Source: Micromonospora mirobrigensis (GTDB taxonomy: Bacteria > Actinomycetota > Actinomycetes > Mycobacteriales > Micromonosporaceae). From it: a stretch of 64,000 nt of DNA. Below, in pieces: positions 1 to 64,000 of this stretch (the first letter of the stretch is position 1; every line of letters begins with the position of its first letter). Both the position numbers and the translations under genes were made by a program. The notes below the pieces were generated by a model. It was given only the letters and a program-made list of their open reading frames with translations. It was not told the origin of the DNA and did not search any database. Location: assembly GCF_900091555.1 (NCBI RefSeq), contig NZ_FMCX01000001.1, forward strand, positions 806,001 through 870,000, given 5' to 3'.

Positions 1-472
1 CGTCGGCGGCGGTGACCTGGTTGCCGGCCTCCAGGCCCTCGATCGAGGCCTCCAGGTGGTCCGGCACCTTGGTGGCGTCGGCGACCACCGACAGGGTGTC
101 GTGGTCGTGCACGATCAGGGTGTCGCGGGCAGCCTCGCCGGTCAGCTGGACCGGGACCTCGACGGTGACCTTCTCGCCCCGGCGGACCAGGATCAGGTCG
201 ACGTGCTCGAAGGTGTCCTTGATCGGGTCGCGCTGGATCGCCTTCGGCAGCGCCAGCACCTGGGTGCCGTCGCTGACCTCGATGGCGAGGAGCTGGTTGG
301 CGCCACCGTTACGGATGGCGGCGGCGAACTCGCGGGCCGGGAGGGCGATGTGCTTGGGCTTCTCGCCGTGACCGTAAAGCACGGCGGGCACCTTGCCGGC
401 CCGGCGGGTACGACGGGCACCACCCTTGCCGAACTCGGTACGGGGCTCGGCGCTGATCTTTACCTCGGACAC
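1..472 (-). CDS. rplY: 50S ribosomal protein L25/general stress protein Ctc (3' end cut by window edge)
   Basis: L25 binds 5S rRNA in the large ribosomal subunit; long actinobacterial forms carry the Ctc-type C-terminal domain. The reading frame begins at a GTG (472-470) with an AGGAG ribosome site just upstream and opens SEVKISAEPRTEFGKGGARR, the usual L25 N-terminus, followed by the VPAVLYGHGEKPKHI segment and the DLILVRRGEKVTVEVPV strand region. About 157 residues are visible with no stop, so the C-terminal tail lies outside the window. It lies downstream of prs on the same strand, the usual actinobacterial order, but a strong hairpin (752-785) separates the two, so it is probably transcribed separately. 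Confidence 0.95.
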   Translation of the reverse strand, partial: MSEVKISAEPRTEFGKGGARRTRRAGKVPAVLYGHGEKPKHIALPAREFAAAIRNGGANQLLAIEVSDGTQVLALPKAIQRDPIKDTFEHVDLILVRRGEKVTVEVPVQLTGEAARDTLIVHDHDTLSVVADATKVPDHLEASIEGLEAGNQVTAAD

Positions 473-645
473 GGGGAAACTCCTGATACTTTCGCTGCGG
501 CGGCTTTGTCGTCTGGCGGTGCTGGGCGAGGGGCTCGCAGGGGCTCTACGTCTCAACGACTGCCCGGAGCACCGCGTCGATGACGGCGCCTCCGTGCGGC
601 GCTTTTCAGCGGCCCGCCGGGCACCCTCGCCGTGGCAACCGCACC

Positions 646-651
646 AGTCTA
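646..651 (-). promoter_or_regulatory. candidate -10 box for rplY
   Basis: TAGACT on the minus strand lies about 175 bases before the rplY GTG, in the 319-base gap between rplY and prs. No convincing -35 is visible. The rest of the gap holds only the prs terminator and no gene that I can support. Confidence 0.3.
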
Positions 652-751
652 CCCGAGCCGAATCGACCCCTCGCAGCAGTACCCGTATCCCCGATTGGCC
701 GGCCCATTACCCCTGCCGACCGGCGGCCAAACCTCCCCGCCGGAAAAGGGT

Positions 752-785
752 CCACCCCCGGCCGGGCAGACCGGACCGGGGGTGG
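752..785 (-). terminator. hairpin downstream of prs
   Basis: Perfect 10-bp inverted repeat CCACCCCCGG (752-761) and CCGGGGGTGG (776-785) with a 14-base loop, seven bases past the prs stop codon. No long T-run follows, which is usual for high-GC actinobacterial terminators. Confidence 0.6.
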
Positions 786-791
786 GAAGGC

Positions 792-1772
792 TCAGCTCAG
801 ACCGCCGAACAGGGTGGTCACCGAACCGTCGTCGAAGACCTCCCGGATGGCCCGGGCCAGCAGCGGGGCGATCGACAGCACGGTGAGCTTGTCGAGCTGC
901 TTCTCCGGCGGCAGCGGCAGCGTGTTGGTCACCACCACCTCGCTGATCGGGCTGTTCTTCAGCCGCTCGGTCGCCGGGTCCGACAGCAGCGCGTGGGTGG
1001 AGGCCACCACGATCTCCGCCGCGCCCTGCTCCTTGAGGATGTCCGCGGCCTTGGTGATCGTGCCACCGGTGTCGATCATGTCGTCGACGATCAGGCAGAC
1101 CCGGCCCTCGACGTCACCGACCACCCGGTTCGCCACCACCTGGTTCGGCTTCAGCGGGTCCCGGGTCTTGTGGATGAACGCCAGCGGGCAGCCGCCCAGC
1201 CGGTCGGTCCAGCGCTCGGCCACCCGCACCCGACCCGAGTCCGGCGCCACCACCGTCATCGGCCGGCCCGCGTACTTGCGCTCGACGTACTCGGCGAGGA
1301 TGTCCATCGCGAAGAGGTGGTCCACCGGGCCGTCGAAGAAGCCCTGGATCTGCGCGGTGTGCAGGTCGACCGTGAGGATCCGGTTCGCCCCGGCCGTCTT
1401 CAGCAGGTCGGCCACTAGGCGGGCCGAGATCGGCTCCCGGCCGCGGTGCTTCTTGTCCTGCCGGGCGTACGGGTAGAACGGCAGGACCACGGTGATCCGC
1501 TTGGCGGAGCCCCGCTTCAGCGCGTCGATCATGATCAGGGTCTCCATGACCCAGGTGTTGACGCCGTGCGTGACCGACTGGACCACGAACGCGTCGGAAC
1601 CGCGTACCGAGTCCTTGAACCGCACGAAGATCTCACCGTTGGCGAACTCGTAGGCGTCGGCCGGCGTCGGCGCGACGCCGAGCACCTCACCGATCTCCTT
1701 CGCCAGCTCCGGAAACCCTCGTCCGGAGAAGAGCATCAGGCTCTTGCGGTTTTCGGCGACGATGCTGCCCAT
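792..1772 (-). CDS. prs: ribose-phosphate diphosphokinase (PRPP synthetase)
   Basis: Makes phosphoribosyl pyrophosphate from ribose 5-phosphate and ATP, the activated sugar for purine, pyrimidine, histidine and tryptophan synthesis and, in actinobacteria, for the decaprenyl-phosphoribose route. The 326-residue protein is full length. Family marks include the flexible ATP loop PYARQDKKHRGREP (about residues 101-114), the metal site DLHTAQIQGFFD (about 137) and the PRPP loop VDDMIDTGGT (about 229). It lies 116 bp downstream of glmU on the same strand, the common actinobacterial order, and ends in a strong hairpin. Confidence 0.97.
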   Translation of the reverse strand: MGSIVAENRKSLMLFSGRGFPELAKEIGEVLGVAPTPADAYEFANGEIFVRFKDSVRGSDAFVVQSVTHGVNTWVMETLIMIDALKRGSAKRITVVLPFYPYARQDKKHRGREPISARLVADLLKTAGANRILTVDLHTAQIQGFFDGPVDHLFAMDILAEYVERKYAGRPMTVVAPDSGRVRVAERWTDRLGGCPLAFIHKTRDPLKPNQVVANRVVGDVEGRVCLIVDDMIDTGGTITKAADILKEQGAAEIVVASTHALLSDPATERLKNSPISEVVVTNTLPLPPEKQLDKLTVLSIAPLLARAIREVFDDGSVTTLFGGLS

Positions 1773-1888
1773 GGGCCCGTCTGCTCCCGTGTGTCGGTGG
1801 TTCCCGGCGGCGGTGGAGCCGGGGACTATTCGGTTGCAGTATGCCCCGGGTTCACCGGTCCACCCAGCGCCTCCGCACCCCCGTGGAT

Positions 1889-3352
1889 TCAGTCACCTTC
1901 GCTTGCGGTGGCACCGGAATCCGACGCACCCTCGCGGGCCCGCCGGGCCGCCTCGGCCGCCGCCGTTCCGGCCCGCTTGCGCAGCACCCAACCGTCGACG
2001 TTGCGCTGCTGACCCCGGGCCACCGCCATCGCGCCCGGCGGCACGTCCGCGATGATCACCGAGCCGGCCGCGGTGTACGCCCCGTCGCCCACCTCCACCG
2101 GCGCCACGAACATGTTGTCGGCGCCGGTACGGGCGTGACTGCCGATGGTGGTGTGGTGCTTGGACACCCCGTCGTAGTTGACGAAGACCGTGGCGGCGCC
2201 GATGTTGCTGTGCTCGCCGATCGTGGCGTCCCCCACGTACGACAGGTGCGGCACCTTGGAACCCTCGCCGATGGTGGCCTTCTTGGTCTCCACGAACGTG
2301 CCGACCTTGGCCTTGCGCCCCAGCCGCGACTCCGGCCGCAGGTACGCGTACGGGCCGACGGTGGCCTGCGGGCCGACCTCGGCGCCCACCGCGTGGCTGC
2401 GGACCACGCTGGCGCCCTCGCCGACCGTGGTGTCGATCAGCGTGGTGTCCGGGCCGACGAGCGCGCCGGCGCCGACCACGGTGGCGCCCTGGAGCTGGGT
2501 GTTCTGGTCGATCACCGCGTCCCGCTCGACGGTGGCGGTCACGTCGATCCAGGTGGTCGCCGGGTCCAGCACGGTCACCCCGGTCCGCATCCACGCCTCG
2601 TTGACCCGGTCGCGCAGCAGCCGGCGCAGGCCGGCCAGCTCCACCCGGTCGTTGCAGCCCAGCGTCTCGGTGTGGTCGGCCGCGACGTGCACCGCAACCG
2701 GCTCGCCCGCCGAGGCGAACAGCTCGAAGACGTCGGTGAGGTATTCCTCGCCCTGGTCGTTGTCGGTGGAGAGCTTGCCCAGCGCCTCGCGCAGCCGGAC
2801 CAGGTCGAAGGCGTAGATGCCGGCGTTGATCTCGCGCAGCTCGCGCTGCGCGGGGGTGGCGTCCCGCTCCTCGACGATCCGCTCCAGCCGGCCGGCGCCG
2901 TCCCGGACGATCCGCCCCAGGCCGGTCGGGTCCGGCACCGCGGCGGCCAGCACGGTCGCCGCCGCGCCGGCCCCCTCGTGCGCCTCGACCAGCGCGGCGA
3001 CCGTCTCGGCGCGCAGCAGCGGCACGTCGCCGTTGAGCACCACCACCGTGCCGGTCGCGTCCGGTACGGCTTCCAGCGCGATCCGGACCGCGTGGCCGGT
3101 GCCGAGCTGCCGCTCCTGGAGCACCGGGGTGGCCTGCGGGGCGACCTCGGACAGGTGCTCACGGACCTGCTCGGCGCGGTGGCCCACCACCACGACGGTG
3201 CGCTCGGCGCCCACCGGGGCGGCGGCGGTCAGCACGTGGCCGATCAGGGTCCGGCCGAGCATCGGGTGCAGCACCTTGGGCAGGTCGGACTTCATCCGCT
3301 TGCCCTCACCGGCGGCGAGCACGACGACGGTGCGGAGGTGGGGCTGGGACAC
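1889..3352 (-). CDS. glmU: bifunctional N-acetylglucosamine-1-phosphate uridyltransferase/glucosamine-1-phosphate acetyltransferase
   Basis: Cytosolic enzyme for the last two steps to UDP-GlcNAc, the peptidoglycan precursor. The N-terminal pyrophosphorylase domain opens with the nucleotide loop LAAGEGKRMKSDLPK (about residues 11-25). The C-terminal half is a left-handed beta-helix of hexapeptide repeats carrying NYDGVSKHHTTIG. I chose the GTG at 3352-3350 because GGGAG lies 8 bases upstream and the protein then begins directly before the nucleotide loop; this gives 487 residues, normal for actinobacteria. A TAGCAT -10-like box lies about 40 bases upstream, and tRNA-Gln precedes it on the same strand. 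Confidence 0.96.
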   Translation of the reverse strand: MSQPHLRTVVVLAAGEGKRMKSDLPKVLHPMLGRTLIGHVLTAAAPVGAERTVVVVGHRAEQVREHLSEVAPQATPVLQERQLGTGHAVRIALEAVPDATGTVVVLNGDVPLLRAETVAALVEAHEGAGAAATVLAAAVPDPTGLGRIVRDGAGRLERIVEERDATPAQRELREINAGIYAFDLVRLREALGKLSTDNDQGEEYLTDVFELFASAGEPVAVHVAADHTETLGCNDRVELAGLRRLLRDRVNEAWMRTGVTVLDPATTWIDVTATVERDAVIDQNTQLQGATVVGAGALVGPDTTLIDTTVGEGASVVRSHAVGAEVGPQATVGPYAYLRPESRLGRKAKVGTFVETKKATIGEGSKVPHLSYVGDATIGEHSNIGAATVFVNYDGVSKHHTTIGSHARTGADNMFVAPVEVGDGAYTAAGSVIIADVPPGAMAVARGQQRNVDGWVLRKRAGTAAAEAARRAREGASDSGATASEGD

Positions 3353-3392
3353 GACGCATGCTCCCGTCGGGAAGGCGGACAGTCTCGCGGCC

Positions 3393-3398
3393 ATGCTA
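3393..3398 (-). promoter_or_regulatory. candidate -10 box for glmU
   Basis: TAGCAT on the minus strand, about 40 bases before the glmU GTG. No clear -35 is seen. Read-through from tRNA-Gln is also possible. Confidence 0.35.
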
Positions 3399-3427
3399 AC
3401 CAGGCGACGAGGGACAGATCGCAGAAG

Positions 3428-3498
3428 CTCCCGGGAGAGGATTCGAACCCCTATAATCAGGACCAAAACCTGACGTCCTGCCATTAGACGACCCGGGA
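3428..3498 (-). tRNA. tRNA-Gln (anticodon UUG)
   Basis: A full cloverleaf is readable: acceptor TCCCGGG/CCCGGGA, a D arm, anticodon stem TCAGG/CCTGA closing the loop TTTTGGT with anticodon TTG, T arm AGGGG/CCTCT around TTCGAAT, and discriminator G. It is 71 nt with no encoded CCA. It lies 75 bp upstream of glmU on the same strand. Confidence 0.95.
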
Positions 3499-3536
3499 AG
3501 GTCGAAAACGGGCAAAAAGCACCCGCTGGTGGCTGA

Positions 3537-3953
3537 CTACACCTTACCGTTCCCGGTCGGGATCTCCACCGGCCATTCCCCGCACCGTCCCCTCCATCCG
3601 CCAATACAGCGGCCTCGATCTCGGCACCTCCACCACGAGGCACCCGGCGCCCGGACGACCGCCGGGTCGGCCTCCAGCGGCACGTGCCGCACCCACAGAT
3701 AGGCCGTGGACCGCGCCACCCCGAGACGGTCCGCGATGTCGGGCACGGTGCCACCCTGCGCGCGCAGCTTCAGCGCCTCGGCCCGCAGCTCATCCTTGGC
3801 CGTCGGCCGGCGGGTCAACTCCGGCGGCGGGACACCCCGCAGCAACTCCTGTACGCGGTTGCGTCCAAGGCCGGTCCGTTCCCGAATCTGCGCCACCGAG
3901 AGCCCTCCCTCCGCGCGAAGTCGCCGCACCTCGTCCCCGTCCACCTCGGCCAT
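3537..3953 (-). pseudogene. helix-turn-helix protein, probably a decayed remnant with an internal deletion and frameshift
   Basis: The open frame codes for 138 residues. The first ~95 look intact, with two HTH units (IRERTGLGRNRVQELL and IADRLGVARSTAYLWV) like resolvase or transposase DNA-binding domains. After about residue 105 the frame becomes an unstructured Trp/Cys/Arg-rich string. In another frame, 3639-3544 reads LVVEVPRSRPLYWRMEGTV and ends in a stop. That matches my recollection of the C-terminal end of longer (~250 residue) actinobacterial HTH proteins of this type. I infer that the middle was deleted and the tail shifted out of frame. It lies 39 bp from tRNA-Gln. Confidence 0.6.
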
Positions 3954-4025
3954 GACCGCAGATTAGGACAGGCGTACGACGCCGATGGGCGTTCCGCGGC
4001 CCGGGGAACCTGGCAGGATGGTCGG

Positions 4026-4724
4026 GTGACGGAGCGCAGCGGGGCGAACGCCGGGCGGCACGGCGAGACGGAGGGTGCCCGTCGGCGCACCCCGGCCGGC
4101 AAACCCACCCCCCGGGTACGCATGTCCGCCGGCCAACGCCGCGAGCAGCTCATCGCGATCGCCCGTCAGCTCTTCGCCGAGCGCGGTTTCGACGCCACCT
4201 CCATCGAGGAGGTCGCCGCCCGGGCCCGGGTCTCCAAGCCGGTGGTCTACGAGCACTTCGGCGGCAAGGAGGGCCTGTACGCCGTGGTGGTGGACCGGGA
4301 GGTGCGCGCCCTGCTGGACCGGATCGCCACCGCGCTGACCGCCGGGCATCCGCGCGAGCTGCTGGAGCAGGCGGCAACGGCCCTGCTCGGCTACATCGAG
4401 GAGGAGACCAGCGGCTTCCGGGTGCTGGTCCGGGAGTCGCCGGTGATGTCGGCGGCGGGCAGCTTCAGCAGCGTGATGAACGACGTGGCGCACCGGGTCG
4501 AGCACATCCTGGGCGCCGAGTTCTCGGCCCGGGGTTACGACCCGAAGCTGGCCGAGCTCTATTCGCAGGCACTGGTGGGGATGGTGGCGTTGGCTGGCCG
4601 GTGGTGGCTGGAGGTGCGCGAGCCGGGCAAGGAGACGGTCGCCGCGCACCTGGTCAACCTGGCCTGGAACGGGCTGTCGCACCTGGAGGCGACGCCCGGC
4701 CTGATCGCCGTCCGGGGCGAGTGA
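4026..4724 (+). CDS. TetR/AcrR-family transcriptional regulator
   Basis: One-component DNA-binding repressor with unknown ligand. The HTH lies at about residues 45-90 of the 232-residue form (ARQLFAERGFDATSIEEVAA, then VSKPVVYEHFGGKEGLY). The rest is an all-helical ligand-binding domain. I chose GTG 4026, which has AGGA about 8 bases upstream; ATG 4122 would give a more typical 200 residues. It is divergent from the decayed HTH gene (72 bp gap) and converges on the DUF4383 gene 7 bp away, so neighbours give no clear target. Confidence 0.88.
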   Translation: MTERSGANAGRHGETEGARRRTPAGKPTPRVRMSAGQRREQLIAIARQLFAERGFDATSIEEVAARARVSKPVVYEHFGGKEGLYAVVVDREVRALLDRIATALTAGHPRELLEQAATALLGYIEEETSGFRVLVRESPVMSAAGSFSSVMNDVAHRVEHILGAEFSARGYDPKLAELYSQALVGMVALAGRWWLEVREPGKETVAAHLVNLAWNGLSHLEATPGLIAVRGE

Positions 4725-4731
4725 GGCCCGG

Positions 4732-5202
4732 TCAGTGGTTGCCGGAGACGGTGGGCCGGCGGTGCCGGGCCTCCACGGCGGCGTGCTCGTCCGGGCCGAC
4801 CTTGTCGTAGAGGCCGGTGGCGAGCAGCAGCAGCCCGAACAGCAGCGACACGATCACCGTGGACATCGAGAAGTTGAGGAAGTTCGCGCTGGTCTGGAGC
4901 ACGCTCATCATCAGCACCCCGGTGACCATGAAGACCACCCCGGCGGTCAGGTTCATGTAGTGGCCGAGGTTGCTGCGCCGGGACGCCCCGATCATCAGGA
5001 TGATCCCGAAGATCACCGACACCAGCGAGAACGCCAGGTTGGTGCGGAGCCCGAGGGCCCAGTGGCTGCCCCGGTCGAAGAGCGACTCACCCCAGGTCTC
5101 GACGACGCCGTAGACCCCGAAGACCAGGATGTAGAGCCCGACCAGACCGGCGAAGACCCGGTATAGCGGGCGCGCCGGGTGGTTCACCGGGAAATGCGCC
5201 AT
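4732..5202 (-). CDS. DUF4383 family membrane protein (copy 1)
   Basis: A 156-residue integral membrane protein with four predicted transmembrane segments (about residues 15-35, 55-75, 85-105 and 115-135) and the family N-terminus HFPVNHPARPLYR. Function unknown; DUF4383 proteins are common in actinobacteria. It is followed upstream at 5353-5808 by a clear paralogue on the same strand that shares the VNHPARP start, the asparagine-rich turn NFLNFS and the YDKVG end, so the two arose by tandem duplication. Confidence 0.85.
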   Translation of the reverse strand: MAHFPVNHPARPLYRVFAGLVGLYILVFGVYGVVETWGESLFDRGSHWALGLRTNLAFSLVSVIFGIILMIGASRRSNLGHYMNLTAGVVFMVTGVLMMSVLQTSANFLNFSMSTVIVSLLFGLLLLATGLYDKVGPDEHAAVEARHRRPTVSGNH

Positions 5203-5309
5203 GACCGCCTCCGTCCAGCGATGACCGATTCCTCGGAATTGTCGCGTACGTCGGCGGAACTGTCCGCCGAAACACCGGGGGCACGAGCGGAAAGGCCGGA
5301 GAACGACAA

Positions 5310-5339
5310 GTCCCGGCCCCGCGACGGCGGGACCGGGAC
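5310..5339 (-). terminator. hairpin downstream of DUF4383 copy 2
   Basis: GTCCCGGCCCCGC (5310-5322) and GCGGGACCGGGAC (5327-5339) form a 13-bp stem with one mismatch and a 4-base loop, 13 bases past the stop of the gene at 5353. Confidence 0.55.
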
Positions 5340-5352
5340 CGGAGAACGCGGC

Positions 5353-5808
5353 TCAGAGCACCAGGCGGGCCTTCTCCCAGGCCTCCTTCTCCTCCTCGGT
5401 GCCGACCTTGCCGTACATGCTGACCATCAGCAGCACCAGGGCCAGGGTCAGGGTGACCACCACGGTGGCGATGCTGAAGTTGAGGATGTTGGCGTCGGTC
5501 TGGATGAAGGCGAGCGCGGCCAGGCCGATCGCCATCAGGGCGTACGCCAGGTAGCCGTTGATCACGACGTCGCGGTTGCGGCCGAGCACGGTGCCGGCCA
5601 GCACGGCCGCCCCGATTCCGATGGCGAGCAGCGAGAATGCCAGATTCGTGCCCTGGCCGAGGGACCGGGTGTCATTCTGGGCGAAGAAGTCGTCGCCGAG
5701 GCTGGCGATGACGCCGAGCACTCCGAAGACCACGTAGTACAGACCAACGAGCCCGCCGATCGCCCGGTAGATCGGCCGCGCGGGGTGGTTGACGGGGGTG
5801 TGGGCCAT
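5353..5808 (-). CDS. DUF4383 family membrane protein (copy 2)
   Basis: A 151-residue membrane protein with four predicted transmembrane segments, beginning MAHTPVNHPARPIYR and carrying ANILNFSIATVVV. I chose ATG 5808 because it aligns exactly with the start of the neighbouring paralogue at 4732-5202. The hairpin between the copies suggests separate transcripts. Function unknown; no catalytic residues are recognisable. Confidence 0.85.
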   Translation of the reverse strand: MAHTPVNHPARPIYRAIGGLVGLYYVVFGVLGVIASLGDDFFAQNDTRSLGQGTNLAFSLLAIGIGAAVLAGTVLGRNRDVVINGYLAYALMAIGLAALAFIQTDANILNFSIATVVVTLTLALVLLMVSMYGKVGTEEEKEAWEKARLVL

Positions 5809-5901
5809 GTCTGTGTCTCCAAGACCGTTCGGGTGAGGGGTCGCGAACAATTCTCCCGCATGCCGGCCTGTGACGCCGCACACCCCCCACCCGGGGGTCG
5901 G

Positions 5902-7701
<1,800 letters not shown>

Positions 7702-7860
7702 GACCCCACCCACCTCCATGATCAAGGCGTCCCGGTGCCGGCGGGCACGGGACGCCTGAGGTCTTCCAGGGTACGCGGTCCCGCCGCGACGAAGGACAGC
7801 CGGCGCTTCTCGGGGTGGTTCCGGGGATCTCCCCGATGGTGCCCGGCGAGCGGTCGAAAC

Positions 7861-7866
7861 TACAGT
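7861..7866 (+). promoter_or_regulatory. -10 box, leaderless start of the gene at 7873
   Basis: TACAGT, six bases, then GTG. No ribosome-binding site is present, consistent with transcription starting at the start codon. Confidence 0.55.
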
Positions 7867-7872
7867 CACGCC

Positions 7873-8544
7873 GTGACGGACCCCAAGATCAGCATGACGA
7901 CAACCAACCGTGAGGTCCGGCGTCGGCACCAGGTACTGACCGTGGCGGCCTGCGGAGTTCTCCTGGGCGCGGTCGACCTGCTGCTGCAGCGCACCCTGCC
8001 GTACCCCTGGGCGAACCTCGCCAACTCCAGCGCCGTCTGGGCGCTGGGCGCGTTCGGCATCGGCTGGTGGCTCCGCGCCGGCTGGTGGCGGTCAGCCCTT
8101 GCCGGGATCGTGCTGCTGGTCGTCGCCGTTCAGGTCTACCACCTCACGGCGGCGGTCGTGATGGACGACGACGTGCAGATGCTGTGGTCCCCGACGGGGA
8201 TCATGTGGTCGGCCTTCGGAGTCCTCGCCGGCGCGCTCTTCGGAGCGGCGGGCGGGCTGACCCACGACCGCCGACCATGGCTGCGGCCGATCGCCGTGGC
8301 CATGCCCGGCGCGGTCCTGCTCGCCGAGGCGGCGATGCTCGTCGATCGCAGCGACAACCCCGGCCGCGGACCGAACTACCGGACCGACAGCCTGCAGACC
8401 GCGGCGATCGAAGCGATCCTCGGTGTCGCCCTGATCCTGCTCGTCGCGCGGACGAACCGGGTACGTCTGCTGGCGCTCACCGCGGCGATCGTGCTCGCCG
8501 CGATCGGCTTCGCCGGGTTCACCGTCGCCGGCTTCGGCGACTGA
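7873..8544 (+). CDS. multi-pass membrane protein, possibly DUF6518 family
   Basis: A 223-residue protein (216 from ATG 7894) with about seven hydrophobic segments, beginning after an Arg-rich cytoplasmic start (NREVRRRHQ). The loop LQRTLPYPWANLANSSAVW followed by WALGAFGIGWW resembles actinobacterial DUF6518 proteins; that assignment is from memory and not certain. GTG 7873 is chosen because a TACAGT -10 box lies six bases upstream. It is divergent from the ABC-F gene and has no obvious partner. Function unknown. Confidence 0.75.
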   Translation: MTDPKISMTTTNREVRRRHQVLTVAACGVLLGAVDLLLQRTLPYPWANLANSSAVWALGAFGIGWWLRAGWWRSALAGIVLLVVAVQVYHLTAAVVMDDDVQMLWSPTGIMWSAFGVLAGALFGAAGGLTHDRRPWLRPIAVAMPGAVLLAEAAMLVDRSDNPGRGPNYRTDSLQTAAIEAILGVALILLVARTNRVRLLALTAAIVLAAIGFAGFTVAGFGD

Positions 8545-8631
8545 GCTGTCCGCTTCCCCGACGCGCCGCCGCCACCTCCCGGACGTGCCGGTCGGGACGG
8601 CGAGCCGGGTGCGGTGGCTCCCGCTCGCCGG

Positions 8632-9624
8632 TCAGACGACGCGGGCCCCCGGCATCGGGCCGTGGGCGGCCCGGGCGGCCCGGCACACCCCGGCGGCCTC
8701 GATCTCGGCGGCGATCCGCTCCGCGTCCGACCCGTCGGCGGCGAGGAAGACGCAGGTCGGGCCGGAGCCGGAGACGAGGCCGGCGAGCGCGCCGGCGGCC
8801 TCGCCGGCCTTCAGCGTCGCCGCGAGGGCCGGGCGCAGGGAGAGCGCGGCGGCCTGCATGTCGTTGCCCAGGGCGGCAGCCAGCACCGCCGGGTCCCGCT
8901 GCCGCAGGGCGGCGAGCAGAGCGTCGGCGCTGCCCAGCGGCGCTGCCGCGGCGCCGGCGGCGCGCAGCCGGTCCAGCTCGCGGTAGACCTCCGGGGTGGA
9001 CAGGCCACCGTCGGCGACCGCCACCACCCAGTGCCAGCTGGTCGGCCGGGCCAGCACCGGGCTGACCGCCTCGCCCCGCCCGGTGCCGAGCGCGGTGCCG
9101 CCGTGGATCAGGAAGGGCACGTCGGAGCCGAGGCCGGCGGCGATGGCCGCCAGCTCGTCCCGGGACAGGCCGGTCCCCCACAGCGCGTCGCAGGCGACCA
9201 GGGCCGCCGCGGCGTCGGCGCTGCCGCCGGCCAGCCCGCCCGCCAGCGGGATCTGCTTGCGCAGGTGCAGCCGGGCGTACGGCGGCACCCCGGCGTACGC
9301 GGCGAGGGCGTGGGCCGCCCGGATCACCAGGTTGGAGTCGTCCAGGGCCAGCTCGCCGGTGCCCTCCCCCTCCATGGTGAGGGTGAGGGTGTCGCCCCGG
9401 CGGGCGGTCAGCTCGTCGTGCAGCGAGATCGCGTGGTAGACGGTGTTCAGCTCGTGGTAGCCGTCGGGGCGCAGCGGACCCACCCCGAGATGCAGGTTGA
9501 TCTTCGCCGGGACCCGGACCCGCACCGGGCCACTGGCTCCGCGCAGCCGCGGCTCGTCCTCGTCGTCCGGTCCCCAGGCCTCGGTCACGGGGCGACGTCC
9601 CGAATCCGCGACCGGACCTCGCAC
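8632..9624 (-). CDS. ispE: 4-diphosphocytidyl-2-C-methyl-D-erythritol kinase
   Basis: ATP-dependent kinase of the MEP isoprenoid pathway (fourth committed step). A GHMP-family fold is shown by the N-terminal VRVPAKINLHLGVG, the ATP loop PLAGGLAGGSADAAAAL (about residues 125-141) and the C-terminal glycine motif GLVSGSGPTCVFL. GTG 9624 has GGAGA five bases upstream, giving 330 residues. GTG 9588 (318 residues) is an alternative closer to the usual length. It lies 41 bp after ksgA, as in many actinobacteria (tatD-ksgA-ispE), probably as one operon. Confidence 0.95.
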   Translation of the reverse strand: MRGPVADSGRRPVTEAWGPDDEDEPRLRGASGPVRVRVPAKINLHLGVGPLRPDGYHELNTVYHAISLHDELTARRGDTLTLTMEGEGTGELALDDSNLVIRAAHALAAYAGVPPYARLHLRKQIPLAGGLAGGSADAAAALVACDALWGTGLSRDELAAIAAGLGSDVPFLIHGGTALGTGRGEAVSPVLARPTSWHWVVAVADGGLSTPEVYRELDRLRAAGAAAAPLGSADALLAALRQRDPAVLAAALGNDMQAAALSLRPALAATLKAGEAAGALAGLVSGSGPTCVFLAADGSDAERIAAEIEAAGVCRAARAAHGPMPGARVV

Positions 9625-9665
9625 GGCTTCTCCACGATCAACTCCTCGGCGGGCACGGCGTCAGC

Positions 9666-10535
9666 CTACTTCGCGGGCGGCGTACCGACCGGGGCCGACG
9701 CGGCGATCGCGGCGAACTGCTCGACGGTCAGCGACTCGCCCCGGGCCCCCGGGTCCACCCCGGCGGCGGTGAGCGCGGCGGCGGCCCGGTCCGGTCCACC
9801 GGCCCAGCCGGCCAAGGCCGCCCGCAACGTCTTGCGACGCTGGGCGAACGCCGCGTCGACCACCGCGAAGACGGCCTTCCGGGCCACGTCGGCGCGGGGC
9901 GGTTCGCGGCGGGTGAAGGCGACCAGCCCGGAGTCGACGTTCGGCACCGGCCAGAAGACGTTCGGCGGCACCTTGCCGGCGGCCCGGGCGTGGGCGTACC
10001 AGGCGAGCTTCACCGACGGGATGCCGTACACCTTGGAGCCGGGACCGGCGACCAGCCGGTCGGCGACCTCCTTCTGCACCATCACCAGGCCCTGGCGCAG
10101 GCTGGGCAGCTCGGCCAGCAGGTGCAGCACCACCGGCACCGCGACGTTGTAGGGCAGGTTCGCCACCAGCGCGGTCGGCGGCGGATCGGCCAGCTCGGCG
10201 GCGGTGACCCGCAGCGCGTCGGCCCGGTGGACGGTGAGCCGGTCGGCGGCCGGCCCGGCGAACCGGGCGGCGGTCTCCGGCAGCGCGCCGGCCAGCGTCG
10301 GGTCGATCTCCACCGCGTGCACGTGGGCGGCGGCCGGCAGCAGGGCCAGGGTAAGCGAGCCGAGCCCGGGGCCGACCTCCAGCGCCACGTCCTCCGCGGC
10401 CAGCCCGGCGGCGGCGACGATCCGGCGCACCGTGTTCGGGTCGTGCACGAAGTTCTGGCCGAGCTTCTTGGTCGGCGCGACGCCGAGGCGCGCGGCGAGT
10501 TCCCGGATCTCCGCCGGGCCGAGGAGACCGGTCAC
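9666..10535 (-). CDS. ksgA: 16S rRNA (adenine1518-N6/adenine1519-N6) dimethyltransferase
   Basis: Dimethylates two adjacent adenines near the 3' end of 16S rRNA during small-subunit assembly, using SAM. Visible family marks are [12 protein letters not shown] at the N-terminus, the SAM motif [10 protein letters not shown], the acidic VEIDP, and the catalytic [10 protein letters not shown]. The length of 289 residues is normal. GTG 10535 has no ribosome site but a TACGCT box 7 bases upstream, so it may have its own leaderless transcript as well as lying 32 bp behind tatD. The rpf gene found at this point in mycobacteria is absent. Confidence 0.96.
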
Positions 10536-10542
10536 GCCCCGT

Positions 10543-10548
10543 AGCGTA
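10543..10548 (-). promoter_or_regulatory. -10 box for ksgA
   Basis: TACGCT on the minus strand, seven bases before the ksgA GTG, in the 32-bp gap after tatD. It suggests a leaderless internal start. Confidence 0.45.
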
Positions 10549-10567
10549 GCGGCGGGATCGGAGCCGC

Positions 10568-11461
10568 TCACCACGGGCCGAAGGCGCGCTCGCCGTTGGC
10601 CGAGATGGCCGCGCAGAGCTCGTCCAGGTCGGCGCCGGTGGTCGCGGCGAGCGACCGGACCGTCAGCGGGATCAGGTACGACGCGTTCGGCCGCCCCCGG
10701 TACGGCATCGGGGTGAGGTACGGCGCGTCGGTCTCCACCAGGAGCTGGTCGATCGGGGTGACCGCCGCCGCCTCGCGCAGCGCACCGGCGCTGCCGAAGG
10801 TGACCGTGCCGGCGAAGCTGAGCAGGAAGCCCCGGCGGACGCACTCCCGGGCGAAGTCCGCGTCCCCGGAGAAGCAGTGCATCACCACCGTGTCCGGGGC
10901 GCCCTCGTCGTCGACGATCCGCAGCACGTCGGCGTGCGCGTCCCGGTCGTGGATGACCAGCGCCCGACCGTGCCGCCTGGCGATGGCGATGTGCGCCCGG
11001 AAGCTCTCCTCCTGCGCGGCCCGCCCCTCGTCGCCGGTGCGGAAGAAGTCCATCCCGGTCTCGCCGACGCCCCGGACCCGGTCGTCGGCGGCCAGGGCCT
11101 CGATCTCGCGCAACGCCTCGTCCAGGTCGGCCAGCCGGGGCGCCTCGTTCGGGTGCAGCGCGACGGTGGCCAGCACCGCCGGGTACCGCCGGGCCACCTC
11201 GACCCCCCAGCGGGAGGAGGGCACGTCCACGCCGACCTGCACCAGCCGGTCGACGCCGACGGCGGCGGCCACCTCGATCGCCGCCGCCACCGGATCCCCG
11301 GCGTCCCCACCACCCGGGACGGGTCCGCCGTACTCGCCGACGGTGATGTCCAGGTGGGTGTGGCTGTCCGGCACCGGGCGGGGCAACGCCTCCGGCGCGG
11401 GCGGGAACTCGCCGGCCCGGCGGGCGGCACGCTGCTTGCGGGTCTCGGTCTGCTCGCTCAT
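10568..11461 (-). CDS. tatD: TatD family metal-dependent hydrolase (DNase)
   Basis: A TIM-barrel metallohydrolase; family members have 3'-5' exonuclease or deoxyribonuclease activity. Metal ligands are visible in order: DSHTHLD near residue 33, [27 protein letters not shown] and ETDAPYLTP. The chosen ATG 11461 gives 297 residues; GTG 11476 would add five. An Arg/Pro-rich head of about 30 residues precedes the barrel. It is the first gene of the tatD-ksgA-ispE group and is divergent from the unknown gene at 11557. Confidence 0.93.
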
Positions 11462-11543
11462 CGTCGCCAGCATCACACACCCGCGTACGCCCGGGGTCTC
11501 CCACCCGTGACCGGCCGTTCACCTGCCCGGAACCTGCCGCGCC

Positions 11544-11549
11544 TAGCGT
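11544..11549 (+). promoter_or_regulatory. -10 box, leaderless start of the gene at 11557
   Basis: TAGCGT, seven bases, then GTG; no ribosome-binding site. Confidence 0.5.
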
Positions 11550-11556
11550 CCGCGCT

Positions 11557-12807
11557 GTGACGGTCACCCCACAGGCCAGCGGCGCCGCCACCGGGCGGGC
11601 CGGGCTGCACGTGACGTACGACGGTGCGGTGTACCCGGCGGAGGAGATCGCCCGGGGTGCGGCGTACGAGCTGTTCAGCGCCGACGAGGCGGCCGGCTTC
11701 GAGTGGGCGCCCCGGCCGGGTGGGCCGCTGCCCTGGCACCGGTTCGTGCACGCGACCGAGGTGAGCGCGGTGCACGGGGGGCCGCCCCTGGGCGAGGAGC
11801 CCGAGGCGCCGCTGCTGCTGCCGCTGCACCGGGAGCACGGCTGGGCCCGGGTGCACCAGCTCAGCCAGCAACCGGACGCGGCCGGCGACCCGATGCTCAC
11901 GGCGGTCCGCGCCTCGGCGACGGTCCGGCCCGGCACCCGGATGGTGAAGGTGCTCTCCGCCCGGCAGCTCGCCGGCCACGTACGCGGCTGGCTGCCGCAC
12001 GGCTTCTGCTACCGCGAGCACGACGTGGCGCACCTGCGTACCCCCGCCGCCCTGGCGGTGCTGCGCGGCGACGGACCGGTCGGGCGGGACGGCCTGGACG
12101 TGGCGTACGCGCTGCGCTGGCGGGCCGCGGACCCGGCCGACTACGACGTGCCGGCGGGCCCCGAGCACCGAGGCCTGACCGCGCTGCCGGCCCGGGACCG
12201 GCTGGGCCCGGCGGTGCTCGGCACCGGCTTCGTCCCCAGCAACGGGCAGCTGATCCCCGAGTTCGTCACCCGGGACTTCGCCGACCTGCCGATGCCGGCG
12301 AACGCCACCCTGCTGGCCTACCCGGCCGACGGGACGGAGGTGGTGCTCTACAGCTACCAGGCCGAGCAGCGGGGGTGGCTGCGGATGGCCGGGCCGCAGT
12401 GGCGGCACCTGCTGGCCGCCGCGCCGGGCCTGCACCCCGACCAGGAGTACGTGCCGACCGGCGACGTGCCCCGCGCCACGCAGCTCGTCGGCGGCTACGC
12501 CGGCAGCGAGTACGAGGCGGTCGCCGACCAGCCGGGCGGGTTCCGGGTGCTGGCGATGACCCGGGCGGCCCGCTACCCGGTGGACTCGGCGGCCCGCCGG
12601 CTGCGGTATGCGACCTGGCGGGGCGTGCCGTGCCTGGTGCTGCGGGAGGAGGCGGACTGGCTGCGGCTGCGGCTGCGCCGCCCGGATCCGGACGCGGTGG
12701 CCGTGACCGGGGCGCAGTGCCACGAACGGGGCGTGTACGAGGCGTGGGCCCCGGCGGCGGAGCTGGCCGAGGACCGGGTGGTGGACCTGCCGTATCCGCT
12801 GGCATAA
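11557..12807 (+). CDS. conserved protein of unknown function, 416 residues
   Basis: I do not recognise a family. The protein is soluble, with no signal or membrane segment, and rich in Trp, Arg and acidic residues. Several motifs look like repeated beta-strand units ([38 protein letters not shown]), so a beta-rich fold is plausible. The GTG start is supported by a TAGCGT box seven bases upstream. It stands between tatD (divergent) and an alpha/beta hydrolase (58 bp downstream, same strand), a position usually held in relatives by other tatD/metG neighbours. Confidence 0.8.
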
Positions 12808-12865
12808 CGGGGGCCGGGTCGGGAAAGCGCGCGACGTCAGACCGCCGAGCGACTGGAGAACCGAC

Positions 12866-13717
12866 ATGCCCTTCGTCACCGTCGGCACGGAGAACTCCGC
12901 GCCCATCGACCTGTACTACGAGGACCACGGCTCCGGCCAACCGGTCGTGCTGATCCACGGCTTCCCGTTCAACGGGGCCACCTGGGAGAAGGTGTCCCAG
13001 CCGCTGATGGCGGCCGGCTACCGGGTGATCACCTACGACCGGCGCGGGTACGGCGCCTCGGCGCAGCCCGCGATGGGCTACAACTACGACACCTTCGCCG
13101 CCGACCTCGACGTGCTGATGACCGAGCTGGACCTGCGTAACGCGATCCTGGTCGGGCACTCGATGGGCACCGGCGAGGTGACCCGCTACCTGGGCCGGTA
13201 CGGCTCGGACCGGGTGGACCGGGCGGTGCTGATGGCCCCGCTGGCGCCGATGCTGGTGCAGTCCGCCGACAACCCGGAGGGCGTCCCGAAGAGCCTCTTC
13301 GACGGCTTCCAGCAGGCGATCGTCGCCGACCGGTTCGCGTACCTCACCCAGTTCTGTGACGCCTTCTTCAACTACAGCGAGAACAAGGGCAGGTGGGTCA
13401 GCGAGGAGGCGTACCGGGCGCACTGGCAGATCGGCGCGATGGCGTCGGCCAAGGGCACCCACGACTCGGTGGACGCCTGGCAGGAGGACTTCCGGCCGGA
13501 CCTGCCGAACATCAACGTACCGGTGCTGATCATCCAGGGCGACAAGGACAACGTGCTGCCGTACGAGAAGACCGGCGCGCGGTTGCAGCACATGCTCTCC
13601 GACGTCCGGCTGGTCACCCTGAAGGGGGCGCCGCACGGCACGCCGTGGACCCACCCGACCGAGGTGAACCAGGCGATCATGGAGTTCATCGGCGCGCCGA
13701 AGATGGCCCGCGCCTGA
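12866..13717 (+). CDS. alpha/beta hydrolase, cofactor-free haloperoxidase/esterase type
   Basis: Serine hydrolase of 283 residues. The oxyanion stretch is VLIHGFPFNG (28-37), the strand YDRRGYGAS follows at 57-65, the nucleophile elbow is GHSMG with Ser99, the acid is in IIQGDKDNVLP (about 227) and the catalytic His in GAPHGTPW (about 257). The pattern GHSMGTGEVTRYL is typical of the perhydrolase or non-heme haloperoxidase branch, though such proteins often act as esterases. The ATG has GGAG about 11 bases upstream. It ends in a strong bidirectional hairpin facing metG. Confidence 0.92.
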   Translation: MPFVTVGTENSAPIDLYYEDHGSGQPVVLIHGFPFNGATWEKVSQPLMAAGYRVITYDRRGYGASAQPAMGYNYDTFAADLDVLMTELDLRNAILVGHSMGTGEVTRYLGRYGSDRVDRAVLMAPLAPMLVQSADNPEGVPKSLFDGFQQAIVADRFAYLTQFCDAFFNYSENKGRWVSEEAYRAHWQIGAMASAKGTHDSVDAWQEDFRPDLPNINVPVLIIQGDKDNVLPYEKTGARLQHMLSDVRLVTLKGAPHGTPWTHPTEVNQAIMEFIGAPKMARA

Positions 13718-13730
13718 CCCCACCGACGAC

Positions 13731-13762
13731 CGCGGCCCCGGGGGAAGCACCCCGGGGCCGCG
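13731..13762. terminator. bidirectional terminator between hydrolase and metG
   Basis: Perfect 13-bp stem CGCGGCCCCGGGG (13731-13743) and CCCCGGGGCCGCG (13750-13762) with a six-base loop, between two convergent stop codons. Confidence 0.8.
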
Positions 13763-13778
13763 TCGTCGCAGGTACGGC

Positions 13779-15581
13779 TCAGCCGGCCAGCCGGGCCAGC
13801 TCCTCGTCGACGATGGACGGGTCGAGCTTGCGGAACACCGGCTTCGGCGCCGCGAGCGGCCGGCCCACCTCCAGCGGCACGGACTCCCAGCGCGCCCCGA
13901 CGGTGTAGTCACCGGTCAGCACGGGGTACGCCGGCCCGCCGTCGAGGTCCTCGACCTCCTCGATGCGCGGCATCGGCGCGTGCACGCCGGTGCCGCCGAG
14001 CAGCTCGTGGATCTGCTGCGCGGAGTGCGGCAGGAACGGGGTGAGCAGCGTGTTGGCGTCGCTGACCACCTGGAGGGCGACGTGCAGGATGGTGCCCATC
14101 CGCGGCTTGTCGTCCTCGCCCTTGAGCTTCCAGGGCGCCTGGTCGGAGAGGTACCTGTTGGCCTCGGCGACCACCCGCATCGCCTCGCCGATGGCCTGCT
14201 TCTGCCGGTGCCGGGCGATCAGGTCGCCGACTCCTGCGAAGCCGGCCCGCGCGGTGGCGAGCAGCGCCTCGTCGGCGTCGGTGAGCCCGGCCGGGTCGAC
14301 CGGCGGGATCGCCCCGAAGTTCTTCGCCGCCATCGAGACGGAGCGGTTGACCAGGTTGCCCCAGCCGGCGACCAGCTCGTCGTTGTTGCGGCGGAGGAAC
14401 TCCGCCCAGGTGAAGTCGGTGTCGTTGCTCTCCGGCCCGGCGACGGCGATGAAGTAGCGCAGCGCGTCGGCGTCGTACCGCTCGAGGAAGTCCCGGACGT
14501 AGATGACGACCTTGCGGGAGGAGGAGAACTTGCGCCCCTCCATGGTCAGGTATTCGCTGGAGACCACCTCGGTGGGCAGGTTCAGCCGACCCAGCTCGCC
14601 CGGCTCGCCGTCCCGCGACCCCGCGCCGGAGTAGCCGCCGAGCAGCGCCGGCCAGATCACCGAGTGGAAGACGATGTTGTCCTTGCCCATGAAGTAGTAG
14701 CCGGGCGAGTCCTTGCCCTCCCCGTCGGCGGACCACCACCTGCGCCAGGCCTCGGGGTCGCCGGTGCGGCGGGCCCACTCGATGGAGGCCGACAGGTAGC
14801 CGATCACCGCGTCGAACCAGACGTAGATCCGCTTGTCGCCCCGGTCCCGCCAGCCGTCGAGCGGGATCGGCACCCCCCACTCCAGGTCCCGGGTGATGGC
14901 CCGGGGCTGGAGGTCGTCGAGGAGGTTGCGGGAGAACCGCAGCACGTTGGGACGCCAGCCCTCCCGGCTGTCCAGCCAGCCGCGCAGCGCCTCGGCCAGG
15001 GCGGGCAGGTCCAGGAAGAAGTGCTCGGTCTCGACGAACTCCGGCGTCTCCCCGTTGATCTTCGACCTGGGGTTGATCAGGTCGATCGGGTCGAGCTGGT
15101 TGCCGCAGTTGTCGCACTGGTCGCCGCGGGCGCTGTCGTAGCCGCAGATCGGGCAGGTGCCCTCGATGTAGCGGTCGGGCAGCGTCCGGCCGGTGGACGG
15201 GGAGATCGCCCCGGTGGTGACCTTGGGGACGATGTAGCCGTTGCGGTGCAGCCCGGTGAAGAGCTCCTGCACCACCGCGTAGTGGTTGCGGGTGGTGGTC
15301 CGGGTGAACAGGTCGTACGACAGGCCCAGCGCCCGCAGGTCCTCGGCGATCACCCGGTTGTACCGGTCGGCCAGCTCCCGCGGGGTGACCCCCTCGGCGT
15401 CGGCCTGCACCTGGATCGGGGTGCCGTGCTCGTCGGTGCCGGAGACCATGAGCACGTCGTGGCCGGCCATCCGCATGTACCGGGCGAAGACGTCGGAGGG
15501 AACGCCGAATCCGGATACGTGGCCGATGTGGCGCGGACCGTTGGCGTAGGGCCAGGCGACCGCGGCGAGAACGTGACTCAT
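13779..15581 (-). CDS. metG: methionyl-tRNA synthetase
   Basis: Charges tRNA-Met. The class I signature is [10 protein letters not shown] near the N-terminus. The zinc-knuckle insert is [18 protein letters not shown] (about residues 140-157). The KMSKS-type loop is KFSSSRK (about 350). The 600-residue length lacks the C-terminal dimerisation domain found in E. coli, as is usual in actinobacteria. ATG 15581 follows a TAGGCT box eight bases upstream with no ribosome site, which suggests a leaderless mRNA. The expected neighbours tatD and rsmI lie close by on the same strand, but interleaved with plus-strand genes. Confidence 0.97.
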
Positions 15582-15589
15582 GACCAGCA

Positions 15590-15595
15590 AGCCTA
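15590..15595 (-). promoter_or_regulatory. -10 box for metG
   Basis: TAGGCT on the minus strand, eight bases before the metG ATG, with no ribosome-binding site between. Confidence 0.5.
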
Positions 15596-15720
15596 GTGAC
15601 CGTGCGCCGGGACCGACCAACCAATAGGGGTGTGTGGTGGCGAGACGCTCCCCGAACCTGCCCGATTTGTCGCCGACACGCGGGCTGAGCTGCCTGCCCA
15701 CCCCGCCCGGGCGGTGTCCA

Positions 15721-16641
15721 ATGAACGCCGTGACGGGCAGACCAGCCGTACCTGGCCGCGACGACCCACCCACCGGGGCGGTGGACGGGGGCGAGCACCG
15801 GCGTACCCGGGCCCGGCCCCCGCTCGGTGGTGCGGTGGGCCCGCGCGGGGGCGCGGTCGCCCCGCACCCCCGGCCCGGGGCGGGGGGCCCGGACGACCGC
15901 GCCGAGGCGGAGGTCGAGCCGACCACCGGCGCGCCGGTGGACGCCGTGCCGCGCCGGGTCCCGGTCCGGCAACCCCACCGCTGGCACCGGCGCGGACCCG
16001 ACGCCGACCCCGACGCCGGCCCGGTCTTCTGGGCGCCGATCGAGGAGGTGCACTGGGACGGCACACCGCTGCGGGAGGAGCCGGCCGGCCGCCGGGACCG
16101 GACCCCGCGCGAGGGCCGCTCCCGGCGGGTGGCGGCGCGTCCGCCCCGGCCACCGGAGCCGCACCGCGGGCTGGCCGTGGTCGTCACGTTGAGCCTGGTG
16201 GCGGCGTTCTTCGGCTGGGTCAGCGCCGGCCCGTTCTGGCTGGCGGTCGGGCACGCCACCCGGGGCGCGGTGGTGATCGGCGACTGCACGGGCGACGGGT
16301 TGGGTCAGCGCTGCCGGGGGATCTTCACCGCCGAGGGCGAGCGGTTCCGGGCGTACGGGGTGCGGGTCAGCGGCGTGCCACGGGAGCGCGCCACCGCCGG
16401 CGCCACGCTGCCGGCCCGGATGACCGGGGCGGGCGGCGGCACCGCGTACGCCGACACCGGCATCGGGCGGCACCTGCGCTGGCTGCTCGGGCTGCTGCTG
16501 GTGGTGGCCTGCGGCGCGGGGATCGCCCGGTGGAGCGGGGCCACCCGGCTGCCCGACCCGCGTACCCGGCGCTGGGCGGTGGTCGGAGCGTTCGGCGGGC
16601 CGCTGCTGATCACCGTCGGCTTCCTGGTCGCGGCCTGGTGA
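15721..16641 (+). CDS. membrane protein with long proline/arginine-rich N-terminus
   Basis: A 306-residue protein of unknown function. Residues 1-140 are disordered and rich in Pro, Arg, Gly and Asp. A first transmembrane segment ([17 protein letters not shown], about 150-166) leads to an extracytoplasmic loop with two cysteines ([14 protein letters not shown]) that could form a disulfide. Two more hydrophobic segments (about 240-258 and 285-303) end the protein. I chose ATG 15721; an in-frame GTG at 15634 would lengthen the disordered head. It diverges from metG and converges on rsmI across a repeat element. Confidence 0.75.
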
Positions 16642-16643
16642 GT

Positions 16644-16698
16644 GTTAAGAGGGGGCCCTTCCTATACCGGAGGCGTTAACAGGGGGCCCTTCCTTGCA
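16644..16698. repeat. intergenic repeat element, copy A (two 31-bp-spaced GTTAA..GGGGCCC units)
   Basis: Unit 1 at 16644 (GTTAAGAGGGGGCCCTTCCT) and unit 2 at 16675 (GTTAACAGGGGGCCCTTCCT) are direct repeats with a 31-base period. Because GGGGCCC is nearly self-complementary, the two can also pair into a hairpin. The element ends two bases before the rsmI stop codon, between convergent genes. A second copy lies at 55012-55066. Confidence 0.85.
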
Positions 16699-16700
16699 CC

Positions 16701-17549
16701 TCAGCTGTGCACGACGGTGTAGACGTCCCGGCGGCGCAGGCCGTACCCGGTGGCGACCTCGGTGATCGCGTCCCGGCGGGACAGCCCGGCGGCCTCCCGC
16801 TCGGCGACGGCGGCGCGCAGCGTGTCGTCGTCCGGCCGCTCGGCCGGCGTGGCCGGCGCCCCGGCGACGACCAGGGTGATCTCGCCGCGCGGCTCGCCCT
16901 GCGCGGCCCACTCGGCCAGCTCGCCCAGCGGCCGGCGGACGATCTCCTCGTAGGTCTTGGTCAGCTCCCGGCAGAGCGCGGCGGGCCGGTCGGCGCCGAA
17001 GACGGCGGCCAGGTCGGCCAGCGAGGCGGTGATCCGGTGCGGGGCCTCGAAGAAGACCAGGGTGCGTTCCTCGGCGGCCAGCGAGCGCAGCCGGGACCGC
17101 CGTCCGGCGGGGGTGCGGGGCAGGAAGCCCTCGAAGCAGAACCGGTCGCAGGGCAGGCCGGACAGGGCCAGGGCGGTGGTCACCGCGCTCGGCCCGGGGG
17201 CCGCCGTGACGGGCAGCCCGGCGTCCAGCGCGGCCCGGACCAGCCGGTAGCCCGGGTCGGAGACGCTCGGCATGCCGCCGTCGGTGACCACCGCGACGAC
17301 GTAGCCGGCGGTCAGCACGTCGACCAGCTCCGGGGTACGCCGCTCCTCGTTGCCCTCGAAGTAGGAGACGATCCGGCCCGGGATCTGGACGTCGAGGTCG
17401 CGCGCCAGCCGGGTGAGCCGGCGGGTGTCCTCGGCGGCCACCACGTCGGCGGTGGCGAGCACCTCGCGGAACCGGGCGGAGGCGTCGGCGGGGTTGCCGA
17501 GCGGCGCGCCGAGCAGGATCAGGCGGCCGGTTTCGGACATTGCACCCAC
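16701..17549 (-). CDS. rsmI: 16S rRNA (cytidine1402-2'-O)-methyltransferase
   Basis: SAM-dependent ribose methylase acting on C1402 in the ribosomal decoding centre; tetrapyrrole-methylase fold. Family marks: LILLGAPLGNPADAS near the N-terminus, the motif VVAAEDTRRLTRLA, TDGGMPSVSDPGYRLV, and AAPGPSAVTTALALSGLP. GTG 17549 is preferred because AAGGAG lies exactly eight bases upstream (282 residues); ATG 17540 is the alternative (279). It is divergent from the PMT gene, an arrangement conserved in many actinobacteria. Confidence 0.95.
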   Translation of the reverse strand: MGAMSETGRLILLGAPLGNPADASARFREVLATADVVAAEDTRRLTRLARDLDVQIPGRIVSYFEGNEERRTPELVDVLTAGYVVAVVTDGGMPSVSDPGYRLVRAALDAGLPVTAAPGPSAVTTALALSGLPCDRFCFEGFLPRTPAGRRSRLRSLAAEERTLVFFEAPHRITASLADLAAVFGADRPAALCRELTKTYEEIVRRPLGELAEWAAQGEPRGEITLVVAGAPATPAERPDDDTLRAAVAEREAAGLSRRDAITEVATGYGLRRRDVYTVVHS

Positions 17550-17620
17550 TGGCGGCACTCCTTCATCGATATCGGTGCCAGGTTCGGGGACGACGGACGC
17601 CACCGGGCACCTCCGCAGCC

Positions 17621-17626
17621 TACGAT
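17621..17626 (+). promoter_or_regulatory. -10 box for pmt
   Basis: TACGAT, six bases, then the GTG of the mannosyltransferase; leaderless arrangement. Confidence 0.55.
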
Positions 17627-17632
17627 CGCCGG

Positions 17633-19300
17633 GTGACGAGTGCGTCGACAGCGCAGAGCGCGAGCGCGGAGCCGAGCGGTCCGCAGCGGGTGACGGCAGA
17701 GGCCGGGACGACACGCCCGCCGGCGGCCGGCGGCGGGATCCCCACGGTGGTACGCCGCCGGCTGGCCACCGTCGAGGCGGGTCTGAACCTGCACTCGTGG
17801 CTGGCCACCGGGGTGGTCGTCGCGATCGCGGCGATCCTGCGCCTGCTCGGGCTCAGCGGCCCCAAGGGCAAGATCTTCGACGAGACGTACTACGCCAAGG
17901 ACGCCTACGGCCTGATCGACAAGGGCGTCGAGTGGAACTACAAGGACAACGGCCCGTCGTACGTGGTCCACCCGCCGCTGGGCAAGTGGCTGATCGGGCT
18001 CGGCGAGTGGGCCTTCGGCTACCAGGACGCGGAGACGAAGATCTCCGTGCCGGGGCACCTGATGACCACCGCGCCGGAGTTCGGCTGGCGGTTCGCCGCC
18101 GCGGTGGCGGGCACGCTCTCGGTGCTGCTGCTGGTCCGGATCGGCCGGCGGATGTTCCGCTCCACCGCGCTGGGCTGCGCCGCCGGCCTGCTGCTCGCCC
18201 TCGACGGCTTCCACCTGGTGCTCTCCCGCACCGCGCTGCTCGACATCTTCCTGCTGCTGTTCGTGCTGGCCGCGTTCGGCGCCCTGGTGCTCGACCGGGA
18301 CGCCCGCCGACGCCGCTGGGCCGCCGCGCTGGAGGCCGGGCTGGATCCGGATGCGCCCGGCGCGGCGGGCCGACCGGCCGGTGGCTGGCGGAACTGGCCG
18401 TGGTGGCGGCTGGCCGCCGGGGTGCTGCTGGGCTGCGCGTGCGCGGTGAAGTGGAGCGCGCTCTACTTCGTGCCGGCTTTCGCCCTGCTGGTGATCTTCT
18501 GGGAGGTCGGCGTCCGCCGGTCCGCGGGCGTACGCCGGCCGTGGCGGGACGCCCTCCTCGACGAGCTGCCCTGGCTGCTGCTGGCCGGGGTGCTGATGGT
18601 GGTCACCTACGTGGCGACCTGGTCCGGGTGGCTGCTCACCGACGTCGGCTACTACCGGGACGCGGCGCGCTACCCGAACAGCGGGCTGAGCGACAACCCC
18701 CTGTGGAACCTGTGGAAGTACCACGAGGCCGCGTACGGCTTCCACAAGCAGCTCGACGACCCGCACAAGTACCAGTCCTGGCCGTGGCAGTGGCTGCTGC
18801 TGGGCCGGCCGGTGGCGTTCTACTGGTCGGGGGCGGGGGCGTGCGGGGCGCCGACCTGCGCCTCGGAGATCCTGCTGCTCGGCACGCCGCTGCTGTGGTG
18901 GTCGTTCCTGCCGGCCCTGGCCGGGCTGGCCTGGCTGGGCGCGGCCCGGCGGGACTGGCGGGCCGGGGCGATCCTGTTGACCGTGGCCGCCGGGCTGCTG
19001 CCCTGGTTCTGGTTCGCCCTGGACGGACGGACGATGTTCTCGTTCTACGCCGCGCCGGCCCTGCCGTTCATGGTGCTGGCCGTGGTCTACGTGCTGGGCG
19101 CCGTCATCTCGCCGGCCGGGGAGTCCGCGGGCTCCGCCGAGCAGGGGTACGACCGCCGGCTGGTCGGTGGGGTGATCGCCGGGGCGTACGTGCTGCTGGT
19201 GGCGCTCTGCTTCGCCTACTTCTACCCGATCTTCGTGGGGCAGCTGCTGCCGTACGACGGGTGGTCGGCGCGGATGTGGCTGGACGGGCGCTGGATCTGA
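17633..19300 (+). CDS. pmt: polyprenyl-phosphate-mannose: protein O-mannosyltransferase (GT39)
   Basis: Integral membrane glycosyltransferase that O-mannosylates secreted proteins during Sec export, using polyprenyl-phosphate mannose. The 555-residue protein has a disordered ~40-residue head and about ten transmembrane segments. The first extracytoplasmic loop holds the GT39 signature IFDETYYAKDAYGL with the catalytic acidic pair, followed by YVVHPPLGKWLIGLGEWAFG. A later loop has QSWPWQWLLLGRPVAFYW. GTG 17633 is supported by TACGAT six bases upstream. It ends in a strong hairpin. The secreted proteins downstream (19524, 20806) are Pro/Thr-containing and could be substrates, which is inference only. 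Confidence 0.93.
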   Translation: MTSASTAQSASAEPSGPQRVTAEAGTTRPPAAGGGIPTVVRRRLATVEAGLNLHSWLATGVVVAIAAILRLLGLSGPKGKIFDETYYAKDAYGLIDKGVEWNYKDNGPSYVVHPPLGKWLIGLGEWAFGYQDAETKISVPGHLMTTAPEFGWRFAAAVAGTLSVLLLVRIGRRMFRSTALGCAAGLLLALDGFHLVLSRTALLDIFLLLFVLAAFGALVLDRDARRRRWAAALEAGLDPDAPGAAGRPAGGWRNWPWWRLAAGVLLGCACAVKWSALYFVPAFALLVIFWEVGVRRSAGVRRPWRDALLDELPWLLLAGVLMVVTYVATWSGWLLTDVGYYRDAARYPNSGLSDNPLWNLWKYHEAAYGFHKQLDDPHKYQSWPWQWLLLGRPVAFYWSGAGACGAPTCASEILLLGTPLLWWSFLPALAGLAWLGAARRDWRAGAILLTVAAGLLPWFWFALDGRTMFSFYAAPALPFMVLAVVYVLGAVISPAGESAGSAEQGYDRRLVGGVIAGAYVLLVALCFAYFYPIFVGQLLPYDGWSARMWLDGRWI

Positions 19301-19350
19301 GCCCCGCCGGGCGGCCGGGCCTCCGGGACGCTGGGGCCGCAGACAGAGAA

Positions 19351-19398
19351 GCGCGCCCCGATCGCCTGCCACGGGGGAAGCGGGCGATTGGGGCGCGC
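19351..19398 (+). terminator. terminator downstream of pmt
   Basis: GCGCGCCCCGATCGCC (19351-19366) pairs with GGCGATTGGGGCGCGC (19383-19398): a 16-bp stem with one G-T wobble and a 16-base loop. Confidence 0.75.
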
Positions 19399-19511
19399 GA
19401 GGAAAGCTTAACCACCGCGAACCCTTGGCACAACGGGTGCGCTCGGGTCAAATTTCGGATGGCGGAATCGGGCACCCCGCGACCCCGGTGATCGTCCGAA
19501 GTGGATCTCAC

Positions 19512-19517
19512 TACACT
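19512..19517 (+). promoter_or_regulatory. -10 box for the VWA gene
   Basis: TACACT, six bases, then GTG 19524; no ribosome-binding site. Confidence 0.55.
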
Positions 19518-19523
19518 CGCCCG

Positions 19524-20804
19524 GTGATCAACAAGAGAAGATCGACAGCCGTCCTGCTGGGGCTGCTGGCGGCGACCGCGCTGGCCGGTCCGCCGCCCGC
19601 GTCGGCCGACGAGACCACCGAGCCGGCCGCCGAGCCGCCGAAGGTCGAACTGGTCCTCGACGTCAGCGGCTCGATGCGCGCCCGGGACATCGACGGCCGG
19701 AGCCGGATCTCGGTGGCGCAGCAGGCCTTCAACGAGGTCGTCGACGCGCTGCCCGAGGAGACCGAGCTGGGCATCCGGGTGCTCGGCGCCACCTACCGGG
19801 GCAAGGACAAGAAGCAGGGCTGCCTGGACACCCAGCAGATCGTGCCGGTCGGCCCGGTGGACCGGACGCAGGCCAAGGCCGCCGTGGCGACCCTGCGGCC
19901 GACCGGCTTCACCCCGGTCGGGCTGGCGCTGCGCTCCGCGGCGCAGGACCTCGGCACCGGCACCACCGCCCGCCGGATCGTGCTGATCACCGACGGCGAG
20001 GACACCTGCGCCCCGCCCGACCCCTGCGACGTGGCCCGGGAACTCGCCGCCCGGGGCACCCGGCTGGTGGTGGACACGCTCGGCCTGGCACCCGACGCGA
20101 AGGTACGCCGCCAGCTGCTCTGCATCGCCGGCGCGACCGGCGGCACCTACACCGCGGCGGAGAGCGCGGAGGAGCTCACCGGCCGGATCAAGCAGCTCGT
20201 CGACCGGGCCAAGGACACGTACACGGCGACCCCGACCGTGGTCGACGGCACGGCCGGCTGCGTCGACGCGCCGCTGCTCTCCCCCGGCGTCTACACCGAC
20301 CGCGAGGAGTTCTCCACGCACCGCTGGTACCGGGTGCCGGTCCGGCCCGGGCAGGAGCTGCGCGCCTCGGTCAGCATCGCCCTGGACCGCCCGGTCCGCC
20401 CCGACCACGGCGTCCTGCTCCGGGCCACCACCGGTGACGGACGGGAGCTGGTCCGCGGCGTGGACGCCGGCAGCGGGCGGACCGACGTGATCTCCGCCGG
20501 GCTGCGCTGGTCGGACGCGGAGGGCTCACCGGCGCCGAAGCCCAGCGAGGGCACCCTGGTCGAGCCGGACATCGTCTGCCTGGTGGTCAGCAACTCCTTC
20601 GCACCCCGGGCCGGCACCGAGGCCAGGCCGGGCATGCCGGTCGAGCTGACCGTCGGCGTGGTCGACGCCTCCCCCGCCCCGGCCGGCCCGGGCCTCGGCC
20701 GGGGCTGGCTGCTGCTGGCCGTGCTGACCGTGGCCGGACTGCTCACCGGGCTGGTCGCCGGCCTGCTCACCCGCTGGTGGGTCGCCACCTGGAGGGAGAA
20801 CTGA
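19524..20804 (+). CDS. secreted, membrane-anchored von Willebrand factor A domain protein
   Basis: 426 residues. A Sec signal (KRRSTAVLLGLLAATALAG, cleavage near PASADE, residues 26-30) is followed by a VWA domain whose metal site starts DVSGSM (Asp46, Ser48, Ser50) with a later TGFTPVG threonine and an acidic DGEDTC. The VWA domain holds cysteine pairs, suiting an extracytoplasmic location. The second half (about 240-385) is a beta-sandwich-like segment (SPGVYTDREEFSTHRWYRVP) and the protein ends in one transmembrane helix and a short charged tail. One base separates its stop from the next gene, so the two are an operon. Confidence 0.88.
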   Translation: MINKRRSTAVLLGLLAATALAGPPPASADETTEPAAEPPKVELVLDVSGSMRARDIDGRSRISVAQQAFNEVVDALPEETELGIRVLGATYRGKDKKQGCLDTQQIVPVGPVDRTQAKAAVATLRPTGFTPVGLALRSAAQDLGTGTTARRIVLITDGEDTCAPPDPCDVARELAARGTRLVVDTLGLAPDAKVRRQLLCIAGATGGTYTAAESAEELTGRIKQLVDRAKDTYTATPTVVDGTAGCVDAPLLSPGVYTDREEFSTHRWYRVPVRPGQELRASVSIALDRPVRPDHGVLLRATTGDGRELVRGVDAGSGRTDVISAGLRWSDAEGSPAPKPSEGTLVEPDIVCLVVSNSFAPRAGTEARPGMPVELTVGVVDASPAPAGPGLGRGWLLLAVLTVAGLLTGLVAGLLTRWWVATWREN

Positions 20805-20805
20805 C

Positions 20806-21573
20806 ATGCGTACACCCCTGATCGTGTCGGCGGCGGCGCTGGTCGCCGTCGTCGGACCGGCGCTGCCGGCGGCCGCCGCCGCGCCCACCCCCTCACCCGG
20901 CGCCGCCACCGTCACCAAGGCCGGCACGTCGTTCCTGACCGCCACCGCGATCACCGCCGGCCAGCCGGTCCGGGTCGGCGCCTCGACCGGTGACTACCTG
21001 TACTGGTCGTTCACCGCCTCGGCGGGGCAGGTGCACCGGGTCTCCGCGACCGTGTCGTTCCCGAAGGCGCGCGGCGGGCCCTCGGTCTGGTCGGTGGACG
21101 TCTTCGACGGCCTCCGCCGCCGGCAGGCGTGCACGACCGGCGCGCAGACCCCGCTGGTGGACGCCACGGCGACCAGCGTGGAACTGGGCTGCACGCTGCG
21201 CGAGGTGCGCTCCTGGGCCGATCCCTGGTCGGCCGACCCGCTGCCCGGCACCTACTACGTCCGGCTGGCGGTGGCGGAACTGCCCGAGGCGGATCTCGGC
21301 CTGCCGGTCGACGTGGACCTGCTGGTCTCCACCGCCTCCGACGCCGGGTCCGCGGCCGACGACGGCGAGCTGCAGGCGCCGCTGACCGCCGACAACCGGG
21401 CCGGCGCGGTGCTGACCGGCGAGCCGACGCCGGCCCCGGTGCCGGAGAGTGACGGCGCCGGCTGGCTGCCCGGCCTGGGCTCGCGCTGGGCCTGGACCAC
21501 CGCCGGCGGGATCCTCGCCGCCGTGGCCGGGGTGGTCGGCTTCGGGCTGACCCGCCGCCCCCGCCGGCCCTGA
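20806..21573 (+). CDS. secreted, membrane-anchored beta-sandwich-like protein, partner of the VWA protein
   Basis: 255 residues with a signal peptide (LIVSAAALVAVVGPALPAAA, cleavage near residue 25), a ~150-residue extracytoplasmic domain and a C-terminal transmembrane helix (about 228-248) followed by RRPRRP. The domain has ITAGQPVRVGASTGDYLYWS and TASAGQVHRVSATVSF, which resemble pre-peptidase C-terminal-type sandwich domains and the second half of the upstream VWA protein. Two cysteines (ACTTG and GCTLR) may pair. The ATG starts one base after the VWA stop, with GGAGGGAG in the end of that gene. Function unknown. Confidence 0.8.
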   Translation: MRTPLIVSAAALVAVVGPALPAAAAAPTPSPGAATVTKAGTSFLTATAITAGQPVRVGASTGDYLYWSFTASAGQVHRVSATVSFPKARGGPSVWSVDVFDGLRRRQACTTGAQTPLVDATATSVELGCTLREVRSWADPWSADPLPGTYYVRLAVAELPEADLGLPVDVDLLVSTASDAGSAADDGELQAPLTADNRAGAVLTGEPTPAPVPESDGAGWLPGLGSRWAWTTAGGILAAVAGVVGFGLTRRPRRP

Positions 21574-21717
21574 CCGCCGGCCCGCCCCGGTGGTCGACCT
21601 CGACGCCGGGGCGGGCGGGCCGCCGCTCAGCCGCCGCGCCGGCGTCACCCCGTTGCGGTACGTTCACCACGCCTCGCTGCCCGTGCCGGGCGGCGGCCTC
21701 AGCTGAGGGAGAGCGCG

Positions 21718-22374
21718 ATGCGTGATCTGCTGCCGGCGTCGGTCGCGGTGGCCGTGGCCGGGCCGACCGACTGGGCCGGCGAGCTGCTGCCCGCCGAGCG
21801 GGCCTGCCTCGGCGAGCGGGCGGTGCAGAGCCGGCGGCGGGACTTCACCGCCGGCCGGGTCTGCGCCCGGCGGGCGATGGCGGCCCTCGGCGTGCCCGCG
21901 GCCGCGGTGCCGTCGGCGGCCGACCGGTCCCCGGTCTGGCCGCCGGGGGTGGTCGGCACGATCACCCACACCCGCGGCTACTGCGCCGCGGCGGCCGCCC
22001 GCTCGGCCGAGGTGCGCTCGGTCGGCATGGACGCCGAGCGGCACAAGGAGCTCACCCCGGAGGTACGCCGGGTGATCTGCCGGCCCGAGGAGGAGGAACA
22101 CCTCGCCCGGCTCCCCGCCGGCCTCTCCTGGCCGGTGGTGGTGTTCAGCGCCAAGGAGACCGTCTACAAGGTCTGGCACCCGATCGTGCGCGGCTGGCTG
22201 GACTTCCTCGACGCCACGGTGGAGCTGGACCCGGCGGCGGGCACCTTCACCGCCCGGATCGCCCCGGCCCGGGTGGCCGCCGCCGCGGCCGTACGCGCGC
22301 CCTCGGTGGTCACCGGGCGCTTCGTGGTCGAGGGGGACCTGGTCCGCACCGCCGCCGTTCTGCTCGACGACTGA
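21718..22374 (+). CDS. 4'-phosphopantetheinyl transferase (EntD/Sfp type)
   Basis: Transfers phosphopantetheine from CoA to carrier-protein serines. The 218-residue length suits the EntD-like class. Marks: RRRDFTAGRVCARRAM, the substrate stretch PPGVVGTITHTRGYCAAA, the magnesium motif VGMDAERHKEL (Asp and Glu ligands) and FSAKETVYKVW. GAGGGAG lies six bases before the ATG. No polyketide or peptide synthase lies in the window, so it probably serves carrier proteins elsewhere in the genome. It converges with the next gene, seven bases between stops. Confidence 0.94.
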   Translation: MRDLLPASVAVAVAGPTDWAGELLPAERACLGERAVQSRRRDFTAGRVCARRAMAALGVPAAAVPSAADRSPVWPPGVVGTITHTRGYCAAAAARSAEVRSVGMDAERHKELTPEVRRVICRPEEEEHLARLPAGLSWPVVVFSAKETVYKVWHPIVRGWLDFLDATVELDPAAGTFTARIAPARVAAAAAVRAPSVVTGRFVVEGDLVRTAAVLLDD

Positions 22375-22381
22375 GGCCGGC

Positions 22382-22966
22382 TCAGGAACCGGCCGGCACC
22401 CCGGCGTCCAACTGCCCGATCACCGGGCCGAGCAGGTCGTTCAGCTCGCGGACCAGCACGGCCAGCGCACCGCGCGCGGCGACCTCCGGCGCGTCGTCGG
22501 GCCCGCGCGGCGCCGGTGGCAGCCCGGCGAACGGCACCGGCCCCTCCACCAGCAGCGACGCCCGCAGGTGCGGCACCCGGGCCAGGTCCTGCGCGGACGG
22601 GTGAGCGTACTGGCCGAGCAGGCGGGGCCAGTCCCGCCAGCCCCGGTCGCGGTACCACTGCCGGCTGTGGGTCAGCTCCGCCGGTCGGGGCGACGCCACC
22701 GACACCCGGCAGGTCAGCGTGCCGTCCCACGGGCTGCGCAGCAGGTCGGCGGAGGTGATCCGGCGGTGCCAGCGCAGGTACGGCGGGGCGAGCCCGGCGG
22801 CCAGCCGCCAGGCGGTCACCGCGAAGCCGACCGGGGAGAAGTCGCCCCACGAGTCGGCGAACTCGGCGGACCGGCGGCGCACCTCGGCGGCGTACCGGCT
22901 GTGCCCGTCCGGGGCGTGCTCGCGGTCGTACTCGTCGTCCAGCCAGAACACCTGCGACCCGGCCAT
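22382..22966 (-). CDS. conserved protein of unknown function, 194 residues
   Basis: A soluble Trp- and Arg-rich protein with no family that I recognise. The start at 22966 is favoured by GGAGG six bases upstream and the N-terminus AGSQVFWLDDEYDREHAPDG. The central part (LTCRVSVASPRPAELTHSRQ) and the end (VLVRELNDLLGPVIGQLDAG) suggest an alpha/beta fold. It lies alone between convergent and divergent neighbours. Confidence 0.7.
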   Translation of the reverse strand: MAGSQVFWLDDEYDREHAPDGHSRYAAEVRRRSAEFADSWGDFSPVGFAVTAWRLAAGLAPPYLRWHRRITSADLLRSPWDGTLTCRVSVASPRPAELTHSRQWYRDRGWRDWPRLLGQYAHPSAQDLARVPHLRASLLVEGPVPFAGLPPAPRGPDDAPEVAARGALAVLVRELNDLLGPVIGQLDAGVPAGS

Positions 22967-23078
22967 CGGCGACCTCCCTGCGTGGGTTCGGAGTCCAGTG
23001 TGCCGCCACCGGAGCCCGTACGGCTGACCCGCAACGCGCCGGGCGGCCTCTGTCACCGAAGGTGAGATTCCTGCGACG

Positions 23079-23552
23079 ATGGCCGGCGTGCACGACGACG
23101 CGGACAGGCACGACGATGCGGGCAGGCACGACGACGCGGGCAGGACGGTACTGCGGCTGATCGGCTACTGGGCCGCCGCCGGGCAGGAGGAGTGGCCGCA
23201 CCCGACGGCGTTCGTGGAGCCGGCCGGCGACCCGGAGACCCGGCGGCGGGTGGTGGCGTACCTGCGGGCGGGGACGACCTGCCTGGCCACCGCCGGGGTC
23301 GCCCGGTGCCGGATCTGCGGTGAGCCGAACGGCTCCGGTGAGCTGACCGACGGCCGGCACTTCGTCTGGCCGGAAGGGCTGCCGCACTACGTCGAGGAGC
23401 ACGACGTGCGGCTGCCCGACGAGGTGGTGGCGACGATGGCCGACCCGCCCGCCCCCGTCGATCCGGTCGCCTTCGAGCGCGACCTCTTCGACACCGGACG
23501 GATCGTCATCGACGGCTCCTGGTGGCTCTCGGCCGCCAGGACCGTGTCCTGA
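23079..23552 (+). CDS. conserved protein of unknown function with HDDAGR repeat
   Basis: 157 residues. The N-terminus contains three tandem copies of a six-residue unit (HDDADR, HDDAGR, HDDAGR) coded by an 18-bp repeat at about 23091-23144; repeat number is likely to vary between strains. The body has a CxxC pair (ARCRICGEP) that could bind metal, then FVWPEGLPHYVEEHDVRLP. The body looks like small Streptomyces and Micromonospora proteins of unknown function. GTG 23088 is an alternative start. Confidence 0.72.
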   Translation: MAGVHDDADRHDDAGRHDDAGRTVLRLIGYWAAAGQEEWPHPTAFVEPAGDPETRRRVVAYLRAGTTCLATAGVARCRICGEPNGSGELTDGRHFVWPEGLPHYVEEHDVRLPDEVVATMADPPAPVDPVAFERDLFDTGRIVIDGSWWLSAARTVS

Positions 23553-23589
23553 CCCGGACTCCACCACCCCGTCGGGAGCGGTCCGGGCC

Positions 23590-24012
23590 TCAGTGGTGGC
23601 GGTGGTCGGCCCGACGGAGCAGCATCGCGACGAGCATGGCCGGCAGCATCAGCAGATGACCCCCGGTCATCAGCGTCCCGCCGGAGATGACGCCGAGCCG
23701 GTACGGCAGGAGCAGCGCCACGAACGGCAGGATCATCGCGGCCGACATCTCCACGATGTGTCGCCACGAGTGCCGCCGGATCTTCATCCAGAGGCCCATC
23801 CCGATCGTCATGTCGGCGGCCATGATCATTGCCTGGGCGTCGGCCCGGTCGGTCAGGCCGGGCGTCGCCCAGGACCAGAGCGGGCCCAGGGCGACCATGC
23901 CGACCAGCATGGCGACCAGCATCTCGAGGTAGTGGCCGGCGAAGCGGAGATACCCGCGGCGGCGGGAGGTGCGGGGCCGGTCGGTCGGGGCGTCGTGGAG
24001 GGTGGTCGTCAT
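23590..24012 (-). CDS. small membrane protein, four predicted transmembrane segments
   Basis: 140 residues, with an Arg-rich cytoplasmic head (RPRTSRRRGYLRF) and four hydrophobic segments rich in methionine (YLEMLVAMLVGMVALG, AMIMAADMTIGMGLWMKI, HIVEMSAAMILPFVALLLP, LLMLPAMLVAMLL). A His-rich end (ADHRHH) and the many Met residues make metal handling conceivable, but this is only a guess. It lies 115 bp downstream of the response regulator on the same strand and may be a target of that two-component system. Confidence 0.75.
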   Translation of the reverse strand: MTTTLHDAPTDRPRTSRRRGYLRFAGHYLEMLVAMLVGMVALGPLWSWATPGLTDRADAQAMIMAADMTIGMGLWMKIRRHSWRHIVEMSAAMILPFVALLLPYRLGVISGGTLMTGGHLLMLPAMLVAMLLRRADHRHH

Positions 24013-24127
24013 GGCTGGCTCCCGGAGGGGACGTCGGCGGCTGTGTGTCCGATCGTCGCGCCGATCGCCGTCCGGGCCAGGTGCCGGAGGTCACGGTCAC
24101 CGGTCACGACCGGGCATGACCCGGCGC

Positions 24128-24790
24128 TCAGACCAGGCCGAGTGAGCGGGCCCGCAGCGCCGCCTGGGTGCGGTCGCGGGCGCCCAGCTTGCCCAGAACG
24201 TTGGTGACGTGGTTCTTGACGGTGCCCTCGGCGAGGAACAACACATCCGCGATCTCCCGGTTGCTGCGCCCTTGGGCGAGCAGGCGCACCACGTCCAGCT
24301 CCCGATCGGAGAGCGGCGTCACCAGCGGCTGGGGGCGCCGGCCCGGATCGTCCGACGGAAGCCGGGCGAACCGCGCCACCACCTTGGCGGCCACCGACGG
24401 TTGCAGGACCGACTCGTCCCGGGCCGCCGCGAGGATCGCCTCCACCAGCCGCGCCGACGAGACGTCCTTGAGCAGGTAGCCGAGCGCGCCGGCCCGCAGC
24501 GCCGCGAAGACGTCCTCGTCGTCGTCGAACGTGGTGAGCGCGATCACCCGCACGTCGGGCTGCTCGACGCGGAGCCGGCGGGTGGCCGCGACACCGTCCA
24601 GCACCGGCATCCGCAGGTCCATCAACACCACGTCGGGCCTGCGGTCGGCGGCCCGGTCCAGCGCCTCGGCGCCGTTCGCCGCCTCCCCCACCACCTCGAC
24701 GTCGTCGCGCACGCCGAGCAGCGTGGCCAGCGCCTCGCGGAAGAGCGCCTGATCGTCGACCAGGAGCACCCGCACCGGCCGGCGACTCAT
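24128..24790 (-). CDS. NarL/FixJ-family response regulator
   Basis: 220 residues: a receiver domain with Asp12/Asp13 acidic pocket, phospho-acceptor Asp58 in VVLMDLRMP, and the conserved Thr and Lys in LTTFDDD and YLLKDVS. This is followed by a LuxR-type HTH (LSDRELDVVRLLAQGRSNRE, then EGTVKNHVTNVLGKL). Its ATG overlaps the stop of the upstream histidine kinase by ATGA, so the pair is translationally coupled. Targets are not shown by the sequence. Confidence 0.95.
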   Translation of the reverse strand: MSRRPVRVLLVDDQALFREALATLLGVRDDVEVVGEAANGAEALDRAADRRPDVVLMDLRMPVLDGVAATRRLRVEQPDVRVIALTTFDDDEDVFAALRAGALGYLLKDVSSARLVEAILAAARDESVLQPSVAAKVVARFARLPSDDPGRRPQPLVTPLSDRELDVVRLLAQGRSNREIADVLFLAEGTVKNHVTNVLGKLGARDRTQAALRARSLGLV

Positions 24791-25887
24791 CCGGGGACCT
24801 CCACCCGCAACGTCGATCCCTGACCGGGCACCGAGCCGAACGCCATCCGACCGCCCAGGTGCGCGGCCCGTTCCTCGATGCCGAGCAGCCCGAAGCCGGC
24901 GGGGCTCGGCCCGGGGCCGACACCGACCCCGTCGTCGCGCACCTCCAGCCGGACGTCGGCGGGCTGCGAGTAGTCCATCGTGAGGTCGACCCGCGTCGCA
25001 CGGGCGTGCCGGCGTACGTTGGTCAGCCCTTCCTGAGCGGCGCGGAAGAGCGACTCCCGCGTCCGCTCGGACAGCGGACGCACCGCACCGACCACCTCCA
25101 GCGCGGTGGGTACGCCGGCGGCCGAGGTCTCGTCGGCGAGAGCGCGCAACGCCTCGGGCAGCGGCACCGGGGTGGCCGGTTCCCGCAGCGCGCCGACCGA
25201 ACGGCGTACCTCGCGCAGGGCCTCCTCGGCCTGGTCCTGCGCCTTGGTCAGCACCGCGTCGACGCGGCCCGGGTCGGCGGCCAGCACCGCGCGGGCGGCC
25301 TTGATCTGCATCTGCACGACGGTCAGGGCGTGCCCGAGACCGTCGTGGATGTCCCGTGCCACCCGGTTGCGTTCCTCGACCGTGGCCAGCCGCTCCACCT
25401 GCACCGCGTACTCCCGCAGCCGCCGGTGTGCCGCGGCCAGCTCGCGGCGTGCCTCCTGCTCGCGGACGAGCAGCTTGGTCAGGACCGCCGTGAAGAGCAC
25501 GGCCACCAGCAGGCCGAAGCCCTCCCGCAACCCGGTCGGCACCGACATCCCGGTGTGCGCCAGCGGGACGACCGCCACCAGCACCGCGACGGCCGGCACC
25601 GGTAGCACCAGCACGCTCTGGGCGACCAGCACGGCGAAGAACAGCGTCGCGCCGACGGAGGCCCCGGCGGTGCCGAAGACCGCGTAGCCGAGCAGCAGCA
25701 GCACCAGCGTGTAGCCGTACGCCCAGCGGGTGCGCGGGCGGCGCGACACCGGTTCGAAACCGAACGTGGCCAGCGCCAGGAAGGCCAGCGCGACCAGCAG
25801 GGAGGCGGCGGGGCGACCGGCGGCCAGAACGTCGACGGCCAGGGTCAGGAACGCCCCGACGGCCAGTGCGTTCAACGCCCGCTTCAC
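24787..25887 (-). CDS. sensor histidine kinase, HisKA_3 (NarX/DesK-like) class
   Basis: 366 residues. Five or six transmembrane segments fill residues 1-140 with almost no extracytoplasmic domain, so the sensed signal is probably in the membrane or lipid phase, as with DesK-type kinases. A coiled coil (EQEARRELAAAHRRLREYAV) leads to the dimerisation helix with the phospho-His in RDIHDGLGHALT (about 182) and an ATPase domain with N box EGLTNVRRHARA and G box DDGVGVGPG, GFGLLGIEERA. It is coupled to the response regulator by ATGA. Confidence 0.94.
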   Translation of the reverse strand: MKRALNALAVGAFLTLAVDVLAAGRPAASLLVALAFLALATFGFEPVSRRPRTRWAYGYTLVLLLLGYAVFGTAGASVGATLFFAVLVAQSVLVLPVPAVAVLVAVVPLAHTGMSVPTGLREGFGLLVAVLFTAVLTKLLVREQEARRELAAAHRRLREYAVQVERLATVEERNRVARDIHDGLGHALTVVQMQIKAARAVLAADPGRVDAVLTKAQDQAEEALREVRRSVGALREPATPVPLPEALRALADETSAAGVPTALEVVGAVRPLSERTRESLFRAAQEGLTNVRRHARATRVDLTMDYSQPADVRLEVRDDGVGVGPGPSPAGFGLLGIEERAAHLGGRMAFGSVPGQGSTLRVEVPG

Positions 25888-25958
25888 GGCACCACTGTCT
25901 CACCGCCGCAGCCCGCCGGTCGACCTCGCCCGCCGACGACCGGGCCCGAGGCCGCCGG

Positions 25959-26852
25959 TCAGGTGGCGGCCAGCAGCCGGGCGACGGTACGCCGGCCGAG
26001 CCGGCTCATCGGCACGTTGGTCTCGGCGTAGTACCAGACCAGCCCGATCGCCTGCTGCAACGCCCAGGCCATCCCCCGACCCCACTCGACGTCACCGCAG
26101 CCGAGGGCCCGGGCGAACTCGTCTCGGGCGGGCCGGTCGAGCAGGTGCCAGGCGCCGACGAGGTCCAGGCCGGGGTCCGCCGGGCCGAACCCGCCGCCGT
26201 CCAGTACGCCGGTCAGCCGACCGTCGCCGACCAGCACGTTGCCGGGGATGAGGTCCTTGTGCGACATCACGTCCGGGCCGGCCGGCGGCAGTGTCCGCAG
26301 CTGCGCCCAGAGCCGGCGCAGCCGGGGCACGTCGACCATCCCGGCGCTGCGGTCGAAGCAGAGCGCCACCCAGTCGTCGTGGTCCGGCAGCTCGCCGCCC
26401 CGGCCGCCGCCGGAGAACCGGCGTCCGCGGGTGTCCACCGCCCGCAGCGTACGGACGAAGGTGGCGAGGTCGCGGGCGAAGGCGAGCGACCCACCCGGAT
26501 CCTCGACGCTGGCCACCCGCCCGGGCAGCCAGGTCTGCACGGCCCACGACAGCGGATAGCCGTACCCCGGTTCGCCGAGCGCGACCGGCAGCGGGGCGGG
26601 CACCGGGCTGCACGCGGCAAGTTCGGCGGCGGCCTCGGCCTCCGCGACCAGCCAGGCGCGTACCTCGGTCGGCTCCTCGGCCCGCAGCGGGAAGCGCGCG
26701 GCGAACTCGTCGCCGATCCGGAAGATCGCGTTCACCGTTCCGTCGGAGTCGACCTGGTGCAGCGGCAGGTGCCGCCACTGCGGGAACTGGTCGTCGACGA
26801 GCCGCCGGGCCGTCTCGGCGGTCAGGTCGAGCTGGTCGGTGTGCATCACCAT
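25959..26852 (-). CDS. aminoglycoside phosphotransferase (APH) family protein
   Basis: Kinase-like fold, 297 residues. The Brenner loop MSHKDLIPGNVLV gives the catalytic Asp and Asn, and LDGGGFGPADPGLDLVG gives the metal-binding Asp. Most APH members have Asp-Trp/Phe-Gly there, so Asp-Gly-Gly is slightly unusual. The N-lobe has VNAIFRIGDEFAARFPL. In bacteria such genes act on small molecules or are of unknown substrate, so a resistance role is not implied. ATG 26852 has AGGG seven bases upstream; ATG 26846 is also possible. It is divergent from none of its neighbours and lies 56 bp after the gene at 26909. Confidence 0.88.
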   Translation of the reverse strand: MVMHTDQLDLTAETARRLVDDQFPQWRHLPLHQVDSDGTVNAIFRIGDEFAARFPLRAEEPTEVRAWLVAEAEAAAELAACSPVPAPLPVALGEPGYGYPLSWAVQTWLPGRVASVEDPGGSLAFARDLATFVRTLRAVDTRGRRFSGGGRGGELPDHDDWVALCFDRSAGMVDVPRLRRLWAQLRTLPPAGPDVMSHKDLIPGNVLVGDGRLTGVLDGGGFGPADPGLDLVGAWHLLDRPARDEFARALGCGDVEWGRGMAWALQQAIGLVWYYAETNVPMSRLGRRTVARLLAAT

Positions 26853-26908
26853 CCGGCCACCCTGCGGGGGCGGGCCCGCCTCCCGCAAACGGTTTCGTCC
26901 GCCGGGCC

Positions 26909-27478
26909 CTACCGGACGGCCTGTTCCGGGGTCTCCTCCTCGCCCTCGCTCAGGTTTCGCAGGTACCACAGGGTGGTCAGCACGTAGCCGAAGAGGAAGC
27001 CGAGCGCCGGGTAGAGCACGATCACGCTGCCGGCGAGCACCCGCGCTCCGGACGGGTCGGACCCGCCGGGCCCGACCAGCGCGCCACCCAGCGCCGCGGT
27101 GAACGCGCCGAACCAGCCGCCGAACCGGCCGAGCTGGGTCAGCCCGGCGCCGAGCAGCAGCTTGGTGAGCCAGTCGGCCACCTGCTCCAGGTTGTTGCCC
27201 GGGGTGTACGTCCCGGCGCGCAGCTCGGCGACCGTGGCCGCCCCGGCGGCCGGGACGTAGCGGGGCAGCCCGAACAGGAACCCCGCCAGTACGCCCACCG
27301 CGCTGGCCGCGAGCGCCACCAGCGTGCCGACCGCGAAGACCGTGGCGGAGCGCTGCTGCCAGGCGTACCCGGCGAGCAGCAGGACGCCGCCGGCGAAGAT
27401 CCCGGCGACCAGCAGCATCAGTTTCCGGTTGAGGTCGTGCCGGCCCGGTGTGCGCAGGGCCGCGCGGAGAGTTCGCAT
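26909..27478 (-). CDS. membrane protein of unknown function, 189 residues
   Basis: Two N-terminal transmembrane segments (about 20-37 and 46-70), a soluble loop with NNLEQVADWLTKLLLGAGL, then two more segments (about 112-135 and 148-168) and an acidic end. The loop motif recurs in a family of bacterial membrane proteins that I recognise by sight but cannot name. Same strand as the phosphotransferase-like gene 56 bp downstream, so cotranscription is likely. Confidence 0.75.
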   Translation of the reverse strand: MRTLRAALRTPGRHDLNRKLMLLVAGIFAGGVLLLAGYAWQQRSATVFAVGTLVALAASAVGVLAGFLFGLPRYVPAAGAATVAELRAGTYTPGNNLEQVADWLTKLLLGAGLTQLGRFGGWFGAFTAALGGALVGPGGSDPSGARVLAGSVIVLYPALGFLFGYVLTTLWYLRNLSEGEEETPEQAVR

Positions 27479-27546
27479 CTGCCACCACCTGGATCCTGGG
27501 CGAGTGCGTGGGTGGCGCGGCGCTGCGCGAGCAACCGACAGACGTA

Positions 27547-27573
27547 GGTGCTGGTCAGGACGGTTTCAGCACC
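27547..27573. promoter_or_regulatory. inverted repeat upstream of two divergent genes
   Basis: GGTGCTG (27547-27553) and CAGCACC (27567-27573) form a 7-bp inverted repeat with a 13-base spacer, in the 278-bp gap between the divergent genes at 27478 and 27757. It could be an operator or a weak hairpin. Nothing else is seen in the gap. Confidence 0.3.
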
Positions 27574-27756
27574 AGTGTGGTCCAGTTTCGCCTTGATCGG
27601 AACGGGTGCGCCGCCACGGCCTCCCTCCGCCGGCCTGTCGGATTACGCGGCCCCGACGATCGCCGCCGGCCCGGGTTTTCCGCCCCGGGTACGCGGGGAC
27701 GCGGGTGGCGCGGGGCGGCGACGCCCCGGATCCGTGGACCGGACAGGGAGGGCGAC

Positions 27757-27951
27757 ATGACCTCCACCGAGAGGGCAGACGACCGGCTCGAGCAGGTGGC
27801 CGGCCCGGCCAGGGCGCGGATGGGTGACATGACCCGCGCCGAACGGTCCGAGACCGACCGGGCGATCCACGCCGACGAGGCGCGCGGCAAACCGGGCGGT
27901 GAGCACGTCCAGGAGGACAGCCGGGACGTACCGGACACCTTCACCAGCTGA
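27757..27951 (+). CDS. small hydrophilic protein, 64 residues
   Basis: Begins MTSTERADDRLEQVAGPARA at an ATG with a strong GGGAGG ribosome site five bases upstream. It is highly charged and probably disordered (many Asp, Glu, Arg), with no membrane segment. A 12-bp hairpin follows the stop. Such small acidic proteins are common in Micromonospora; no function is known. The strong ribosome site and terminator make it likely to be real. Confidence 0.65.
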   Translation: MTSTERADDRLEQVAGPARARMGDMTRAERSETDRAIHADEARGKPGGEHVQEDSRDVPDTFTS

Positions 27952-27964
27952 CCCACGACCGACC

Positions 27965-27995
27965 GAGGCCGTCCCCAGCACCCGGGGGCGGCCTC
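27965..27995 (+). terminator. hairpin downstream of the 64-residue gene
   Basis: GAGGCCGTCCCC (27965-27976) and GGGGGCGGCCTC (27984-27995) form a 12-bp stem with one wobble, 13 bases after the stop. Confidence 0.65.
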
Positions 27996-28028
27996 GCGGC
28001 GACTGTGCGGGGGTTCGTCGCGATGGGA

Positions 28029-28061
28029 AAAGGCCGCCTCCGCTGAGCGGAGACGGCCTTT
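28029..28061 (-). terminator. terminator of tRNA-Ala
   Basis: AAAGGCCGCCTCCGC and GCGGAGACGGCCTTT pair as a 15-bp stem with one mismatch. On the minus strand it ends CCTTTTCCC, a near-canonical intrinsic terminator ten bases past the tRNA. Confidence 0.75.
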
Positions 28062-28070
28062 GACCCTGGG

Positions 28071-28144
28071 TGGAGTTGAGGGGATTCGAACCCCTGACCC
28101 CCTCGATGCGAACGAGGTGCGCTACCGGACTGCGCCACAACCCC
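28071..28144 (-). tRNA. tRNA-Ala (anticodon CGC)
   Basis: 74-nt cloverleaf: acceptor GGGGTTG/CAACTCC with one G-T, D stem GCGC/GCGC, anticodon stem CCTCG/CGAGG with loop TTCGCAT and anticodon CGC, T stem AGGGG/CCCCT around TTCGAAT, and discriminator A. CCA is not encoded. Confidence 0.95.
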
Positions 28145-28287
28145 CGGTTCTGGTCCCACCTGGCTGCACCAGGCGGGCCGGCGACAAGGCTAACAGACCG
28201 TCCACCCCCGGTGCGAATCACCCCGCCACCCGCCGCGATCCTGGCGGCAAACGGCCCGCCACGATCGCGGCGGGCGCGTTCGGGGGG

Positions 28288-29076
28288 TCAGGCGGAGTGG
28301 GTGCCGCGGCCGGACGAGTAGGGCCGCCCGCGCAGCCCGCCGGCCCGTCGGTAGGACACCGAGCCACCGTTCGCCGCCGCCGGCAGGTCCGTGGGCCGGT
28401 CCAGCCCCATCGCCGTACGCCGGACCGCCTCGCGCTGGGCGGCCAACCGGCGCTGCGCCTCCCGGCGGGCGGCGGCGCGGCGGGCCTGCTCGCGGCGCAC
28501 CTCGGCCTGCCGGGCGGCCAACCAGGCGGCCTCCCGGGCCTGGGCCCGGCGGCGGCGGCGTTCGGCGAGGGCCCGGCCGCGCAGGTGGACGACGTACACG
28601 CCGAGCAGGGCGACGGTGACCGAGAAGCCGATCCAGAATCCGGGGCTGACCGCGACCACGCCGATCAGCTCGACGAAGTTGAGCAGCAGCAGGGCGGCCA
28701 GCACCCGGCGCCGGCGGTAGACGGCGGGGGTGTGCGGCCGGCGCGGCGGCTGGTTCCGTCGACGGGACCGCCGGTCGCCCGGCGGGACGGCACGCAGTCG
28801 GCTGGGCCGGCGGGGCGCGGGAGGCGCGGAGACCGGAGCGGAGAGACCGCCCGTAGCGACATCTTCACTGAGCGTCACGACGAGGGCGCGCGAGGCGTTG
28901 ACGGGTCGCCGGCCGGGGACAGTACGACGCCGTCGGCGGCGCTGGAGCACCCGCGCCGTCGACTGCGCCCGCTCCGCCACCAGCCGCTCGGTGGCGTCGT
29001 ACCGGCGGACCAGCGCCGGGGCGAGGGCGAGCAGACCGGCGGCGGCGAGGACGGCGAGGAGCACCGAGGTCGGCAC
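28288..29076 (-). CDS. glpR: divisome membrane protein GlpR/SepX
   Basis: In corynebacteria GlpR is the membrane receptor of the gephyrin-like Glp at the division site, and the Streptomyces homologue SepX acts in division and cell-wall integrity. Here a 262-residue protein starts with a transmembrane segment (PTSVLLAVLAAAGLLALAP), then a basic, disordered cytoplasmic linker, a hairpin of two transmembrane helices at about residues 125-165, and a very Arg/Ala-rich helical tail (about 175-235). I chose GTG 29076: GGGAGG lies seven bases upstream and the N-terminus then matches the family. The upstream glp gene supports the identity. Confidence 0.85.
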   Translation of the reverse strand: MPTSVLLAVLAAAGLLALAPALVRRYDATERLVAERAQSTARVLQRRRRRRTVPGRRPVNASRALVVTLSEDVATGGLSAPVSAPPAPRRPSRLRAVPPGDRRSRRRNQPPRRPHTPAVYRRRRVLAALLLLNFVELIGVVAVSPGFWIGFSVTVALLGVYVVHLRGRALAERRRRRAQAREAAWLAARQAEVRREQARRAAARREAQRRLAAQREAVRRTAMGLDRPTDLPAAANGGSVSYRRAGGLRGRPYSSGRGTHSA

Positions 29077-29261
29077 CCTCACCCCTCCCGTCACCGAATT
29101 CGGGGCGAGCGCCACTCGGCCGCAACTTCTTCCGCTGACCGTCGTTTACGGCGCAGATCGTGCGGCGCGGCAGCGCTTGCCACAGCTTGCAGTTACTTGA
29201 GGTTACGGGCCGTGGACGCGGATGACCGCACGCCGCGCCGGGAACGCCATGGTGGGCCGGT

Positions 29262-29906
29262 TCACCCCGCGAGATTGCGCACCCGGTGCCAACGGGCCAG
29301 CAGGCCACCCTCCGCGGCGACCTCTTCGCTGGTCATCGCGTATCCGATGTGGTCACGCCAGGCGCCGTCGATGTGCATGTACCGCACGTGGTACGACTCC
29401 TCGCGGAAGCCCAACTTCTCCACCACCCGCCGGGACGGTCGGTTCTCCGGCCGGATGTTCACCTCGATCCGGTGCAGCCCGCCCGGGCCGAAGGCGTGGT
29501 CGACGGCGAGCGCCATCGCGGTGGGGATCACACCCCGCCCGGCCACCCGGAAGTCCACCCAGTAGCCCACGTAGCCGGAGCAGAACGCGCGGCGCACGAT
29601 GCTGCCCACGTTCAGGTGTCCGACCAGCCGCTCCCGCCCGCCCTCACGCAGGCAGACCGCGAACGGCATCCCCTCACCGGTACGCCCCGACCGCCGCTGG
29701 TCCTTGTGGACCCAGCGGAACGCGGCCGGGGAGTTCATCTCGTCCCAACCGCCCGGCAGGTGCGACTCCCAGGGAGACAGCCAGGCCTGGTTCGCCCGGC
29801 GTACCTCCGACCAGGCCGCCGCGTCCGACCGCCGGTACGGCCGCAGCAGCACCGGCCCGTCGGCCAGCTCCACCGGCCACCCCGCCGGCCGCCGCAACCA
29901 GCTCAC
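29262..29906 (-). CDS. rimJ: GNAT-family N-acetyltransferase (RimJ/RimL-like)
   Basis: 214 residues with the acetyl-CoA fold: GPVLLRPYRRSDAAAW at the start, VGHLNVGSIVRRAFCSGYVG, the AcCoA-binding VAGRGVIPTAMALAVDHAF and the asparagine motif IEVNIRPENRPSRRVVEKLG. The family acetylates protein N-termini or small amines; the substrate here is unknown. Its GTG overlaps the glp stop codon (GTGA), so it is translationally coupled. Placement between glp and glpR is conserved in actinobacteria. Confidence 0.92.
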   Translation of the reverse strand: MSWLRRPAGWPVELADGPVLLRPYRRSDAAAWSEVRRANQAWLSPWESHLPGGWDEMNSPAAFRWVHKDQRRSGRTGEGMPFAVCLREGGRERLVGHLNVGSIVRRAFCSGYVGYWVDFRVAGRGVIPTAMALAVDHAFGPGGLHRIEVNIRPENRPSRRVVEKLGFREESYHVRYMHIDGAWRDHIGYAMTSEEVAAEGGLLARWHRVRNLAG

Positions 29907-31216
29907 CGGCGCCGGTCCAGCAGGAGGACGTCCACCGTGGAGCCCGCCGCCGCCGTGGTGACCCGCTCGCCGAGCACCATCAGACCGTTCGCCTCGGCCA
30001 GCCCGGAGAGGGTGAACGGCCCGCCGGACAGCGGCTGCACGGTGTAGCCGCCGCCGCGCCGCTCCGCCACGTGCGCGGGCCGGAACTCGCGCAGCCCCAC
30101 CGGCGAGGTGATCGTCTCCAGCAGGTGCGCCCGCACGCTCGGGCGGAACACCGGCTCCGCGCCGGCCAGCAGGTTGATCGCCGGCCGGGCCAGCACCTCG
30201 AAGCCGATCAGCGCGGCGCCCGGCTCACCGGGCAGGCAGACCACCGGCACCTCCTCGGCGCCGACCGTGCCGAAGCCCAGGGCGGTGCCGGGATAGAGGG
30301 CGACCTCGGTGAAGGTCACCGGCCCGGCCCGGGTGCCCTCCCGCCGGGACAGGATCCGGCGGACCATGTCGCCCGGCCCGGTGCCGGTGCCGCCGGTGGT
30401 GATGATCAGGTCGGCCCGCAGCGTCTGGTCCTCCAGTAGGCCGCGCAGCCCCTCCGGGTCGTCGTCGCAGATCCCCACCCGGTACGCCAGCGCGCCGACC
30501 TCGACGGCGGCGGCGGTCAGCGCGTGCGAGTTGGCGTCCACCACCTGACCCGGCTGGCTGCCCCGGCCCACCTCGACCAGTTCGTCGCCGGTGGCCACGA
30601 TCACCACCCGGGGGCTCGGCCGGACCACCACGTGCCCGATGCCGGTGGCGGCCAGCACGGCGACCAGCGCCGGCGACACGTACGTGCCGGCCCGGGCGAG
30701 CAGGGTGCCGGCGGGCAGCTCCTCACCGGCCCGGCGCACGCCGTACCCCCGTTTGGGGGCGCGGAAGATCTCCACCGCGGCCATGCCCTGGTCGGTCCAC
30801 TCCACCGGGACCACCACGTCCGCGGCGATCGGCAACGGCGCCCCGGCAGCCACCGAGAAGCACGAACCCGGGGTGAGCCGGACCGGCCGCCAGCTCGCCG
30901 CGCCCAGGTCGCCGACCACGTTCAGCCGGATGCTGCGCCCACCGGGCCCGCCGGAAGGGGCCGGGACGTAACCCGAACCCCGGCTCCCCCCGGAGATGTC
31001 CTCCCAGCGGGCCGCGTACCCGTCCACCGCCGCCTGGTCGAACGCGGGGAACGGGTGCGGCGCGACGACGTCCTCGGCGAGGACGTTGCCGTACGCCTGG
31101 GTGAGGTCGAGGTCGAGCGGAGGCAGCGCGCGTAACCTGCGCAGCACGCTGCCCAGGTAGTCGGCGAGCGGCGTCAACTCGTTCGCGGCCGCCTCGGCGT
31201 CGGCCGTCGCGGTCAT
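29903..31216 (-). CDS. glp: gephyrin-like molybdopterin molybdotransferase Glp (MoeA family)
   Basis: 437 residues, with the MoeA domain order: N-terminal FDQAAVDGYAARWEDI, a beta-domain with APLPIAADVVVPVE, the MogA-like domain VVIVATGDELVE then VVDANSHAL and the loop TTGGTGTGPGDMV, then the C-terminal domain with LPGEPGAALIGFEVL. By sequence it is a molybdenum-cofactor enzyme. By position next to galU, rimJ-like and glpR it is the copy that in corynebacteria has been recruited to bind FtsZ and organise division. Start and stop overlap both neighbours by four bases (ATGA upstream with galU, GTGA downstream). Confidence 0.9.
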   Translation of the reverse strand: MTATADAEAAANELTPLADYLGSVLRRLRALPPLDLDLTQAYGNVLAEDVVAPHPFPAFDQAAVDGYAARWEDISGGSRGSGYVPAPSGGPGGRSIRLNVVGDLGAASWRPVRLTPGSCFSVAAGAPLPIAADVVVPVEWTDQGMAAVEIFRAPKRGYGVRRAGEELPAGTLLARAGTYVSPALVAVLAATGIGHVVVRPSPRVVIVATGDELVEVGRGSQPGQVVDANSHALTAAAVEVGALAYRVGICDDDPEGLRGLLEDQTLRADLIITTGGTGTGPGDMVRRILSRREGTRAGPVTFTEVALYPGTALGFGTVGAEEVPVVCLPGEPGAALIGFEVLARPAINLLAGAEPVFRPSVRAHLLETITSPVGLREFRPAHVAERRGGGYTVQPLSGGPFTLSGLAEANGLMVLGERVTTAAAGSTVDVLLLDRRR

Positions 31217-32166
31217 GTACTAGGCCCGCCCGACGCGTCGGAGTTGACGAAGTCGGCCAGCCACTTGCGGAACTCGGCGCCCAGGTCGTCCCGCTCGGCG
31301 GCGATCTGCACCACCGTCTGGAGGTAACCCAGCGGCATGCCGGTGTCGTAGCGGGTGCCCCGGTAGACGATCGCGTGCACCGGCACGCCCTCGTTGCGCA
31401 GGATCTCCATCGCGTCGGTCAGCTGGATCTCCCCGCCGCTGCCCGGCTCGGTGCGCCGGATCGCGTCGAAGACCCGGCCCGGGAGGACGTACCGGCCGAG
31501 GACGGCCAGGTTGCTGGGCGCCTCCTCGGCGGACGGCTTCTCCACCAGGCCGGTCACCTTGACCACCTCGGCCAGGCCCGCGAACTCGTCGCCGGTCGAC
31601 TCGACCGAGGCGATGCCGTAGCGGGACGTCTCGGCCGGGTCGACCTCGAAGAAGGCCAGCACGACGCCGCCGGTGCGGGCCTGGAGCTCCAGCATGGCCG
31701 GCAGCAGCGGCTCGGAGGGCTTGACGAACTCGTCGCCGAGCAGCACCGCGAAGGGCGCGTCGCCGACGTGCGACTCGGCGAAGCCGACGGCGTGGCCAAG
31801 ACCCAGCTGCTCGGGCTGCCGGCAGGTGTAGATCGCGGCCAGCTCCTCGGTCCGCTTCACCGCGGCCAGCAACTCGGGCTTCTTCGCCAGCCGCTCCTCC
31901 AGGTCCGGGCGGCGGTCGAAGTGGTCCACCATCGACGTCTTGCCCCGCCCGGTGATCAGCAGCACGTCGCTGATCCCGGCCTGGGTGGCCTCCTCGACGA
32001 TGTACTGGAGCACCGGCCGGTCGACCACCGGGAGCAGCTCCTTGGGCACCGCCTTGGTGGCCGGCAGGAAGCGGGTGGCCAGGCCGGCGGCCGGGATCAC
32101 GGCCTTGACCGCGCGTGGACGACCGGCTGCGGCGGTCGCTGAGGGGTTCGCTGAGTGCTCCGACAT
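31213..32166 (-). CDS. galU: UTP--glucose-1-phosphate uridylyltransferase
   Basis: Makes UDP-glucose for cell-envelope glycans, trehalose and glycogen-linked routes. The 317-residue length is typical. Marks: the nucleotide loop VIPAAGLATRFLPATKAVPK, the catalytic VDRPVLQYIVEEA, GLGHAVGFAESHVGD and VEKPSAEEAPSNLAVLGRYV. A TAGTCT box six bases before the ATG gives it a private leaderless start that overlaps the end of the upstream diguanylate cyclase gene (9 bp apart). It is coupled to glp by ATGA. Confidence 0.96.
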   Translation of the reverse strand: MSEHSANPSATAAAGRPRAVKAVIPAAGLATRFLPATKAVPKELLPVVDRPVLQYIVEEATQAGISDVLLITGRGKTSMVDHFDRRPDLEERLAKKPELLAAVKRTEELAAIYTCRQPEQLGLGHAVGFAESHVGDAPFAVLLGDEFVKPSEPLLPAMLELQARTGGVVLAFFEVDPAETSRYGIASVESTGDEFAGLAEVVKVTGLVEKPSAEEAPSNLAVLGRYVLPGRVFDAIRRTEPGSGGEIQLTDAMEILRNEGVPVHAIVYRGTRYDTGMPLGYLQTVVQIAAERDDLGAEFRKWLADFVNSDASGGPST

Positions 32167-32172
32167 GTCGCG

Positions 32173-32178
32173 AGACTA
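32173..32178 (-). promoter_or_regulatory. -10 box for the galU-glp-rimJ operon
   Basis: TAGTCT on the minus strand, six bases before the galU ATG, overlapping the stop codon of the diguanylate cyclase gene. Confidence 0.55.
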
Positions 32179-34407
32179 TCGGCCACGGCTCTGCCGCGGC
32201 GGGTGAGGACCGGAAGACGCGCCGCCCGGCGCCGGGGCGGCGCCGCCCGGACCGGCCCGCGCGGCGTCGGGGCGGGCCGCCTCCGGGTCGGGCGTACCGG
32301 CGCGGGGCAGGCCGTCGGTCGGGCTGGTCGCCGCCGCCGGCACGGTGATCTCGTCGTTGGCCGGCCGGGGCCGGGGCTCGGCCAGCCGCCAGGTGTCCCG
32401 GCCGGCCGCCTTCGCCGCGTAGAGCGCGTCGTCGGCGGCGTCGAGGACCCGCTGTCCGGTGGTGGCGTGGTCGGGGTAGACGGCGATCCCGATGGAGACG
32501 GTGACCCCCACCGGGACGGGCGTGCCGCCGTGCCCGTCGACCGGGATCGAGCTGTCCCGGACCACCGCGCCCAGCCGCTCCGCGACGATCGAGGCGCCGC
32601 GCGCGTCGGTCTCCGGCAGCAGCAGCACGAACTCCTCGCCGCCCTGCCGGAAGGCCAGGTCCACCTCGCGGATCTCGCCGCGGACCCGGCGGGCGAACTC
32701 GGCCAGCACGGTGTCCCCGGCGGTGTGCCCCCAGGTGTCGTTGACGTCCTTGAACCGGTCCAGGTCCAGCGCCAGGACGCTGAGCATCCGGCCGAACCGG
32801 CTGGCCCGCTCCACCTCCCGCCGGATCGACTCCCGCAGGTAGCGGTAGTTCCACAGCCCGGTCAGCGGGTCGGTCAGCGACAACCGCTGCGCCTCCTCGT
32901 GCACCCGGACGTTCTCCACCGCCACCGCCGCGTGCCCGGCGAAGGTCCGCAGGGTGACCAGGTCGTCGTCGTCGAACTCGTCCGCGCCGACCCGGTCGTA
33001 GAGGGCGAGCACCCCGAGGGCGGCGCCGGCCGCCGCGGCCTCCGCGCCGGGCCGGCCCACCGGGTCCGCCCCACCGCGGCCGGTCGGGTCCCCCACGCCG
33101 GGAGCGGCGAACGGCACCGCGATGTACGTCTCGCACCGCGGCTCCCCGGTCGGCGCCCCCGACGGATCCACCCGACCCCGCTGCGGCACCCCGGTCGCGG
33201 CGACCGCACCCACCACCCCGACGCCCACCGGCACCCGCAACGCGGCCGGCTCGACGTCACGGCACCGCCCGACCAGCCCCTCGGCGCACTGCCCGACCAG
33301 CACCCCCTCACCGTCGAGCAGCAACACCGCCCCGGCCCGGGCCCCGGTGGCGGCGATGGCGCTGTGCAGGATCACCCGCAGGATCCGCTCGAGGTCGTGC
33401 GTGCTGGCCAGGGTGTCCCCGAGCACCGCCAGGTGACCACGCAGCTGGTCCCGGCTGCTGGTCAGCGCCGCCACGTAGGTGCCGGTCTCCCGGGCCATCC
33501 GGTTGAACGCCCCGGCCAACCGGCCGATCTCGTCCCGGCTGCGCACGGGCACCCGGGCGGTCAGGTCGCCGCGGGCCACCCGGTCCACCGCCCCGGCCAG
33601 CTCCATCAGTGGCCGGGTGGTCACCCGGGCCAGCCGGCCGGCCGCGAGCACCGCCAGCAGCGCGGCGACCAGCACCGCGCCGGCGAGCGCGGCGTACAGG
33701 CCGGAGGGCCGCTCGCCGGGGACGGAGAGCACCAGCGGCAGCGGCTGGCCGTCGGCGGGGCCGGTCCGCCGGACGTACCGGCCGTCCGCGGTCTGCGTCA
33801 CCGTCTCCCCGTGCGCCTGGCTGGCGGCGGCGAGCACCGCCTCGCGTACCCCGGCCGCCTCGGTGGTCTGCGCCAACCGGGCGGGCGCGCCGTCGAGCAG
33901 GGTGACCGCGGCGCCCGTGACGCCGGCGAGCCGGGCCACGAACGCCGGGTCGACCGCCTGGGCGGCGGCGACCGTGCCCAGCGCCGTACCGGCGGGGTCG
34001 CGCAGGTCGACCCGGGCGGTGAGCGCCCGGACCGGCCCGACCGCCGACCGGCCGGCCGCGCAGTCCCGCCAGGGGGTGGGCGGTGCCGCCGGGGTGGCGT
34101 ACGTCGTCGCGCCGGTCACGTCGGCGATCACCACCGCGGCGGCGAGACCCCGGCCGACCACCTGCCCGGCGGCGGTGGCCCGGGCCGCCGCGTCGGCGTG
34201 CAGGGCGACCGCGTCGGCGGCGGCGCGCAGCTGCTGGCAGAGGGCGTCGACGGAGGTCCGGGCGGCCGCGGCGGCCAGGCCGAGCCGTTCGGTGGCGCGG
34301 CTGCGGTCCAGGGCGGTGACCGTCGAGCCGGCGAAGAAGGCGCCGAGCAGCACCGGGCCGAGCACCACCACGAGGAAGGCGGCGGTCAGTCGCCCGCGTA
34401 GCGTCAC
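32176..34407 (-). CDS. membrane diguanylate cyclase with HAMP and GAF domains
   Basis: Makes cyclic di-GMP from two GTP. 743 residues in order: transmembrane helix 1 (about 9-27), an extracytoplasmic sensory domain with two cysteines (about 30-230), helix 2 (about 235-255), HAMP (about 255-310), a GAF-like domain (about 330-470) and a GGDEF domain (about 505-670). The active loop reads GGEEF (about 588-592), a competent variant, and an inhibitory site REVD lies five residues before it. A proline-rich tail of ~60 residues follows. GTG 34407 follows GGGGGGAAGC. It is nine bases upstream of galU. Confidence 0.93.
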   Translation of the reverse strand: MTLRGRLTAAFLVVVLGPVLLGAFFAGSTVTALDRSRATERLGLAAAAARTSVDALCQQLRAAADAVALHADAAARATAAGQVVGRGLAAAVVIADVTGATTYATPAAPPTPWRDCAAGRSAVGPVRALTARVDLRDPAGTALGTVAAAQAVDPAFVARLAGVTGAAVTLLDGAPARLAQTTEAAGVREAVLAAASQAHGETVTQTADGRYVRRTGPADGQPLPLVLSVPGERPSGLYAALAGAVLVAALLAVLAAGRLARVTTRPLMELAGAVDRVARGDLTARVPVRSRDEIGRLAGAFNRMARETGTYVAALTSSRDQLRGHLAVLGDTLASTHDLERILRVILHSAIAATGARAGAVLLLDGEGVLVGQCAEGLVGRCRDVEPAALRVPVGVGVVGAVAATGVPQRGRVDPSGAPTGEPRCETYIAVPFAAPGVGDPTGRGGADPVGRPGAEAAAAGAALGVLALYDRVGADEFDDDDLVTLRTFAGHAAVAVENVRVHEEAQRLSLTDPLTGLWNYRYLRESIRREVERASRFGRMLSVLALDLDRFKDVNDTWGHTAGDTVLAEFARRVRGEIREVDLAFRQGGEEFVLLLPETDARGASIVAERLGAVVRDSSIPVDGHGGTPVPVGVTVSIGIAVYPDHATTGQRVLDAADDALYAAKAAGRDTWRLAEPRPRPANDEITVPAAATSPTDGLPRAGTPDPEAARPDAARAGPGGAAPAPGGASSGPHPPRQSRGR

Positions 34408-34489
34408 GCTTCCCCCCCGGAAGTTCCGCCCGACCCTGCGATGCTGACACAGAGCGACCGCCGGGCGAGCGTTGCGTCAGGAGTGTTGC

Positions 34490-35155
34490 GTGCCGGAATT
34501 TTCTGATGGAGCGGAACCGACCCACGAGGCGAAGCGCCGGGCCCGGGTGGAGCTGCTCGCCCGCCGCCGGCACCTGACGCCGGCCGACCGGAGCGTCGCC
34601 GCCGGGCGCGTCCAGGCCGAGCTCGCCGACCTGGTACGCCGACTGCGCCCGGCCCGGATCGCGGCGTACGTGCCGGTGGGCGCCGAGCCGGGCGGCCCGG
34701 ACCTGCCGGCGGCCCTGCTGGCGGCCCTACCGCCCGGGGGCGAGCTGCTGCTGCCGGTGCTCCGCGACGACCTCGACCTGGACTGGGCGCGGTGCACCGA
34801 CCCGGGCTCGCTGGTGGCGGCGGGACGCGGGCTGCGGGAGCCGGCCGGACCGCGGCTCGGCACCGGGGCGGTCGCCACCGCCGCGCTGGTGGTGGTGCCG
34901 GCGCTGGCCGTGGACGGGCGCGGCGTCCGGCTGGGCCGCGGCGGCGGCTCGTACGACCGGGCGCTGGCCCGGGTGCCGGCGGCCACGCTGACCGTGGCCC
35001 TGCTGCACGACGGCGAGCTGCTCGACGGGGTGCCCGGCGAGCCGCACGACCGTCCGGTCCGCGCGGTGGTCACGCCGTCGGGCGGGCTCCGTACCCTTGG
35101 CGCGGCTCCCGGTGTCGATCCCGGCACTTCCGCTGGACGAACCCGGGTCCCATGA
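34490..35155 (+). CDS. fthC: 5-formyltetrahydrofolate cyclo-ligase
   Basis: ATP-dependent return of 5-formyl-THF to the one-carbon pool. 221 residues. Marks: an N-terminal basic helix (EAKRRARVELLARRRHL), AYVPVGAEPGGPDLPAAL, and the ATP/folate loop VDGRGVRLGRGGGSYDRALA. GTG 34490 has AGGAG six bases upstream. It is divergent from the diguanylate cyclase; fthC next to galU-glp-rimJ-glpR is the conserved actinobacterial order, with the cyclase as an insertion. The gene ends 61 bp before fmdB. Confidence 0.94.
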   Translation: MPEFSDGAEPTHEAKRRARVELLARRRHLTPADRSVAAGRVQAELADLVRRLRPARIAAYVPVGAEPGGPDLPAALLAALPPGGELLLPVLRDDLDLDWARCTDPGSLVAAGRGLREPAGPRLGTGAVATAALVVVPALAVDGRGVRLGRGGGSYDRALARVPAATLTVALLHDGELLDGVPGEPHDRPVRAVVTPSGGLRTLGAAPGVDPGTSAGRTRVP

Positions 35156-35216
35156 CGCACCATTGGCACTCGAATACTGCGAGTGCCAACCGGCCGATCC
35201 AGATCCGGAGGAAGAC

Positions 35217-35597
35217 GTGCCCACGTACCAGTACGCCTGCACCGCGTGCGGCCACCAGCTCGAGGCGGTGCAGTCCTTCTCCGACGAGCCGCTGACCGAG
35301 TGCCCCGCGTGCGAGGGGCGGCTGCGCAAGGTCTTCAACTCCGTCGGCGTCGTCTTCAAGGGCTCCGGCTTCTACCGGACCGACTCCCGCTCCTCGGGCT
35401 CGGAGAGCAAGAGCAGCGGCCCGGGCGGCAGCACCAAGTCCGACTCGTCCTCGTCGTCCTCGTCGTCCGGTTCGTCGTCGAGCACCGGGGCCGGCGGCTC
35501 CGGCTCCTCCGGCGGTTCGGGCTCCGCGTCCGGCGGCTCCGGCTCGTCGGCCGGCGGTTCGGCGAGCAAGGCGCCGGCCGCCAGCGCCACCTCCTGA
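35217..35597 (+). CDS. FmdB-family zinc-ribbon protein with Ser/Gly-rich tail
   Basis: 126 residues. The N-terminal 45 residues form a CxxC...CxxC zinc ribbon (TYQYACTACGHQLEAVQSF, then LTECPACEGRLRKVF), named after the putative regulator FmdB but of unknown role. Residues 58-126 are a low-complexity tail of Ser, Gly and Ala. GTG 35217 is preceded by GGAGG with five bases between. The fthC-fmdB-CpaB-like order is common in actinobacteria. Confidence 0.9.
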   Translation: MPTYQYACTACGHQLEAVQSFSDEPLTECPACEGRLRKVFNSVGVVFKGSGFYRTDSRSSGSESKSSGPGGSTKSDSSSSSSSSGSSSSTGAGGSGSSGGSGSASGGSGSSAGGSASKAPAASATS

Positions 35598-35633
35598 CAC
35601 TCCCACCGGGCTGAGCCCCGGTCGGTTGGCGCC

Positions 35634-35655
35634 GAGCCCGGCCCCGGCCGGGCTC
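35634..35655 (+). terminator. hairpin downstream of fmdB
   Basis: GAGCCCGGC (35634-35642) and GCCGGGCTC (35647-35655): a 9-bp perfect stem with a 4-base loop, about 37 bases past the stop. Confidence 0.55.
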
Positions 35656-35792
35656 CGCGCCGGCTGCGGCATACCGACCCCTCCGGACTCCGCGACATCC
35701 CGCACCCGGGCCTCTCCCCCGGGCGGCACCAACAGCGGGCGGACCGCTCCCGCGGTGAAACCCGCATAGCAGGTCGAGAGCCGCCGCGGGGG

Positions 35793-35820
35793 TTGTCCAC
35801 AGGCACCCCCGTTGTCCACA
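35793..35820. promoter_or_regulatory. two tandem DnaA boxes (TTGTCCACA x2)
   Basis: Two perfect copies of the high-GC actinobacterial DnaA box TTGTCCACA, at 35793-35801 and 35812-35820, in the same orientation and 19 bases apart start to start. They lie 41 bases upstream of a TAGCCT -10 box and about 80 bases upstream of the CpaB-like gene. No dnaA, dnaN or AT-rich unwinding region is near, so this is not oriC. It may be a DnaA-controlled promoter or a titration site. Confidence 0.6.
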
Positions 35821-35860
35821 GGCCGCCCGTCGACCCGGCCGCCGAGGGTCCGCCCGCGCC

Positions 35861-35866
35861 TAGCCT
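35861..35866 (+). promoter_or_regulatory. -10 box for the CpaB-like gene
   Basis: TAGCCT with a ~30-base leader and a GGGAGGG ribosome site before ATG 35900. It lies just downstream of the DnaA boxes. Confidence 0.45.
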
Positions 35867-35899
35867 CTCCGGCAGGGCATCGACGGGCGGGAGGGTGGC

Positions 35900-36514
35900 A
35901 TGGCGGACGACGCGGGTTCACTGCGGCCGGTACGCCGGCCCCGGCTGCCGCGGGGCAGCACCCTGCTGCGTGCCGGGCTGGTGGCGGCACTGCTCGGCCT
36001 CGCCGCGGCGGTCCTCCAGACCCCGGCCGGCTGCCCGCCGGGCTCCTCGGGGGCGACATCCTCCGCTCCCGGCGCGGCGGGCCAACCTTCCCGGGGCGCC
36101 GCACCGGATCGACCCGCCGGCTCCGCGAGCGCACCGGCCGGACCGCCCGGTGAGAGCGGCACGCAGGGTGGAGCGAGCCGACCGGGCGCGGAGGGCGGAG
36201 CGGACCGGCCGGGCGCAGGTGGTGGCGCGCTGCCGCTGCCGCCCGGCGCGGTCGGCGTACCCGTCCGGCTGGCCGAGCCGGCCGCCCTCGCCGTGCTCAG
36301 GCCGGGCGCCCGGGTCGACCTGCTGGTCGCGCCGGCCGGTGGCCGGCCCGGCGAGGCCGTGCTGCTCGCCTCGGAAGCCCAGGTCCTCGACGTGGTGGGC
36401 GCGGCGGCGCTGGACGGCTCCTCGGCGCTCTACCTGGCCCTCACCCCGGGTCAGGCACGGCGTGCGGTCGGCCAGCCGGAGGGCAGTCGCTTCGCCGTGG
36501 TGGTGCGCGGATGA
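35900..36514 (+). CDS. membrane-anchored CpaB/RcpC-like (SAF-type) protein
   Basis: 204 residues: a basic head, one transmembrane helix (about 25-42), a ~70-residue Gly/Pro/Ala-rich linker, and a C-terminal domain (about 110-204) with [47 protein letters not shown]. That pattern matches the end of Flp-pilus CpaB proteins and is often annotated FlgA/SAF-like. No other pilus genes are present, so a pilus role is unproven. It is downstream of fmdB across a 302-bp gap holding a hairpin and two DnaA boxes. Confidence 0.78.
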   Translation: MADDAGSLRPVRRPRLPRGSTLLRAGLVAALLGLAAAVLQTPAGCPPGSSGATSSAPGAAGQPSRGAAPDRPAGSASAPAGPPGESGTQGGASRPGAEGGADRPGAGGGALPLPPGAVGVPVRLAEPAALAVLRPGARVDLLVAPAGGRPGEAVLLASEAQVLDVVGAAALDGSSALYLALTPGQARRAVGQPEGSRFAVVVRG

Positions 36515-36530
36515 GGGAGGGGCAGGGCCG

Positions 36531-36710
36531 TCAGTCCCAGTGCGGCGGTCGCTCGGCCAGCAACCAGTCGTCGTTGCCTCCGCCGCGTTCGCCCCAGCCC
36601 CGGTCGGTGTCGTCGGCCGTCTGCTCGGGCAGCACCACGAAGTCGTCGCTGAGGTCGACGGCGCGGTCGTCGTCGCCGCGCGCCTGCATGCCGGGGTCCT
36701 CGCTGCTCAC
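36531..36710 (-). CDS. small acidic conserved protein, 59 residues
   Basis: Begins VSSEDPGMQARGDDDRAVDL and carries FVVLPEQTADDTDRGWGERG and a Trp-rich end WLLAERPPHWD. I recognise this as a small protein conserved in actinobacteria next to the CpaB-like gene, with no known function. I chose GTG 36710 because TAGTCT lies eight bases upstream with no ribosome site; a longer start at 36743 would cover that box. It converges with the CpaB-like gene. Confidence 0.72.
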   Translation of the reverse strand: MSSEDPGMQARGDDDRAVDLSDDFVVLPEQTADDTDRGWGERGGGNDDWLLAERPPHWD

Positions 36711-36718
36711 GAGCGGCA

Positions 36719-36724
36719 AGACTA
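36719..36724 (-). promoter_or_regulatory. -10 box for the 59-residue protein
   Basis: TAGTCT on the minus strand, eight bases before GTG 36710; leaderless arrangement. Confidence 0.5.
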
Positions 36725-36779
36725 GTCCAGCAGGGGCCGCCACGACAGGTGGATCCGGGCGGTGTCACGACGGCGTTGG

Positions 36780-36785
36780 TAGCGT
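36780..36785 (+). promoter_or_regulatory. -10 box for the gene at 36794
   Basis: TAGCGT, eight bases, then GTG; no ribosome site. It lies 55 bases from the opposing leaderless promoter at 36719. Confidence 0.5.
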
Positions 36786-36793
36786 CGGACGGC

Positions 36794-37177
36794 GTGACGA
36801 CCCCCAGCGGCGCCAGCCCCGACGACGACTACTGGCGGCGGCCGGATCCGGCCGGCCCGCCCGACTCCCCGGCGTCGGGCCGGCAGCGGTCCCCGGGTGA
36901 CGGCACCTCGGGGGAGGACGCCGGAGGCGTGCCGGGCGGACCGGCCGCGGCCGGGTACACCGGCCCGCCGCCGACCAGCCCGCCGCCGCCCGGCTGGCGC
37001 CCGCCGGTGCACATCCAGGGGACGCCGCCACGCCGGCTGCCGCCCCAGGACATGGCCGCGCTCGACGCCGACGAACAGCGGGCCCAGCGGGTCACCTGGG
37101 GGATGGGCGCGGTGACCGGGGTGGTGCTGCTGGTGCTGCTCTGCCTGCTCTGCTCCCGGGCGTTCCTGCGCGGCTGA
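36794..37177 (+). CDS. proline-rich tail-anchored membrane protein
   Basis: 127 residues. Residues 1-95 are a disordered Pro/Gly-rich stretch with a central PPTSPPPPGWRPPVHI. Then comes a short amphipathic part (DMAALDADEQRAQRV) and a single C-terminal transmembrane helix (about 102-122) with two cysteines. It has the form of a tail-anchored protein or a divisome-type linker protein. Function unknown. The GTG is chosen from the TAGCGT box eight bases upstream. Converges with the DUF2231 gene. Confidence 0.72.
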   Translation: MTTPSGASPDDDYWRRPDPAGPPDSPASGRQRSPGDGTSGEDAGGVPGGPAAAGYTGPPPTSPPPPGWRPPVHIQGTPPRRLPPQDMAALDADEQRAQRVTWGMGAVTGVVLLVLLCLLCSRAFLRG

Positions 37178-37203
37178 CCGCCGAGCGACTGGCCCGACCG
37201 CCG

Positions 37204-37231
37204 GAGCCCCAGCGCCCGACCGCCGGGGCTC
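37204..37231. terminator. hairpin between convergent genes
   Basis: GAGCCCC (37204-37210) and GGGGCTC (37225-37231), 7 bp, overlapping the stop of the DUF2231 gene and 27 bases past the stop of the gene at 36794. Confidence 0.4.
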
Positions 37232-37712
37232 AGAGCGTGGTGCCCCAGACCGCCTGGGCGCCGGAGTCACCGGTCAGGTACGCGTAGACCAGCGCGAGGA
37301 CGGCCAGCACGGCCACCACCACGATCAGCGCCGGCACCGCCCAGCGGGGCAGCCGCGGCACCCGGGGGTGGTTGCTGGTCAGCACCAGCAGCGCCAGCGC
37401 GGCGACGGCCAGCCCGACGGTGAACCAGAGCAGGTTCTCGCCGTACTCGGAGTGCTCGTGGATCTTCTCCAGCGCCTGGGCCGGGTAGCCCCGCTTCTCG
37501 AGCACCTCCTGGAAGGCCTCGCCGGACTCGGTGGCCACGAAGGCGAAGATCGGGGCGAGGACGGCCAGGGCGGCGACCGCCCAGCCGAGGCGGGACCGCC
37601 AGCGGGGCAGCACCCCGTAGGCGACGGCGAGCACCGCCAGCAGCGGGACCAGCACGACAACGGCATGGACGACCAGGATGTGACCTGGCAACCCGTTGAT
37701 CTCCCTGAACAC
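37230..37712 (-). CDS. DUF2231 family membrane protein
   Basis: 160 residues with four transmembrane segments. The family marks are the His in GLPGHILVVHAVVVLVPL near the N-terminus and the charged loop FQEVLEKRGYPAQALEKIHE followed by HSEYGENLLWF. Conserved His residues hint at heme or metal binding, which is not established. I chose GTG 37712 because GGAGG lies five bases upstream; GTG 37718 would overlap that ribosome site. Confidence 0.87.
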   Translation of the reverse strand: MFREINGLPGHILVVHAVVVLVPLLAVLAVAYGVLPRWRSRLGWAVAALAVLAPIFAFVATESGEAFQEVLEKRGYPAQALEKIHEHSEYGENLLWFTVGLAVAALALLVLTSNHPRVPRLPRWAVPALIVVVAVLAVLALVYAYLTGDSGAQAVWGTTL

Positions 37713-37902
37713 CGACACCTCCGGCAGTCGTCGCGCCTCGCGCGAAGATCAGCGTACGACGGGGGAAGCCCTGTCGCTCTCCGTCGATCCGTTACACGCC
37801 GGAACGGCTCGACCGGTTCACGCCGCGACGCGGCCGTGTGGTGGGGACCACGCGCCGGTCGGCTCGGTTGTCACCCCGGCGGGCGCGTGCTGTCATTGAC
37901 CC

Positions 37903-38331
37903 ATGTCAGGTGGTGAGGAACTGCTCCGGTCGAGGGGCCTACGGGTCACCCGGCCGCGCCTCGCCGTCCTCGACGTGCTGTCCGGCGGGGGCCACCTGGA
38001 GGTCGAGGAGATCACCCGGCAGGTCCGGGAGCGCCTCGACTCGGTCTCCACCCAGGCGGTCTACGACGTGCTCGGCGCCCTCTCCCGGGCCGGCCTGTCC
38101 CGGCGCATCGAGCCGGCCGGCAGCCCCGCCCGCTACGAGGCGCGGGCCGGCGACAACCACCACCACGTGGTCTGCCGGGGTTGCGGCGAGATCGCCGACG
38201 TGGACTGCGCCGTCGGCGCCGCGCCCTGTCTCGACCCGTCCAGCGCGGACGGCTTCGAGGTCGACGAGGCGGAAGTGACCTTCTGGGGGCTCTGCCCCGG
38301 CTGCCAGGCCCGGCGCTCGGCCGACGAGTGA
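37903..38331 (+). CDS. Fur-family metalloregulator (FurA/CatR-like)
   Basis: 142 residues. A winged HTH (RGLRVTRPRLAVLDVL, then VSTQAVYDVLGALSRAGLSR) is followed by a dimerisation domain with the metal-binding DNHHHVVCRGCGEIADVDC and a second pair in CPGCQ near the end. In actinobacteria this subclass usually senses peroxide or iron and represses katA/katG. No catalase is adjacent; the downstream gene is an MpaB-type oxygenase 39 bp away on the same strand. Confidence 0.92.
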   Translation: MSGGEELLRSRGLRVTRPRLAVLDVLSGGGHLEVEEITRQVRERLDSVSTQAVYDVLGALSRAGLSRRIEPAGSPARYEARAGDNHHHVVCRGCGEIADVDCAVGAAPCLDPSSADGFEVDEAEVTFWGLCPGCQARRSADE

Positions 38332-38370
38332 CGCGGGGCGGACCGGCCGTCGGCGTGGCACTCTTGGTCG

Positions 38371-39222
38371 GTGGACTCCGATGACCTCGGCCTGTTCGGT
38401 CCCGGTTCGGTCACGTGGAAGCTGCACGAGGAACCGATCCTGATCGTCGCCGGCCTCCGCTCGCTCTATCTCCAGGCGTTGCACCCGCGGGCGATGGCCG
38501 GGGTGGCGCAGAACAGCAACTACCGCCGGGACGCCTGGGGACGACTGGTCCGCACCGCCACCTACGTGGGAACCACCGTCTACGGCACCACCGCCGAGGC
38601 GGAGGAGGCCGGCCGCCGGCTGCGTACGCTGCACTCGCGGTTGCGCGCCACCGACCCGTTCACCGGTGAGGAGTTCCGGATCGACCAACCCGACCTGCTG
38701 CGCTGGGTGCACGTCACCGAGGTCGAGTCGTTCCTGAGCACCGCCCGGCGGGCCGGGCTGGCCCTCACCGACGCCGAGGTGGACCGCTACTACACCGAGC
38801 AGCGCCGCTCCGCCGCCCTGGTCGGGCTGGACCCGCAGGACGTGCCGGGCACCGCCGCCGAGGTGGACGACTACTACCGCCGGGTCCGGCCGGAGCTGCG
38901 GATGACGAAGGAGGCGGCGGAGACGGCGCTCTTCCTCACCGCCCCGCCGATCCCGTGGAAGCTGAGCCGGCCGGTCCGGCTCGGCCTGCACCTGGGGCCG
39001 CCCCGGTGGGCGTACCTCGGGATCGCCGGCACCGCGCTGGGCCTGCTGCCGGCCTGGGCCCGCCGGATGTACGGCGGCCTGGGCCTGCCCACCACCGCGC
39101 TCTCGGCCGACCTGAGCGTCCGCGCCCTCCGGCTGGCCCTGGCGGCGGTCCCTCGCCGCTACCGCGAGGGTCCCCTGCAACAGGCCGCCAAGGCCCGCGC
39201 CGCCCACGCCACCGCCGCCTGA
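38371..39222 (+). CDS. oxygenase MpaB family protein (DUF2236)
   Basis: 283 residues with the DUF2236 pattern GPGSVTWKLHEEPILIVAG, LYLQALHPRAMAGVAQNSNY, TATYVGTTVYGTTAEAEEAG, and RWVHVTEVESFLSTAR. The His residues in LHPRAMAGV and RWVHVTEV are the likely heme ligands, by analogy with latex-clearing-type oxygenases. The true substrate of this soluble actinobacterial branch is not known. It follows the Fur-family gene by 39 bp, so peroxide- or iron-linked control is plausible. Confidence 0.9.
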   Translation: MDSDDLGLFGPGSVTWKLHEEPILIVAGLRSLYLQALHPRAMAGVAQNSNYRRDAWGRLVRTATYVGTTVYGTTAEAEEAGRRLRTLHSRLRATDPFTGEEFRIDQPDLLRWVHVTEVESFLSTARRAGLALTDAEVDRYYTEQRRSAALVGLDPQDVPGTAAEVDDYYRRVRPELRMTKEAAETALFLTAPPIPWKLSRPVRLGLHLGPPRWAYLGIAGTALGLLPAWARRMYGGLGLPTTALSADLSVRALRLALAAVPRRYREGPLQQAAKARAAHATAA

Positions 39223-39241
39223 TCCCCCGGTTCCGGGCGGG

Positions 39242-40162
39242 TCAGGGGGTGGGGCGGTCGACGGCGGCCCAGGGCTCCTTGGCGGGGGTCTGGGCGCCGG
39301 TGGGGCAGGTACGGCGGTAGTCGCACCAGCCGCAGCGGGGGCCCGGGTTGGTGGGGAAGGCGTCGTCGGGGTCGGCGTCGTCGGTGACCGAGCGTTCGGC
39401 GGCGATGATGTCCCGGGCGGTCGCCTCGGCCCGGTCGAGTTGCCGGGCCAGCGAGTCGACCGTGTGCTCGTGGGCGGCGACGGTGCCGGTGGGCAGGTGG
39501 TGCAGCTCGACCCGGCGGCAGGGCCGGCGGAACGTCCGCTCGGCCGCGTACGCGTAGAGCGCCAGCGCCTGGGAGCCCCGGGCGTCGTCGGCGTCCAGCC
39601 CGGTCCGGCCGGTCTTGTAGTCGACGATCACCAGCTCGGGCCCGTCCGGCCCGGGGCGGGAGTCGATCCGGTCGGTCCGGCCGTTGAAGGCGAGCACCGA
39701 GGTGCGGACCGCCACCACCCGTTCGACGCCGAGCGGTTCGTCCGTCGGGTCGAGGGCGGCCACGTACGACTCGAGCCAGGCCAGGGCGCGTTGGTACGCG
39801 GAGCGCTCCTGCTCGTCGTCGCGGTAGCCCTCGCGTACCCAGGTGCCGCGCAGCAGGGCGGGCAGCGCCTCCGGCCGGCGCCGCTCGGCGGGCAGCGCGT
39901 ACCAGTTCTTCAGGGCGGTGTGCACGCTGGCGCCGAGGGAGTTGTGCGCCCACGGCGGCCCCTTGGGCGGGGCCGGCCGGTCGACGTAGGAGTAGCGGTA
40001 GCGGCGCGGGCAGTCCTCGTACGCGCCGAGCTTGCTCGGGGTGCAGACGAAGAGCCGCTCGGGCATGCCCGCGAAGCCGAGCTGCTCGGGCTGGTCGGCC
40101 GCGCGGGGACGGGGAGCCCGGCCACCGGTGCCGGGGCGACCGGCTGGGGAGGATCGTCGCAC
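39242..40162 (-). CDS. PD-(D/E)XK nuclease (RecB/Cas4-like) with four-cysteine cluster
   Basis: 306 residues. The nuclease core shows NGRTDRIDSR, then LVIVDYKTGR (the Asp and Lys of the active site), and QALALYAYAAE, the usual RecB motif III glutamine. One cysteine lies at the N-terminal DCPRRYRY and three at the end (RCGWCDYRRTCPTG), the pattern that binds a 4Fe-4S cluster in AddB and Cas4. No helicase is fused or adjacent. GTG 40162 is the furthest upstream start; a shorter one at the Met before PERLFV is possible. Role in DNA repair is inferred. Confidence 0.88.
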   Translation of the reverse strand: MRRSSPAGRPGTGGRAPRPRAADQPEQLGFAGMPERLFVCTPSKLGAYEDCPRRYRYSYVDRPAPPKGPPWAHNSLGASVHTALKNWYALPAERRRPEALPALLRGTWVREGYRDDEQERSAYQRALAWLESYVAALDPTDEPLGVERVVAVRTSVLAFNGRTDRIDSRPGPDGPELVIVDYKTGRTGLDADDARGSQALALYAYAAERTFRRPCRRVELHHLPTGTVAAHEHTVDSLARQLDRAEATARDIIAAERSVTDDADPDDAFPTNPGPRCGWCDYRRTCPTGAQTPAKEPWAAVDRPTP

Positions 40163-40214
40163 GCCAGCGATCCTGCCACCCCGGTACGACAGCCGCCGGC
40201 GGGGCCCGCCGCGG

Positions 40215-40829
40215 TCAGGCCATCCGGATGTACTGGGTGACGAAGGCGGCGACGGCGTCCGCGATGAGCTGGACCGCGATCGCGGCGAGCAGCAGGCCGG
40301 CGATCCGGGTGAGCACCTCGATGCCGCCGGGCCGGAGGATCTTGACGATGCCGCCGGAGAAGCGCAGCACGATCCAGACCGCCACCATCACGGCCACGAT
40401 GGCGGCGGCGATGGCCGAGAAGTCGCCGAACCCCTGGGCCTGCTGGACGAAGAGCATCGTGGCGACGATCGCGCCGGGGCCGGCCAGCAGCGGGGTGCCG
40501 AGCGGCACCAGCGCGATGTTCGAGGTGACCTGCTGACTGGGGTCGTCCGCCTTGCCGGTGAGCAGCTCCAGGGCGACCAGCACCAGCAGCAGACCACCGG
40601 CGGCCTGCAACGCGGGCAGGTCCACGTGCAGGTACGCCAGGAGCGTCTGCCCGGCGACCGCGAAGATCACGATCACGCCGAGCGCCAGCGCCACCGCCTG
40701 CCAGGCGGCCCGGTTCCGGTCGCGCGCGGGCAGCGGCCCGGTGAGCGCGAGGAAGATGGGCATCATGCCCGGCGGGTCGGTGATGACCAGCAGGGTCACG
40801 AAGACCTCGCCGAAGAGCTTGAGATCCAC
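40215..40829 (-). CDS. MarC family integral membrane protein
   Basis: 204 residues with six transmembrane segments. The family hallmark is LLVITDPPGMMPIFLAL near the start, with a second inverted half NIALVPLGTPLLAGPGAI. Once linked to multiple antibiotic resistance, which was later disproved; actual function unknown. GTG 40829 is supported by TACCGT six bases upstream. It is 32 bp downstream of the PHP gene. Confidence 0.92.
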   Translation of the reverse strand: MDLKLFGEVFVTLLVITDPPGMMPIFLALTGPLPARDRNRAAWQAVALALGVIVIFAVAGQTLLAYLHVDLPALQAAGGLLLVLVALELLTGKADDPSQQVTSNIALVPLGTPLLAGPGAIVATMLFVQQAQGFGDFSAIAAAIVAVMVAVWIVLRFSGGIVKILRPGGIEVLTRIAGLLLAAIAVQLIADAVAAFVTQYIRMA

Positions 40830-40835
40830 CCGGAC

Positions 40836-40841
40836 ACGGTA
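40836..40841 (-). promoter_or_regulatory. -10 box for marC-like gene
   Basis: TACCGT on the minus strand, six bases before GTG 40829. Confidence 0.5.
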
Positions 40842-40861
40842 GCCGCGCGGGCGCGGCGGGA

Positions 40862-41743
40862 TCAGGTCGAAATGACCGGGGTCACCCCGGCGGCCTCCGC
40901 GACGATCCGCTCGTACGCCCACGGCGTGGTGGTGTGCGCGCCCAACCGGACGGTCTTGTGACTGCCGTGGAAGTCCGACGAGCCGGTGACCAGCAGGCCC
41001 AACTCGGCGGCGAGCCCGCGGACGTGCGCCCGCTCGGCCGGCGTGTGGTCCTCGTGGTCGGCCTCCAGTCCGGCGAGGCCGACGGCCGCCAGGTCGGCGA
41101 TCAACTCGTCGGGGACGATCCGGCCGCGTCGGGAGGCCCGCGGGTGGGCGAAGACCGGCACCCCGCCGGCCGCCCGGACCAGGGCCACCGCCCGGAACAC
41201 GTCGATGTCCTCCTTGGGCAGCCGGTACCGCTCCCCCAGCCAGTCCGGGCCGAACGCCTCGGTGGTGGTGGCGACCAGGCCGGCGCGGATCAGCGCCGCG
41301 GCGATGTGCGGGCGACCCACCGTCCCGCCGGCCGCGCCGGCGAGGATCTCCGACCAGCTCACGTCGATCCCGTCGGCCTGGAGCAGCCGGACGATCCGCT
41401 CGCCCCGCTCCCGTCGGGCCTGCCGCACCCGGGCCAGCTCGGCGACCAGTTCCGGTTCCGCCGGGTCGAACAGGTACGCCAGCAGGTGCAGCGGCAGGGC
41501 CGGCTCCGCACCGTGCCACCGGCAGGAGAGTTCCGCGCCGCGGACCAGGGACAGGCCGGGTGGCAACGCCCGGACCGCCGCGTCCCAACCGGCCGTGGTG
41601 TCGTGGTCGGTGAGCGCGACGACGTCCAGTCCCGCGTCGGCGGCGGCGCGTACCAGCTCGGCGGGGGTGAGGGTGCCGTCGCTGGCGGTCGAGTGCGCGT
41701 GCAGGTCGATCCGGGCGCCGGCCGGCACGGTGGGCGGGGTCAT
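40862..41743 (-). CDS. PHP-domain phosphoesterase (RNase AM/YciV-like)
   Basis: 293 residues. The metal motifs are IDLHAHSTASDGT (HxH), ALTDHDTT, the Glu in RGAELSC, the His in PVFAHPR, and GSSDFHGSHK. The family includes 5'-nucleotide phosphatases and 5'-3' exonucleases; the substrate here is unknown. An insert (about 80-180) carries LLQADGIDVSW. A TAGCGT box lies six bases before the ATG. Order nuclease-MarC-PHP is common in actinobacteria. Confidence 0.9.
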   Translation of the reverse strand: MTPPTVPAGARIDLHAHSTASDGTLTPAELVRAAADAGLDVVALTDHDTTAGWDAAVRALPPGLSLVRGAELSCRWHGAEPALPLHLLAYLFDPAEPELVAELARVRQARRERGERIVRLLQADGIDVSWSEILAGAAGGTVGRPHIAAALIRAGLVATTTEAFGPDWLGERYRLPKEDIDVFRAVALVRAAGGVPVFAHPRASRRGRIVPDELIADLAAVGLAGLEADHEDHTPAERAHVRGLAAELGLLVTGSSDFHGSHKTVRLGAHTTTPWAYERIVAEAAGVTPVIST

Positions 41744-41749
41744 CGCCCG

Positions 41750-41755
41750 ACGCTA
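41750..41755 (-). promoter_or_regulatory. -10 box for the PHP gene
   Basis: TAGCGT on the minus strand, six bases before ATG 41743. Confidence 0.5.
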
Positions 41756-41786
41756 CCGGGACCACCGGCGGCCCGCGGGGTCAGGC

Positions 41787-43058
41787 TCAGCGGGCGGATC
41801 CGGTCACCACCACCGGTCGGTCACCGGGGGCCACCCCGGTGACCGGGTCGCCGGTGGCCACCTCACCGGCGAGCACCCGGTCGACCCGGACCCGGACCAG
41901 CTCACCCGCTCCGTCGACGTAGACGGCGGCGGTGGGCGACACCCAGGACGCCTCGGCGGTCAGCGGCGGGCCGGCGGGGCGGACGGCCGCCGCGCCCAGG
42001 CCGGTCAGGTCGACCAGGAGCGCCCGGTCGTCGCCGTCACCCGCCGCCCGGCCGTTGAGCAGCAGCCAGCGACCGTCGGGGGAGACCACGCCCCGGCCGT
42101 CGTCGCTGATCTCGACGGCGCAGTCGGTGTGGATCGGGGCGAGGGCGCGGGCCGCGTCCAGCAGCGCCAGGCAGGCCCGTCGGGTCTGGCCGGAGCGGAC
42201 CTGGGCGACCAGTTGCCCGCCGGGCCGGGCCCCGTAGACGGCGGTGGTGGCGTGGTTGGTGCCGGGCGGCACCGGGCCGGCGCCGGGCCGCCAGAGCGCG
42301 TACCCGGGTCGGAGCGCGTCGGGGCGGACCACCACCGTCGCCCCCAGGAAACCGGTGGGGACCGCGCGGGCGGGCGCCGGAACGCGGACCGTCGCCACCA
42401 GTTGACCGCCGACGACCCCGGCGGCCACCAGTTCCCGGCCGTCGCGCCAGGCGACCTGCCGCCCGTCGGGCGAGAGGGCGATCGCCCGCGCGCCGGCCAG
42501 CAGCACCCGGGGCGCCGTCCCGGGCCGCACCGACCAGAGCGTGCGGCCGGCCAGCGTCTCAGGGCCGACCAGCAGCCAGCCGTCGGCGCCCGCCACCCGC
42601 TGGGCCCGCTCCACCGGCCCGACGCCGGTGAGGTCGACCCGCTGGCCGTTGGTGGAGGTCAGCGTGGTGCCGACGACCAGGTCGACCTCGGCGCGGACCG
42701 GTCCGCCGGTGGGCGGGTCGACGGGACCGGGGGGTGCTCCGGTGGCGTCCGGGTCGACCACCACCACGACCGGCCCGGCCGTCCCGCCGGTCGGGCCGCC
42801 GAACTGGCCGAGGGCGGCGGTGGCGAGCGCGGTGGCCACGGCGGCCGCCGCGGTGCCGGCGGCCACCCGCCGGCGACGGGCCCGGCCGGCCCGGCGGACG
42901 ATCCGGTCGGCGGGGTCGGCGAGCACCGGGGCCGGCCGCATGTCCACCTGCCGGGAGAGCATCTCCCGCAGCGCCCGCTCCAGCTCGTCCTGCCCCACGG
43001 CGTTAGAACGCTCCGGCCGGCCCGTCCGGTTGTCGGCCGGCGGACGGACGGCGCTCAC
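41787..43058 (-). CDS. membrane protein with extracytoplasmic beta-propeller-like domain, partner of the ECF sigma factor
   Basis: 423 residues. An N-terminal cytoplasmic segment of about 65 residues (DELERALREMLSRQVDM) is followed by one transmembrane helix (about 65-85) and a large outside domain with repeats such as ALSPDGRQVAWRDGREL and VVSPDGRWLLLNGR, typical of TolB/WD40-like propellers. Its ATG overlaps the sigma factor stop (ATGA). The layout is that of an anti-sigma factor: cytoplasmic binding part, membrane helix and sensor. No zinc-binding ZAS motif is seen. Confidence 0.85.
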   Translation of the reverse strand: MSAVRPPADNRTGRPERSNAVGQDELERALREMLSRQVDMRPAPVLADPADRIVRRAGRARRRRVAAGTAAAAVATALATAALGQFGGPTGGTAGPVVVVVDPDATGAPPGPVDPPTGGPVRAEVDLVVGTTLTSTNGQRVDLTGVGPVERAQRVAGADGWLLVGPETLAGRTLWSVRPGTAPRVLLAGARAIALSPDGRQVAWRDGRELVAAGVVGGQLVATVRVPAPARAVPTGFLGATVVVRPDALRPGYALWRPGAGPVPPGTNHATTAVYGARPGGQLVAQVRSGQTRRACLALLDAARALAPIHTDCAVEISDDGRGVVSPDGRWLLLNGRAAGDGDDRALLVDLTGLGAAAVRPAGPPLTAEASWVSPTAAVYVDGAGELVRVRVDRVLAGEVATGDPVTGVAPGDRPVVVTGSAR

Positions 43059-43768
43059 CGGGTCTCCCGGCCGGAGGCGGCGGTCGACGTGCCACCGGCC
43101 AGCGCCGCGGCCCGGGCCGGCCCGCCCGGCGCGGCCGACCGGGTGGCCGGCGGCGGGACCGGCGCGGTGGGCGGGGCGGCGGCCGGCCGGGCGGGTCGGG
43201 GCGTGGGCCGCTCGGGGGTACGCGGGGTCGGCCGCGTCCCGGCGGCCGGCTCCCGCTCGGCCAGCTCGGCGGCGGCGGCCTCGCCGAGGCGGCGGCGCAG
43301 CGTGCCCAGGGCCCGGGAGGTCTGGCTCTTGACGGTGCCCGGGGAGATCTCCAGCAGGGCGGCGGTCTGCGCCTCGGAGAGGTCCTCGTAGAAGCGCAGC
43401 ACCAGCACCGCCCGTTGGCGGGCCGGCAGGGCGCTCAGGTGCCGCCAGAGGACGTCCCGGTCGAGCTGCTGCTCGATCTCGTCGGTCCCGGCCAGCTCGG
43501 GCAGCACCTCGGTCGGACGTTCACCGTGCCAGCGCCGCCGCCACCAGCTGGTCGACGTGTTGACCATGACCCGGCGGGCGTACGGCTCGATCGCCTCGAT
43601 CCCGCCGAGCCGCTTCCATGCCAGGTAGGTCTTGGTGAGCGCGGTCTGGAGCAGGTCCTCGGCGGTGGCCCAGTCCCCGGCGAGCAGGTACGCCGTGCGC
43701 AGCAGGGCGGCGGAGCGCGCCGCGACGAACTCGCGGAACTCCTCCTCCAGGGGATCCCTGGCAGCCAC
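43055..43768 (-). CDS. SigE-family (ECF) RNA polymerase sigma factor with Pro-rich tail
   Basis: 237 residues. Region 2 (FREFVAARSAALLRTAYLLA, then TAEDLLQTALTKTYLAW) and region 4 (LPARQRAVLVLRFYEDLSEA, then ISPGTVKSQTSRALGTLRRR) are intact. After about residue 165 there is a ~70-residue Pro/Thr/Arg/Ala-rich tail not usual for the family. GTG 43768 is chosen because GAGGAGG lies five bases upstream; ATG 43807 would place that site inside the gene. It is coupled to the downstream membrane partner. Target promoters are unknown. Confidence 0.93.
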   Translation of the reverse strand: MAARDPLEEEFREFVAARSAALLRTAYLLAGDWATAEDLLQTALTKTYLAWKRLGGIEAIEPYARRVMVNTSTSWWRRRWHGERPTEVLPELAGTDEIEQQLDRDVLWRHLSALPARQRAVLVLRFYEDLSEAQTAALLEISPGTVKSQTSRALGTLRRRLGEAAAAELAEREPAAGTRPTPRTPERPTPRPARPAAAPPTAPVPPPATRSAAPGGPARAAALAGGTSTAASGRETR

Positions 43769-43870
43769 CGGTACCTCCTCGCCCCGTCCTGCCTGGCAGG
43801 CTGCCATGGCCGGGCGGGTCGGGTCGAGGGCAAAAGGTGCGAGCTTCCGCCGATGTTCGGTCGGAAAGTT

Positions 43871-44728
43871 TCACGCCCCGTCGTCGGCCTTCGCCTCGTC
43901 CGCCTCCTTGCCCAACCGCGCCTCGACCGCCTGCGGCTCGTACATCTCCTCGACGACGCGCAGGTAGAGCTCGTTGGGGTTGGGCAGATTCTTGATCTCG
44001 CGCAGTGCCTGTTCCTGGCCGGCGGACTCCAGCACGAACGTGCCGTAGTTGAGCGCGCGACCGGTCGGGGTCTGCTCGTACTTCATGTCGGTGACCCGGA
44101 CCAGCGGCATCATCGCGACCCGGCGGGTCACGATGCCGTTGACGACCATCACCCGCTTGTTGGTCAGGATGAACCGGTCGTACCACCAGTCGGCGACGCG
44201 CCAGGCGACCCAGCCCATCACCGCGAACCAGAGCAGCACCGCGATGGTGGTGAGCGCCCCGACGTCCCGGCCGGCGAGGAAGCCGGAGAGGTAGCCGAGG
44301 ACGAAGGTCGCGGCGATGCCGATCAGCAGCGGGGTGGAGAGGTGGATCCAGTGCCGCTTCCACTCGCCCCGGTAGCGCTCGGTGGGGAAGAGGTAGCGGG
44401 CCACCAGCGAGCTGGGCTCGTCCTCGAGGGGCAGCACCCGGCGGGGACCGAGCGGCATGCCGGAGGCGTCCACCCGCAGGCCGGAAAGCTCCTCCTCGGA
44501 GATGACCGGCGGCTCGTCCGGATCACGCGCCCAGGACCGTCCCTCGCCGGCGTAGCCCGGACCGGGACCGAAGCCGATGTCGTCCGAAAGGGAGGGACCG
44601 TCGGACAACCCCGCACCGGACCCGTAGCCCGGCCCGTCGTCGGGCCGGTGCCGCGGGATCGGTTCGGTGTCCCGGCGGGCCCAGTCGGGGTCGTCGGGAT
44701 CGAAGGGCGGACCGGAGGGGCTTCCCAT
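43871..44728 (-). CDS. PH-like (bPH2) domain membrane protein
   Basis: 285 residues. A disordered acidic and Gly/Pro-rich head (1-100) precedes two transmembrane helices (about 130-150 and 160-180), then a bacterial PH-like domain starting ILTNKRVMVVNGIVTRRVAM and including TDMKYEQTPTGRALNYGTF, the usual bPH2 pattern. The C-terminus is charged. Such proteins are common in actinobacteria and have no defined function. The small membrane gene upstream is six bases away. Confidence 0.85.
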   Translation of the reverse strand: MGSPSGPPFDPDDPDWARRDTEPIPRHRPDDGPGYGSGAGLSDGPSLSDDIGFGPGPGYAGEGRSWARDPDEPPVISEEELSGLRVDASGMPLGPRRVLPLEDEPSSLVARYLFPTERYRGEWKRHWIHLSTPLLIGIAATFVLGYLSGFLAGRDVGALTTIAVLLWFAVMGWVAWRVADWWYDRFILTNKRVMVVNGIVTRRVAMMPLVRVTDMKYEQTPTGRALNYGTFVLESAGQEQALREIKNLPNPNELYLRVVEEMYEPQAVEARLGKEADEAKADDGA

Positions 44729-44734
44729 CGGCGG

Positions 44735-44893
44735 CTAGGCGACGAGACTGGTGAAGAAGTCGCCGAAGCCCTGAGCGATGTCCATGATGCCGCCCCCGAG
44801 GGACTTGAACACATCCGCCGCCGAGTTGGGCCGATAGGCGACGAAGAAGATCAAGAAAGCGATTCCGGCCCAGGTGAGGACCTTCTTGACCAT
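44735..44893 (-). CDS. 52-residue membrane peptide
   Basis: ATG 44893 has AGAGGA nine bases upstream and reads MVKKVLTWAGIAFLIFFVAY, a short basic start followed by one transmembrane helix, then PNSAADVFKSLGGG and an amphipathic end (DIAQGFGDFFTSL) to a TAG at 44737-44735. It lies six bases upstream of the PH-domain gene on the same strand. The pattern, membrane helix plus a glycine-rich amphipathic segment, looks deliberate, and I recall similar small proteins next to PH-domain genes in other actinobacteria. It is shorter than most gene-calling cutoffs. Confidence 0.75.
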   Translation of the reverse strand: MVKKVLTWAGIAFLIFFVAYRPNSAADVFKSLGGGIMDIAQGFGDFFTSLVA

Positions 44894-45011
44894 GGCGGGC
44901 CATCCTCTCGCGCGGCGCCGGGTCCGTTTACCGCAGCGGCACCCAGAGTATCAGGATCGTGTCGTAGAGTGAATATCTGCGCACCGGTCCCCAACTCGCC
45001 CGGCCTGGCCG

Positions 45012-45704
45012 TCAGGCCTGACCGTGCAGGTACGGAGATGGTGCGCCGTACACGAGTTCGGGCGGAGTCCACTCGGCGAGGTCGTGCAGCACGACTTCTT
45101 CCGCGAGGAGGTGACCCGCACTCGCCGGCCAGGCTATCGCATGGAGCCACATTCCCCGAGCCTCGCCGGCGTACGCACTTCGATCTGTCGAAGAATTGAC
45201 CAACCACAGTGGAGTCGGATGGCCGGCGACCCGGATCTTGGCGTGTGCCACCCGCTCCGGATGACCCCGGCCGGGCTCGGCCAACGCCTCGGCCAACTCC
45301 GGTCCGGGATCCGGACCGGGCACCCCGGCGAAGCGGTTGCCCAGACCGACGCCCGGCTCCTCGGCGACGAGGACCAGATCGGCCGGACCGCCGCCGAGCG
45401 GGGCCGGGCCGGCGAGGGCCACGGCCGTGGCCCGCACCTCCGCGTTCTCGTCGCCGGCCCAGGCCACCCCGGTCATGGTCCAGCCCGGCGGCAGCGGCCA
45501 GGGACACCACAGCGGTGGCCGGGGACCGCCGTCCGACCCGCCGGCGAGCCGCTCCACCACGCTGGTCACGATCTCCGCGTTGATGTGCTCGGGGACGTGC
45601 AGCGGGGCCACCGGTCCGCACCGCGGGCAGCGCGAGCCGCTGTTCATCAGGTCGGGCGGCCGGACCGTCCCACCGCACCGGGGACAACTCGTCGTGACAC
45701 TCAC
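45012..45704 (-). CDS. zinc-ribbon protein of unknown function, DUF6758-like
   Basis: 230 residues. Two CxxC pairs at the N-terminus (CPRCGG, about residues 7-12, and CPRCGP, about 26-31) form a zinc ribbon. The rest is an alpha/beta domain with WCPWPLPPGWTMTGVAWAGD and ADLVLVAEEPGVGLGNRFAG. The order resembles actinobacterial DUF6758 proteins, sometimes misnamed phosphotransferases; the name is from memory. The start is uncertain: GTG 45704 begins directly before the ribbon. Confidence 0.75.
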   Translation of the reverse strand: MSVTTSCPRCGGTVRPPDLMNSGSRCPRCGPVAPLHVPEHINAEIVTSVVERLAGGSDGGPRPPLWCPWPLPPGWTMTGVAWAGDENAEVRATAVALAGPAPLGGGPADLVLVAEEPGVGLGNRFAGVPGPDPGPELAEALAEPGRGHPERVAHAKIRVAGHPTPLWLVNSSTDRSAYAGEARGMWLHAIAWPASAGHLLAEEVVLHDLAEWTPPELVYGAPSPYLHGQA

Positions 45705-45773
45705 CACTCCACCGTCACCCCGGGCCGCCGGCACGTCAAGCCGGGCGCGCCCGGGACACCCGGTCGGGCCGGG

Positions 45774-46397
45774 TCAGGCGGGCGGTGGGCCGGCGTACGC
45801 GCGGATCCAGGCGTGCATGGCGATGCCGCTGGCCACTCCGGCGTTGATCGACCGGGTGGAGCCGTACTGGGCGATCGAGAAGAGCTCGGCGCAGGCTGCC
45901 CGGGCCGGTTCGGACAGTCCCGGTCCCTCCTGGCCGAAGAGCAGCACGCACCGCCGGGGCAGGGTGCCGCTCTCCAGCGGCTTCGAGCCCGGGAGGTTGT
46001 CGATGCCGACCACCGGCAGCCGCTCCCCGGCCGCCCAGTCGACGAACTCCTCGATCGTCGGGTGGTGCCGCACGTGCTGGTAGCGGTCGGTCACCATCGC
46101 CCCGCGCCGGTTCCACCGCCGCCGGCCGACGACGTGCACCTCGGCGGCGAGGAAGGCGTTCGCGTTGCGCACCACCGTGCCGATGTTGAAGTCGTGCTGC
46201 CAGTTCTCGATCGCCACGTGGAAGTCGTGCCGGCGCAGGTCCAGGTCGGCCACCACGGCCTCGCGCCGCCAGTAGCGGTACCGGTCGACGACGTTGCGCC
46301 GGTCGCCGTCGGCGAGCAGCTCCGGGTCGTACCGCGGGTCGTCCGGCGGGTCGCCGGGCCACGGCCCCACACCCACGTCGAGCTGGTCGTCGGTCAC
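45774..46397 (-). CDS. TrmH/SpoU-family RNA 2'-O-methyltransferase
   Basis: 207 residues with the SPOUT knot motifs: NIGTVVRNANAF (motif 1), LFGQEGPGLSEPA (motif 2) and AQYGSTRSINAGVASGIAMH (motif 3), which bind SAM. There is no extended N-terminal RNA-binding domain of TrmH or RlmB type; the head of about 40 residues has a WPGDPPDDPRYDPELL stretch. Target RNA is unknown; tRNA G18 or C34 are possibilities for this length. The GTG follows TACGCT with nine bases between. Confidence 0.9.
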   Translation of the reverse strand: MTDDQLDVGVGPWPGDPPDDPRYDPELLADGDRRNVVDRYRYWRREAVVADLDLRRHDFHVAIENWQHDFNIGTVVRNANAFLAAEVHVVGRRRWNRRGAMVTDRYQHVRHHPTIEEFVDWAAGERLPVVGIDNLPGSKPLESGTLPRRCVLLFGQEGPGLSEPARAACAELFSIAQYGSTRSINAGVASGIAMHAWIRAYAGPPPA

Positions 46398-46406
46398 GGT
46401 TTCCAG

Positions 46407-46412
46407 AGCGTA
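46407..46412 (-). promoter_or_regulatory. -10 box for the TrmH-family gene
   Basis: TACGCT on the minus strand, nine bases before GTG 46397; slightly longer spacing than the other leaderless starts. Confidence 0.35.
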
Positions 46413-46443
46413 CGGCCCGGACGGCCGGTGCCGGCGCGGGGGC

Positions 46444-46935
46444 TCAGCGCAGGCCCAGCGCCACGCCGAGCCGGTCGAGGAAGCGCCGGTCGGCGGGGCT
46501 GGGCACCGCGCCTGCGGCCCGGCAGACCCGGGCGGCCACGGACTCCACCCACTGCCGGTAGGCCGCCGAGTCGGCCGGGTCGGCCCGGCGGGTGAGCACG
46601 CGTACGGTCGCCCGGCAGGCGGCGAGCAGGTCCACCACGTCGGTGAGCCGGGCGGTCGGCGGCTGGGCCCCGTCGTGGCGGGCGTAGATGGCGGCGACCA
46701 CGGCCCGGACCAGGTCGCTGTCGAAGGCCCGGCCGGCGGCGACGGCGTCCAGGCCGGCGAGGCCGGCGGTGACTCCCCGGTGGGGGCGGCCGGGGCCGGG
46801 CGCGGCGGCGGCCACCAGCACCCGTCCGGGCAGGCTGGTCAGCAACTCCCACTCGGCGGCGGAGTAGACGGCGGTGGTCAGCGGTGCGGCACGGCGACCG
46901 GCAGAGGGCGGCTCTCCGGCGAGGGAGTGGCTCAT
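46444..46935 (-). CDS. conserved alpha-helical protein of unknown function, 163 residues
   Basis: Soluble, Ala- and Arg-rich, mostly helical (VYSAAEWELLTSLPGRVLVA, DLVRAVVAAIYARHD, VVDLLAACRATVRVLTRRAD). ATG 46935 has GGAGG with five bases between. No recognised family. It lies between the TrmH-like and MaoC genes on the same strand, 46 bp from the former. Confidence 0.7.
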   Translation of the reverse strand: MSHSLAGEPPSAGRRAAPLTTAVYSAAEWELLTSLPGRVLVAAAAPGPGRPHRGVTAGLAGLDAVAAGRAFDSDLVRAVVAAIYARHDGAQPPTARLTDVVDLLAACRATVRVLTRRADPADSAAYRQWVESVAARVCRAAGAVPSPADRRFLDRLGVALGLR

Positions 46936-47035
46936 GGCAACCTCCGGCGTCAGCATATGCCCGCAGATCGCGAAAAGGGCCCCGTCCCCGCCGGAACGTG
47001 GCGGAACCGGGGCCCTCCCGACGTGGGGTACGGCG

Positions 47036-47551
47036 TCAGCGCGGCTCGGGGAAGCTGGGCCGCTCGGGGTCGACGCCCTCGGCGACGGCCGCGGCGGCGT
47101 ACTCCCGCTTGGGGACCATCACCTTGCGGCGGAAGACGCAGACCAGCGTGCCGTCCTGGTTGTAGCCGCGGGTCTCGACGGCCACCACGCCGCGGTCGGG
47201 CTTGGAGGCCGACTCGCGCTTGTCCAGCACGGTGGTCTCGCCGTAGATCGTGTCGCCGTGGAAGGTCGGCGCGACGTGCCGCAGGGACTCGATCTCCAGG
47301 TTCGCGATCGCCTTGCCGCTCACGTCCGGTACGGACATGCCCAGGAGCAGGGAGTAGATGTAGTTGCCCACCACGACGTTGCGCTTGAACTGGCTCGCCG
47401 ACTCGGCGTAGTGCGCGTCCATGTGCAGCGGGTGGTGGTTCATGGTGAGCAGGCAGAAGAGGTGGTCGTCGTACTCGGTGACCGTCTTGCCGGGCCAGTG
47501 CCGGTAGACCGCGCCGACCTCGAACTCCTCGTAGTAGCGGCCGAACTGCAT
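47036..47551 (-). CDS. MaoC-family acyl-CoA hydratase
   Basis: 171 residues with a hotdog fold. The MaoC signature is FCLLTMNHHPLHMDAHYAES with the catalytic Asp/His, then FKRNVVVGNYIYSLLLGMSV. Later segments (VAPTFHGDTIYGETTVLD, VAVETRGYNQDGTLVCVFRR) match the mesaconyl-CoA hydratase-like branch. This enzyme, the acyl-CoA dehydrogenase at 55070 and the CitE-like lyase at 58570 are the kinds of enzymes found in the ethylmalonyl-CoA pathway. AGGGGACAAGG precedes the ATG. Confidence 0.9.
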   Translation of the reverse strand: MQFGRYYEEFEVGAVYRHWPGKTVTEYDDHLFCLLTMNHHPLHMDAHYAESASQFKRNVVVGNYIYSLLLGMSVPDVSGKAIANLEIESLRHVAPTFHGDTIYGETTVLDKRESASKPDRGVVAVETRGYNQDGTLVCVFRRKVMVPKREYAAAAVAEGVDPERPSFPEPR

Positions 47552-47895
47552 CCTTGTCCCCTTCGACGGGCGGCGATGGAGTTCGGCACAGCATGCACTA
47601 CCGGTCGGCGGGTCGACGCCGGGGTCGGGGGCCGTGCGGAAAAGTCACACCGGGGAAAACCGGGGGAGACGCAATGAGCGGCGGGGCCCTCCCCGGCACC
47701 CGCCGCCCACGCTCTGATGTCGAAGATTCTGCCGTACGGGCGGACGGCACCGACAGAGACCGACATCACATTTATCTTTTTGTAACACTACCCTCCGTTG
47801 CTTGATCTTGTCGGCTGAGCGATCTCTGCAGGTCGGATCAGCCCTTGTCAAGCCCGAAGTTACCGATTCGTAGCCGGATCCCCGGCAGATCTCCT

Positions 47896-47909
47896 TGGAA
47901 ACGCTCCCA
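47896..47909. promoter_or_regulatory. CebR/CelR-like operator
   Basis: TGGAAACGCTCCCA matches 12 of 14 bases of TGGGAGCGCTCCCA, the operator for LacI-family cellulose-utilisation regulators of actinobacteria. No sugar gene is nearby. Confidence 0.4.
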
Positions 47910-47922
47910 TCACATCTGGTCA

Positions 47923-47945
47923 CGCAAGTGCGTCATGCACTTGCG
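47923..47945. promoter_or_regulatory. perfect 9-bp inverted repeat
   Basis: CGCAAGTGC (47923-47931) and GCACTTGCG (47937-47945) with a five-base spacer, about 155 bp upstream of trxA. It may be an operator or an RNA hairpin. Confidence 0.5.
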
Positions 47946-48099
47946 GACGGCAGGGAGCCAAGGCACCGAAGATCCTGAATGTCCGACGGTCCGGGCCGCA
48001 CCCGCCGGGCCGGCGTTTCGCCACTCCCGCACCGGGAATTCCCAGAGACCGGACCTGGTTCCACGGGACGTAGGTGATACGCGGTGATCGGAGATTGCA

Positions 48100-48462
48100 A
48101 TGGCTACCGTTGAGCTGACCACGGCCAACTTCGACGAGGTGACCGAGGGCGGGGGCATCGTCCTGGTCGACTTCTGGGCCGACTGGTGCGGCCCGTGCAA
48201 GCGGTTCGCCCCGGTCTACGAGCGTTCCTCGGAGAAGCACCCGGAGATCGTCTTCGGCAAGGTCGACACCGAGGCCCAGCAGGCGCTCGGCGCGAAGTTC
48301 GACATCCGCTCGATCCCCACGATCATGGCGATCCGGGACGGCGTGATCGTCTTCGCGCAGCCGGGCGCCCTGCCCGAGTCGGCCCTGGAGAACCTGATCG
48401 AGCAGGTCGAAGCGCTCGACATGGACGACGTACGCAAGAAGCTGGCCGACCACAGCCACTGA
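48100..48462 (+). CDS. trxA: thioredoxin
   Basis: 120 residues. Active site WADWCGPCKRF with Cys30 and Cys33, buried acidic DFWA and the cis-proline in RSIPTIMAI. No signal peptide, so cytosolic. It differs from the main thioredoxin by its Lys/Arg after the active site and a helical, His-rich end (DVRKKLADHSH). GGAG lies six bases before the ATG. A very strong terminator follows. Confidence 0.95.
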   Translation: MATVELTTANFDEVTEGGGIVLVDFWADWCGPCKRFAPVYERSSEKHPEIVFGKVDTEAQQALGAKFDIRSIPTIMAIRDGVIVFAQPGALPESALENLIEQVEALDMDDVRKKLADHSH

Positions 48463-48477
48463 TCGACCCGCAACACC

Positions 48478-48521
48478 CGGCGCCGGCCGGACCCCTGGCA
48501 GGGGTCCGGCCGGCGCCGTTT
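48478..48521 (+). terminator. strong terminator of trxA
   Basis: A 19-bp perfect stem, 48478-48496 with 48500-48518, around the three-base loop GGC, followed by TTT. It begins 15 bases past the stop. Confidence 0.85.
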
Positions 48522-48605
48522 CCGCGCGGCCGACCACCTCGGCGTCTGCCGACACGGGCAGCGACGAATGGACGAGGGCAGGACCCTTTCCGGCCGTTCT
48601 TCCCG

Positions 48606-48611
48606 TATCGT
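48606..48611 (+). promoter_or_regulatory. -10 box for the gene at 48621
   Basis: TATCGT, nine bases, then ATG; no ribosome site. The spacing is slightly long for a leaderless start. Confidence 0.35.
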
Positions 48612-48620
48612 CACGAGCCG

Positions 48621-49058
48621 ATGGAGACCTTGACCAGCGGCGGTCGCCGGGTGCGGCTGGGCGCCACCACGCTCTGCCTGGCCCTGCTGCTGGCCGGCAC
48701 CCTGTGGGGGTCCGACGACGACTTCCCGTTAGGCCCGTTCCGGATGTACGCGACCAGCAACCCACCGAACGAGCCCGCCCCCGACACCCGGGTGGAGGGC
48801 GTCGACCGGACCGGGCGGGTGATCGAGCTGGACCAGGCCGCCACCGGCATCCGGCGGGCCGAGATCGAGGGGCAGCAGAACCGCTACACGGCCGACCCGA
48901 CGCTGCTGCGCCAGGTCGCCGACGCGTACGCCGAGCGGCACCCGGACGCCCCGCCGCTGGCCGAGGTACGCATCGTGATCCGCTGGCACGGGATCCACGA
49001 CGGCCGCCCGACCGGTCGGCACACCGACCAGACGGTGGCCAGCTGGGAGGTCCGGTGA
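48621..49058 (+). CDS. membrane-anchored protein coupled to HTTM gene
   Basis: 145 residues. A basic head (SGGRRVRLG) and one hydrophobic segment (ATTLCLALLLAGTLWG, about 15-30) act as anchor or signal. The outside part begins DDDFPLGPFRMYATS, a motif seen near HTTM-type proteins, then GRVIELDQAATGIRRAEIEG. The stop overlaps the start of the HTTM gene (GTGA), so the two are made together. Function unknown; it may be an accessory subunit. Confidence 0.78.
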   Translation: METLTSGGRRVRLGATTLCLALLLAGTLWGSDDDFPLGPFRMYATSNPPNEPAPDTRVEGVDRTGRVIELDQAATGIRRAEIEGQQNRYTADPTLLRQVADAYAERHPDAPPLAEVRIVIRWHGIHDGRPTGRHTDQTVASWEVR

Positions 49059-49978
49059 GCCGCATCGGCCGCTGGCTGACCGAGCCGGTCCCACTCGGCC
49101 GGGTCGCCGCCTTCCGTACCCTGATCCACCTCTTCGTCGTCGCCGACCTGCTGGTCTTCACCCCCTGGGTACGCAGCCGCGCCGACGTGCCCGGCGACCT
49201 CTACCGGCCGCTGCTCGTCGGCCGCCTGCTGCACCTGCCCACCCCGACCACCGCCGGGGTCACCGCCGTCTTCTGGGCGCTGCTGACGCTCAGCCTGCTC
49301 GCCGCCACCGGCCGCGCCCCCCGACTGCTCGGCTGGACGGTCTTCGCGCTCTACTTCGAGTGGATGCTCATCGCGATGAGCTACGGCAAGGTCGACCACG
49401 ACCGGGTCGGCCTGCTGGTGGCGCTGGCCGCGCTGGCGACCGTCGGCCGGGCCCGGCACGGCGACCCGACCCGCAGCGAGGCCGGCGGCTGGGCCCTGCG
49501 GGTCACCCAGATCGCCGTCATCTGCACGTACTTCCTCGCGGCCTGGGCGAAGCTGCGCTTCGGCGGGATCGACTGGGTCACCGGCTCGGTGCTCGCCCGG
49601 GCGATCATCCGGCGCGGCACCGACCTCGCCGACCTGATCGCCCAGGTGCCCTACCTGCTGATCGTCGCCCAGTTCGGGATCGTGGCGTTCGAGCTGCTCA
49701 GCCCGGTGGTCTTCCTGCTGCCCGAACGCTGGCGGCTGGCCATGGTCGGCTTCTTCTACTCGTTCCACGCCGTCACCATGGCGACCATCACCATCTCGTT
49801 CGCCCCGCACCTGGCGGCGATGACCAGCTTCCTGCCGCTGGAGCGGGTCCGCCCGCTGACCTGGCTGCGGCGACCGGCCGGCGCCGAGCCTCCCGACGGG
49901 CGTGAGCCCGAGCCTCCCGTCGGCGACGACCCGGGGCGGCTCGTCGGGCCGGTGCCCGCCGCCGACCCGGCCGGCTGA
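49055..49978 (+). CDS. HTTM-domain membrane protein (vitamin K-dependent gamma-carboxylase-like)
   Basis: 307 residues with about seven or eight transmembrane segments. HTTM marks: RVAAFRTLIHLFVVADLL at the start, then YFEWMLIAMSYGKVDHD, FLAAWAKLRFGGIDWVTGS and FFYSFHAVTMATITISF. The family is related to the membrane domain of gamma-glutamyl carboxylase; bacterial function is unknown. The C-terminus is a Pro/Gly/acidic tail. Its GTG overlaps the upstream gene's TGA. It converges on the DCC gene four bases away. Confidence 0.88.
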   Translation: MSRIGRWLTEPVPLGRVAAFRTLIHLFVVADLLVFTPWVRSRADVPGDLYRPLLVGRLLHLPTPTTAGVTAVFWALLTLSLLAATGRAPRLLGWTVFALYFEWMLIAMSYGKVDHDRVGLLVALAALATVGRARHGDPTRSEAGGWALRVTQIAVICTYFLAAWAKLRFGGIDWVTGSVLARAIIRRGTDLADLIAQVPYLLIVAQFGIVAFELLSPVVFLLPERWRLAMVGFFYSFHAVTMATITISFAPHLAAMTSFLPLERVRPLTWLRRPAGAEPPDGREPEPPVGDDPGRLVGPVPAADPAG

Positions 49979-49982
49979 CGGC

Positions 49983-50399
49983 TCAGGAGTCGGCGGGCCG
50001 GCCGGTCGGGCCGTACAACCGCTCCCTGGCCTCCTGCGGCAGCGAGCAGGCCGCGGTCCCGCCGGGCAGGCGGTGCCGGTTGCGGGCCACCCAGCGGTAC
50101 GCGGGCCAGGCCGCCGCCCGGACCGGCGGGAACCGCAGCCCCAGGCCGGCGGCCCGCCACACCGGGGCGCTGTCGTCGAGCAGCCGGGCGATGGCGTCCG
50201 GACCGGCGGCGCGGGAGCCGTCCGCGCCGACCCACTGCACCGCCTCCTCGCACTCCGCCTCGGTCAGGCCGAGCGCGTCGAGGTCGGCGAACTGCCAGGG
50301 CAGCACCCGGGCACCGGTGGGGATGCGGCGCTCGATGAACTCGGCGCAGCGGCTGCAGAAGGCGCAGTCGCCGTCGTAGACGAAGGTCGACGTCTCCAT
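49983..50399 (-). CDS. DCC-family thiol-disulfide oxidoreductase (DUF393)
   Basis: 138 residues. The YDGDCAFCSRCAEFIERR motif near the N-terminus gives the redox CxxC pair of the family. The second half is VWRAAGLGLRFPPVRAAAWP then a Cys in GGTAACSLPQ. DCC proteins are often fused to or adjacent to HTTM proteins, as here. It is convergent with the HTTM gene, so it has its own promoter. Confidence 0.9.
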   Translation of the reverse strand: METSTFVYDGDCAFCSRCAEFIERRIPTGARVLPWQFADLDALGLTEAECEEAVQWVGADGSRAAGPDAIARLLDDSAPVWRAAGLGLRFPPVRAAAWPAYRWVARNRHRLPGGTAACSLPQEARERLYGPTGRPADS

Positions 50400-50466
50400 G
50401 CCCCCAATCCTCCACCCACCGCCCGCGCCGCGGGGGCAGGTGTCCGGCGCGTCACTTGCGCGGCGC

Positions 50467-50482
50467 TCGTACACGTGTTCGA
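50467..50482 (+). promoter_or_regulatory. LexA (SOS) box upstream of the radical SAM gene
   Basis: TCGTACACGTGTTCGA fits the actinobacterial consensus TCGAAC-N4-GTTCGA with one mismatch (fourth base). It lies ten bases before the ATG, where LexA would block transcription start. Confidence 0.6.
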
Positions 50483-50491
50483 ATAGTGGCC

Positions 50492-51541
50492 ATGCGCTGG
50501 GAGAACCTCTCCGCTCCCCCGGACGAGGGGCATCCCGACGGGTCAGCGCCAGCGACGCCACCCCTGCCGCTGGCGCTGCCCGGCGCCGTCGCGCGCACCT
50601 TCGACACCCCCGGCTTCGCCGGGATGACCTTCTACGAGGTACGCGCCAAGTCGATCATCAACCGGGTGCCGGGCGAGTCGCACGTCCCGTTCCAGTGGAC
50701 GATCAACCCGTACCGTGGATGCAGTCATGCCTGCTCCTACTGCTACGCGAGAAATACTCACACCTATCTCGACCTGGATGCCGGGGACGACTTCGACCGG
50801 AAGGTGATCGTCAAGGTCAACGCCGGTGAGCTGGTCCGCCGCGAGCTGGCCGCTCCGCGCTGGCGGGGCGCGCACGTCGCGATGGGCACCAACGTGGACT
50901 GCTACCAGCGCGCCGAGGGGCGCTACCGGCTCATGCCGCCGATCATCGAGGCGCTGCGCGACTTCGCCAACCCGTTCTCGATCCTCACCAAGGGCACCCT
51001 GATCCTGCGGGACCTGCCGTTGCTGCGCCACGCCGCCGAGGTGACCCGGGTCGGGCTCTCCTTCTCGGTGGGCTTCGTCGACGAGGCGCTCTGGCGGTCC
51101 GTCGAGCCGGGCACCCCCAGCCCTCGACGCCGGCTCGACGCCGTCCGCACCCTGGTCGACGCGGGCTTCGAGGTGGGGGTGCTGATGGCCCCGATCCTGC
51201 CCGGGCTCAGCGACCACGACGAGTCGATCGATGCAACCGTCTCGGCGGTCGCGGCGGCCGGCGCGGCCAGCGTGACGCCCCTGGCGTTGCACCTGCGCCC
51301 CGGCGCCCGCGAGTGGTACGCGCAGTGGCTGGCCCGGGAGTTTCCCCACCTGGTCCCCCGCTACCGCGAGCTCTACCGCGCCGGGGCGTACGCGCCGCAG
51401 GCGTACCAGCGGGAGCTGACCGCGCGGGTGCGGATCGCGGCCCGCCGGCACGGCCTGCACCGGGGCGAGGTCGGCGACAACCGCCGCCTCCCCGAGCCGG
51501 CGCCCACGCCCGCACCGGCGGAGCAGCTCACCCTGCTGTGA
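50492..51541 (+). CDS. Rv2578c-type radical SAM protein
   Basis: 349 residues. The radical SAM cluster motif CSHACSYCYARNTH (CxxxCxxC) begins near residue 81. Further marks: INPYRGC before it, GTNVDCYQRAEGRYRL, SILTKGTLILRDLPLL and LMAPILPGLSDHDESIDATV. The Rv2578c group resembles spore photoproduct lyase (SplB) and has no proven activity. A probable SOS box just before the start suits a DNA-damage role. ATG 50492 is chosen; an upstream in-frame start at 50456 would put the SOS box inside the gene. Confidence 0.9.
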   Translation: MRWENLSAPPDEGHPDGSAPATPPLPLALPGAVARTFDTPGFAGMTFYEVRAKSIINRVPGESHVPFQWTINPYRGCSHACSYCYARNTHTYLDLDAGDDFDRKVIVKVNAGELVRRELAAPRWRGAHVAMGTNVDCYQRAEGRYRLMPPIIEALRDFANPFSILTKGTLILRDLPLLRHAAEVTRVGLSFSVGFVDEALWRSVEPGTPSPRRRLDAVRTLVDAGFEVGVLMAPILPGLSDHDESIDATVSAVAAAGAASVTPLALHLRPGAREWYAQWLAREFPHLVPRYRELYRAGAYAPQAYQRELTARVRIAARRHGLHRGEVGDNRRLPEPAPTPAPAEQLTLL

Positions 51542-51555
51542 CGGGGTGATCCGTC

Positions 51556-51561
51556 TACTGT
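51556..51561 (+). promoter_or_regulatory. -10 box for the gene at 51569
   Basis: TACTGT, seven bases, then ATG; no ribosome site. Confidence 0.5.
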
Positions 51562-51568
51562 GGCCGCC

Positions 51569-52306
51569 ATGGCGGAGAGCATGGTCGCGGCGCGGTGGCG
51601 GCAGCGGGTCCGGATGGTGGTCGCCCTCCTGCTCGGCGTGGCCGCCGCCCTGCTGGCCCGCTGGGCGGACGGCCGGGCTGGCCTGAGCGGCCTGGCCGAT
51701 CTGCTGCGTGCGAGCTGCACGCTGGTGCTGGCCGGCCTGCTGTTCTGGATCCAGCGCCGGCCCGCGCACGGCGAACTGCGGCTCGACGAGCCGGCGCGGA
51801 CCTACTACGTGCCGCCGCGCGCCGGCGTCAGCTCCGTGCCGCTGTGGACGGGATTCTCGGCGTACGCGGCCGTCGACATCGCGCTCGACACCGGGCACGA
51901 ACGGTGGAGGTTGGGACTGGCGGCCTTCTCCGGGCTCGTCGCCGTGGGGACGGTGCTGCTCGGTTGGCGCCGGGCACCCGGCGTGGAACTGACCCCGGAC
52001 GGCGTCACCCACCGGCACCTGGAACGGGAGGTCTTCGTGCCGTGGGCGGCGCTGGACCCGGTCGGGCGGGTCGGGTCGGGTCGCGGGTTCGGTGCGATCT
52101 CGCTGCCGGTCCAGCGGCCGGAACTGCTCCGGGGCAGCGGCTGGGGGCGGAACCGGGAGCAGGTCGCCACCACCGAGCTGGACCTGGCGCCGACGCGGCT
52201 GGCGGCGGTGCTGCGCCACTACGTGACGCATCCCGAGGATCGGGCGGCCATCGGCACGCGGGAGGAGCTGGCCCGGCTGCGGCAGCTCCTCGGCGACCCG
52301 GCCTGA
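51569..52306 (+). CDS. membrane protein with PH-like soluble domain
   Basis: 245 residues. Four hydrophobic segments lie at about 15-30, 45-62, 85-100 and 112-128. Then comes a soluble domain with GVELTPDGVTHRHLEREVFV followed by PWAALDPVGRV, a pattern (short strand, basic residues, then Pro-Trp-x-x-Ile/Leu) seen in bacterial PH-like proteins. The end is charged (REELARLRQLL). No function is known. It is one of three such proteins in 3.4 kb (also 53473 and 54217). Confidence 0.75.
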   Translation: MAESMVAARWRQRVRMVVALLLGVAAALLARWADGRAGLSGLADLLRASCTLVLAGLLFWIQRRPAHGELRLDEPARTYYVPPRAGVSSVPLWTGFSAYAAVDIALDTGHERWRLGLAAFSGLVAVGTVLLGWRRAPGVELTPDGVTHRHLEREVFVPWAALDPVGRVGSGRGFGAISLPVQRPELLRGSGWGRNREQVATTELDLAPTRLAAVLRHYVTHPEDRAAIGTREELARLRQLLGDPA

Positions 52307-52334
52307 CGCACGGGCGGGGCCCGGACGGCGGGGT

Positions 52335-52340
52335 TACGCT
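52335..52340 (+). promoter_or_regulatory. -10 box for the CoA-binding gene
   Basis: TACGCT, six bases, then ATG; leaderless arrangement. Confidence 0.5.
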
Positions 52341-52346
52341 CGGCCG

Positions 52347-52754
52347 ATGCGTACCGCTCGTCAGATCCTCACCGAGTCCGCCGTGATCGCCGTCGTGGGC
52401 GCGTCCCGCGACCCGGGCAAGGCCGCGCACCGGGTGCCGCTGGAGATGCAGCGCCACGGCTGGCGGATCATCCCGGTCAACCCGACGGTCGACGCACTCT
52501 TCGGCGAGCGGGCGTACCCGACGTTGGCGGACATCCCGCACCCGGTGGACCTGGTGGACGTGTTCCGGCCTGCAGCGGACGCCGTCGACGTGGTCCGGCA
52601 GGCGGTGGCGATCGGCGCGCCCGCGGTCTGGCTGCAACTGGGCATCGTCTCGGCCGAGGCGCGGCGGATCGCGGAGGAGGCCGGCATCGACTACGTGGAG
52701 GACCGCTGCCTGATCGTCGAGCGCGCCGCTGGCGGGCTGACCCGGCTCGGCTGA
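52347..52754 (+). CDS. CoA-binding protein (Rossmann-like, YccU family)
   Basis: 135 residues. VIAVVGASRDPGKAAHRVP is the nucleotide-binding loop, followed by GWRIIPVNPTVDALFGERAY, VDLVDVFRPAADAVDVV and a Cys in EDRCLIVE. The family binds CoA in vitro; the reaction, if any, is unknown. Converges with the TetR gene. Confidence 0.9.
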   Translation: MRTARQILTESAVIAVVGASRDPGKAAHRVPLEMQRHGWRIIPVNPTVDALFGERAYPTLADIPHPVDLVDVFRPAADAVDVVRQAVAIGAPAVWLQLGIVSAEARRIAEEAGIDYVEDRCLIVERAAGGLTRLG

Positions 52755-52770
52755 GCCGGCGATCGGGCGG

Positions 52771-53376
52771 TCAGCCGGCCGGGCCGAAGATCAGGTCGAG
52801 CTGGGCGTCGAGCGCGGTGAGCGCGGTCTGCGCCGAGTAGTGCCCACCGAGGACGTAGACGCCGAGCCCCTCCATCGCCGCCAGCAGCCCCGCCGCAGCA
52901 GGCTCCGGCTCCACCCGCCGGTCCGCCGCGCCGGTCACCTGGGCGGACCGGATCTGGTCGGCGACGAACGCCAGCATCGCCGCGGTGTCCTGGTGGAGGG
53001 CGGCGGCGACCGTCGGGCGGACGGCGGTGTAGGCGAGGAACGCCAGGGCGACCCGGCCGTCGGCACTGCGGGCGGGGTCGAGGGGTAGCAGCTCGGCCAG
53101 CATGGTGCGCAGCAGCGTACGCGGGGACGGGTCGTCGCCGAGTGCCGCGACGGCCGCTGCCACCCGGGCCGCGCCGTGCTCGCGGACCACCGAGAGGGCG
53201 AAGACCATCATCTCGTCCTTGGAGCGGAAGTAGTGCTGCACCATGCCTGAGGTGACGCCCGCCTCGGCGGCCACGTGTCGCAGGCTGACCGCTTCCAACC
53301 CGTGCTCCGCCGCCACCCGCATCAGGGCGCCGGCGATCAGATCGCGTCGCTCCCGGTGGTCCACCCGCTTCGGCAT
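52771..53376 (-). CDS. TetR-family transcriptional regulator
   Basis: 201 residues. HTH at about 10-55 (DLIAGALMRVAAEHGLEAVS, LRHVAAEAGVTSGMVQHYFR). The C-terminal domain is typical of BetI/TetR_C_6 type regulators. ATG 53376 has GAGGG just upstream. Divergent from the membrane gene at 53473 with overlapping promoters, so it most likely represses itself and that gene. Confidence 0.9.
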   Translation of the reverse strand: MPKRVDHRERRDLIAGALMRVAAEHGLEAVSLRHVAAEAGVTSGMVQHYFRSKDEMMVFALSVVREHGAARVAAAVAALGDDPSPRTLLRTMLAELLPLDPARSADGRVALAFLAYTAVRPTVAAALHQDTAAMLAFVADQIRSAQVTGAADRRVEPEPAAAGLLAAMEGLGVYVLGGHYSAQTALTALDAQLDLIFGPAG

Positions 53377-53387
53377 GCCCTCGATGT

Positions 53388-53411
53388 TGTCACATTGCAA
53401 CTGTATTGACA
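53388..53411. promoter_or_regulatory. candidate TetR operator overlapping a divergent promoter
   Basis: The inverted repeat TGTCA (53388-53392) and TGACA (53407-53411) covers the -35 of the rightward promoter and the -10 of the leftward one. An ATTGCA/TGCAAT pair flanks the region more widely. Confidence 0.4.
53400..53405 (-). promoter_or_regulatory. -10 box for the TetR gene
   Basis: TACAGT on the minus strand, 23 bases before ATG 53376; overlaps the candidate operator. Confidence 0.4.
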
Positions 53412-53434
53412 CGCAACCTCCGACGTTTTACATT
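53406..53434 (+). promoter_or_regulatory. consensus sigma-70-type promoter
   Basis: TTGACA (53406-53411), 17 bases, TACATT (53429-53434): the best housekeeping-type promoter that I find in the window. Predicted start near 53441, about 30 bases before GTG 53473. Confidence 0.75.
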
Positions 53435-53472
53435 ACGACTGCAATGCAACGGCGATCCGGGCGGGGTGAGCA

Positions 53473-54135
53473 GTGCGGGGACAGGACCGATCCAGGCCGG
53501 CCGGCCTGTGGCGCCGGGCCATGGCGTACGAACTCGGCATGTGGCGCAGCCTCGGCCGCTGGCTGCTCCGCCGGCCCGTCGCCCTGCCCACCGGGGCGGA
53601 GGCATTCGGCTACACGGGCGTGGTGACCCCGATCCTCGGCGTCTTCCTCGCCCTCTCCATCGTCGAGATCCCCGTCCTGGACCTGATCCTCCGGCACACC
53701 GTGCCGTGGGACTGGGTCCGGCGGGCCGCGGTGGCGCTCGGCGTCTGGGGGGTGCTCTGGATGCTCGGCCTGCTCGCCAGCCTGCGGTTGCACCCGCACG
53801 TCATCGGGGATGCCGGTCTGCGGATCCGCAACGGCACCTCGATCGACGTCACGGTGCCCTGGTCGGCCGTCGCCACGGTCAGCGCCCGCTACCGGTCGCT
53901 GCCCTCCAGTCGAGCCGTCCAGATCGAGGAGAACGGCCAGGTGGTCGTCCTGAACCTCGGCGCCGCCAGCCAGACCAGCGTCGACGTGGTGCTGCGCGAG
54001 CCGCTCTCCCTGCCGTTGCCGAAGGGCCCCAGCGGACCGGTGCACGAGGTCCGCCTCTACGCCGACGACCCGGACGCACTGGTGGCCCGGGCCTGCGGGC
54101 AGCTGGCAGTCCGCTCGCCCGGGGCGGAAGGCTAG
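53473..54135 (+). CDS. membrane protein with PH-like domain, divergent from TetR
   Basis: 220 residues. Two or three transmembrane segments at about 45-70 and 78-100, then a soluble domain with GLRIRNGTSIDVTVPWSAVA, RAVQIEENGQVVVLNL and a DDPDALVARACG end, typical of a bacterial PH-like fold. Expressed from the consensus promoter at 53406-53434 and probably repressed by the divergent TetR. No known function. Confidence 0.78.
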   Translation: MRGQDRSRPAGLWRRAMAYELGMWRSLGRWLLRRPVALPTGAEAFGYTGVVTPILGVFLALSIVEIPVLDLILRHTVPWDWVRRAAVALGVWGVLWMLGLLASLRLHPHVIGDAGLRIRNGTSIDVTVPWSAVATVSARYRSLPSSRAVQIEENGQVVVLNLGAASQTSVDVVLREPLSLPLPKGPSGPVHEVRLYADDPDALVARACGQLAVRSPGAEG

Positions 54136-54216
54136 GCGACGGCCGACGCTCAGGCCGGAGACGCGGCGCTGCGGCACCGGAACGAATGGCTGGCCGTCCC
54201 GTCGCACCCTGCGCGC

Positions 54217-54996
54217 ATGCCACTCCCGCGCGCGGTGCGCGTACCCCCGCTCGGCGACGGGCTCTGGCCGCGCCGGCTGCTCTCCCTCGCGGTCGCCGTG
54301 GTGGTGGCCGGGTTGGTCGGCGGCGGGCTGTGGCGGACGCAGCGGTGGGACGCCGGAAATCTTGCCGGGGTGGCCTGGGCACTGACCGGGGTGCAGTGGC
54401 TGGTGGGGCGGTGGCGGCCGGCGGCGCGCGGAGGGCTGGCCTGGACAGCGCGTGTGGTCGGGCGGGACGCGGTCGAGCCGGGACTGGTGGCGCGCCGGTC
54501 GATCGCCGGCTGGGTCGACCTCGTCGTGGACGCACTGTTCGGCGTGACGGCGACGCTGGCCGTGGCCGCCCTGCTGCCCGAGGAGCGGCCGTGGGGCCGG
54601 ATCACCTGGACCGTCGGGTGGGCCGGCATCGCGGTGGCGGTGGGCCGGATCGGCTACGAGGAGGCACGGTTCACCGGCCGGCTCGCGCTCACCGCCGGCG
54701 GCGTCCGGCACGGCCGCCGGGTGTACGACTGGACGAACATCGACCGGGTCAGCCCGCACCGGAGCGACGGCCGGGTGGACGGCGTACGGCTGCGGCCGGT
54801 GCGGTGGACCTCGTTGCAGCAGGCACCGGTGGTGGGGGGCCGGGACACGGCGGTGCCCGAGGACCGGCTGGCCGCGGCGATCGAGTACCTCCGGCACCGC
54901 CCGCAGGCGCTGGCGACCGGCCTGCCGGTCACCCCACCGGAACCGGCCGTACCGACGGCCGAGCGGCTGACGGGCGAGCGGCCGACGGGCGGGTGA
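54217..54996 (+). CDS. membrane protein with PH-like domain
   Basis: 259 residues. Four or five transmembrane segments in the first 150 residues, then TAGGVRHGRRVYDWTNIDRV and VDGVRLRPVRW, the same strand and Trp pattern as in the genes at 51569 and 53473. The C-terminus has a short repeat (ERLTGERPTGG). ATG 54217 has no clear ribosome site; it may be cotranscribed with the gene 81 bp upstream. Function unknown. Confidence 0.72.
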   Translation: MPLPRAVRVPPLGDGLWPRRLLSLAVAVVVAGLVGGGLWRTQRWDAGNLAGVAWALTGVQWLVGRWRPAARGGLAWTARVVGRDAVEPGLVARRSIAGWVDLVVDALFGVTATLAVAALLPEERPWGRITWTVGWAGIAVAVGRIGYEEARFTGRLALTAGGVRHGRRVYDWTNIDRVSPHRSDGRVDGVRLRPVRWTSLQQAPVVGGRDTAVPEDRLAAAIEYLRHRPQALATGLPVTPPEPAVPTAERLTGERPTGG

Positions 54997-55011
54997 GCCG
55001 CGCGCCCGGCT

Positions 55012-55066
55012 GTTAAGAAGGGGCCCCTGCTATACGAAATACGTTAACAGGGGGCCCCTCCTTGCA
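55012..55066. repeat. intergenic repeat element, copy B (two 31-bp-spaced GTTAA..GGGGCCC units)
   Basis: Unit 1 at 55012 (GTTAAGAAGGGGCCCCTGCT) and unit 2 at 55043 (GTTAACAGGGGGCCCCTCCT), again with a period of 31 and again ending three bases before the stop codon of a leftward gene, here the acyl-CoA dehydrogenase. Same orientation as copy A at 16644-16698. Confidence 0.85.
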
Positions 55067-55069
55067 AGC

Positions 55070-56266
55070 TCAGAGCTTGTACTCCTTGAGCAGGCCGCGG
55101 GAGATGATGGTCTTCTGGATCTCCGAGGTGCCCTCGCCGATCAGCAGGAACGGGGCCTCGCGCATCAGCCGCTCGATCTCGTACTCCTTGGAGTAGCCGT
55201 AGCCGCCGTGGATGCGGAACGCCTCCTGGACGACCTCGGCGCAGTACTCGGAGGCGAGCAGCTTGGCCATCCCGGCCTCGACGTCGTTGCGCTGGCCGGC
55301 GTCCTTGAGCCGGGCGGCGTTGACCATGAGCGAGTGCGCCGCCTCGATCTTGGTGCCCATCTCGGCGAGCTTGAAGGCGATGGCCTGGTGCCGGGCGAGC
55401 GGCTGGCCGAAGGTCTTCCGCTGCTGGGCGTACGCGACGGCCAGCTCGAAGGCCCGGATGGAGATGCCGCAGGCGCGGGCGGCCACGTTGACCCGGCCGA
55501 CCTCGATGCCGTCCATCATCTGGTAGAAGCCGCGGCCCACCTTCTCCTCACCGCCGAGCACGGCGGAGGCGGGGACGGTGACGCCGTCGAGGACCATCTC
55601 GGTGGTCTCGACGCCCTTGTAGCCCATCTTGTCGATCTTGCCGGGGATGGTCAGGCCGGGGGCGGTCTCGCCGAAGCCGGGCTCCTTCTCCAGCAGGAAG
55701 GTGCTCATGTTGCCGTAGACCGAGTCGGCGCCGGTGTCGGTCTTGACCAGGGTCGCCACCACCGAGGAGTACGCGCCGTTGGTCAGCCACATCTTCTGGC
55801 CGTTGAGCACGTAGTCGTCGCCCTGCCGGACGGCCTTCGACTTGATCGCCGAGACGTCGGAGCCGCACTCCGGCTCGGACATCGAGAAGGCGCCGCGTAC
55901 CTCGCCGGTGGCCATCTTCGGCAGCAGCCGGGCCTTCTGCTCGGCCGAGCCGTGCTGGGAGATCAGGTACGCCACGATGAAGTGGGTGTTGACGATGCCG
56001 GAGATCGACATCCAGCCGCGGGAGAGCTCCTCGACCACCAGGGCGTAGGTCAGCAGGGACTCGCCCAGGCCGCCGTACTCCTCGTCGATGGTGAGGCCGA
56101 ACAGCCCCATCTCGCGCATCCCGTCGAGGATGTCGGTGGGGTACTCGTCGGCGTGCTCCAGCCGCTGGGCGTGCGGAATGATCTCCTTGTCGGCGAACTC
56201 CCGGACGGTTTCCAGGATCGACCGCTGCACATCGGTCAGGCCGGGCGTCTGGGCGAGTCGGGCCAT
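55070..56266 (-). CDS. acyl-CoA dehydrogenase
   Basis: 398 residues, FAD-dependent. Marks: the FAD and substrate segment AFSMSEPECGSDVSAIKS, KMWLTNGAYSSVVATLV, the Arg motif QQRKTFGQPLARHQAIAFKL and the C-terminal IHGGYGYSKEYEIERLMREA then IGEGTSEIQKTIISRGLL, where Glu in GEGTSE is the probable base. GGAGG lies five bases before the ATG. Substrate unknown. The CitE-like gene at 58570 lies in the same segment, which hints at short branched-chain or ethylmalonyl-CoA chemistry. Confidence 0.94.
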   Translation of the reverse strand: MARLAQTPGLTDVQRSILETVREFADKEIIPHAQRLEHADEYPTDILDGMREMGLFGLTIDEEYGGLGESLLTYALVVEELSRGWMSISGIVNTHFIVAYLISQHGSAEQKARLLPKMATGEVRGAFSMSEPECGSDVSAIKSKAVRQGDDYVLNGQKMWLTNGAYSSVVATLVKTDTGADSVYGNMSTFLLEKEPGFGETAPGLTIPGKIDKMGYKGVETTEMVLDGVTVPASAVLGGEEKVGRGFYQMMDGIEVGRVNVAARACGISIRAFELAVAYAQQRKTFGQPLARHQAIAFKLAEMGTKIEAAHSLMVNAARLKDAGQRNDVEAGMAKLLASEYCAEVVQEAFRIHGGYGYSKEYEIERLMREAPFLLIGEGTSEIQKTIISRGLLKEYKL

Positions 56267-56470
56267 CTCAGCCTCCGGGGGATCGGCGCATTACTCATGG
56301 GTAACTGAACGCTCGGTCAGTATCGGTCCCGCGCCCGGCGAGGCCAAGGTGACCGGTACACACAACCGCTGTGAAAAGGTTCACCGCTGCGGGTAGCGTC
56401 CGGAAGAGAAAGGGGTCCTGACCTGCGGCGTCGCCGTGGGCGGCGGCGCGGCTGAAGGGGTGGACGCAGC

Positions 56471-56974
56471 ATGGGTCAGCCACCGGCACCGGGCGGACCG
56501 GACCAGCCACCCTCCTCCGGGCGGTCCGGCGACGAGCCGCCGTCACCGTACGAGCCGCCGGCGGGCTGGCCGGCGTCCGAGCCCCCGTCGGGCTGGCAGC
56601 AGGGCGAGCCCGGCCGGTACGACCAGCCACCGGTCTGGGGTCCGCCGACCGGCGAGGCGCCGCCGTCGCCGTACGGCCCGCCCGGGTCGCACCCGTCCTA
56701 CGGGCAGCACCCCGGGCAGTGGGGGCCGAGGCCCGGCATGAACGTGCTGGCCGTCCTGTCCCTGGTCTTCGCCTTCGTCTTCTCCCCCGCCGGGATCGTC
56801 CTCGGCCACCTGGCCCGGCGGCAGATCCGGCAGACCGGGGAGGAGGGCGAACAGCTCGCCTTCTGGGGCCTGATCCTCAGCTACGTCTTCACCGCGCTCG
56901 GGCTGCTCGCCTGCTGCGGCTGGATCGCCTTCGCCTTCTGGGCCGGCTCCGGCGACCACGGCACGTACCGCTGA
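56471..56974 (+). CDS. DUF4190 membrane protein with proline-rich head (copy 1)
   Basis: 167 residues. A disordered head (1-90) rich in Pro, Gly, Ser and Tyr with SPYEPPAGWPASEPPSG repeats precedes a two-helix DUF4190 domain (NVLAVLSLVFAFVFSPAGIV, then LGHLARRQIRQTGEEGEQLA and a second helix at 130-152). DUF4190 proteins are common small actinobacterial membrane proteins with no known activity. A related gene lies at 58023. Confidence 0.85.
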   Translation: MGQPPAPGGPDQPPSSGRSGDEPPSPYEPPAGWPASEPPSGWQQGEPGRYDQPPVWGPPTGEAPPSPYGPPGSHPSYGQHPGQWGPRPGMNVLAVLSLVFAFVFSPAGIVLGHLARRQIRQTGEEGEQLAFWGLILSYVFTALGLLACCGWIAFAFWAGSGDHGTYR

Positions 56975-56992
56975 CCCCGGCGCCGGCCGGGG
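56975..56992. terminator. hairpin between convergent genes
   Basis: CCCCGGC (56975-56981) and GCCGGGG (56986-56992), 7 bp with a four-base loop, directly after the DUF4190 stop. Confidence 0.4.
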
Positions 56993-57003
56993 ACGCCGGG
57001 CGG

Positions 57004-57777
57004 TCAGCGGAACTGTGACTCGCCGACGCTCTTCCCGCCGTCGACCACCAGCATCTGCCCGGTGATGTAGGACGCGGCCGGCGAGCAGAGGAAGGCGACG
57101 GCGGCGGCCACCTCGTCCGGCGTACCCGGCCGGCCGACCGGGGTGCCGTGGCCCTGCTTCAACTCGACCAGCGTCGAGGACGCCGTGTGGATGGTGCCCG
57201 GTGCGACCGCGTTCACGGTCACCCCGTCGGCGACCGTCTCCATCGCCAGCGCCCGGGTCAACCCCACCACGCCCGCCTTCGCCGCCGCGTACGCGGCCTC
57301 GGTGGGCAGGGCGTTCACCGCGCCGGCCGTGGCGGCCAGGTTGACGATCCGCCCCCAGCCCCGCTCGGCCATCCCGCCGGTGAAGGCGCGGCTGCACAGG
57401 AAGGCGGTGGTCAGGTTCCGGTCGATCTCACCCCGCCACTCCTCGTAGCTGAGCTGCGTCACCGGGCGGAGCACCTCGGGACTGGCCCGGCTGGCCAGCC
57501 CGGCGTTGTTGACCAGCACCTCGACGTCGCCGAGCTGGTCGGCCACCGCGTCGGCGAGCGCGCCCACCTCCGACTCGTCGGTCAGGTCGGCGACGAAGCC
57601 GGTCACCCCCAGCTCCTCAGCGCGATCGTGGATGCGCCGGGTGGTGGAGACGACCGCCACCCGGGCGCCCAGGTCGGCCAGCCGCCGGGCGGTCGCGTAC
57701 CCGATGCCGTCGGGACTGCCGGCGCCGGTGACCAGGGCCACCCGCCCGTCGAGCCGCATCGTCACCAGGTCGGACAT
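57004..57777 (-). CDS. short-chain dehydrogenase/reductase (SDR)
   Basis: 257 residues. Cofactor loop [14 protein letters not shown] (the Gly pattern is expanded by a Ser-Pro), NNAG motif [12 protein letters not shown], catalytic Ser region [20 protein letters not shown] with Tyr and Lys in YAAAKAG, and the end [17 protein letters not shown], which is typical of FabG-like reductases. Start uncertain: ATG 57777 gives a normal length, ATG 57900 has a better ribosome site (AGGA) but adds 41 disordered residues, and ATG 57759 is possible. Confidence 0.9.
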
Positions 57778-58022
57778 CGGCGCGGGCTCGTCGCGTCCCG
57801 CCCCGGCCGGCGTACGGCTGCGCCGGGCCAGGCCCGGGCGGCTGACGTCCCGCCTGGGGCGGCCACCGGACCGGTCCGCGCCGCGCGCGTCATGTGCCAT
57901 GCCGAGATCCTGCCCGTTGGAAGTGCCCCGGGCAACGCGGCACTCGGAAGGGGACGCCCCGGGTGTGCCGGCGATGGCTACCCTGACCGCGCGCACCCCT
58001 ACCCGAAACGGACGAACAACAG

Positions 58023-58517
58023 ATGAGCTATCCCCCGCCCAACGCCGGTTGGCCGGAGCCGGCCGCACCCGGCCCGCACTCCACCCCGCCCGCCGACCCG
58101 ACCCTGCCCATGGGTGGCGGCGCCGTTCCGCTGCCGCCCGCGCCCGGCGACCCGTACGCGGGGGCGAAGTCCACCTACGACCCGTACGGCCAGCCGCCGC
58201 CGGGATATCCGCCGGTTGGCTACCGACCGAGCCCGCCGCAGAACGGGCTGGCCATCGCCTCGATGGTGGTCTCGATCGTCGCCGCGCTCGGGCTCTGCGG
58301 CTACGGCCTCGGCGGCTACCTCGGCATCGTCGGCCTGGCCCTCGGCTACTCGTCGCGCCGGCAGCTCCGGGAGCGGGGCGAGGGCGGCGAGGGCTTCGCG
58401 ACGGCCGGCATCATCATCGGCTGGATCACCACCGCGATCGCCGTGCTGGCCACCATCGCGCTGGTGGTGCTCTTCGTGTGGGCCTCCGGCCAGTCGCCGG
58501 TCACGTCCGGCTCCTGA
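58023..58517 (+). CDS. DUF4190 membrane protein with proline-rich head (copy 2)
   Basis: 164 residues. Head (1-75) rich in Pro, Gly and Tyr ([18 protein letters not shown]), then the DUF4190 pair of helices ([40 protein letters not shown], and [20 protein letters not shown]). It is paralogous to 56471-56974, which lies on the same strand across the SDR gene. Ends before a strong bidirectional hairpin. Confidence 0.86.
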
Positions 58518-58524
58518 CGCGAAC

Positions 58525-58552
58525 GGGCCGTCCCGGTCGCCCGGGACGGCCC
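58525..58552. terminator. bidirectional terminator between DUF4190 and CitE-like genes
   Basis: A perfect 12-bp stem, GGGCCGTCCCGG (58525-58536) with CCGGGACGGCCC (58541-58552), four-base loop, between convergent stops. Confidence 0.8.
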
Positions 58553-58569
58553 ACGTCACGCGTTCCGGG

Positions 58570-59526
58570 TCACCCCTGCGGTGGGGTGAAGGTGGAGGTA
58601 CGGGTCATCCCGGCCGCCCGCCCCTTCGCGGAGATCACCAGGGCCATCTTCCGGGACGCCTCGTCGATCATCTCGTCGCCGAGCATCACCGCGCCGAGCC
58701 GGCCGCCCGCCTCCGAGGTGTAGTGCTCGTACGCGTCGAGGATCAGCTCGGCGTGGTCGTAGTCGGCCTGGTCCGGCGCGTACACCTCGTTCGCCGCGTC
58801 GATCTGGCCCGGGTGCAGCACCCACTTGCCGTCGAAGCCGAGCGCCGCCGAACGCTTCGCCACCTCGCGGAACGCGTCGACGTCGCGGATCTGGAGGAAC
58901 GGGCCGTCGATGGCCTGCTTGTCGTGCATCCGGGCGGCCATCAGGATCCGCATCAGGATGTAGTGGTAGGGGTCGCCCGGGTAGTCCGGGATCAGCGCGC
59001 CGACCACCAGCGACTTCATGTTGATCGAGGCCATGAAGTCGGCCGGGCCGAAGATGATGGTCTCCACCCGGGGCGAGGCGGCGGCGATCGCGTCCACGTT
59101 CACCAGGCCGGCCGCGTTCTCGATCTGCGCCTCGATGCCGATCCGGCCGACCTCCAGGCCCAGGGTCTTCTCGATCTGGGTAAGGGTGAGGTCCAGCCAC
59201 TGCACCTGGCCGGCGTTCTGCACCTTGGGCAGCATGATGCAGTCCAGGTTGGCGCCCGCCCCCTCGACCACCTCGATGACGTCCCGGTAGGTCCAGGCGG
59301 TGGTCAGGTCGTTGACCCGGACCACCCGGGTCTTGCCGGCCCAGTCGCCCTCGTTGAGCGCGGCGACGATGTTCTTGCGGGCGTCCGGCTTGGCCAGCGG
59401 GGCGACCGCGTCCTCCAGGTCGAGGAAGACCTGGTCGGCCGGGAGGCCCTGGGCCTTGCCGAGCATCTTCACGCTGGAACCCGGTACGGCGAGGCAGGAC
59501 CGGCGGGGGCGACCGACAGCGGCCAT
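58570..59526 (-). CDS. HpcH/HpaI aldolase/CitE-family lyase
   Basis: 318 residues. TIM barrel with the marks RRSCLAVPGSSVKMLGKAQG, VFLDLEDAVAPLAKPDAR (metal-binding region), the acidic IGIEAQIENAAGLVNVD and GPADFMASINM. This branch covers malyl-CoA, beta-methylmalyl-CoA and citramalyl-CoA lyases. The catalytic Glu/Asp pair is present. AAGGAG with seven bases to ATG 59526 fixes the start. With the acyl-CoA dehydrogenase at 55070 it hints at short acyl-CoA metabolism. Confidence 0.92.
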   Translation of the reverse strand: MAAVGRPRRSCLAVPGSSVKMLGKAQGLPADQVFLDLEDAVAPLAKPDARKNIVAALNEGDWAGKTRVVRVNDLTTAWTYRDVIEVVEGAGANLDCIMLPKVQNAGQVQWLDLTLTQIEKTLGLEVGRIGIEAQIENAAGLVNVDAIAAASPRVETIIFGPADFMASINMKSLVVGALIPDYPGDPYHYILMRILMAARMHDKQAIDGPFLQIRDVDAFREVAKRSAALGFDGKWVLHPGQIDAANEVYAPDQADYDHAELILDAYEHYTSEAGGRLGAVMLGDEMIDEASRKMALVISAKGRAAGMTRTSTFTPPQG

Positions 59527-59619
59527 GGATGCGCTCCTTCCAGCGTCCGGCGGGCACGCCGACGCCACCTGGCGGAATGTGAGAACTTAACGATCCCAAA
59601 GGGCGTTGTGACGCCACGG

Positions 59620-59625
59620 TAACCT
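59620..59625 (+). promoter_or_regulatory. -10 box for the SDR at 59632
   Basis: TAACCT, six bases, then GTG; leaderless arrangement. Confidence 0.5.
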
Positions 59626-59631
59626 CGTGCC

Positions 59632-60477
59632 GTGACCGGGGTGAATGGACCTGTGGAAGATCTCACTGGGCGGCGGACCGTGGTGGTGACCGGGGCCAGC
59701 TCCGGCATCGGCCTGGCCGCCGCGGAGGCGCTGGCGCGCCGTGGCGACCGGGTGGTGCTGGTCGGCCGGGACCCGGCCCGACTCCAGGCCGCCGGCGACC
59801 GGGTACGCGAGGCCTCCGGCGAGCGCCCCGAGCTGTTCCGGTCGGACTTCGCGGTGCTCGACGACGTACGCCGGCTGGCGGAGAACCTGCGGGCCGCGTA
59901 CGACCGGATCGACGTGCTCGCCAACAACGCCGGCGCGATCGTGCTGGAGCCGATCACCACCGTCGACGGCTTCGAGCTCTCCATCCAGGCCAACCATCTG
60001 GCCCCGTTCCTGCTGAGCAACCTGCTCGCCGACCGGGTGGGCCGGATCGTGGTCACCGCCTCCGGCGCGCACCGCAGCGGTCGGCTCGACCCGGACGACC
60101 TCAACGGCCAGCTGCGCGGCTACCGGCCGATGCGCGCGTACGGCACCAGCAAGCAGGCGAACATCCTGTTCACCGCCGAGGCGGCCCGCCGCTGGCCGCA
60201 GATCCCCGCGTACTGCTTCCACCCGGGGGTGGTGCGGACCCGGTTCGGCGCCGACAGCCGACTGGTCGCCCTCGGCATGCGGCTGCTGCCGTTCCGCAGC
60301 CCGGAGAAGGGCGCCGAGACGCTGGTCTGGCTCGCCGGGCAGGACCCGTCCCGGCTGGTCGACGGCGGCTACTACGCCGACCGGCGGCCGCGCCGGCCAC
60401 TGCGCAAGGCGGCCGACCCGGCGCTGGCGGCGCGGCTCTGGACGGCCAGCGCCAAGGCCGTCGGCATCGACGGCTGA
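59632..60477 (+). CDS. SDR-family oxidoreductase, retinol dehydrogenase-like
   Basis: 281 residues. TVVVTGASSGIGLAAAEALA is the cofactor loop; then DVLANNAGAIVLEP, VVTASGAHRSGRLDPDDLNG with the catalytic Ser and YGTSKQANILFTAEAARRWP with Tyr/Lys. The long C-terminus after TRFG (LLPFRSPEKGAETLVWLAG) is the signature of the light-dependent protochlorophyllide/retinol-like subgroup. Substrate unknown. Divergent from the CitE-like gene. Confidence 0.91.
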   Translation: MTGVNGPVEDLTGRRTVVVTGASSGIGLAAAEALARRGDRVVLVGRDPARLQAAGDRVREASGERPELFRSDFAVLDDVRRLAENLRAAYDRIDVLANNAGAIVLEPITTVDGFELSIQANHLAPFLLSNLLADRVGRIVVTASGAHRSGRLDPDDLNGQLRGYRPMRAYGTSKQANILFTAEAARRWPQIPAYCFHPGVVRTRFGADSRLVALGMRLLPFRSPEKGAETLVWLAGQDPSRLVDGGYYADRRPRRPLRKAADPALAARLWTASAKAVGIDG

Positions 60478-60525
60478 CCATTTCCGGGGCACCGGGGCGG
60501 GCCGGCGCTTGCCATACTTCGCGGC

Positions 60526-60831
60526 ATGACGACGGGGAACGAAACGGGCGAAGACCGCGCGGAGCTGCTGCTGGTCGCGCTGGTGGAGATGGCCGGGGTG
60601 CAGGCCGGCCGGCGGTACGAGGACGCGGTGCTGACCCTGCTCGGGCGGCACCGGGGGCGGCTGGAGCGCCGGCTGCGGACCGCGGACGGGCGCAGTGAGG
60701 TGCACCTGATCCGGTTCGCCGACCGGGCCGGCTACGAGGCGTTCCTGGTGGACCCGGAACGGGTCGCGCTGCGCGCCGCGCTCGGCGACGACGCGCCCAC
60801 CACCCGGGTCCTCGAGGTCCACGACGTCTGA
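60526..60831 (+). CDS. small conserved protein, possible dimeric alpha-beta barrel fold
   Basis: 101 residues. ELLLVALVEMAGVQAGRRYE, then RTADGRSEVHLIRFADRAGY and EAFLVDPERVALRAALGDDA suggest a ferredoxin-like fold such as DUF1330 or ABM domains. No catalytic residues are recognised. It lies 48 bp after the SDR on the same strand, so it may be cotranscribed. Confidence 0.72.
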   Translation: MTTGNETGEDRAELLLVALVEMAGVQAGRRYEDAVLTLLGRHRGRLERRLRTADGRSEVHLIRFADRAGYEAFLVDPERVALRAALGDDAPTTRVLEVHDV

Positions 60832-60911
60832 CCCCTCCTCCCTCACTTCATCACGACCGACAGGTGAGAACAAGACTTGATCTTGCCGGTCGACCGGTCC
60901 AGGGTCGACGC

Positions 60912-61562
60912 ATGGACTTCGATCCCCTGGCCACCGCCCGCCGCGCCCTCTGGATCGGCGGCGGGCAGTGGGCCGGCAAGACCACCCTCGCGGTCACCCT
61001 GGCGCTGCGGCACGGGCTGACCGCCTACCTCTACGACCGGCACGACGCCCGGGGGCACGACGACCGGCGTACCGCCGACCGGGTCCGGCGGGGCGAGCCG
61101 GCCGCCGGAGCCCACCCGGACGACACCTGGGTGCACACCGACCCGGCCCGGATGGCCGCCGAGACGCTGGCCGGCTTCCCCCGCCGCTTCGAGTGGGTGC
61201 TCGACGACCTCAGCGCGCTGGTCACCGGCCGCCGGGTGATCGCCGAGGGGTGGGGGCTGCGCCCCGAACTGGTCGCCCCGCTGGTCGAGTCGACCCGACA
61301 GATGGTGGTGCTGGTGCCGACGCCCGCGTTCCGGGCGTACCAGCGGGACCGGCTGGCCCGCGCGACCGCCCCGCAGCCGGGGGTCGGCGACCCGGCCCGC
61401 GCGCTGCGCAACCGCCTGGCCCGCGACGAGCTGGTCGCCGCGGACGCCGCCGCCCGGGCCCGGGGGCTCGGCGTACGGGTGATCGAGGTGGACGGTGACC
61501 GGGACGCGGCGGCCGTCGCCGACCTGGTCGAGGAGCAGTTCGCCGAGTTCCTCAACCGGTGA
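60912..61562 (+). CDS. P-loop NTPase of unknown function
   Basis: 216 residues. The N-terminal IGGGQWAGKTTLAVTLALR is a Walker A loop; the stretch LYDRHDARGHDDRRTADRVR resembles substrate-binding parts of small kinases. VLDDLSALVTGRRV is a possible Walker B with paired Asp. Then VVLVPTPAFRAYQRDRLARA. It may be a small kinase acting on a nucleotide-like or sugar-like substrate, but I cannot name it. Its 3' end overlaps the end of the convergent permease gene by 11 bases. Confidence 0.78.
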   Translation: MDFDPLATARRALWIGGGQWAGKTTLAVTLALRHGLTAYLYDRHDARGHDDRRTADRVRRGEPAAGAHPDDTWVHTDPARMAAETLAGFPRRFEWVLDDLSALVTGRRVIAEGWGLRPELVAPLVESTRQMVVLVPTPAFRAYQRDRLARATAPQPGVGDPARALRNRLARDELVAADAAARARGLGVRVIEVDGDRDAAAVADLVEEQFAEFLNR

Positions 61563-63717
61563 GGTGCACCGGGACGCTGGTCACCACCACCTGCGGCAAC
61601 GGGCGCAGGGCGGCCCGCAGCCGCTGCTCGGCGCGGCTGTGCAGCGGCCGGTGCCAGCGCCGGCGCTGCACCACCTCTGGCACGATCACGGTCAGCGTCA
61701 GCTCCGGACCGGCCGCGTGCAACGCCTCCAGGTAGTGCGCAAGCGGGCCGATCACCGCCCGGTACGGCGACACGATCGTCTCCAGCCGCACGTGCGAACC
61801 CCAGGCCCGCCACTGTTCCCGGAACCGGTCCGCCTCGACGTCCTCCGGGGCGATGTGCACGGCCAGCGTCGGCTGCCCGAGCGACGCCGCGTACGCCAGG
61901 GCGCGCAGCGACGCCCGGTTCAGCCGGGCCACGGGCACCACCACCAGGTGGCGTACCTGCTGGGGCAGTTCCTCGCCCTCGGCGGCCTCGGCGGGCGCCG
62001 GCCCGACCGGTGGCGGACGCAGCGCCAGCGCCCGGTGCAGCGTGGCGTAGTGCCGGTGGATCCGGTGGAACAGCAGCACCAGCAGCGGCACCGCGACCAC
62101 CACCAGCCAGGCCCCCTGGGCGAACTTCGCCGCCGCCGCGGTCAGCAGAACCAGCCCGGACATGGTCGCGCCGAGCGCGTTGAGCGCCAACCGGCGCCGC
62201 GACCCCCGCCCTGGCCGGCGGCGCCAGTGCACCACCATGCCGGCCTGGGAGAGGGTGAACGCCAGGAACACCCCGACGGCGTAGAGCGGGATCAACGACT
62301 CGGTGTGCCCACCGAACACCACGAACACGAGCGCCGCGGCGACCGAGAGGGCGAGCAGCCCGTTGCTGAACGCCAGCCGGTCCCCCATGTGCAGGAAGCG
62401 GCGGGGCGCGTGGCCGTCACGGGCCATGAAGAACAGCAGCCGGGGAAAGTCGTTGAAGGCGGTGTTCGCGGCCAGCAGCAGGATCAGCGCGGTCGCCGCC
62501 TGGAGCAGGGCGTACCAGGGGCCGGTGGGGAAGGTGAGCCGACCCAGTTGGGACAGCAGGGTCTCCTCCGGTCGGGGCACCAGCCCGTCCAGGTGGATCA
62601 GCACGGTCAGCCCGGCGAAGAGGACCACCAGCATGGCCACCATCCAGCCCAGCGTGGTCCGCGCGTTGCGCCACTCGGTCGGCTTGAACGCCGGGACCGC
62701 GTTGGAGACCGCCTCGATGCCGGTCATCGAGACCGCGCCGGAGGCGAAGGCCCGCAGCACCAGCAGCAGACCCAGTCCCTCGGCAGCCGGCACCGCGGGC
62801 GGCGGCACCGGCGCGAACCCCCGCCCGGCCGCCCGCCCCCAGCCGACCACGAGCAGCGCCAGGACCGCGACCACGAAGGCGTACGTGGGCAGCACGAAGA
62901 TGTTGCCGGCGGTCCGCACGCCGCGCAGGTTGCCGGCGAGCAGGACGGCGATCACCAGCACCCCGAGCGGCACGGTGAACGGCGTCAGCCCCGGCAGGGC
63001 CGAGGTGACCGCGTGCACCCCGGCCGCCACCGACACCGCCACGGTCAGCACGTAGTCCAGCATCAGCCCGGCGGCGGCGGTCAGCCCCGCCATCGCCCCC
63101 AGGTTGTCCGACGCGACGATGTACGACCCGGCGCCGTGCGGGTATGCCGGGATGGTCTGCCGGTACGACAGTCCGACCGCGACCATCAGCACCACCAGCA
63201 CACCGGCCAGTGGCAGCGACAGGCCCAGCGCTCCCCCACCGGCCAGCACCAGCACCGTCAGCATCGCCTCCGGCCCGTACGCCACGGAGCTGAGCAGGTC
63301 GGAGGAGAGGATCGGCAGGGCGATCAGCTTGCGCATCCGCTCGTAGAGCACCGCCGAGCTGCGCAGCGGCGGGCCGAGGACCACCCGGCGCAGCCGGCTC
63401 AACGCCCGGGCCGGTCGGGAACGCGGCAGGTTGGCCGGTTCGGTGGCGACCAGTTCCCCGGCCGCCCGGGCGAGCCCGGCGGGTTGCGGGGGCGGCACGG
63501 CGAACAGCTCGATCGGCGCCAGCCGGCCGAACCGGCCCGCCGTGGGCCGTTCCCGGTACCGGTCCAGGGTCGGGTCGACCGGCAGCCCGTCCGGCGGCCG
63601 GGGAGCGCGCCAGCGTTCCCCGATCCGGCCCAGCGTGTCGACCTCGTCGGGCCGCAGCGGCGGGAACTCGGCCGACGGCGTGACGACCGTGCCGTCGTCG
63701 TCGGCGTCGCGTCCCAT
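61552..63717 (-). CDS. large APC-superfamily permease, KimA-like
   Basis: 721 residues. A ~120-residue hydrophilic, Arg/Pro-rich N-terminus leads to about 12 transmembrane segments starting near LIALPILSSDLLSSVAYGPE, with QTIPAYPHGAGSYIVASDNL and ASGAVSMTGIEAVSNAVPAF as the core signature of amino-acid/potassium permeases. A C-terminal cytoplasmic domain of ~150 residues (HLVVVPVARLNRASLRALAY) looks universal-stress-protein-like. KimA-type members import potassium; the substrate here is not certain. No c-di-AMP riboswitch is seen upstream. Confidence 0.88.
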   Translation of the reverse strand: MGRDADDDGTVVTPSAEFPPLRPDEVDTLGRIGERWRAPRPPDGLPVDPTLDRYRERPTAGRFGRLAPIELFAVPPPQPAGLARAAGELVATEPANLPRSRPARALSRLRRVVLGPPLRSSAVLYERMRKLIALPILSSDLLSSVAYGPEAMLTVLVLAGGGALGLSLPLAGVLVVLMVAVGLSYRQTIPAYPHGAGSYIVASDNLGAMAGLTAAAGLMLDYVLTVAVSVAAGVHAVTSALPGLTPFTVPLGVLVIAVLLAGNLRGVRTAGNIFVLPTYAFVVAVLALLVVGWGRAAGRGFAPVPPPAVPAAEGLGLLLVLRAFASGAVSMTGIEAVSNAVPAFKPTEWRNARTTLGWMVAMLVVLFAGLTVLIHLDGLVPRPEETLLSQLGRLTFPTGPWYALLQAATALILLLAANTAFNDFPRLLFFMARDGHAPRRFLHMGDRLAFSNGLLALSVAAALVFVVFGGHTESLIPLYAVGVFLAFTLSQAGMVVHWRRRPGRGSRRRLALNALGATMSGLVLLTAAAAKFAQGAWLVVVAVPLLVLLFHRIHRHYATLHRALALRPPPVGPAPAEAAEGEELPQQVRHLVVVPVARLNRASLRALAYAASLGQPTLAVHIAPEDVEADRFREQWRAWGSHVRLETIVSPYRAVIGPLAHYLEALHAAGPELTLTVIVPEVVQRRRWHRPLHSRAEQRLRAALRPLPQVVVTSVPVHLTG

Positions 63718-63768
63718 GACCGCTACTGTCGCGGACCCCACGCCCGCCCGGCGGCCGTTTCGGCAAGC

Positions 63769-64000
63769 TCAGTCGGCCAGGGGGGCGGGGTCAGCGGGCA
63801 GCGGCACCGGTGCGCCGCGGCGGACCGCGCGGGCGCCGCCGAGCACCACCACGACCACCCCGACCACCAGCATCCCCAGGCCGGGCAGGGCCAGCGGTCG
63901 GGGCGCCTGCCCCAGCCAGAGCCAGGCCAGCAGGGCCGCGCCCGGCACCTCCAGCAGGATCAGCACGCTGACCGTGGTGGCGGAGATCCGGCGCAGCGCG
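63769..64000 (-). CDS. EamA/DMT-family transporter (C-terminal part; N-terminus outside window)
   Basis: About 77 visible residues ending in a stop at 63769: RRISATTVSVLILLEVPGAA then LLAWLWLGQAPRPLALPG, the usual last two or three transmembrane helices of the second EamA repeat, and a tail ADPAPLAD. The frame is open to the window edge. Exporter or importer of a small metabolite; substrate unknown. Confidence 0.82.
   Translation of the reverse strand, partial: ALRRISATTVSVLILLEVPGAALLAWLWLGQAPRPLALPGLGMLVVGVVVVVLGGARAVRRGAPVPLPADPAPLAD

Follow-up and report, generated by a model that had tools for sequence, protein, structure and literature searches.

Paired DnaA-box-like direct repeats before a CpaB-like gene of Micromonospora mirobrigensis: a candidate operator of a competence regulon in Actinomycetes

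Natural transformation in Actinobacteria was discovered decades ago, and in other bacteria the competence regulon has operators such as the ComK boxes. In a full-text search, which covered few subscription papers and no bioRxiv preprints, we found no published actinobacterial competence operator or motif, and a 2026 paper on Micrococcus luteus states, in the part of its text that was available, that the upstream signals and the cascade of competence are still to be identified (PMC12849477). The element described here resembles the sigma-X and CRP/Sxy operators (PMC8467076, available sections) in that a single short element recurs 5' of uptake, pilus and recombination genes in operons scattered over the genome, here with comEA/EC, ssb, recA, radC and comF behind it, but it has its own sequence and geometry, and Tad/Flp pilus genes replace the com pseudopilus. 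M. luteus is alike in that its transformation depends on a CpaB/RcpC-like gene, deletion of the CpaB-like Mlut_14650 lowering it 10^4-fold, and in that the comEA/EC promoter is regulated, and unlike in that the available sections mention no shared operator for its competence genes (PMC8467076). The accessible text of another study describes M. luteus as having no homologue of ComX or ComK (PMC4322843), and deletion of both putative (p)ppGpp synthetase genes makes its transformation nearly 100-fold lower (PMC6667448, in part). When Rhodoluna lacicola is kept in the dark, expression of comEC, dprA and the tad genes increases jointly, that of comEA does not follow, and the com genes of A. photophilum are, according to the same excerpt, not coordinated (PMC8591293). 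This known physiology partly fits the activator regulon that we propose below.

The locus lies in a 64-kb stretch of DNA from M. mirobrigensis, which was analysed at its full length and is called the window. Two copies of TTGTCCACA lie on the forward strand at 35793-35801 and 35812-35820, 19 bp from start to start, and they are the only matches in the window even when one mismatch is allowed; 4.8 such near-matches would be expected per window by chance, so single boxes are not enriched. With their flanks, which follow the family logo given below, the distal and the proximal box both read GTTGTCCACAGG (35792-35803 and 35811-35822, forward strand). An upstream element, TAGCAGGTC (35767-35775, forward; family consensus TAGCAGATC), was found by family alignment and by eye 28 bp 5' of the core of the distal box. 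The core of the proximal box, at G35814, lies 60 bp 5' of a transcription start predicted at A35874 (forward) from the 57-61 bp rule described below and from the -10 position; seven bases separate A35874 from the -10 hexamer TAGCCT (35861-35866, forward), which aligns with the TAGCGT/CAGGCT/CACCGT column of 76 family promoters. A scan of 35590-36000 with the sigma-70 consensus gave no promoter, i.e. no good -35. The start codon of the CpaB-like gene follows 26 nt 3' of the predicted transcription start. The arrangement that the initial annotation had described, two boxes on the same strand 19 bp apart and 5' of a TAGCCT hexamer and a CpaB-like gene, is thus present in all its parts. Upstream, at 35220-35597, is an FmdB-type zinc-ribbon protein with a long, Ser/Gly-rich tail of low complexity.

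The gene behind the boxes (35900-36514, forward strand) is an open reading frame for a protein of 204 aa with a hydrophobic N-terminal segment. In searches for CpaB/RcpC (TIGR03177, PF16976) its match to RcpC had an E value of 0.069, below the cut-off, and there was no NCBIfam match; for its family homologues the E values were 0.019 (L199) and 0.078 (L086). The profile search found no SAF domain in the window protein and two family homologues, and did find one in L156, a curated CpaB of another family. The window protein nevertheless aligns with L156 over a conserved C-terminal motif, pairwise BLASTP between the two gives an E value of 0.007, and the gene of L156 also has a box pair. On these comparisons the product is CpaB-like, not a proven member of CpaB/RcpC, and we predict that it takes part in DNA uptake through the Tad pilus.

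The whole genome (6.17 Mb in 21 contigs) was scanned with the reversed pattern as control, and TTGTCCACA was found in 24 copies against seven for the control. Several of these sites have a second, less perfect copy (CGTCCACAG) just behind them and a notable set of genes downstream. Two GTCCACA cores 16-21 bp apart (GTCCACA-N9-14-GTCCACA) occur at eight sites, against one for the reversed pattern, and all eight spacings are 18 or 19 bp. Seven of the pairs lie 5' of comEA-comEC, yraN-comM, an M23 peptidase gene, the CpaB-like gene of the window, ssd/tadZ of the tad locus, recA and an ssb paralogue, and the eighth sits inside a coding repeat; six of the eight thus precede genes of DNA-uptake, pilus or recombination type and one precedes the peptidase gene. 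Profiles above the cut-off identified ComEA (HHH and SLBB), ComEC (Competence domain), M23 and SSB in Pfam, Ssd as TIGR03815 and YifB/ComM as TIGR00368, and RecA and YraN were recognised by eye. By these assignments the downstream set, the M23 peptidase apart, is one of natural transformation and recombination genes, and one element stands 5' of several unlinked uptake and recombination operons of a single genome. A pair pattern with two mismatches gave only noise (eight sites against seven in the control), although one of its matches turned out to precede an AbiEi/DUF559-like gene. The initial annotation had argued that one box is modestly expected in such DNA and that two so close together are not, and the near-match expectation and the genome-wide excess of pairs bear this out; the count and clustering of boxes, run over the whole genome, show no random abundance of pairs. 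A special link to the window gene or to the fthC/galU/glp neighbourhood did not hold up, since the element recurs at competence-type genes across the genome.

Within the Micromonosporaceae the check for conservation that the annotation had called for shows the pair kept in 37 of 41 genomes at the same types of genes, with 124 matches against 12 for the control. The surroundings were read for 102 family pairs, from seven of the eight loci of M. mirobrigensis itself, 29 other loci among the search matches and 60 regions retrieved in addition. Eight protein clusters, named from profiles of representatives and by eye, take up 70 of these pairs: comEA, yraN and ssb with 11 each, recA 10, AbiEi/DUF559-like 8, tadZ 7, and M23 and comM 6 each. 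Five more were placed by eye (L055 and L120 before comEA, L099 before an AbiEi/DUF559-like gene, L028 and L086 before CpaB-like genes), and the other 27 precede other genes or ones without identification. Some pairs sit inside repeats of coding sequence (L032, L137). Genome G026 has 13 pairs by itself, some of them in tandem arrays, before genes that were not recognised as those of the usual regulon (L065, L107, L108, L109).

For the logo and for a model of the promoter, 20 loci (24 pairs) whose downstream gene was not recognised as a regulon member were dropped. The logo of the remaining 79 promoters (78 of the 102, and L199) reads G-Y-Y-GTCCACA-G at both boxes, and in an alignment of 76 of the family promoters the extra element, with the consensus nTAGCAGATC, stands about 28 bp before the distal core. 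The recA promoters are without this element and have in its place the sequence TCGTACA-CC/GG-TGTTCGG (L030 of M. mirobrigensis; L061, L064, L070, L079), which we take to be an SOS-like box and which stands directly 5' of the distal box, so that recA seems to respond both to damage and to the competence factor. The sequence-only model of the 76 promoters was then run on the genome of M. mirobrigensis as a test of prediction. It returned the seven training sites first, and at rank 8 (E 2.3e-7) a site that the exact scan had missed, before an AbiEi/DUF559-like gene, a type already in the regulon of relatives. Rank 9 (E 7e-5) has a spacing of 12 bp and lies before an XRE-type regulator, ranks 10-12 fall in other places, the origin region among them, and rank 13 (E 0.054) precedes a second AbiEi/DUF559-like gene. 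The profile matches of these two proteins (AbiEi_4, MTES_1575 nuclease, DUF559) are, like those of all the AbiEi/DUF559-like proteins, below the curated cut-offs, and one such protein (L459) has none.

In the class the layout extends to many families besides the Micromonosporaceae, and 70 of 197 genomes have a pair with the 18-19 bp spacing. Among the matches listed we examined 79 such pairs in 71 loci, one locus coming from the phylum scan and several lying in coding repeats, and they precede tadZ, ssb, recA, M23, yraN-comM, comF, CpaB, radC, prepilin peptidase and AbiEi/DUF559-like genes, as well as unrelated ones; comF, radC, CpaB and prepilin peptidase were assigned from profiles of one or two examples each. 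A wider pair, spaced 28-29 bp, is found in 47 of the 197 genomes, at 91 sites against one in the control, and the 51 wide pairs examined (50 distinct) stand before the same genes and before DUF4192 and small SSB genes. That two common 9-mers merely happen to lie side by side has a negligible probability: single near-matches are expected at the rate given above, but the pairs exceed their reversed controls in genome, family and class (8 against 1, 124 against 12 and 91 against 1) and are specific for a set of genes. The spacing mostly, not strictly, follows lineage. The own genus has 18-19 bp pairs exclusively, genome G125 has 11 wide pairs and one narrow, and G257 and G243 have both kinds, and at comEA of Nocardia otitidiscaviarum a pair spaced 18 bp lies about one turn further upstream. 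Outside the class, where only the 19-bp spacing was asked for, one of 137 genomes has a pair, at a repetitive-looking locus, and in the same phylum sample none of 11 other genomes of the class has that spacing, so the scan says little about where the element ends.

A test that does not depend on the motif gives the same picture for comEA. The gene was found by way of ComEC, in 40 loci out of 187 genomes with ComEC, one to a few per family. Of the 38 loci with a comEA match, 32 have RTCCACA (at most one mismatch, 19 exact) 55-62 bp 5' of a possible ComEA start, against two of 38 for the reversed pattern and 2-11 of 38 in other 8-bp windows, which peak where distal boxes fall; the remaining six loci have no box at the expected place. 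Among the 32, 15 have a second box (at most one mismatch) 27-31 bp upstream of the first, four at 18-22 bp and two at 33 or 14 bp, and 11 have none within 12-39 bp; these 11, like the six loci, speak against a universal layout. For 19 named comEA loci, an exact box at the expected place was found in seven and a box with one mismatch in two (Jiangella, Ornithinimicrobium, Phycicoccus, Kitasatospora, Arthrobacter, two Glutamicibacter and two Micrococcus), with the reversed pattern within one mismatch in three of 16, and the other ten either have no box there or could not be scored. Within Micrococcus, M. lylae (exact) and M. lacusdianchii (one mismatch) have the comEA box at 58-59 bp, and a third Micrococcus (EYE_212) has only a site with two mismatches at comEA. 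The same genes thus carry the element in relatives, with a preferred promoter geometry.

This geometry was counted as the distance, in 5-bp windows, from the proximal core to a start codon with an open frame of 80 codons or more behind it. A start 57-61 bp after the core was found for 52 of the 102 family pairs (6-19 in other windows), for 30 of 77 class pairs with the 18-19 bp spacing (2-12) and for 36 of 50 with the 28-29 bp spacing (3-8). The proximal box is anchored, and for the distal one there are two alternative positions, which differ by one helical turn. In the alignment of the 76 promoters a hexamer of the TAGCGT, CAGGCT or CACCGT type stands right before the start codon, and from this position we infer that many transcripts of the regulon, those of comEA, yraN and others among them but not that of the window gene, are probably leaderless. 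The two TTGTCCACA boxes of the window are real and not a matter of chance, and they are one copy of this shared promoter layout.

The shared element, its geometry, its conservation and its set of targets can be read from the DNA, and on this ground we consider it likely that the pair is where an activator binds in the promoters of a competence regulon. The upstream position of the boxes, their spacings by the helical turn and the absent -35 together point to an activator that recruits RNA polymerase, and thus suggest that the direction of regulation is activation. A binder that reads this non-palindromic site would sit on the proximal box, centred about 55 bp 5' of the transcription start, and on another copy of the site 18-19 bp further up (28-29 bp in other genomes), and the bound pair would bring in RNA polymerase at a promoter that has a -10 of the TAGCGT/TAGCCT type and lacks a good -35. 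One factor could in this way co-activate the genes for uptake (comEA-comEC, comF) and for the Tad/Flp pilus (tadZ, prepilin peptidase, the CpaB-like gene), and also those for DNA processing (yraN-comM, ssb, recA, radC) and accessory nuclease-like genes. Most repressors overlap the region from -35 to +1, whereas the two boxes are found near -58 and -77 (or -87), 5' of the -35, in spacings one helical turn apart, and the lack of a -35 in the consensus scan suits an activator. It is thus unlikely that the pair is a repressor site, which would hold the competence genes off until the factor leaves, even if M. luteus mutants with raised comEA/EC activity under repressing conditions (PMC8467076, available sections) would agree with such a site.

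Which protein would be the activator can be narrowed down to a short list. The high-affinity DnaA box of actinomycetes, as given for Streptomyces coelicolor and Mycobacterium tuberculosis, is the 9-mer TTGTCCACA (PMC4285127, Table 1, from the part at hand), and both boxes of the window match the actinomycete 9-mer TT(G/C)TCCACA exactly. Because the core equals this box, DnaA is the leading candidate, and that it directly activates a competence regulon throughout the class Actinomycetes, the AbiEi/DUF559-like and DUF4192 families included, is a proposal to which we give somewhat less than an even chance. The Streptomyces DnaA consensus is (T/C)(T/C)(G/A/C)TCCACA, with which the com boxes would fit. 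For comparison we took sites from the 900 bp that follow dnaA, in 21 genomes. With a search pattern fixing TCC[AC]CA, these dnaA-side sites have T or C most commonly at positions 1-2, and G, then A, at position 3; position 7 is C in 35% of them and position 10 is G in 66%. Among GTCCACA sites, G at position 10 is found in 83% of com boxes (131/158), 70% of dnaA-side sites (30/43; P 0.08) and 37% of the background (P 0.004 against the dnaA-side sites), while two pyrimidines at positions 1-2 are found in 96% (151/158), 60% (26/43; P 3e-8) and 45% (17/38; P 0.19), respectively. The label of DnaA boxes given in the initial annotation may well be right, given the identity of the 9-mer and the shared G at position 10, but the pyrimidines at positions 1-2 differ from the dnaA-side sites, which do not exceed the background there, and this difference counts against DnaA. 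A covariation of position 3 (G or A) between com and dnaA-side boxes is suggested in two genomes only (G048 and G313, with TTATCCACA).

The pair is thus like the actinomycete DnaA box and the promoters regulated by DnaA in its perfect 9-mers, and in a G at position 10 that GTCCACA sites beside dnaA have in common with it, and unlike them in its direct repeats at 18-19 or 28-29 bp and in near-obligatory pyrimidines at positions 1-2, where C is used freely. The main text of a review on transcriptional regulation by DnaA does not contain the word competence, a further point against DnaA. A paralogue of DnaA was considered as the regulator and rejected: Bac_DnaA_C gave a single protein in 27 of 28 genomes (two in G263), which argues against a dedicated DnaA-like paralogue. 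The dnaA gene and its adjoining origin-type boxes are on contig C18 and the window is on C7, the contigs being unordered. If DnaA is the binder, it is possible that the window gene is tied to the replication cycle. That the boxes act instead as a DnaA sink, titrating the protein with no role in the downstream promoter, found no support, and we rate it as very improbable: both boxes are perfect 9-mers as a sink would have them, but only two are present in the window, with no datA-like cluster, and a sink needs neither the preferred distance to the start nor conservation at specific genes.

Nearly as likely as DnaA, again at somewhat less than an even chance, is that the protein on the same operator is a dedicated activator with a site that only looks like a DnaA box, for instance an HTH_17 protein (excisionase/BldC-like) such as the one encoded beside cpaB of M. 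luteus. BldC-like proteins bind direct repeats, and the deviation of the com boxes from dnaA-side sites at positions 1-2 would be explained. In the M-class of M. luteus nearly all mutants were changed in a 550-bp cluster of the CpaB-like Mlut_14650 and the HTH_17 gene Mlut_14660, and raised comEA/EC promoter activity was recreated by single changes in Mlut_14660 (R64W), in its 5' region and in Mlut_14650 (PMC8467076, available sections). Of nine single changes that were reintroduced, these three, all in the cluster, recreated the parental promoter activity, another change in the 5' region of Mlut_14660 did not raise it, and Mlut_14660 could not be deleted (same sections of PMC8467076). What these sections point to is the HTH_17/CpaB-like locus and not DnaA, which counts against the latter. 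The knockout of Mlut_14650 itself raises comEA/EC activity, however, so the effect of the locus need not run via the HTH_17 protein (PMC8467076, likewise in part). In M. mirobrigensis none of the 15 HTH_17 matches lies within the four regions around comEA, comM, tadZ and ssb, and the 12 that were checked all lack RTCCACA close to where the open frame begins, hence no sign of autoregulation. We know of no HTH_17 protein with specificity for GTCCACA. In the 12-19 kb around comEA, comM, tadZ and ssb no regulator gene was recognised beside the com loci, in a set of open reading frames that is incomplete. L198 was considered as an autoregulated HTH_17 gene and set aside: by eye, its product is similar to the excisionase-like L206, which is presumably of mobile-element type, and the distance from the distal core to the first start is 69 bp and not 77.

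The shared operator is a first concrete handle on how high-GC Gram-positives may switch on natural transformation, and its preferred geometry offers a directly testable cis element together with a short list of regulators. It predicts a regulon in organisms that are seldom considered transformable, such as Kitasatospora and Micromonospora, and brings in DUF4192, AbiEi/DUF559-like, M23 peptidase and the CpaB-like gene of the window as new candidate competence genes. Should DnaA be the binding protein, competence would report on the activity of the replication initiator and be wired directly to replication control, and a rise in free DnaA, e.g. upon stalled replication or starvation, would turn on the genes for DNA uptake, the Tad pilus and recombination.

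The AbiEi/DUF559-like and DUF4192 genes (L419-L468) stand repeatedly behind the operator at the expected distance, and our full-text search found no literature linking DUF4192 with competence. Genome G342 has five near-identical copies of the 28-bp pair, which suggests a mobile or repeated gene family bearing the operator. Competence of Bacillus is under the control of Clp proteases, and in M. mirobrigensis TTGTCCACAGG and CCGTCCACA, about 22 bp apart, precede a clpC-like gene (by eye; C16:186935, L016/L235). At C18:16092 (L020/L229) a response-regulator gene is followed by a sensor-like gene (by eye); the former is preceded by several box-like sites and, directly 5' of its ATG, by the hexamer TACAGT. 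Lastly, two perfect boxes 12 bp apart stand before a small gene for an XRE-type regulator (by eye) at C16:402343 (L228).
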